A stretch of DNA of 26,047 nt, from the IMG/VR virus record IMGVR_UViG_3300030117_008059, positions 1 to 26,047 of that record, one strand, 5' to 3'. A program made the position numbers and the translations under genes. The notes beneath the pieces were generated by a model that was given only the letters and a program-made list of their open reading frames with translations, did not search any database and was not told where the DNA came from. Positions 1-26,047 of the stretch are shown here, piece by piece (positions within the stretch are counted from its first letter, which is position 1; every line of letters starts with the position of its first letter). This DNA comes from a virus.

Positions 1-1128
1 GGCAAGCAGGACTACGACTTACAGTCAATAATGGCATCAGTAACAAATGTTTCAGCTACTGGTAGTATAACTTTCACTTCATGTCCCGCAGACGATGAGA
101 AGATAACTTTGGTAGACACATCGGGACTTACAGTAGAGTTTCAGTTCAATACCGAGGACAACAACACTACTGGAAACGGATCAATAGGAGTCTCTGCAGC
201 GGCTGTGCAGGCAACGGATGCTCTGAAAGCAGCTCGTGCAGCTTCGCAAACAGCAGATGAAATAAACGCCCACGCTATAAAGATAACAGCAACAGTTGAT
301 GATAAGGTGGTGACATTGACACAAGACACTGCCAGTGCAGATGGAAACACAACAATAATTGACGCTGCATCCGGCTTGACAGTAACAAATTTTGTCAATG
401 GTGTTACTACAACTCCTTATGCTGAAAAGCTTGCAGGCAAAAGAATACTTGTCAAGAAGGTTTATTACAAGACTCCTCATGCAATGTGGAGGTTTTATGG
501 ATACTATGGTGGGCTCAACGTTGTGGGTAACCTTCATAATTATGGACAGTTTTCGGATGATTCATCATTTCAGCTTGTTCCAACATGGCAAAATAAAGCC
601 CAAGCGTTGGCATTTGAAGACGCAATTTATACAAGAATGTCTCATTTTTCATATGAGATACATGATAACAATTTAAGGTTGTTCCCAATACCTCAGAATT
701 TCTCACCAACAAAGATGTGGGTTGAATTTTCTATTCCGTCTGACTCCTTTACAGATGACGCGAACGGCTCTGCAGGTATTGATGGAATAAACAATATGAA
801 TACACTGCCTCTTGCCAATCTTCCGTTTGAGAATATCAACTCGATAGGTAAGCAGTGGATAAGAAGATTTTCTCTGTCGCTAAGTAAGGAAATATTAGGA
901 CAAGTTAGAAGCAAATTTTCTCAAGTCCCGATACCTGGCGAGTCTGTAACGTTAAACGGCACAGATCTTGTCAACCAAGCAAGAGAAGAGCAAGATAAAC
1001 TTAGAGAAGAACTAAAGACTACTTTGTCCGAGATGACATATGTCAAGCTATCTGAGGGTGATGCTACTCTGGCAGAGAACTCAAACCGTGTTATGGAACA
1101 AATGCCAATGCACATTTTTGTTGGATAG
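1..1128 (+). CDS. gp13-like neck (head-tail connector) protein, 5' truncated by window edge
   Basis: The frame is open from the first base and reads GKQDYDLQSI before the first ATG at 31. That ATG is therefore internal and the gene begins upstream of the window. The C-terminal half carries the part I recognise from T4-like neck proteins: WIRRFSLSLSKEILGQVRSKF from about nt 856, then VTLNG, LVNQAREEQDKLREEL and SEMTY. By family knowledge gp13 sits at the neck and helps join the filled head to the tail. Residues of about nt 58-411 look like an inserted beta-rich domain (ITLVDTSGLTVEFQF ... KITATVDDKVVTLTQ ... GNTTI), absent from short gp13 proteins and recurring in the sheath and fibre of this window. 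The gene is followed after 11 nt by the gp14-like gene, as in T4. The assignment to gp13 is by motif memory and by order; another neck protein is the alternative. Confidence 0.7.
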   Translation, partial: GKQDYDLQSIMASVTNVSATGSITFTSCPADDEKITLVDTSGLTVEFQFNTEDNNTTGNGSIGVSAAAVQATDALKAARAASQTADEINAHAIKITATVDDKVVTLTQDTASADGNTTIIDAASGLTVTNFVNGVTTTPYAEKLAGKRILVKKVYYKTPHAMWRFYGYYGGLNVVGNLHNYGQFSDDSSFQLVPTWQNKAQALAFEDAIYTRMSHFSYEIHDNNLRLFPIPQNFSPTKMWVEFSIPSDSFTDDANGSAGIDGINNMNTLPLANLPFENINSIGKQWIRRFSLSLSKEILGQVRSKFSQVPIPGESVTLNGTDLVNQAREEQDKLREELKTTLSEMTYVKLSEGDATLAENSNRVMEQMPMHIFVG

Positions 1129-1139
1129 GAGAATAGCAA

Positions 1140-1631
1140 ATGTCTGAAGACAATAAATGGAGTCAACCAGCACGTCCACCAGCCCCCTTGTTTACCGGAA
1201 AGAAAGAGAAGGATTTCGTTAAGCAAGTCAATGATGAAATAATAGAGAGGGTGGTAGGGCAAACGATTCTGTATTATCCAGTTAGTCTCGAGCATACTTC
1301 TTTCAACGAGGTGTATGGAGAGGCAATTGAAAAGAACTTTCTTAGTCCAATAAGGGTTCATGCTTTTGTAAAGTTCGAATCACAGGAAACTACGACAACT
1401 GGATTGGGTGTCGACAGGGTAGAGAGAATAACTGTTAACTTTCATAAGCGCAGATTAACAGAGGATCAAAATCTTTTTGTAAGAGAGGGTGATTTTGTCT
1501 TGTTTTCTGATAAATATTATGAGATACTTACACTAACAGAACCTAGATGGCTTTTCGGACAAGCAGAAAGCAGCTTCGAAATCGCCGCTACGTGCGTGAG
1601 AGCAAGAGAGGGATTATTCAATGGCAAGTAA
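1140..1631 (+). CDS. gp14-like neck protein
   Basis: The 163-residue product shares a pattern with T4 gp14 as I remember it: a YGEAIEKNF segment (T4 FGEDLKNKF), a GLGVDRVERITVNFHKRRL strand region (T4 has a similar GMQVQDEVTLSIN), then REGDFVLFSDKYYEI and EPRWLFGQ (T4 EGDLIYFP ... EPYDPFYQLGQ). gp14 is a neck component acting at head-tail joining. The protein is shorter than T4 gp14 (about 256 residues); the missing part is the C-terminal tail. The start is the ATG at 1140, with AGGAG at 1127-1131 overlapping the previous stop codon. The last 11 nt overlap the next gene, which suggests translational coupling. Position between gp13- and gp15-like genes supports the call. No catalytic motif is visible. 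Confidence 0.62.
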   Translation: MSEDNKWSQPARPPAPLFTGKKEKDFVKQVNDEIIERVVGQTILYYPVSLEHTSFNEVYGEAIEKNFLSPIRVHAFVKFESQETTTTGLGVDRVERITVNFHKRRLTEDQNLFVREGDFVLFSDKYYEILTLTEPRWLFGQAESSFEIAATCVRAREGLFNGK

Positions 1632-2880
1632 AAAAGATTGTGCGCTTGATATAAAGGAAATACCCTTTCCAGCATCTACAATGGAGAATATAGACTTAGC
1701 GATGCTCCGGTACTTGAGGGATGAGATGAACTTATTTTCATCTACAAACTCGGGCTGGAGAAAGGTTCCTGTCATGTGGGCATCTGCCGAACGCGGCTAT
1801 CAAAGCAAGCAGGGCGAAGAAGTAAGAGATAAAAATGGAATGTTAATTCTCCCGATAATGACTATCGAGAGATCGTCGGTTGTGAAAGATCCCTCTAAAA
1901 AAGGTACAATTTGGGCGAATGTTCCGGAGGAAAGCGATCACAAGGGTGGCGCGATTCCTGTTGCTAGACTTTTGAAGCAAGTGAAGACATCAAACTTTGC
2001 AAACGCAGATATGCAAAGAAAGAGAGGACAAATCAACTTTCCTCGCCCGAACCAAAAGATTGTTTATTCAACGGTTACAACACCGATTCCCGTGTACGTC
2101 ACTGTTACGTACGAAATAACCATAAGGACAGAGTATCAGCAGCAAATGAATGAGCTTGTAGTGCCCTTTGCAACCCGTCCAGGCGGCGTAAACTATATTT
2201 TGATATCTAGCAATGGACATAGATACGAAGGCTTTATACAGCAGGATTTTTCACAAAACAACAATATCTCAGATTATACAAACGACGAAAGAAAGTTTGA
2301 AACCAAGATACAGATTGAGATACTCGGCTACCTTATTGGCGATGATAAAAACCAAGTAAAGCCTAAGTTTGTGTATAGAGAGAACGCAGTTGAAGTAAAG
2401 ATACCTAGAGAAAGAATAGTGCTCGGCGAGATACCTGAACATGAGCTTGGAAACTATTATGGACTTTCAGGATTCTCTTTCGGCGGAGGATACATGCCCT
2501 GTCCTGGCTTGCCATACTTTAGTAACGTCGGAGCAGCAGGAACGCACTCTCTGGGAGGCGCAGGTGGGGGTACGGTAACAAAGTCCGTCTTCAATACGCT
2601 CTTGGTGGAGGCATATGCGATAGGTGAAGTCCCCGCAGGGGTTATTGGAGGGGGAAATAGAGTATTCACGACAGAAAACTCGATAAGAGAAAACACAGAA
2701 ACTCTGTTTTTCAATGGTATGTTGTTGTATCCTGGCCCAATAGCTTCGGGATTCGACTATGAGATATCTGGAGGCAGCACAATAACGTTTCATGCAGACT
2801 ATACACCAGAAACTGCAGCAGAAAAAGGCGGCGGCGACGCCATCGACGATCAAATAAGAATAACTTACGTAAAAGCATAA
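1621..2880 (+). CDS. gp15-like tail terminator / sheath stabiliser with added C-terminal module
   Basis: Residues about 40-250 match the pattern of T4 gp15 as I recall it: KVPVMWAS (T4 RVPITYAS), a LPIMTIERSS strand, TPIPVYVTVTYEITIRTEYQ followed by QQMNELVVPF (T4 PIKMIYELSIFTRYEDDM), and ERKFETKIQIEILGYLIGDD (T4 RRIEWSLTFEVNGWMYPP). gp15 caps the completed tail tube and sheath before head joining. The 419-residue length exceeds T4 gp15 (about 270). The excess is a Gly-rich linker (about 280-325) and a C-terminal module with LFFNGMLL, DYEISGGSTITF and DDQIRITYVKA. This module closely resembles the C terminus of the fibre protein encoded at 3780-8618. The gene overlaps the gp14-like gene by 11 nt; a GAGAGGGA stretch precedes the ATG. 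The call rests on motif order and position. Confidence 0.66.
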   Translation: MASKKDCALDIKEIPFPASTMENIDLAMLRYLRDEMNLFSSTNSGWRKVPVMWASAERGYQSKQGEEVRDKNGMLILPIMTIERSSVVKDPSKKGTIWANVPEESDHKGGAIPVARLLKQVKTSNFANADMQRKRGQINFPRPNQKIVYSTVTTPIPVYVTVTYEITIRTEYQQQMNELVVPFATRPGGVNYILISSNGHRYEGFIQQDFSQNNNISDYTNDERKFETKIQIEILGYLIGDDKNQVKPKFVYRENAVEVKIPRERIVLGEIPEHELGNYYGLSGFSFGGGYMPCPGLPYFSNVGAAGTHSLGGAGGGTVTKSVFNTLLVEAYAIGEVPAGVIGGGNRVFTTENSIRENTETLFFNGMLLYPGPIASGFDYEISGGSTITFHADYTPETAAEKGGGDAIDDQIRITYVKA

Positions 2881-2897
2881 TATAAAGGAGTAAAAAA

Positions 2898-3401
2898 ATG
2901 AGTTTAGCAGATAAAATCAGACGTCTTAAGGACAAGCTTAAAGATTCCAGCCTGGAAGCATCTGATATGGAAGAATTATCATCTCTATTGGGTGAGGTAG
3001 AGGCTGATGCCGAAAATGACGAGAGCGCGACAACTGTTGCAGATGAAGATATCATAAGAGAGAACGCAAACGCAGTGTCACCGCCCCCATTACCTCCAGT
3101 TGGGGTTTCTGCAGAAGATTCTCCAGAGTTTGTAGAGATAGAGTGGGAGGGAATGCAACCAGTAGTGGATATTCAGGCACACATAAAGTCTCTTCATGAG
3201 CAGTTAGGGGTTATGTGCGCTAATTTCGAAGAAAGTAAGCTCAAGATTCGAAAAGCGATAGCTGAAGGTAAAGAAAGGTTGTCAGAGCATGTTATGGGCT
3301 TGCGAAATCAAAACAATCTTTCTGATGATGTTGATTATGTCTTGAACGTACCGCAGGTGCGAGGCGAAAAGGGATCATTTATGAAGAAACAGTCAGATTA
3401 G
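2898..3401 (+). CDS. Hypothetical acidic helical protein with proline linker
   Basis: I do not recognise this 167-residue protein. It starts with a charged amphipathic helix (LADKIRRLKDKLKD), has a strongly acidic stretch (about 30-55), a proline-rich linker (PPPLPPVG near residue 70), and a second predicted helical region (about 95-140) with heptad-like spacing. No enzyme motif, signal peptide or membrane segment is visible. The ribosome site AAAGGAG lies 7 nt before the ATG and it follows the gp15-like gene by 17 nt, so it is likely co-expressed with the neck genes. In T4 this position would hold the terminase genes 16 and 17; this protein is far too short and lacks Walker motifs, so it is not the large terminase. 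A small structural or assembly accessory role is a guess from position only. Confidence 0.6.
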   Translation: MSLADKIRRLKDKLKDSSLEASDMEELSSLLGEVEADAENDESATTVADEDIIRENANAVSPPPLPPVGVSAEDSPEFVEIEWEGMQPVVDIQAHIKSLHEQLGVMCANFEESKLKIRKAIAEGKERLSEHVMGLRNQNNLSDDVDYVLNVPQVRGEKGSFMKKQSD

Positions 3402-3413
3402 ACTATTTAAGGT

Positions 3414-3665
3414 ATGAAAGAATATTGGAGGGATAAAGAGTTGGAAAATTCAAATTATATTACGAGCGATATTGGAATTGCTGCTTTTTTGCAGCTGCAT
3501 GGGGTAAAGCTTGTGAACTGCAAACGACTCGAAAACGGTAAGTTTTACTTTGAATTTGAAGACTCTGAAGGCGTTTGTAAGCTAAAATCCCTCGAATTTT
3601 TAGAATCAGATTTTTGCAAGTTTGACAATATTGTAAGAAACTTGAAAAAAGTTTTGTTCTCTTAA
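3414..3665 (+). CDS. Small protein resembling DUF5659 family
   Basis: The 83-residue product contains NYITSDIGIAAFLQLHG, then KRLENGKFYFEFED and a C-terminal FDNIVRNLKK helix. This pattern of SD..lAayL...G, a strand pair with FxFed, and a terminal helix resembles the DUF5659 family seen in many phages; its function is unknown. The start is uncertain. The ATG at 3414 has only a very close AAGG before it, whereas an in-frame TTG at 3441 has GGAGG at 3427-3431, nine bases upstream, and would give a 74-residue protein beginning right at the conserved segment. The longer form is listed as the outer limit. The gene sits last in the neck cluster, 12 nt after the previous gene and ahead of a non-coding gap with a candidate promoter. 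Confidence 0.62.
   Translation: MKEYWRDKELENSNYITSDIGIAAFLQLHGVKLVNCKRLENGKFYFEFEDSEGVCKLKSLEFLESDFCKFDNIVRNLKKVLFS
3427..3443 (+). promoter_or_regulatory. Alternative ribosome binding site and TTG start inside the small DUF5659-like gene
   Basis: GGAGGG at 3427-3432 is followed by an in-frame TTG at 3441. This is a much better Shine-Dalgarno than the one before the ATG at 3414, so translation may begin here. A second TTG start is inferred for the polymerase gene at 23098, so TTG starts are plausible in this genome. Confidence 0.4.
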
Positions 3666-3711
3666 GTAAGTTTGATCATATATAGGTATGACGTTCGTTA
3701 ATTCTAGACAA

Positions 3712-3741
3712 TTCACATTACATTACATTTGATAATATTAT
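3712..3741 (+). promoter_or_regulatory. Candidate sigma70-like promoter for the fibre gene
   Basis: In the 114-nt gap before the fibre gene, TTCACA (3712-3717; 5 of 6 to TTGACA) is followed after 18 nt by TATTAT (3736-3741; 5 of 6 to TATAAT). The region is AT-rich, and a strong AAGGAGG ribosome site lies just before the ATG at 3780. The fibre gene ends in a strong terminator, so an independent transcript starting here would make sense. In AT-rich DNA such matches arise by chance, so this is only a candidate. Confidence 0.35.
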
Positions 3742-3779
3742 AGTCCTCACAATAGAAATATGTAAGGAGGATTTTACAT

Positions 3780-6700
3780 ATGGCAGCAGCAACTGGAACA
3801 GTTGTCATAGCATCGGGTGGTTCTAGTTTCGATTCCGCTACTTATCCTAGATTTGTACTTGGAGACGGAACTAATACACTAACTTTTGTTATAGACAACG
3901 ACGCTAGAGGCCTAAAATTGTCAGGTGGTGGCGACGCAGCAGGATATAGTTCTGCAAGCGACTTGCCATTCGAAGACTCACAACAAGGCAGACTAGTCGT
4001 CCCAACTTATGATGAAGCTGACGGCGCCAAAAAAGCACTTTTAGCGTGGATCCCAACTGATTATGGGAATCTAACTAGCACGTGGAACAGCGTAACCGCA
4101 AACGATGGAACTTCTGGATTGGTAGCTATCGGTTCTCGCCCCCACTATGTCATTAGAGATGTAGATGGTGAAGAGATAAAGATAGGCTTTGGTAATTCAA
4201 ATGCGTCTGCGTTGACGGGAGAAGGTTCTGTTCTTCTTGCAAAGTATGGCTCAAGTGGTTCGCCTAGATACTTTTTGTACCGCGAAACAAACAGTAGTAG
4301 AAACTACTTTATTCGCACTGTCAACACAGGCTCAAACCGTTGGAAGCTTAACGTAGCATTTATGGCTGCGATTAAGCATGCTAATGACAATAGCTTGATA
4401 AAGGTTGAAGCGAAAGGTATTGGTATTACGGGCTCTCTCGAATCACTAGGCAGCGTTGGAAACGACACCTATACCTCTAACGAGATATACGGAGTTCTTT
4501 TGCAGGCAGAAGACGCAGGATACAAAGGAAATGCTAGTAGCATGGAATTTAAGGATCCCGGTGGCGATATAGGTGGTAGTGCATTAAAGTATGTCTCTTG
4601 GGGTTACGATGAGTACACTCAAGGTTCGGCTATCGATGATATTACCAGACACACGCTTAGTCCAACAAACGCTCAATTTTGGCACGGTGCCGAAAATACT
4701 AAGATTTACTTTCGTCAAGGTACGATAGCTGGATCTGGTTCGGACGCATCACTCAGCACAGCACAAATAGCAGAAGCTATCAAGGACATGGTTAATGGCT
4801 CTGTTCTTGAAATTACAGCATCACGTTCAGGAAGTACAGTTAATTTAACAAACGATAATGATGGTGATAGTGGTAACGTATCAATAACAACAACAAATGA
4901 AGGCGCCTTATTTTCAGTATCGGGAATGAGCAACGCCGCAGGAGGAGATGAAGTGGCTAAAACTTTTATCAATAACAAACAAATAAGCATTACAACTGCA
5001 CTTTTGCCAAGTTCGGCAAACGCGGTTGACTTGGGTAGCACCTCGCTGGAGTGGAACGACATCTACCTCGGCGACGGCGCTATCATCAAGATGGGTTCTG
5101 ATCAAGAGATCACAATGACTCACGTCGCAGATTCAGGTATTACTTTTAAGCATGCCGCAACTGCTGACGATTCGTATTTTACAATGACACTACAGACTGG
5201 TGACACGGATATTGCAGCCAACGACAAGTTGGGTGTTATTAATTTCCAGGCTCCAGACGAAGGTGCCGGTACAGACGCTGTTTTGGTGGCGGCTGGTATC
5301 GAAGCTGTTTCTGAAGGCGATTTTTCGGCTTCCAGTAACGCAACGAAGCTCTCTTTCAAGACTGCTTCATCTGCCGCAGCTGCAGAGACAATGAGCCTCT
5401 CATCTGCTGGTAATCTTACAACATCTGGTAGTGTAACGGCTGGTAGCTCTTTTATTATTGGCTCTGCCGATATGGACGAGGCTGACTTGGAAAAGCTTGA
5501 TGGTATTACTAATGGTACTGCTGCAGCTAGCAAAGCTGTCGTCCTCGACGGAAGCAAGAACATTGCAACAATTGGAACAATTGGCTGTGGTGCCATTACA
5601 TCAACTGGCGCATCTAGTATGGGCTCCTTGAATGTCGGCGGTACTTTGGCTTGTGATACCAGCTTTACGCTTGATTCGGTTGTAATCAACGCAACAGAAA
5701 TTGGTTTCCTTGATGGCGTTACTGCAGGTACTGCAGCAGCTAGTAAGGCAATGGTTTTGGATGCCAGTGCTGATATCACAGGTGCTCGCAACGTCACCAT
5801 TTCTGGTGAGCTTGATGCAGCAACTCTTGACATTTCTGGAAACATTGATGTTGACGGTACAGCTAACCTTGACGCTGTTGACATTGATGGTGCAACGCAG
5901 ATTGACGGCACTGTAACTGTCGGTGGTGCCGGCGATGGCTATGACGTTAAGTTCTTCGGTGCTACATCCGGACAGTACATGCTGTGGGATGAGTCTGCTG
6001 ATGAACTGGTTCTTGCTGGCGACTCTAAGTTGTCGTTCCATGATGCTGCAGGTGGAGAAAACATTGTTGCTTCAGCTGACGGACATCTGGAAGTCAATGC
6101 TGGAACAACACTTGACATGACAGCACCAACGGTTGATATTAATGCTTCAACAGCGGTTACTATCGATTCTGACACTGTGACTTTTGGCTCTGCTAACTCT
6201 ACAGATCCTCTCGTCACTATCAAGAATACAACCAATGATGCTAATGGTGCTCGCTTGCGCTTTGTCAAGGACAAGGGTGCTGCTGGTGCTGACGGCGATG
6301 ACGTCGGTCTTATCGAGTTTTATGGTGACGACGACAACCAAGATCAGGTATTGTATGCTAGAGTCTTGGCTGAAGTTGCTGACGCATCAAACGGTGCTGA
6401 AGGTGGTAAGTTGACTCTCGGAGTTGCATCTCACGATGGCGGACTAGAGGCAGGACTTGTCATTCAAGACGGAAATGCAGACGGCGAACTTGATATCACT
6501 ATCGGTTCAGGATCTTCATCGGTTACGACAATTGCAGGTGATCTTGTAGTTAACGGTACGACAGTTACTGTGAATTCGACTACAGTCCAGCTCGACGATA
6601 AGAATATCGAACTTGCTGTATCACCGTCTGGTTCTGAGGGCAATGATGCAGCTGTTGATGGCGGTGGTATTACTCTCAAGTCTTCAGACAGTGATAAGAC

Positions 6701-8618
6701 TTTTAACTGGATTGACAGCACTGACGCTTGGACATCATCGGAGCACATGGACGTTGTTTCGGGCAAGGTGTACAAGATTGCAGGAACTTCTGTTCTCAGC
6801 AATAATACACTAGGTTCTGGAGTTGTTACTTCTAGCTTGACAACGGTAGGTACTCTTAACTCGGGTGCTATCAGCTCCGGTTTCGGTAACATCGACAACG
6901 GCTCGAGTACTCTCGACACTGGTGCTGCAACAGTTGCAAGCTTGGTTTGTACTGCTGCTGGTACTTTCGGCGGTGGCTACGGCTCTACTGGTGCTACAAT
7001 CTCGACAGCTGGTGTCATTCAGGCAGACGGTAACATTGAGACTGCTGGCAGCTTTGTCATTGGTAACGCTAGCATGAACGAAGCGGACTTGGAGAAGCTT
7101 GACGGTATCACTGATGGTACTGCTGCAGCTAACAAGGCTCTTGTTCTTGACAGCAACAAGGACATTGGTACAATTCGTAACCTTACCATTGATGGTGTGT
7201 TTACAGATGGCAACTACACATTTGATACTTCTGGCAACGTCTCGGGCTTGGGTACGGTTGGTTGTGGTGCAATCACTTCGACTGGTACATCAACGTTCGC
7301 AGGTGGAGTTACACCCGCTGCTGCTGACGGCGCCGCTCTAGGTTCTGCATCGGCAGAATGGTCGGACTTGTACCTTGCTGACGGCAGTGTCATCTACATG
7401 GGTGCCGATCAAGAAATTACTTTGACTCACTCTGCTGACGCAGGCCTCGTAATGAAGCATGCTGCAACAGCTGACGACAAGTTTTTCACACTTACAATGC
7501 AGGCTGGTGATACAGACATCGCAGCCAACGATAAGTTGGGTGTTTTGAACTTCCAGGCTCCAGACGAAGGCGCTGGTACAGACGCTGTTTTAGTAGCAGC
7601 TGGTATTGAGGCTGTTTCTGAAGGTGATTTTTCGGCTTCCAACAACGCCACTAAGCTCTCTTTTAAGACTGCTGCTTCTGAAGCTGCAGCTGAGAAGATG
7701 GCGCTTTCTAGCACGGGTGTCCTAACTCTTAACGGAGGCTCTGGGGCTCTAATTATTCCTGATGCGGGTACCATTGGTTCCGCAAGTGACACTGACGCCA
7801 TGGCGATTTCGTCTGGTGGTGTTGTATCTGTTTCTGCAACCACTGACGCTACTAGCTCAACAAGCGGTGTTCTCACCGTTGCTGGTGGTATGGGTGTTGC
7901 TAAGAAGCTGTATGTTGGTACCGATCTCGATGTTGATGGTACTGCAAACCTTGACGCAGTTGACATTGACGGAGCTGTACAGGTTGACAACACGATAACT
8001 GTTGGTGCTGACGATCAGGGTTATGACGTCAAGTTCTACGGTGACACAGCAAGTGCTTACATGATGTGGGACACATCTGCAGATGACTTGATTCTTGGTG
8101 GTGCGGCAAGAGCTGTTGTTCCAGACGGACAGCTTGTTCTTGGTTCGACAGCGGTTTCTTCGACTGCTGCAGAGCTTAACTTCCTCGATGGCTTCGCTGA
8201 TGCAGGTTACGCTATTGGCGCTGACTCTGTTGTTTTCTTTGATGCAACAGACTCTAAGCTTAAGCGTGAATCGGCAGCTGACTTCGCTTCGGCGATCGCA
8301 GGTAACGGTTTGACGGCATCGTCTGGCGCTTTGACGGTTTCTTGGCAGTCCGAGAGATTCACAAAGGCTAACGTTGACGCTACCACAGCAGGTAATCCTG
8401 GCGGTGGTGCAGCATTGACTATTCAGCTTGCACAGACACCACTCGGTAGTTCAGAAATGGTATTCTTGAATGGTATGCTTCTAACTGCTGAAGAGTCTTC
8501 GAACTCTGCAGGCGACTTCGATTATGCGATATCTGGTGCAGTTATCACTTTCGAGTCTGAGGTTGTCGATCTTATGGATTCTGATGATGTCATTAGTGTT
8601 CAGTATATCAAGCAGTAA
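3780..8618 (+). CDS. Large repetitive fibre-like virion protein (1612 residues)
   Basis: The product is rich in Ala, Gly, Asp, Ser and Thr and is built from repeated short beta segments, typical of trimeric phage fibres. Recognisable fibre modules are EADLEKLDGIT followed by GTAAA (twice), FLDGVTAGTAAASKAMVLD, DVDGTANLDAVDIDG (twice), GDLVVNGTTVTVNSTTVQLDD and a GSASAEWSDLYL type segment (twice). Residues of about nt 4676-4947 resemble the inserted domain also seen in the neck and sheath proteins. The C terminus (VFLNGMLL, DYAISGAVITF, DDVISVQYIKQ) is shared with the gp15-like protein. I see no S74 autocleaving chaperone signature at the end. The N-terminal 380 residues are less repetitive and are the likely virion attachment region. 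The start has AAGGAGG 10 nt upstream. Host adhesion is inferred from architecture; a whisker or collar fibre is an alternative because the gene lies between neck and sheath genes. Confidence 0.78.
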   Translation: MAAATGTVVIASGGSSFDSATYPRFVLGDGTNTLTFVIDNDARGLKLSGGGDAAGYSSASDLPFEDSQQGRLVVPTYDEADGAKKALLAWIPTDYGNLTSTWNSVTANDGTSGLVAIGSRPHYVIRDVDGEEIKIGFGNSNASALTGEGSVLLAKYGSSGSPRYFLYRETNSSRNYFIRTVNTGSNRWKLNVAFMAAIKHANDNSLIKVEAKGIGITGSLESLGSVGNDTYTSNEIYGVLLQAEDAGYKGNASSMEFKDPGGDIGGSALKYVSWGYDEYTQGSAIDDITRHTLSPTNAQFWHGAENTKIYFRQGTIAGSGSDASLSTAQIAEAIKDMVNGSVLEITASRSGSTVNLTNDNDGDSGNVSITTTNEGALFSVSGMSNAAGGDEVAKTFINNKQISITTALLPSSANAVDLGSTSLEWNDIYLGDGAIIKMGSDQEITMTHVADSGITFKHAATADDSYFTMTLQTGDTDIAANDKLGVINFQAPDEGAGTDAVLVAAGIEAVSEGDFSASSNATKLSFKTASSAAAAETMSLSSAGNLTTSGSVTAGSSFIIGSADMDEADLEKLDGITNGTAAASKAVVLDGSKNIATIGTIGCGAITSTGASSMGSLNVGGTLACDTSFTLDSVVINATEIGFLDGVTAGTAAASKAMVLDASADITGARNVTISGELDAATLDISGNIDVDGTANLDAVDIDGATQIDGTVTVGGAGDGYDVKFFGATSGQYMLWDESADELVLAGDSKLSFHDAAGGENIVASADGHLEVNAGTTLDMTAPTVDINASTAVTIDSDTVTFGSANSTDPLVTIKNTTNDANGARLRFVKDKGAAGADGDDVGLIEFYGDDDNQDQVLYARVLAEVADASNGAEGGKLTLGVASHDGGLEAGLVIQDGNADGELDITIGSGSSSVTTIAGDLVVNGTTVTVNSTTVQLDDKNIELAVSPSGSEGNDAAVDGGGITLKSSDSDKTFNWIDSTDAWTSSEHMDVVSGKVYKIAGTSVLSNNTLGSGVVTSSLTTVGTLNSGAISSGFGNIDNGSSTLDTGAATVASLVCTAAGTFGGGYGSTGATISTAGVIQADGNIETAGSFVIGNASMNEADLEKLDGITDGTAAANKALVLDSNKDIGTIRNLTIDGVFTDGNYTFDTSGNVSGLGTVGCGAITSTGTSTFAGGVTPAAADGAALGSASAEWSDLYLADGSVIYMGADQEITLTHSADAGLVMKHAATADDKFFTLTMQAGDTDIAANDKLGVLNFQAPDEGAGTDAVLVAAGIEAVSEGDFSASNNATKLSFKTAASEAAAEKMALSSTGVLTLNGGSGALIIPDAGTIGSASDTDAMAISSGGVVSVSATTDATSSTSGVLTVAGGMGVAKKLYVGTDLDVDGTANLDAVDIDGAVQVDNTITVGADDQGYDVKFYGDTASAYMMWDTSADDLILGGAARAVVPDGQLVLGSTAVSSTAAELNFLDGFADAGYAIGADSVVFFDATDSKLKRESAADFASAIAGNGLTASSGALTVSWQSERFTKANVDATTAGNPGGGAALTIQLAQTPLGSSEMVFLNGMLLTAEESSNSAGDFDYAISGAVITFESEVVDLMDSDDVISVQYIKQ
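5029..5386 (+). repeat. Fibre internal repeat A, copy 1
   Basis: This segment recurs at 7336-7693 with a constant offset of 2307 nt and no visible indel. It encodes the EWND(I)YL, DQEITMTH, HAATADD, GDTDIAANDKLGV and NFQAPDEGAGTDAVLVAAGI segments. The central part is nearly identical in protein and clearly similar in DNA. Confidence 0.8.
5446..5556 (+). repeat. Fibre internal repeat B, copy 1
   Basis: This segment encodes the SFIIGSADMDEADLEKLDGI and GTAAASKAVVLD parts and recurs at 7048-7158 at an offset of 1602 nt. A shorter relative (INATEIGFLDGVTAGTAAAS) lies at about 5686-5760. Confidence 0.75.
5847..6020 (+). repeat. Fibre internal repeat C, copy 1
   Basis: These 58 codons begin DVDGTANLDAVDIDG, continue with GYDVKF and end with a W-D-x-S-A-D-x-L segment. 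They recur at 7929-8102, offset 2082 nt, without length change. Confidence 0.8.
7048..7158 (+). repeat. Fibre internal repeat B, copy 2
   Basis: Second copy of repeat B (SFVIGNASMNEADLEKLDGI, GTAAANKALVLD). Here the order relative to repeat A is reversed: B precedes A, whereas in the first half A precedes B. Confidence 0.75.
7336..7693 (+). repeat. Fibre internal repeat A, copy 2
   Basis: Second copy of repeat A. It differs from copy 1 mainly at third codon positions, and the NFQAPDEGAGTDAVLVAAGI segment is unchanged in protein. Confidence 0.8.
7929..8102 (+). repeat. Fibre internal repeat C, copy 2
   Basis: Second copy of repeat C (DVDGTANLDAVDIDGAVQVD, GYDVKFYGDT, MMWDTSADDLI), equal in length to copy 1. 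Confidence 0.8.
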
Positions 8619-8651
8619 TCTCTTGTATATGCGATAAAGCTTTTGCTTTGG

Positions 8652-8680
8652 GGGCTCCCTTCGGGGAGCCCTTTTTCTTT
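8652..8680 (+). terminator. Rho-independent terminator after the fibre gene
   Basis: GGGCTCCC (8652-8659) and GGGAGCCC (8664-8671) form a perfect 8-bp GC-rich stem closed by a C(TTCG)G tetraloop, followed by TTTTTCTTT. This is a textbook intrinsic terminator. It lies 33 nt after the fibre stop codon and separates the fibre transcript from the sheath gene. Confidence 0.92.
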
Positions 8681-8735
8681 TCCGAAAAGATATTCCTTTT
8701 GCTTCTTGATAAACTATTTACTAAGAGAAAAAGTT

Positions 8736-8741
8736 TATAAT
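8736..8741 (+). promoter_or_regulatory. Candidate -10-only (late-type) promoter for the sheath gene
   Basis: A perfect TATAAT lies 43 nt before the sheath ATG and downstream of the fibre terminator. No -35 box is seen at 16-18 nt; the nearest TTGATA (8706-8711) is 24 nt away. T4 late promoters consist of a -10 element alone, read by the gp55 sigma factor, so a -10-only box before a virion gene fits that mode. T4 itself uses TATAAATA, so the element here would be a variant. Confidence 0.42.
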
Positions 8742-8784
8742 TATTTCCTTGAAAATATTTTTCTTATAAAAGGAGAGTTAAAAT

Positions 8785-11700
8785 ATGTCAGCCAAGAAAT
8801 TTAAGTTTGTATCCCCCGGTGTATTTCTAAATGAAATAGACAATTCACAGTTATCTAAGACGTCCGACGCCTTGGGCCCAGTTATAATTGGTAGAGCCCG
8901 AAGAGGACCATCACTACGCCCTGTTCGACTTGATTCGTTTTCCGAATTTGTCGAGATATTTGGTGATCCCATTGCAGGTGGTGAAGGTTCCGACGTGTGG
9001 CGCGAAGGCAGTGAGAATCTCGCTCCTTCATATGCCGCATATGCAGTTCAGGCATACCTTAGAAACTCCGCCCCAGTCAACTTCGTTAGGCTTTTAGGTA
9101 TTCAGGATTCTGAAGCAGCTGCTAACAAAGGTGAAGCCGGCTGGCAGGCAGGCAGCGCATATGCGCTCGTTGTTGGGCAGGGTACATCATCTCAGGCCAC
9201 TCAAACGCTCGGCGGATTGACTGGTTCTGTTGCAGCCATATTTTATGGTGCCAACTCCAATGTCAAGGTTAGGCTTAGCGGTTCTCACCACAATCACCCA
9301 GTACTAGGACATGGAGACAGCGACGTCGCTCACCTGATAACCACCTCGTCAGTTAACACTCTGATAAGAGGCTGTGCGACAACAGCAAGTTATGCTGCGG
9401 GCACCCGCCCAGAGTGGAAGGCAGAAATATACGAATCAGAGACTCTCTTGGAGGCAATAACATTTAACTTTGATAAGTCTTCTCCCAAGTTTATAAGGAA
9501 GGTTTTCAACACTAACCCGACACTTACAAATGCGACTATAACTTCAAATCCGAAAAAGTACTGGCTCGGTGAATCATTTGAAGACAATATTCAGCAGGAC
9601 GTTATATCATATTCGGCAGGCAATGGACTGCAGGCTGCTACTTTGTCTTTCACCTTTAGTGACAAAGCCACAGACGACGGAACATTGTTGCTCACAGCTA
9701 AAGACGGCACAAGCGTGACATTTAAAGCGGAGAGCGACGGAGATCTTGCTGATGGGGTAGTCAAAGTTAATAGTGTTTCAACGGTATCCTTTAGACGCGC
9801 GGACACCACCGGCGGCGGTGCGGCAGCGGAGGCTGCGGCAGCAGCAACCAACTTCGCAGCTGCGGTAAATGCCGCAGGACATAATCTTAGCGGTAAGGTA
9901 ACGGCAGCAGTAACAGGCGCCTCGGTAACCTTAACTCAATCATCTGCTGGATGCGGTAACACTGCAGCCACCGATGGAGCCAGTTGGGATAGCGCAGTCG
10001 ACGGCACTGTGGCGGCAAGCTTCACTGGAGGTGGTGGTCCACTACCATTCGCAGTTACGCTACCGTTTGGACTCAGCGGAACATTTGACGGCGAAGACAG
10101 AAGAGAGGCATCCCAGCCCGCAGGAACTAACTGGTTTATAAGTCAGGATATGGGAGCAACACCTACGAGCTTCGATGCAGCTAACATGCAAAAGCTGTTC
10201 AGGCTTGTGGCTCTTGACTCCGGTGAAGACACACAAAAGAATTACAAAGTATCAATAAGCAACATTGTGGCTGCTCGAAAAGACAGCGCGGATCCATATG
10301 GCTCCTTCACAGTTGTAGTCAGAAAGGCAGAAGATTCCGATTTGGCGATGAAGATAGTGGAGCAGTTCTCGAACTGTAATCTTAACCCCAATTCTTCCAA
10401 TTATGTTGCGAGAAAGATAGGAGATATGTATCAGGAGTGGGACGCGGATGCTCGACGTTATAAGACATATGGCAGTCACCCAAACCTCTCTAAGTACTTT
10501 AGGGTAGTTGTGGATACAGACGTCGATATGGGTGTTTCGGATCCAGAACTGCTTCCGTTCGGATTTTTGGGCACACCAAAGCTTAAAGACGTTGATCTAA
10601 AGGTTGGAGTCGAGAGCGCGTCAACTTGGCTTGGTGATGAGCAGGCGAATACAAAGAATGCCAACACCGGACCGTACACAGGCTCAATGCAGGAGCTGGG
10701 AGTCAGATGGCCATCGATGAGAACAAGGGTTTCAGCCTCTCATGGTTCGATAGCAAATCCAAAGGACGCATATTTCGGAATTTGGACACACAGGCACACA
10801 TCCAGTATTAGACACAGCGACTCTTACGTCGACTTCGCCTCAAGGTTGCCAGTCGATGCTAGTGGCGAAACTCTCGTGCCTGGCAGCTTGACGCAGTATT
10901 CTTACGTATTTACTCTAGACGATATTTGCCAGACTGATGCAAACAATGGAAGTGGAACTGGAAAGTTGTTCTCCCATATATCTGGATCAAGACAGACTGC
11001 ATCAGGAACTAAGTCCATCACTTCCCTCAGTGCAAGTGTCGACCATGCAGATGCAGGCTACAGATCAGTGTTGGCTGCAGGAATAAACAAGTTTACAGCA
11101 CCTGTTTATGGTGGTTGTGACGGATTGGACATTACGGAGTCTGAGCCATTCAGAAATGGGCTGCTCAGAGATCAGAACGAAAGAGATAGTTACGAGTTCG
11201 CTTCGGTGAGGCGAGCACTTGATTCTGTTTCGGATCCAGAGGTTGTTGAGTGTAATATGATGGCAATGCCTGGTATTACTGCAGATGGCTTGACAAAGCA
11301 GATGTTGACAATTTGCGAAAGCAGAGCAGATGCACTGGCAGTCATTGATATCGACAGCGTATATACCTCTCCTTACGAGGCTATAGCATCCTCGTTCAAG
11401 GCTAGATTGGGCAACGGCGCAGAGTCGGTTGCAAAGACTTTTGAGCTAAGAGGTATCAACTCCAGTTACGGTTGTGCATACTACCCATGGGTAAAGATAC
11501 ACGACGAGATAAACGATCAGTCTGTGTGGGCACCTCCTTCGGTTGTTGCTCTTGGAGTTATGGCAAACACAGAAAATCGCGACGCTCTTTGGTTCGCTCC
11601 CGCCGGCTTTAATCGCGGTGGCTTGACAGAGGGTTCCGCTGGCATCCCAGTTCTTGGTGTCACAGAGAGATTGACAGCTAAGGAGCGGGATGTTCTTTAT

Positions 11701-12108
11701 GATGCAAACATAAACCCGATAGCTTCTTTCCCATCAGAGGGTATCGTGGTATTCGGACAGAAGACGCTACAAGTAACGCCTTCTGCTCTCGACAGAATCA
11801 ATGTTAGAAGACTGATGATATTCGTAAAGAAAGAGGTTTCCAGAATTGCTGCGAGACTACTTTTCGATCAGAATGTCCAGGTTACTTGGGAACGTTTTGT
11901 TAAGCAAGTTACTCCTTTCCTTGAGGGTGTTAAGATTGGTTTTGGTTTGTCGGACTTTAAGGTTGTGCTAGATGCTAGCACTACAACGCCGGATTTGGTA
12001 GATAGAAATATCATGTATGCTAAGATATTCTTGAAGCCAGCCCGCGCAGTGGAGTTCATCGCGGTTGACTTTGTTATCACTAACACGGGTGCTGCATTTG
12101 AGGATTAA
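8785..12108 (+). CDS. gp18: Contractile tail sheath protein (gp18-like)
   Basis: The 1107-residue product has a typical sheath N terminus (FVSPGVFLNEIDNSQ, GPVIIGRARRGP, FVRLLG). It also has the conserved C-terminal sheath domain: VLGVTERLTAKERDVLYDAN, NPIASFPSEGIVVFGQKTL, INVRRLMIFVKKEVSRIA, FDQN and WERFVKQVTPFL. Sheath subunits stack around the tube and drive contraction during DNA injection. The protein is far longer than T4 gp18 (about 660). Part of the excess is an Ala/Gly-rich insert at about residues 273-420 (nt 9601-10044; SFTFSDKA, GTSVTFKAES, ASVTLTQSSAGCGNTAAT), which resembles the insert in the neck protein. Such surface domains in sheaths are usually exposed on the virion exterior. 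AAGGAGAG precedes the start, and the gene follows the fibre terminator. Confidence 0.93.
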   Translation: MSAKKFKFVSPGVFLNEIDNSQLSKTSDALGPVIIGRARRGPSLRPVRLDSFSEFVEIFGDPIAGGEGSDVWREGSENLAPSYAAYAVQAYLRNSAPVNFVRLLGIQDSEAAANKGEAGWQAGSAYALVVGQGTSSQATQTLGGLTGSVAAIFYGANSNVKVRLSGSHHNHPVLGHGDSDVAHLITTSSVNTLIRGCATTASYAAGTRPEWKAEIYESETLLEAITFNFDKSSPKFIRKVFNTNPTLTNATITSNPKKYWLGESFEDNIQQDVISYSAGNGLQAATLSFTFSDKATDDGTLLLTAKDGTSVTFKAESDGDLADGVVKVNSVSTVSFRRADTTGGGAAAEAAAAATNFAAAVNAAGHNLSGKVTAAVTGASVTLTQSSAGCGNTAATDGASWDSAVDGTVAASFTGGGGPLPFAVTLPFGLSGTFDGEDRREASQPAGTNWFISQDMGATPTSFDAANMQKLFRLVALDSGEDTQKNYKVSISNIVAARKDSADPYGSFTVVVRKAEDSDLAMKIVEQFSNCNLNPNSSNYVARKIGDMYQEWDADARRYKTYGSHPNLSKYFRVVVDTDVDMGVSDPELLPFGFLGTPKLKDVDLKVGVESASTWLGDEQANTKNANTGPYTGSMQELGVRWPSMRTRVSASHGSIANPKDAYFGIWTHRHTSSIRHSDSYVDFASRLPVDASGETLVPGSLTQYSYVFTLDDICQTDANNGSGTGKLFSHISGSRQTASGTKSITSLSASVDHADAGYRSVLAAGINKFTAPVYGGCDGLDITESEPFRNGLLRDQNERDSYEFASVRRALDSVSDPEVVECNMMAMPGITADGLTKQMLTICESRADALAVIDIDSVYTSPYEAIASSFKARLGNGAESVAKTFELRGINSSYGCAYYPWVKIHDEINDQSVWAPPSVVALGVMANTENRDALWFAPAGFNRGGLTEGSAGIPVLGVTERLTAKERDVLYDANINPIASFPSEGIVVFGQKTLQVTPSALDRINVRRLMIFVKKEVSRIAARLLFDQNVQVTWERFVKQVTPFLEGVKIGFGLSDFKVVLDASTTTPDLVDRNIMYAKIFLKPARAVEFIAVDFVITNTGAAFED

Positions 12109-12139
12109 TTAGAGAAAAACATTAAACAAACTCTAATTA
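12106..12139 (+). other. Perfect 9-bp inverted repeat across the sheath stop codon
   Basis: TAATTAGAG (12106-12114) begins with the sheath stop codon TAA and is matched by CTCTAATTA (12131-12139), with a 16-nt A-rich loop. There is no T-run after it, so it is not a normal intrinsic terminator. A TATAAT follows at 12145. It may be an mRNA-stabilising or processing hairpin or a protein-binding operator; the sequence does not decide. Confidence 0.6.
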
Positions 12140-12144
12140 TGGTA

Positions 12145-12150
12145 TATAAT
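12145..12150 (+). promoter_or_regulatory. Candidate -10-only promoter for the tube gene
   Basis: TATAAT lies 23 nt before the tube ATG and 5 nt after the inverted repeat. The best -35 candidate is weak (TAAACA at 12123-12128, 4 of 6, spacing 16). As for the sheath gene, this fits a -10-only late promoter better than a sigma70 promoter. Confidence 0.38.
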
Positions 12151-12173
12151 AGACTTTATAGGAGACTTAAAAA

Positions 12174-12755
12174 ATGGCAGGATTTTGGGCAGATGCCGTA
12201 ACAGAGCCAAAGAGAGCGTATAGATGGGTCATGAACTTTCGAGGGATTGACCAGTGGGTAATGAAGAAGGTGACCAAGCCTAACTTCACTGTAAGTGAGG
12301 CTGAGCACGCTTTCCTCAATTACAAGTTCTACTATCCCGGTAGAGTGGAGTGGAACGACATTACATGTACGCTTGTCGATCCTATTTCGCCCGATGCTTC
12401 CGCAACACTGATGAAGCTTTTGAAAGATGCTGGTTATGTTTATCCAGACAATATTGATATGGACGGCCCAGTAACCATATCGAAGAAAAAGTCAATCGGT
12501 GCTGTCGGTGGATCCATCTTTATTAAGCAGATAGACGCTGATGGACAGGGCATCATTGAAGCTTGGGAACTTAAGAACCCGTGGATAAAGAGCATTAACT
12601 TTGGAGATCTTTCTTACGAGGATGATGCTATCGTTGAGATTGAAGTCGGACTTCGTTACGACTGGGCAAGACTCATCGACAGCTCTTCAAGAGGAAGAAT
12701 CAACATGTTGCCAGGACATCCACGTATTCACCCCGACGCCGCTGGTGATATCTAA
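12174..12755 (+). CDS. gp19: Tail tube protein (gp19-like)
   Basis: The 193-residue product has the length and motifs of T4-type tube subunits: RAYRWVMNF near the N terminus, KVTKPNFTVSEAEHAFLNYK with FYYPGRVEWNDIT, a KLLKDAGY helix, then EAWELKNPWIKSINFGDLSY and a final IEVGLRYDWA strand. Tube subunits form hexameric rings that make the inner DNA channel inside the sheath, and the sheath-then-tube order matches T4 18-19. TAGGAG lies 9 nt before the start. The product is slightly longer than T4 gp19 (163), with the extension at the C terminus (SSRGRINMLPGHPRIHPDAA). I see no anomaly. Confidence 0.92.
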   Translation: MAGFWADAVTEPKRAYRWVMNFRGIDQWVMKKVTKPNFTVSEAEHAFLNYKFYYPGRVEWNDITCTLVDPISPDASATLMKLLKDAGYVYPDNIDMDGPVTISKKKSIGAVGGSIFIKQIDADGQGIIEAWELKNPWIKSINFGDLSYEDDAIVEIEVGLRYDWARLIDSSSRGRINMLPGHPRIHPDAAGDI

Positions 12756-12780
12756 GATTACATGACAAGAAGAGGAGAAC

Positions 12781-13647
12781 ATGTCAAGAAAACGAAATGA
12801 AAACAGAATCAATTCTGTTACTGACGCACCTACTCCCCCACCAAATGTTTTAGAAGGAAGCACCGAATCGAAAGATTCGATGTTTTCCTTTGTTATGCCA
12901 ACAGAAATTGTTGATTTGCCTTCAAGAGGGACTTTCTATCCGGAAAACCACCCTCTACACGGCAAGTCGACAGTTGAAATTAAGTATATGACAGCAAAAG
13001 AGGAAGATATCCTCACATCTAAGACTTTGGTTAACAAGGGTATTGTGCTAGATAGACTATTGTCCAGTATTATAATGGATAAAAACGTAAATCCAGATGA
13101 TTTGCTGGTTGGTGATAAGAATGCACTTCTTGTAGCCGCTAGGACAACTGGTTATGGCTCTAGATATGAGGCTGCAGTCAATTGCCCAAATTGTGCTGCT
13201 AGTTTTACTCACGCATTTGAGCTAGATGAGATAGAGGTTAACGAAGAGCCCGATTTTGAGGAGCTTGGAGTTACTTTGGACAATGGACTGTTCTTTTTTG
13301 AACTTCCTACTTCCAAAGTTACAGTCGGAATTCAACTTTTGACTGGAAAAGAGGAAAAAGAGCTTGCAAGAGTTGCAGAAAAGAAGAAAAAGTATAATCT
13401 TCCAGAAGCAACCCTAACAGACTTGCTTAAAACGATTATAGTAAGCGCTAATGGAAGCGAAGATAAAGCTTTGATATCTCAGTTTGTCGACGTTATGCCT
13501 GCACGCGATTCTAGAGCATTGAGAACTACCTATACGAATATATCTCCTGATGTCGACTTGACACAGGACATTACCTGTCCGGAGTGTGGAACCGGATCAG
13601 TCGTGGAGGTGCCTTTCACGGGCGATTTCTTTTGGCCTAGATCATAA
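12781..13647 (+). CDS. gp26-like baseplate hub / tail assembly protein
   Basis: The 288-residue product has a disordered polar N terminus (about 1-35), then PTEIVDLPSRGTFYPENHPL, EIKYMTAKEEDILTSKTLV, LDRLLSSIIMD, LLVGDKNALLVAARTTGYGS and a second half with two CxxC pairs (C135-C138 CPNC and C266-C269 CPEC). Together these could bind one zinc ion. This combination is what I know from the T4-like baseplate family typified by gp26. The gene ends with GDFFWPRS. It overlaps the next small ORF by 62 nt in the +1 frame, and both precede the tape measure. That is the arrangement of tail assembly chaperone pairs in many phages, so a chaperone role for tape-measure folding is an alternative to a virion hub role. 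GAGGAG lies 5 nt before the ATG. Confidence 0.72.
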   Translation: MSRKRNENRINSVTDAPTPPPNVLEGSTESKDSMFSFVMPTEIVDLPSRGTFYPENHPLHGKSTVEIKYMTAKEEDILTSKTLVNKGIVLDRLLSSIIMDKNVNPDDLLVGDKNALLVAARTTGYGSRYEAAVNCPNCAASFTHAFELDEIEVNEEPDFEELGVTLDNGLFFFELPTSKVTVGIQLLTGKEEKELARVAEKKKKYNLPEATLTDLLKTIIVSANGSEDKALISQFVDVMPARDSRALRTTYTNISPDVDLTQDITCPECGTGSVVEVPFTGDFFWPRS

Positions 13648-13825
13648 CTATATCGAAAGTGTTTATGAACAGTTCTTTGCTTTGAAGCATCACGGTGGCT
13701 GGAGTTTCTGGGAGGCATACAATCTCCCAATCAAGATAAGACTCTGGTTTGTTGATAGATTGGTGAAGCACTTCGAAGAACAAAAAGAAGAAATGGAAAA
13801 AGCACAAAGACAAAGAAGAAAGTAA
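13586..13825 (+). CDS. Small ORF overlapping the gp26-like gene; possible frameshift extension or separate chaperone
   Basis: The frame encodes GLDHNYIESVYEQFFALKHH then GGWSFWEAYNLPIKIRLWFV and a charged tail (DRLVKHFEEQKEEMEKAQRQRRK). The conserved-looking part starts at about nt 13634, within the overlap. The only conventional start is a GTG at 13586, 1 nt after GGAG, which is too close for a good ribosome site. Upstream residues (EPDQSWRCLSRAISF) look like out-of-frame reading of the gp26-like gene. The alternative is a +1 ribosomal shift at TTTT (13630-13633), giving a fused 347-residue protein. The position, just before the terminator and the tape-measure transcript, fits a tail assembly chaperone (gpG/gpGT analogy, inferred). 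The protein is surely real, since the aromatic-rich core is not low-complexity shadow, but its start is undecided. Confidence 0.68.
   Translation: MEPDQSWRCLSRAISFGLDHNYIESVYEQFFALKHHGGWSFWEAYNLPIKIRLWFVDRLVKHFEEQKEEMEKAQRQRRK
13630..13633 (+). other. Candidate +1 frameshift site
   Basis: In the gp26-like frame the codons are TTC TTT TGG CCT. The TTT codon is followed by T, so its tRNA-Phe could move one base forward and still pair with TTT. It would then read GGC CTA GAT CAT into the downstream ORF. The original frame stops 12 nt later (TAA 13645-13647). No stimulatory structure was identified. Confidence 0.35.
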
Positions 13826-13826
13826 T

Positions 13827-13862
13827 AACAAAGCCGATTTAATATCGGCTTTGTTTATTTTA
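13827..13862 (+). terminator. Rho-independent terminator after the gp26-like pair
   Basis: AACAAAGCCGAT (13827-13838) and ATCGGCTTTGTT (13844-13855) form a perfect 12-bp stem with a 5-nt loop. TTATTTTAT follows. The stem begins one base after the stop codon of the small ORF. It closes the sheath-tube-gp26 unit. Confidence 0.88.
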
Positions 13863-13899
13863 TATCTCAAAACTACTTATCTTAGCGGAGGTTTGCATT

Positions 13900-14232
13900 A
13901 TGAAAGAAGAAGAGATTATTGAAATTGATTTGACAAAAGGAAATCAGTTGAATGAGTTCTACAATGCTGTTGTTATGGGTGAAAAGATAAAGCAAATGCT
14001 TTGGCTCATGTTCGGCTCGAATTCGACATTGAATCCTTTTTCTGGTGTTATTAAGGGAAGCCCACAGCAAATAAAGAGATTTGCAACAGCGCTTGCAGCC
14101 GAGAAAAGGTACATGGATGCCTTCAACAATCACGGGCTCAATAACCCTCGCACGTTTAAAAGCAGAGTGACACTGGATAGGGCAGTATCTCAGTTCGAAA
14201 AGGATACCAACATACCCTGGCCATTTAAGTAG
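13900..14232 (+). CDS. Conserved-looking small protein upstream of the tape measure
   Basis: I cannot name this 110-residue protein. It has an acidic start (MKEEEIIEIDLTKGNQLNEF), a hydrophobic segment (MLWLMFG), a VIKGSPQQIKRFATALAAEK region and a C-terminal RVTLDRAVSQFEKDTNIPWP. The last pattern (LDRA..FEK.T...WPFK) looks like one found next to tape-measure genes in other T4-like marine phages, from memory. The ribosome site GCGGAGG lies 10 nt before the ATG. It is the first gene after the terminator at 13827-13862 and 16 nt before the tape measure, so a role in tail-length or hub assembly is a reasonable guess. No catalytic motif, signal peptide or clear membrane helix is present. Confidence 0.68.
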   Translation: MKEEEIIEIDLTKGNQLNEFYNAVVMGEKIKQMLWLMFGSNSTLNPFSGVIKGSPQQIKRFATALAAEKRYMDAFNNHGLNNPRTFKSRVTLDRAVSQFEKDTNIPWPFK

Positions 14233-14248
14233 TCGGAGGGTACCCTAA

Positions 14249-16576
14249 GTGGCTATCGAAGATCAGGAACTTCAAAATCTAATAAGTGAGTTACGAACCT
14301 TGAGAGATCAGGCTCGTAAAGCTCAAGAGGACGTAGAACGCGCTGACTTGGATCACCTCGATAAGAGCATTGAAAAGACGAAAGAAGACATCGCTGAAAG
14401 AAGAAGAAGTCTTGAGTTGTCCCAAAGCCAACATCAGGCGGAACTGAACCGTATAGAGGCTCTCAAAGAAAGTATACAAATTCAAGAAAGACTGAGAGAC
14501 GAAGAAAGCGCAAACGAAGAGCAGAAAAGAAAAGCGCGACTAGAACTAAGTAAGCTTAACGTGCAGCTTGATAAATCCACAGAAACAGTAAGGGAAACAG
14601 CTGCAGCCGTAAGGGAAGCCACAGAAGAGTGGGACGAGTTCATAAAAGAGAATGGAAAAGTACTCAAATCTCTGCAGGATCAGCAAAAGGCATCTAAAAA
14701 GACGCAAGTAGCAATATCTTCGATGGCTACTAGTATATTGGGTTTTCGAGGCGGCTTGGGCGATGCCATTACAAGTTTAGACAGTATGAAGGGCGCACTG
14801 AGGGGTGTTGGAATGGCGATGGCAAAGGCGTTTAGTCCTGCCGGCGTTGTGGACTTGTTCGGCGCTTTCGCAGGCGTCCTAATTCAAGCAGTAAATGACT
14901 TAGATCAAGCAACATGGCAAATGACAACGCTGGCAGGTAGCTCAGAGCACTTACAGGGGGTTATGGATGACTTGAGAGCCGAGACAATGGGCACTCATAT
15001 GGAATTTGCAGAATTAACGCAAAACTTGTTCGCAGCCTGGAGCGGGATGTCTAACTTTTCGAAAATTTCAGAAGAAGCTCAGAAGAGCTTGTCTAGACAG
15101 ATGGCGATGTTGGATAAGTTGGGATTGGCAAACCAAGATCAGGTAAAGATAATGCAGTTCATGAATCTTGTTATTGGAGAGACAATGGCTCAATCAACTA
15201 AGGCGACAGCTGAACTGTACAACATGTCTGCAGCATCCGGCAAGGGGGTTAAAGAACTTGCGGCAGACTTTCAGGCAGCGTCCCCGATGTTGGCTGTGTA
15301 TGGCGGAAAGATGACGTCTGAATTTAGGCGTATGGCTGCAGTGTCGAAGGAAGCTGGGCTTGAAATGGGCAAGTTGCTCGGCTTAGCAGGGATGATGGAC
15401 ACTTTTGAGGGCGCCGCCGGTATCGCCGGTACTTTGAACGCCTTTTTGGGTGGTCCATACTTGAACACTGTTGAGTTGGTTGGCATGACAGAGGCAGATA
15501 GGCTTATAGCGATAAAGAGAAGCATGGAAGCGGCAGGACAAAGTTTCAGTCAAATGTCAAGATACAAGCAAAAAGGTGTCGCAAAAGCGCTAAACATGGA
15601 TGTGGCAGAAGCTACAGCCCTCTTTAATTCAAATGAATCTGCAATTTTGCAGCGATCTAAGGCAATGGAGATATCAGCGAAGAGAGAGGCAGATTATAAA
15701 AAGAAAATACAAGAAACAGTGCCTTTTATGCAGCAGTTAAATCTTCTTTTTAGAGATTTGGCAATGGAGACGCTTGCAGCATTTGCAGGCGTAGGTGCAA
15801 ACGCGAAACCGGCAGAGCTTGTTGAGGGACTGAGAAAGAAATTTTACGAATTTAAGACGACACTTGTAGAGGATGTTTTCCCTGCAGCAAAGTCTGCGTT
15901 TAAGGGTTTCGCCGCTCTAATGAGCGTCGGCGGACATCTAGGTACAGTGGTGGGTGCCTTGGGTACTGCACTCGGCGTGACGGCATCCTGGCTTGCGCAT
16001 ACGAAGGAGGCGGCTGGAGTGATGACAAGGGCATGGACTATCATGACACCCGTTCTTAAGTTTGTTAGTAAGGTTTTTGGGACTATATTTGGAGCACTGT
16101 TCGGAATATATCATGTGATACAGGGCATAGGTAACATGCTGACTGGAAACTTTATGGCAGGACTAATGCAAGTAATCGGAGGCGGTTTAGAAATCGGTGC
16201 GGGAGTACTAACCTTTACATCTGGCGGCGCCGCCCTCGGCGCCGGACTAGGTATGTCTGCAGGCGGTGCAGCACTCGTAGCAGGAGGAGCTGCACTTGCG
16301 GACACTAGTCCAGCAGTCAACGATTTTATATATCAGGGCGACGGAACGGCTAAGAGAGGGAAAATAACGCCGATACACAACAGAGAGCAATTCACAATGA
16401 TTGGGCACAAGCTAGGCGGGCCAGCAGAATCGGCAGGGACGGATGACAACATTATGAAAGAGGTAGTGAGATTGCTTAGCGTAATAGCAGGCAAAGACAC
16501 AACAGTTAAGGTGGGTGAAGACGTTTTAGCAAAGGCGGTGAACAAATATAACTCAGGAACCTGGGGGGTTAGATAA
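14249..16576 (+). CDS. Tail tape measure protein
   Basis: The 775-residue product has the classic layout of a tape measure: a long charged coiled coil (about residues 1-165, rich in E, K, R, Q), an Ala/Met-rich helical middle (about 170-520) and a Gly/Ala-rich hydrophobic region (about 560-700; LMSVGGHLGTVVGALGTALG, TFTSGGAALGAGLGMSAGG). The C-terminal tail ends with VNKYNSGTWGVR. It spans the tail lumen and sets its length, corresponding functionally to T4 gp29 (about 590 residues), so the tail could be longer than that of T4. The start is GTG at 14249 with GGAGGG 8 nt upstream. The stop codon directly abuts the next ATG. It follows the gp26-like pair and precedes tube-initiator and wedge genes, as expected. 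No peptidase motif was seen. Confidence 0.85.
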   Translation: MAIEDQELQNLISELRTLRDQARKAQEDVERADLDHLDKSIEKTKEDIAERRRSLELSQSQHQAELNRIEALKESIQIQERLRDEESANEEQKRKARLELSKLNVQLDKSTETVRETAAAVREATEEWDEFIKENGKVLKSLQDQQKASKKTQVAISSMATSILGFRGGLGDAITSLDSMKGALRGVGMAMAKAFSPAGVVDLFGAFAGVLIQAVNDLDQATWQMTTLAGSSEHLQGVMDDLRAETMGTHMEFAELTQNLFAAWSGMSNFSKISEEAQKSLSRQMAMLDKLGLANQDQVKIMQFMNLVIGETMAQSTKATAELYNMSAASGKGVKELAADFQAASPMLAVYGGKMTSEFRRMAAVSKEAGLEMGKLLGLAGMMDTFEGAAGIAGTLNAFLGGPYLNTVELVGMTEADRLIAIKRSMEAAGQSFSQMSRYKQKGVAKALNMDVAEATALFNSNESAILQRSKAMEISAKREADYKKKIQETVPFMQQLNLLFRDLAMETLAAFAGVGANAKPAELVEGLRKKFYEFKTTLVEDVFPAAKSAFKGFAALMSVGGHLGTVVGALGTALGVTASWLAHTKEAAGVMTRAWTIMTPVLKFVSKVFGTIFGALFGIYHVIQGIGNMLTGNFMAGLMQVIGGGLEIGAGVLTFTSGGAALGAGLGMSAGGAALVAGGAALADTSPAVNDFIYQGDGTAKRGKITPIHNREQFTMIGHKLGGPAESAGTDDNIMKEVVRLLSVIAGKDTTVKVGEDVLAKAVNKYNSGTWGVR

Positions 16577-17380
16577 ATGGCAAAAAAATACGATAAACAT
16601 ACAACGCATTTTCCAGTTCACATGGAAGGATCGGTAGGAGATCAGCTTTTAACCGCCAATAAGGATTTATATATCGACTTCTTTCATATAGCCACAGGAA
16701 AGTGTGTATCATTCAAGGGGTTTGTTACGGCTTTTGATGATCAGTACATAGCTGGCTGGAACTCACAAGACGTATATGGCAGAATGGATCCCATAATGAC
16801 ATATCAGGGCACAAAGAGAATGATAAGTATAAGTTGGGACATCGTAGCGGTATCTCTAGAGGAATCAATTGCGAATCTACATAGGATAGAACATCTTATG
16901 TCTCTCATGTATCCAGTATATAGTGCCTCAAAGAAAGGTTCAAGTAGTCCGGAAACTATCCAGGCAGCACCATTGATGAAAATTAAATTTGCAAATTTTA
17001 TTCGCCAAGCTGGTGCCACAGGTGATCAGCCGTATGCTGGTACAGGGGGCTTAGTTGCGGTTGTCGATTCGCTTAATTATGCACCAACTTTTGAATCGGG
17101 GTTCTTTATGCCAGGAAAGGGGCAGTTGTTCCCAAAGAGTGTCTCAATGCAGTGTCAATTTACAGTGCTGCATACTCATAAGCTGGGGTGGGAGAAGGGC
17201 GGCAGCTCAGGAATCAAATGGCGAGGAACTTTTCCGGAAGACAGGTTCCCATATGGAGTGGATCATTTAACAGGAAAATACAGCCACTGTCCCGAAAAGG
17301 AGGGTAGATTGGCCGAGGTTAAGTTGGGTGAAAGACGCGCGCAGCGGGCAAATGACGACGTTCTAGGAAAGACACCATGA
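16577..17380 (+). CDS. Baseplate tail-tube initiator-like protein (gp48/gp54 type)
   Basis: The 267-residue product carries FKGFVTAFDDQYIAGWNSQD, VYGRMDPIMTYQGTKRMISI, a SWDIVAVSLEESIANLHRIE helix and LMYPVY. A second half follows with LMKIKFANFI, VDSLNYAPTFESGFF and LFPKSVSMQCQFTVLHTHKL. The order (YGG/R..P......R..S..WD....S.E......i..l....YP, then ..i.si.y.p....g.....P......f.....) parallels what I recall of T4 gp48 and gp54, which begin tube assembly on the baseplate. The family assignment is by motif pattern and by position between the tape measure and gp53. It starts immediately after the tape-measure stop, and its end overlaps the next gene by 4 nt (ATGA). The C-terminal 40 residues are charged and variable-looking. 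Confidence 0.6.
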   Translation: MAKKYDKHTTHFPVHMEGSVGDQLLTANKDLYIDFFHIATGKCVSFKGFVTAFDDQYIAGWNSQDVYGRMDPIMTYQGTKRMISISWDIVAVSLEESIANLHRIEHLMSLMYPVYSASKKGSSSPETIQAAPLMKIKFANFIRQAGATGDQPYAGTGGLVAVVDSLNYAPTFESGFFMPGKGQLFPKSVSMQCQFTVLHTHKLGWEKGGSSGIKWRGTFPEDRFPYGVDHLTGKYSHCPEKEGRLAEVKLGERRAQRANDDVLGKTP

Positions 17381-17712
17381 GCAGATATGTCGACAGAAAG
17401 ATATTCTTCAATAGAGAAGAACAATATTCCAGAAAGGCTCGCGAACGAGGAATAAAGGGATTCTTGCACTATAACTCTCCATCCATAAACAGGATAACGA
17501 ACGAAGATCTTGGATCGCTAGTGATAGAGTCTCATATCTGGACAGAGGGAGACAGGTATTACAAGCTAGCGCACGAATATTACGGAAGCTCTAAACATTG
17601 GTGGCTTATAGCGTGGTTCAATAATAAGCCCACAGAAGCCCACCTAAGTTTGGGCGATGTTGTGGAAATTCCTCTTCCACTAGAGCAGATATTGGGAATA
17701 TACTACAGGTAA
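17377..17712 (+). CDS. gp53: gp53-like baseplate wedge protein with LysM-type fold
   Basis: The 111-residue product has a charged N terminus, a GSLVIESHIWTEGDRYYKLA segment, then HEYYGSSKHWWLIAWFNNKP, TEAHLSLGDVVEIPLPLEQI. This is the LysM-like pattern (GDR.YkLA..YYG....WW.IA..N..p.....GD...IP) of the phage gp53 baseplate wedge family. In T4, gp53 clamps neighbouring baseplate wedges together. The length is roughly half that of T4 gp53, so only the core is present. The ATG overlaps the stop of the preceding gene (ATGA at 17377-17380), so translation is probably coupled. The next gene starts 4 nt after its stop. Position in the baseplate gene run supports the call. Confidence 0.78.
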   Translation: MSRYVDRKIFFNREEQYSRKARERGIKGFLHYNSPSINRITNEDLGSLVIESHIWTEGDRYYKLAHEYYGSSKHWWLIAWFNNKPTEAHLSLGDVVEIPLPLEQILGIYYR

Positions 17713-17716
17713 AGTC

Positions 17717-20700
17717 ATGAAGGTAACTTGGCACACATATGAGTCCGCTGTATCCGCGCTGGGCCTCCAAACTATCACTTTCGACTCCTCTATTGTTTTG
17801 GGAAATGATGACGCCTCGGGAACAGGGCAGCACACTCTATATTCTTGGTTGATTAGCACGCATCAACAACAAGCTCCATTCGACAGTTTTTTCGCCGACA
17901 GGAGATCTGCCGAACAAAATCGGGCAGCTCCGGGCTTATATGCAAACGTTGAAGCAGCTAAAGTCGCATACAAAAAAGACAAAAGAGTTCTCATCAAAAG
18001 GTGGTTTTTGGACGAAGTAAAAAAGCATTTGCAAAACCAAAGACGCAATATACATCCAGTAGTCCTTCGCGGTTGGAACGAAGGGCAGGTATGGGAGTAT
18101 GATACCCCCGAAGGCGTCGGCCAAAGTCGAGGGCTGGAGACTATGGCAGCTGATGAGAATTTTCAAATAAACGAATTCTTCGAAGCAGTCCAAAAGATAG
18201 TGTACCCCGTTGCAACTCAATTAAAAAAGGGTTGGGTGGTGGAGGCAGGAGCCTTCCTGAGTGCCGAAGAGGAAATAAAAGCCGGCAAAAGAATAGAATC
18301 TCTTAAGGAAAACTTAAAGATAAGTAAAGAATATAACGCCATGATGGGCGTCCAGTTGGCACACAAATTTATAAAGACTTATGTAACGAATAAAGCAAAA
18401 CATAAGGCATTAAAGAAGCTCTTAGATAATAGCCTTGCTTTTAGAGGCGTGGATCAGGATGGCTCAATAGTTGCCACCAATAAAAGTCCTTTGCTGGCAT
18501 ACGAAGAAAGGGTTCAGAGATTAAGGGGAGAGCTGAATGATATAAAGGCATATCTGAAAGCAGTTGAAGACAAGGATCCATGGCTCAGCGAACAGGAGGA
18601 AAGGGGCAGTAAACTAGTGTATGGAGATCCGGACGACGAACTCAGTAACAGAGTTGGGGCTCTCAAGTCTTTGGCTACTGGGGCACTTTCGTCTGGCGGC
18701 GACAAGGCAAAAGAGTGGTTTGGGCTAGAGGAGTTGAGCGCGACACCAAAATCCGAACTTTTCGATGGAACAGCATACGCTGGGGAGTATACAGCCCTCA
18801 GAGAATATCTTATAAGCTTTTGCAAAAATAATAAATTCAAATCAGCAACACAAATAGAGGCAAATGTAGAAAGAATTCAAGAGAATCTATCAGGAGGCGC
18901 TCGCATTGAGGAACAAATACAGAAAGAGAACGCCAAAGACACTCTTCAGAAGCTTATAGAAGACAATAAAGAAAAAGCTAGATTTATGGAGCAGTGTTTT
19001 TTACTGCATAATATATTGCCTTTATCAAAGATGAGTCAAAGCCACTCTGAGAGGTTTAAGTATCTAAAGATAGTAGACGGCGGCCCAGACGTTGTATCTA
19101 GAATGCACAAGCGACTGGGATTCGAAGAGATGATGAACATAACTCAAGACAAGTTAGCTTTGTTGCAGCCAACTATAGAGCTTTACAAAAGAGTGTACGA
19201 GGGGGACAATAAGATACCACGAGACGAAAGATTCATTTTTGACGATCACACAACACAGAGTAGTATAGAAAACATATTAACAGAAGCCTCGGGAAGAGTG
19301 GGTAGCGTAGGTATTCAGAGTATGACGGTAGAATACCAGGGTACTGACATGGAATCGGCAAAAAGAATTCTTTCTGTAAAATTGAAAATATTTGTACAAA
19401 ACATGAGTGCTTTTTTTGCCGAATATGCAGACAGAGCTGATTATATAGATTTGATAGCCCCCTCCAGAGCCTTCAGAGGCAAGGGATACAAGACTAAGTG
19501 GCTGAAGGACATGTTTTCAGGCATACATTATCATGAGTCCCAGGTTCATGATCCTATTCACTTTGAAATAAAGGCTGTTCTGGGATGGTCTGTACCAACA
19601 GATAGAAATTCGTTTCTCGGACAAAAGTTAAAAAACGCTCTAGTACAAAACAGGGTTACAGCGCTGTTAACCTTGAATGATCATACGTTTAATTTCAATC
19701 AGGATGGCACCATGACTATCGACATTGATTATCACGGTAGAATTGAGGGACTTCTGGAAGACGACTCTAGAACTAGTCTTTTCGAGACAAGAGAGATGAG
19801 AGAGGAGAGGCAAAAACACCTCGACAGCTTCAACAAGGCAGTGCAAGAGGTGAGTTCGGAGATAGACAGGAGCGCTATCCCAGAAAGAAACATATATCTC
19901 AAAAAGAGATACAAAGAGAAAAACCCCTCGACTGACCCAGACTCTCTCACTGCGGAGCAGTTGAAGGATTTTGAAAACGAGCTTATAGCCGAAGGAGATC
20001 AAGAATTCAAGCACTTGAGAAAGGGGCAGATGGCAGGTTTGAATTCTCTTGTCGAATCTAAGCAAAAACAAATCAAGGAAGTAAAATCCAAGATACTTAA
20101 ACTAACTCACGACTCCTACAAGAGGTTAATAGAAGCCCTGGAAAACAGGGGCTTTACCGGCGCTACAATGGGGATTGGAGGAGTGTCTTATATAAGTGTC
20201 GACAAAGAGGAGATGGATTTTCACACCAAAGCACATGGAGGTGCGTTTGGGAAGTTTGGGGATTCACTAGGTTCCACAAAGACTATATCTCCCCCACCCC
20301 CACAGGCACCAGGGGTGGACGCCACAGATTCAATAAAGTTGTCGACAGATATTGAAAGGCAAATACTTGAAAAAGAGAATGCTGCAGCGCAAAAAGACAA
20401 AAACCAAGCAGAAATAAAAGAATCCACAAATCAGTCGTCCCCCGCGCCATCTCTTAGTTCCGGAAATTATGAGTTTGGATATTTCTTTTTGGGAGATTTG
20501 ATAGATGTGGCACTGCAGCTGTTGGATGAAAACGGATTGAATGGAGATAGCAATCTATTTGACGTAATCACTGGACCGCTGATATTCGGCACAGAGGAAG
20601 CCAAAATTAACCTAAACATAGCAGATATTCCAGTATCTGTAAGCGAATTCCAGCATTGGTTCGTAGAGAACGTAGTAAAGAAAGATAAAACCAGTTGGAC

Positions 20701-21838
20701 TTTTGCTCAATTTTTGAGAGCTATAGCTACAAAGATAATCTTTCCCGCTCTTGGGGGTAGGTGCTATGAGAGGGAGGCGCCGATGGTATCCCGTGAAGGA
20801 AATAAGTTGGGGATGACTATTTTGACTTATCCCTCGAACCCGTTCGAGAATCTTCCAAACAGGGTGACTATCGCCGAGGTGATGGAAAAACTCAAGGGAA
20901 TTTCTAAAAAGCGTAGAGCTAGAACTGGAAAAGGGGTTCATGAATCTATTTTGCTACATGCGGATTTTGTCCCTCTGACTTCAAAATCAGGAAATATTAA
21001 AGAGGACTTGGATGCTGGAATTTACCATCTCGTGCTAGGTAAGGACAGGGGACTTATTAAGGAAATAAACTTCTCAAAGGATGCTTTGCCATTCTACAAG
21101 GAGGACAGAATGCACATGGACGGAAGTATAGAGAGAATATCACACCCCTATGTTGCAGATGTGAAAATGGTGGGGAATACATATTTTTACCCAGGTTCCA
21201 GAGTGTTTGTTAACCCCGCTCTAACAACCGGTGAACCAGCAAACACCAAAAATAGCATTGTTTCTAAATTGGGGCTTGGTGGCTATTATGTTGTGTTGGG
21301 AGTCGTTCTCAAGGTAGAGGGGCACACTTTCGAGACTCAACTTAGGACAAAGTGGGAATCCAACGGATGGAAAACGTCTCAAGATCCTGCTCGAACAATT
21401 CCGACAAGGAGGGGTGAAGTTGTTCGCTTGGGAGACTCTGATATTGCTGGAACTCCGGAAAGTCTGTCAGTTAATGGAGAACAAAACACCAAACTCCCAT
21501 CTGGCGTGAGGCTAGCAACAAAAGAGGAAAGAGAGGCAACCGCAAGAATAAAGCAAAAAGAAGCCTACTTGCAGGAGCAAGAGGAAATTCAGAGAGAAGC
21601 GATGGGCGGAACGGTGCTCAGTTGGAACACCTGGAACACCCGGCACACCCACTTGCAGGAGATGAGAAGCCATCCGGTCCTCAAGGATCACCTACAGGAT
21701 ACGGCTAACAACTTTGTCGGACAGAAAAAGAAAGCAAACATAACCCAAGGAGAAGATGGTAGGTTTGTTGTTCATTTTGAAGACGACGATGGGCAGATGA
21801 AAGTCTTCACAGTACTTAAGCCAAGTTCGGAGGAATAA
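17717..21838 (+). CDS. Very large baseplate/tail protein, function not established
   Basis: The 1373-residue product has a long charged helical N-terminal half (about 1-500) and a beta-like segment (about 525-720; MTVEYQGTDMESAKRILSVK, HYHESQVHDPIHFEIKAVLG, FNFNQDGTMTIDIDYHGRIE). A coiled-coil stretch (about 725-830) and a proline linker near 858 (SPPPPQAPG) follow. The C-terminal beta domain (about 905-1210) ends with TYFYPGSRVFVNPALTTGEP and LGLGGYYVVLGVVLKVEGHT. The ending resembles hub-type tail proteins in which a membrane-facing or hub domain closes with GGYYVV..V, but I cannot assign it to gp27 or another T4 protein. A Trp/His-rich SWNTWNTRHTHLQE lies near 1302. It sits between gp53 and a conserved virion-type gene, so a baseplate component is the best reading. 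Its ribosome site is weak (AGGTAAAG), and it starts 4 nt after gp53. Confidence 0.68.
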   Translation: MKVTWHTYESAVSALGLQTITFDSSIVLGNDDASGTGQHTLYSWLISTHQQQAPFDSFFADRRSAEQNRAAPGLYANVEAAKVAYKKDKRVLIKRWFLDEVKKHLQNQRRNIHPVVLRGWNEGQVWEYDTPEGVGQSRGLETMAADENFQINEFFEAVQKIVYPVATQLKKGWVVEAGAFLSAEEEIKAGKRIESLKENLKISKEYNAMMGVQLAHKFIKTYVTNKAKHKALKKLLDNSLAFRGVDQDGSIVATNKSPLLAYEERVQRLRGELNDIKAYLKAVEDKDPWLSEQEERGSKLVYGDPDDELSNRVGALKSLATGALSSGGDKAKEWFGLEELSATPKSELFDGTAYAGEYTALREYLISFCKNNKFKSATQIEANVERIQENLSGGARIEEQIQKENAKDTLQKLIEDNKEKARFMEQCFLLHNILPLSKMSQSHSERFKYLKIVDGGPDVVSRMHKRLGFEEMMNITQDKLALLQPTIELYKRVYEGDNKIPRDERFIFDDHTTQSSIENILTEASGRVGSVGIQSMTVEYQGTDMESAKRILSVKLKIFVQNMSAFFAEYADRADYIDLIAPSRAFRGKGYKTKWLKDMFSGIHYHESQVHDPIHFEIKAVLGWSVPTDRNSFLGQKLKNALVQNRVTALLTLNDHTFNFNQDGTMTIDIDYHGRIEGLLEDDSRTSLFETREMREERQKHLDSFNKAVQEVSSEIDRSAIPERNIYLKKRYKEKNPSTDPDSLTAEQLKDFENELIAEGDQEFKHLRKGQMAGLNSLVESKQKQIKEVKSKILKLTHDSYKRLIEALENRGFTGATMGIGGVSYISVDKEEMDFHTKAHGGAFGKFGDSLGSTKTISPPPPQAPGVDATDSIKLSTDIERQILEKENAAAQKDKNQAEIKESTNQSSPAPSLSSGNYEFGYFFLGDLIDVALQLLDENGLNGDSNLFDVITGPLIFGTEEAKINLNIADIPVSVSEFQHWFVENVVKKDKTSWTFAQFLRAIATKIIFPALGGRCYEREAPMVSREGNKLGMTILTYPSNPFENLPNRVTIAEVMEKLKGISKKRRARTGKGVHESILLHADFVPLTSKSGNIKEDLDAGIYHLVLGKDRGLIKEINFSKDALPFYKEDRMHMDGSIERISHPYVADVKMVGNTYFYPGSRVFVNPALTTGEPANTKNSIVSKLGLGGYYVVLGVVLKVEGHTFETQLRTKWESNGWKTSQDPARTIPTRRGEVVRLGDSDIAGTPESLSVNGEQNTKLPSGVRLATKEEREATARIKQKEAYLQEQEEIQREAMGGTVLSWNTWNTRHTHLQEMRSHPVLKDHLQDTANNFVGQKKKANITQGEDGRFVVHFEDDDGQMKVFTVLKPSSEE

Positions 21839-21841
21839 TAA

Positions 21842-23077
21842 ATGGGAAGGTTTACCGCAGACAACACCACAGGAGCTAAAGCAGCCTTTAAGTTGAGAAA
21901 GTACTCGAAGTTTATTTACCCCAACGATGTCCCGGCGGGTATTGACTTAGTGTCAGCAAGCAATTTATACGGAAAGGTAGATAGGAACGGTAACGCATGT
22001 TATCTGACACCTGGCGGCAATAGTGTGCTCTACTTTGAAGACAGTCCCACTGTTTTCGCGGTAGATTTTGTGGTAAGAGCATTTGAAGATTTTCAGAGGT
22101 ATTACAGGGACACCACTTTGGCGGGCGATCCTCGATTTATGGGCAAGCCGAACATCAGCGCCGTTTATGGCTGGAGGGATTTCGGAGTTATGCACCGAAC
22201 TCACCTTAGTCAAGTGAGAGAATTTATGTTATCTTATTACTTACCCAAAAACCAAAGAAGGATATTGAATTTTGATGATTTTATTGAGGTGTTTTGTGGG
22301 TATTTCTCCAGTAAGGGGGTGGAGCTTCCAATAACTAAGACTGCCATGATGCTGAATTCGACATCGCCTCTAGCCGTCACCGGCTTGGTGATAGAAACAG
22401 ACGATAAAGACATATCGGACGATGCAAATAAGAGAAAGATGCTGTCGAACAGTCGAGGCTTCAAACTTTATACCCTAAAGCTGGCTCGATTCGGGTTTTT
22501 GGTTGATGAGACAGCGCCATGGCGAGTTGTGGCTGATTTGTCAGCACCTCAAATGCAGACTTACATGGCTCAGTCTGGAGTCAGGTGGAACCCAGGCTCA
22601 GCTTCTGATTATTTTGAAAGATATTGTCTTAAAACTCACCTGGAAGACATGGATGATATACGCAGCTTCTTTACAACAACGTATAACATGTTTGTTTCAG
22701 CCTATCCGTTCAGAAAGTCCACTAGGAGGTGTTCGGGAAAAACAAAGACAGACTCTGCACAACGAAAGATGTTCAATCCCAACAATCCCAGGTATGATGA
22801 GGAGTATTGGCTTCGTCTCTTGTTGCGCACGCGCCTGATGGAGACAAGAACCACAAGAGATATCGAGAAAAGCGACTTTGAAGACGTAATAAAAAGAGCG
22901 ATGATAGCTTCGGAGCATTATAATATAGAAAAAGCATTGAATGTCATTAATTCCTCGATTAAGTCGATAAATAGAGTCTATCTTCCGGGTACATCCTCTT
23001 TTTCACTTGACAAGAGCAAGGAAACTAGTGTATTATCTATGAATGGGAAAAGCGCAACAGAAGCTTTTAACGAATAA
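21842..23077 (+). CDS. Conserved virion-associated protein of unknown function
   Basis: The 411-residue product has LYGKVDRNGNACYL, a FAVDFVVRAFEDFQRYYRD helix, REFMLSYYLPKNQRRILNFD and DFIEVF. It continues with PLAVTGLVIETDD, KLARFGFLVDETAPWRVVAD with LSAPQMQTYM, and a DDIRSFFTTTYNMFV helix. I recall the same motif order (GKVD..GN, F...V.AF.DFQ, P.A.SGL.IE, KFGF.VD..APWR.VADL.S..M..YM) from proteins encoded at the end of baseplate clusters in marine T4-like phages, where they are unnamed. No enzyme active site is visible. GGAGG lies 8 nt before the ATG, which is 3 nt after the stop of the large baseplate gene. A late virion or assembly role is inferred from context. It is the last structural-type gene before the replication module. 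Confidence 0.65.
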   Translation: MGRFTADNTTGAKAAFKLRKYSKFIYPNDVPAGIDLVSASNLYGKVDRNGNACYLTPGGNSVLYFEDSPTVFAVDFVVRAFEDFQRYYRDTTLAGDPRFMGKPNISAVYGWRDFGVMHRTHLSQVREFMLSYYLPKNQRRILNFDDFIEVFCGYFSSKGVELPITKTAMMLNSTSPLAVTGLVIETDDKDISDDANKRKMLSNSRGFKLYTLKLARFGFLVDETAPWRVVADLSAPQMQTYMAQSGVRWNPGSASDYFERYCLKTHLEDMDDIRSFFTTTYNMFVSAYPFRKSTRRCSGKTKTDSAQRKMFNPNNPRYDEEYWLRLLLRTRLMETRTTRDIEKSDFEDVIKRAMIASEHYNIEKALNVINSSIKSINRVYLPGTSSFSLDKSKETSVLSMNGKSATEAFNE

Positions 23078-23097
23078 TATCTATCGGAGTAGGATAA

Positions 23098-24291
23098 TTG
23101 ATTTTTCAGGCGCTTGACTCGAAAGAAGAGTGTTTCGGGATTTTTGCTGATGGTAGGCTGATTTTCGACAATCAGCCCGAAAACCTCTCAGCGACATGGA
23201 AGTACTCACCCTCAGTTTTTTCACAAAAGGAAATAGAGTATGCGTATGTGTTATCTAGCGGCGCTACACTATCAGAAATGTGTCCAGAATTTCTTGAAGA
23301 AGAATGGAGCGCTGCCGAAAGCAAAATGAAGGCTTTTTTTCGCTCTTTTTCTTGTGCCAAAGTCTCTCTTGACGAAAATTGTTTTTTCGACATGGTGCCA
23401 AATAAGTTTTTGCACGACTATTATTCACTTCGAAACGAAATCACAAGACACACGCTACAAACATGCAAAAAGCAAAAAAACTACAACTTTCTGGCGTCAG
23501 TGCACGAAATGATAGAAACCATAGCAAGTCAGAAGCTCAATATAGATTCAAACGCTTTGAACAAGAAAATGCATCAAATAAAAACGAGAAGCTTTTCACA
23601 AAAATTAGTAAAAATTAGTCCTTTTGTGCGATATAATATGTTTGGTTCTAAGACGGGAAGATTGACGAACGTAAAAAGGACTTTCCCCATTTTAACGATG
23701 GACAAGGAACATCGCTGCGTGATTAAGCCAAAAAATGACTTATTTGTTGAACTAGACTATAACGGAGCAGAAATAAGAACTCTGTTGGCTCTTTCTGGAA
23801 AAGAGCAACCTGTTGGAGATATCCACCAGTGGAATGTAGAGAATCTGACTTCTGGAAATACATCTCGACACGAAATGAAAGAGAGGTTTTTTGCTTGGCT
23901 TTACAATCCTTCAGCGAGAGACGAAGCAATAGAAAAGCATTACGATAGAAACGTTTCAGACGACTTTTGGGACGGGGATATTGTCTCGACTCCTTACGGT
24001 AGAGAGATTCCAGCTGACAAACATCATTCTCTAAATTATTTAATCCAGTCAACTACGAACGACTTGGTTTTGGAGAACGCTTTGAAGATATTTGACTACC
24101 TATCCGACAAAGAGACAAATATTGCATTTACGGTTCATGACTCTGTGGTTCTTGATTTTAAGGCTAGCGAATTTAAGAGTCTTTTACCCATTGTTGAGAT
24201 GTTCGAAAATACTAGGTTTGGAAACTTTAAAGCAAACGTGAGCGCCGGCAAGGATTACGGAAATCTTAAGGAGATAGCATGCAAACGATAG
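23098..24291 (+). CDS. polA-like: Compact family A DNA polymerase lacking a recognisable exonuclease domain
   Basis: The 397-residue product contains a polymerase I core: NMFGSKTGRLTNVKRTFPIL (template/thumb motif), motif A VELDYNGAEIRTLLAL (D220, E225, R227), motif B RHEMKERFFAWLYN (R257, K261, F265, Y269) and motif C VHDSVV (H347, D348). Both metal-binding Asp residues are present. F265 matches Phe762 of E. coli Pol I; Ser replaces the usual Glu after the motif C Asp; and Asn replaces the Gly after Tyr in motif B. Residues 1-90 show no exonuclease DxE motif, so proofreading would have to come from elsewhere. E. coli Klenow is about 605 residues and T7 polymerase about 704. The start is TTG with GGAG 8 nt upstream. 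The end overlaps the next gene by 13 nt. T4 itself uses a family B polymerase, so this is a notable departure. It could be the replicase or an accessory polymerase. Confidence 0.88.
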   Translation: MIFQALDSKEECFGIFADGRLIFDNQPENLSATWKYSPSVFSQKEIEYAYVLSSGATLSEMCPEFLEEEWSAAESKMKAFFRSFSCAKVSLDENCFFDMVPNKFLHDYYSLRNEITRHTLQTCKKQKNYNFLASVHEMIETIASQKLNIDSNALNKKMHQIKTRSFSQKLVKISPFVRYNMFGSKTGRLTNVKRTFPILTMDKEHRCVIKPKNDLFVELDYNGAEIRTLLALSGKEQPVGDIHQWNVENLTSGNTSRHEMKERFFAWLYNPSARDEAIEKHYDRNVSDDFWDGDIVSTPYGREIPADKHHSLNYLIQSTTNDLVLENALKIFDYLSDKETNIAFTVHDSVVLDFKASEFKSLLPIVEMFENTRFGNFKANVSAGKDYGNLKEIACKR

Positions 24292-25130
24292 TAGGTGTAG
24301 GCACGGCAGGGTGCAACATAGCAAGAAAGTTTGAAAACTACCCACAATACAAAGTACTAAAGGTGGACTCAGAAGATGTAAAAGAAAAGCGGTATTTAAA
24401 GCTCCCCGTGTATGATACCCCGGAAGAATATGAGGCGCATGAAGCTAAAACTGGAAATTTCTTCAGAGGCGTGTCGGATGAGAGTGTTTTATTTGTTCTT
24501 TGCGGAGCCAGCACTATATCGGGGATATCTTTAGTTCTCATGGAGAAATTAGTAAAGAAAGGTTGTGGTGTACAGGTTTTATATATTTATCCAGAAGTAG
24601 ACTTGATGGGTGAATCTAAAACACTTCAAGAGAGGGTGGCGCGAAATGTGCTTCAACAGTACGCTAGATCGGGAGCGCTGGGTAGGATATACATGATATC
24701 TAATATAGAGCTGGAAAAGATGATAGATAACATAACGATTATGAACTACCATGAGAGCTTGAATGAGATGTTGGTGTCGACAGTTCATATGATTAATGTG
24801 TTTAACAACACGAAGTCGGTATCTGATACTTTTTCTCGCCCTGTGCCTTCAGCAAAGATATCAACTTATGGATTTGTCGATTTTAGCACAGGGGAAGAAA
24901 AAATGTTTTTTCCTATTGACAACATAAGAGAAATTAGGTATTATTACGGTATACCTAAAAGCAAGTTGGAGACTGAAGCGCATCTTTTTAGAAAAATTGT
25001 AGATCAAGTAAAATCTAGAAAAACAGAAAATATAAAAGTGAGTTATGGCATATTCGCAACAGACTATGAACACGAATATGTATATATGGTAGCTCATTCT
25101 TCCAGAATTCAAGAAATCGAGAAAAATTAA
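24279..25130 (+). CDS. FtsZ/tubulin-superfamily-like protein with degenerate GTPase signature
   Basis: The 283-residue product begins QTIVGVGTAGCNIA (G6-A15), close to the first nucleotide-binding loop of FtsZ (GVGGAGGNAV). It continues like the FtsZ GTPase domain: YKVLKVDSEDV (FtsZ IAxNTDxQ), VLFVLCGASTISGISLVLME (FtsZ FVTAGMGGGTGTGAAPVIAE), GVQVLYIYP, a VARNVLQQYARSGALGRIYM region followed by SNIELEKMI (FtsZ VDTLIxIPNDRLL), and an H7-like helix LNEMLVSTVHMINVF with N162. The signature GGGTGSG is reduced to GASTISG (76-82), keeping G, T, S, G. The T7 catalytic loop NxDxxD is not clear (NNTKSVSDTF). A C-terminal beta-rich region (195-275) follows. A plain Rossmann protein is the alternative. 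AAGGAG lies 5 nt before the ATG; the gene overlaps the polymerase. Filament formation, phage centring or a replication-linked role are all unproven. Confidence 0.66.
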   Translation: MQTIVGVGTAGCNIARKFENYPQYKVLKVDSEDVKEKRYLKLPVYDTPEEYEAHEAKTGNFFRGVSDESVLFVLCGASTISGISLVLMEKLVKKGCGVQVLYIYPEVDLMGESKTLQERVARNVLQQYARSGALGRIYMISNIELEKMIDNITIMNYHESLNEMLVSTVHMINVFNNTKSVSDTFSRPVPSAKISTYGFVDFSTGEEKMFFPIDNIREIRYYYGIPKSKLETEAHLFRKIVDQVKSRKTENIKVSYGIFATDYEHEYVYMVAHSSRIQEIEKN

Positions 25131-25137
25131 AAAGTCC

Positions 25138-25166
25138 TTGATATTTGAGGACAGATATTGTATAAT
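25138..25166 (+). promoter_or_regulatory. Consensus sigma70-type promoter for the ssDNA-binding protein gene
   Basis: TTGATA (25138-25143) and a perfect TATAAT (25161-25166) are separated by exactly 17 nt. Transcription would start near 25173, giving a leader of about 62 nt. This is the only full -35/-10 promoter that I find in the window. It fits early expression by unmodified host RNA polymerase, in contrast to the -10-only boxes before the sheath and tube genes. Confidence 0.75.
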
Positions 25167-25176
25167 AATTGCAGTT

Positions 25177-25216
25177 AGTCGGGAAATTTGCCGACTTGCT
25201 TTAGCCGATTGAGCAA
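25177..25216 (+). promoter_or_regulatory. Structured leader of the ssb gene; possible autoregulatory operator
   Basis: AGTCGG (25177-25182) can pair with CCGACT (25191-25196) or, with one G-U pair, with CCGATT (25205-25210). The second site lies in the loop of another hairpin, TTGCT (25196-25200) with AGCAA (25212-25216). The two arrangements are mutually exclusive or could form a pseudoknot. An unstructured A-rich run and AAGGAG follow directly. T4 gp32 represses its own translation through a leader pseudoknot next to an unstructured A/U-rich ribosome site, so the analogy is close; function here is inference. Confidence 0.45.
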
Positions 25217-25234
25217 AAAAATAAGGAGTACAAA

Positions 25235-25999
25235 ATGGCTATTGATATTGAGAAAATGAAACAAAAGCTGAATACCTTGCAAGGCAAGGATACCGGTAAG
25301 AAGGTTTTTTGGCGTCCAAACGATGGAGAGAATAATCTCCGTATTGTTCCGACTGCCGATGGTGATCCCTTCAAGGAGCGATGGTTCCACTACAACGTGG
25401 CAAAGGGAGGTTTTCTTTGCCCGAAGCGTAATTTTGGAGACGGATGCCCTGTGTGCGATTTCGGAAATAAACTCTGGAACGAAGGCACTGAGGAGAGCAA
25501 GAGACTGGCAAAGGACATGTTTGCAAAGCAGAGGTTCTTCTCCCCAGTTTTGGTTCGCGGAGAAGAGAACGAAGGAGTGAGAGTTTGGGGGTATGGAAAG
25601 ACAGCCTATCAGAAGCTTTTGAATATTGTTCTGGATCCGGACTATGGCGATATCACCGATCCGGACGATGGTAACGATCTTAAGATTATGTATGGAAAGG
25701 CGCCTGGCGCATCTTTTCCCACTACAGACATTCGCCCTCGTCCTCGCAAGACAGTTCTTTGCGACGATAACGTCGGTGGCGACGAGCGCTGTGCAGAATT
25801 GCTTGAGACTGTACCTAACTTTGAAACCCTGTTCGAGCGCAAGACGACAGAGGAAGTGGGGCAGCTTTTGGATACTTTCCTGTCTACTGACGGCGGCACA
25901 GGCGAAGTTGAGCGTTTTGGTACCACCACTACGACAACCACTACGACGGGCGAAACGGATGCTGTTGAGGCAGCATTTAACGATTTGCTCAACAGTTAA
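25235..25999 (+). CDS. gp32: Single-stranded DNA-binding protein, gp32-like
   Basis: The 254-residue product has KKVFWRPNDGENNLRIVP, then FKERWFHYNVAKGGFLCPKR and DGCPVCDF. H52, C62, C71 and C74 reproduce the H-x-C-x-C-x2-C zinc site of T4 gp32 (H64, C77, C87, C90) with slightly shorter spacings. The WGYGKTAYQKLL and LDPDYGDITDPDDGNDL parts belong to the OB-type core. After the core come a nine-Thr tract and a short acidic tail (GETDAVEAAFNDLLNS), matching the acidic protein-interaction tail of gp32. It would coat single strands in replication, repair and recombination and contact polymerase. AAGGAG precedes the ATG. Arg codons are mostly CGN (11 of 14 by hand count), unlike the two genes before it, which suggests high expression. 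Slightly shorter than T4 gp32 (301 residues). Confidence 0.93.
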   Translation: MAIDIEKMKQKLNTLQGKDTGKKVFWRPNDGENNLRIVPTADGDPFKERWFHYNVAKGGFLCPKRNFGDGCPVCDFGNKLWNEGTEESKRLAKDMFAKQRFFSPVLVRGEENEGVRVWGYGKTAYQKLLNIVLDPDYGDITDPDDGNDLKIMYGKAPGASFPTTDIRPRPRKTVLCDDNVGGDERCAELLETVPNFETLFERKTTEEVGQLLDTFLSTDGGTGEVERFGTTTTTTTTTGETDAVEAAFNDLLNS

Positions 26000-26027
26000 A
26001 TCACTGTCCGCAGGGAGGCACGGGGTT

Positions 26028-26047
26028 ACAGGTGTCTCATACACTGT
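26028..26047 (+). other. Inverted repeat at the window edge, possible truncated terminator
   Basis: ACAG-G-TGT (26028-26035) pairs with ACACTGT (26041-26047), a 7-bp stem with one bulged G and loop CTCAT, 28 nt after the ssb stop. It could be the terminator stem of the ssb transcript, but the bases that would show a T-run lie outside the window. Confidence 0.3.

Follow-up and report, generated by a model that had tools for sequence, protein, structure and literature searches.

A conserved hairpin at the ssb start in uncultivated T4-like phages, a candidate RNA family

We describe a hairpin, P1, in the leader of a phage gene for a gp32-family single-stranded-DNA-binding protein (SSB). Within a large, mostly marine group of uncultivated T4-like bacteriophages, this RNA element is found almost exclusively directly upstream of ssb, where it probably acts as a control switch. 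It is a candidate RNA family that Rfam 15 does not contain: comparison gave no match at the gathering score and only chance-level matches (E 2-7), and we found no earlier description of the hairpin in the open-access literature, in a search that was not exhaustive.

The ssb gene and its leader

The window, by which we mean the whole stretch of DNA analysed, is 26,047 bases long (virus record IMGVR_UViG_3300030117_008059, positions 1 to 26,047). It is a fragment of a T4-like phage, with genes for a T4-type baseplate protein, tail tube, sheath and tape-measure protein. The ssb gene lies at its right end, with its ATG at 25235 (Table 1), and the product is 28% identical to T4 gp32 across 104 aa. 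A profile of this SSB had no match among the sequences of solved structures, and an AlphaFold model of it was set aside (mean pLDDT 53.6). The ORF just 5ʹ of ssb (24279-25130) has a C-terminal end that recurs beside ssb in several lineages. An FtsZ/tubulin-like GVGTAGCN motif was spotted in it by eye, and the ORF is without Pfam, PHROG or PDB support. Farther upstream, a 397-aa protein (23098-24291) matches DNA polymerase A (PF00476) in its C-terminal polymerase part only, and looks like a split or shortened polymerase.

Table 1. Features of the ssb gene and its leader in the window
Feature	Position	Strand	Basis
gp32-family SSB, 254 aa	25235..25999	+	PF08804 E=1.6e-14, phrog_1192 E=2.2e-25
Sigma70-like promoter TTGATA-17-TATAAT	25138..25166	+	11/12 consensus score
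Hairpin P1 (AG/CU base, U.G, U.U mismatch, 6 bp AGUCGG/CCGACU, 8-nt loop)	25173..25200	+	covariation, energy, covariance model
8-nt loop GAAAUUUG, consensus R-A-N-A-U-U-N-R	25183..25190	+	position counts, 112 distinct leaders
Conserved 3ʹ flank CUUUAGCC (CUNUARCY)	25199..25206	+	conservation; UAGCC predicted to pair with GGCUA 25237-25241
GAGCAAAAAAA, conserved G-W-G-Y-A plus A-tract in the window's clade	25211..25221	+	leader comparison
Shine-Dalgarno AAGGAG	25223..25228	+	sequence

A preliminary description of this DNA had proposed a consensus promoter, a 62-nt leader and a ribosome site. All three hold: the promoter is near-consensus, the leader runs from 25173 to 25234, and a Shine-Dalgarno sequence precedes the ATG. 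Among 112 related leaders, 94 have a promoter scoring at least 9/12 just 5ʹ of the hairpin, and in 70 of these 94 exactly 6 nt separate the end of the -10 element from the AG that begins the hairpin. With this spacing, the transcript would start at or next to the A of the AG. Hence, in most lineages P1 sits at the predicted 5ʹ end of the mRNA, the start site being predicted from the -10 distance alone. The spacing between stem and AUG is 19-55 nt across the 112 leaders. The A-tract between the structure and the ribosome site has about 5-8 residues in the window's clade and is short and variable in other lineages, so that the A-rich linker is specific to that clade.

Structure and conservation of P1

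A single architecture is common to nearly all related leaders. It begins with AG and an 8-bp stem, whose loop has 8 nt and the consensus RANAUUNR, and continues with the stem's other arm, a bulged A, CU and NUARCY. The bulged A is optional, and the window's clade has a U.U mismatch in its place. In the window, AGTCGG pairs with CCGACT, as had been proposed, with arms at 25177-25182 and 25191-25196 enclosing the loop. The preliminary description had overlooked the AG/CU base, with which the hairpin reaches 25173-25200, and the conservation of the flank UUAGCC and the tract GAGCAAAAAAA. The free energy of P1 is -11.3 kcal/mol (25173-25200) against -4.0 in shuffles (z = -3.84), and its core pairs have probabilities of 0.95-1.0. 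The covariance model scores the window's P1 at 69.1 bits, the window leader itself being within the training set. The leaders L234, L239 and L243 read CGG-GAGATTTA-CCG, with the bulged A shifted to 3 bp below the loop and the loop kept. In L203, L217, L218, L219, L246 and L247, a further short hairpin can form locally 3ʹ of P1 (GGC..GCC, GCC..GGC or GGGTAGCCACCC).

Relatives were collected by an IMG/VR protein search (46 loci), by a protein-independent DNA pattern (109 stretches) and by an SSB-alignment search, which gave a more distant set, mostly of ~50-60% identity. The leaders of the relatives were read directly. The stem sequences are almost wholly different across lineages (for example GGTCGG, CAAGATGA, ACGATCAG, GCAGATGG, CACTAGGG), and two-sided changes are present at 8 of the 10 P1 pairs among 26 leaders close to the window. 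In 43 diverse leaders, 98.8% of cells in P1 are paired, a value that is biased upward since these leaders were picked for carrying the hairpin. In the same set, double-change cells number 138 against 43.3 in shuffles, and covariation is 0.881 against 0.263 in shuffles and at most 0.185 in slid controls. Among the stem cells of the 112 leaders, 92 are G.U or U.G and none is A.C or C.A; many of the U.G cells go back to a single pair inherited within the window's clade. The presence of G.U and absence of A.C indicate selection on the sense RNA, not on the DNA duplex or an antisense RNA. The loop and base hardly vary, whereas the stem is unconstrained in sequence; with its flank fixed as well, P1 has the appearance of a hairpin recognised by a protein. 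One ancient RNA element is shared by the leaders of related phages.

The preliminary description had envisaged a two-state pseudoknot, in which AGTCGG alternates between CCGACT and CCGATT (25205-25210), the latter within a hairpin TTGCT/AGCAA. The required letters exist in the window. However, all six AGTCGG/CCGATT pairs can form in only one of 77 clade leaders, that of the window itself; conservation of the pairing equals the shuffled mean, and the nearest relatives (97% SSB identity) read CCCATT at the site. The probability of this pairing is ~0 in the Vienna nested ensemble, whose scoring leaves out pseudoknots, and its energy alone is -5.3 kcal/mol, against -11.4 for P1. The surrounding hairpin TTGCT/AGCAA fares no better, with a pair probability of ~0.003 and uncompensated changes on its 5ʹ side. 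For its shorter form, TGCT/AGCA, the letters are mostly compatible (TGCT with TGCA, 3 of 4 pairs, in 50 of the 77 leaders), but changes on the 5ʹ side again go uncompensated and the pairing is unsupported. We also considered a loop-to-tail pseudoknot, UUUG/CAAA, which is broken by the loops AUUAG and AUUCG; pseudoknots other than AGTCGG/CCGATT were inspected by eye.

Covariation among the leaders therefore strongly supports the simple hairpin, while the second pairing has none and is missing from almost all relatives, and so fails the covariation check that the preliminary description had itself set. Since that pairing is found in 1 of 77 leaders and the second hairpin lacks covariation, a pseudoknot or two-state switch is unsupported as a conserved mechanism, and we regard it as highly improbable. 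The proposal of a gp32-style autoregulatory leader survives in part: the gene is a gp32-family ssb with a conserved, covarying element near its ribosome site, which fits autogenous control, but the competing pairings and the pseudoknot are unsupported. In short, the preliminary description had found a real and probably regulatory RNA and given it the wrong structure.

Distribution of P1

P1 occurs in 25 of 30 SSB clusters (80% identity) that were not selected for the hairpin, with covariance model E-values reaching 1e-14; a few of these clusters, L234 among them, are a poor match to the canonical form. A pattern scan independent of SSB placed 106 of 109 matches directly 5ʹ of an ssb start; a script assigned 105 of these, and L090, which it had missed, was recognised as an ssb by inspection. 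The remaining three are L127, on the same contig as L025 and before a GHKL ATPase gene adjoining ssb, and two copies of one unrelated GC-rich sequence. On the GC-rich contigs L055 and L102, the match lies away from ssb within a longer perfect stem (CCCGGGGGTCAG...CTGACCCCCGGG) and is probably chance or another hairpin. Whole-contig covariance searches found a match in 30 of 30 contigs and then in 29 of 37 further virus contigs, with one strong site per contig except in G010 (L036) and G057 (L248). This near-exclusive attachment to ssb, with one strong site, means that P1 is not a general promoter-linked or mRNA-wide feature.

In G010, the second copy precedes a gene for a GHKL-type ATPase (PF13589, below the family cut-off). 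Second copies that comprise both promoter and hairpin lie at L025:217-266 and L036:1062-1111, directly 5ʹ of GHKL (HATPase_c_3) ATPase genes adjoining ssb, and co-regulation or local duplication are possible explanations. The L248 leader (G057:C1:4560-4626) has tandem hairpins before ssb; the canonical base and flank are in the second only, and the other is weak. A WOR-3 MAG chromosome (L263; CP070664.1) has this SSB (58% identity) together with the hairpin, which suggests phage sequence within, or mis-binned with, the MAG.

Five of the 30 clusters (L208, L231, L235, L244 and L257) and the more distant SSBs that we checked are without the hairpin, and hence it is dispensable. The lineages without it are scattered on the SSB tree, where they are weakly resolved. 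We did not find the hairpin in the leaders or whole genomes of S-PM2, Syn1, S-CAM1 and Mel-JY01, or in the leader of LysYB2. Flavobacterium immuto has a weak model match alone (E=0.016), distant from its ssb.

Function of P1 and comparison with known systems

What is the functional significance of a hairpin so closely tied to one gene? Since P1 is attached almost only to ssb, the simplest candidate for its reader is SSB itself. For the gp32 proteins of T4 and RB69, autogenous repression is proven; their operators have diverged in sequence, and each is reported to combine a pseudoknot with A+U-rich sequence containing UUAA(A) repeats (PMC535899, PMC3014915). A review of T4 states that RB49 is without the pseudoknot and asks for study of diverse phages (PMC3014915). 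Self-repression from such diverged leaders, and the case of RB49, lead us to favour a pseudoknot-free autogenous operator. We put at about even the chance that P1 is a translational operator for SSB that acts as in T4 gene 32 through a different architecture. Sequence comparison establishes the RNA element, its strand, its near-exclusive link to ssb, its predicted place near the transcription start and the lack of a conserved pseudoknot; that P1 is read by a protein, by SSB in particular, and with repression as the outcome, we infer. In the mechanism we propose, SSB in excess of the available ssDNA would bind the loop, base and flank of P1; the bound SSB would then spread over or block the unstructured A-rich stretch and the Shine-Dalgarno site, and initiation would stop. 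The lineages without the hairpin and the clade-specific nature of the A-rich linker count against an operator, and the predicted 5ʹ-end position in most lineages would suit an mRNA stabiliser too.

As a stabiliser, a hairpin starting at +1 would shield the ssb mRNA from 5ʹ-end-dependent decay and give high SSB output. SSBs are required in large amounts, and the hairpin would start at about +1 in those 70 of 94 promoter-bearing leaders with the fixed spacing. P1 would thereby resemble the stabilising hairpins of the ompA type, with which it shares a predicted position at the very 5ʹ terminus of the message. However, the loop, bulge and flank of P1 are conserved in sequence, unlike those of the ompA type, and a generic stabiliser needs no fixed loop size or sequence and no conserved flank. 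It would also be expected at other genes, yet P1 is nearly confined to ssb. Furthermore, the stop codon of the preceding gene contains the start of the hairpin in L205, where the interval scanned yielded no promoter, and L229 shares this arrangement by eye. We consider a stabilising role unlikely.

Specific recognition, to which the fixed loop, base and flank attest, could be by a protein other than SSB, from phage or host (such as the phage DNA polymerase; compare the hairpin operator of T4 gp43), or by a small ligand. Indeed, given the copies before two GHKL ATPase genes, a regulated gene may encode something other than the reader. Against this, the site is almost always and only at ssb, both exceptions adjoin ssb, and autogenous control is the simplest account; for a ligand switch, a single hairpin of 28 nt is small. 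On balance, another reader seems unlikely. The inverted repeat immediately 3ʹ of the promoter might instead work at the start site as DNA, by binding a repressor or forming a cruciform. This we judge very improbable, given that the arm sequence is free across lineages with pairing retained, that G.U occurs and A.C never does, and that the loop and the one-sided 3ʹ flank are asymmetric.

An autogenous SSB operator at P1 would share with T4/RB69 gene 32 the gene family, the position in the 5ʹ leader near the ribosome site and perhaps, in the window's clade, the order of a structured RNA followed by an unstructured A-rich stretch. It would differ in being a lone covarying hairpin whose loop is fixed at 8 nt, with an AG/CU(A) base and no supported pseudoknot. 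A search of the T4 genome with model R2 gave no match up to E = 5, and the T4 leader, read directly, has no P1-like element. The gene 43 (DNA polymerase) operator of T4/RB69 is a pseudoknot-free hairpin with a sequence-conserved loop ~40 nt 5ʹ of the start codon (PMC3014915). P1 is likewise a pseudoknot-free hairpin with a conserved loop before a replication gene, but the gene is ssb, the loop is RANAUUNR rather than -UAAC-, and the stem is longer (8+2 bp). Another structured element near ssb, the STAXI RNA motif of enterobacteria (RF01728), is a pseudoknot repeated two or three times (PMC2864571), whereas P1 is a single hairpin in phage leaders without an Rfam match.

The 3ʹ flank may have a further role. 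In the window, UAGCC (25202-25206) has a predicted pairing partner in GGCUA (25237-25241) at the start codon, with pair probabilities of 0.88-1.0, and lineages with GGU as second codon tend to ACCC where those with GCN tend to GCC. When own and swapped combinations of flank and start codon were compared, duplex energy gave p=0.022 and simple complementarity p=0.065, in tests that were post hoc and confounded by phylogeny; we therefore treat the pairing as a weak lead and do not claim it. As a tentative possibility, the new family would be a pseudoknot-free octaloop-and-bulge SSB operator, across many uncultivated T4-like phages, in which the start codon is moreover paired with the flank UARCC(C)A (as AGCCA/UGGCU or ACCCA/UGGGU), coupling SSB binding with start-codon masking.

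Whether gp32-type self-control exists outside T4 and RB69, and in what form, is an open question in the T4 literature (PMC3014915). P1 offers a well-defined RNA at a single site, its conserved positions are known, and some lineages naturally do without it. Hence, gp32-type self-control beyond T4 and RB69 becomes directly testable.
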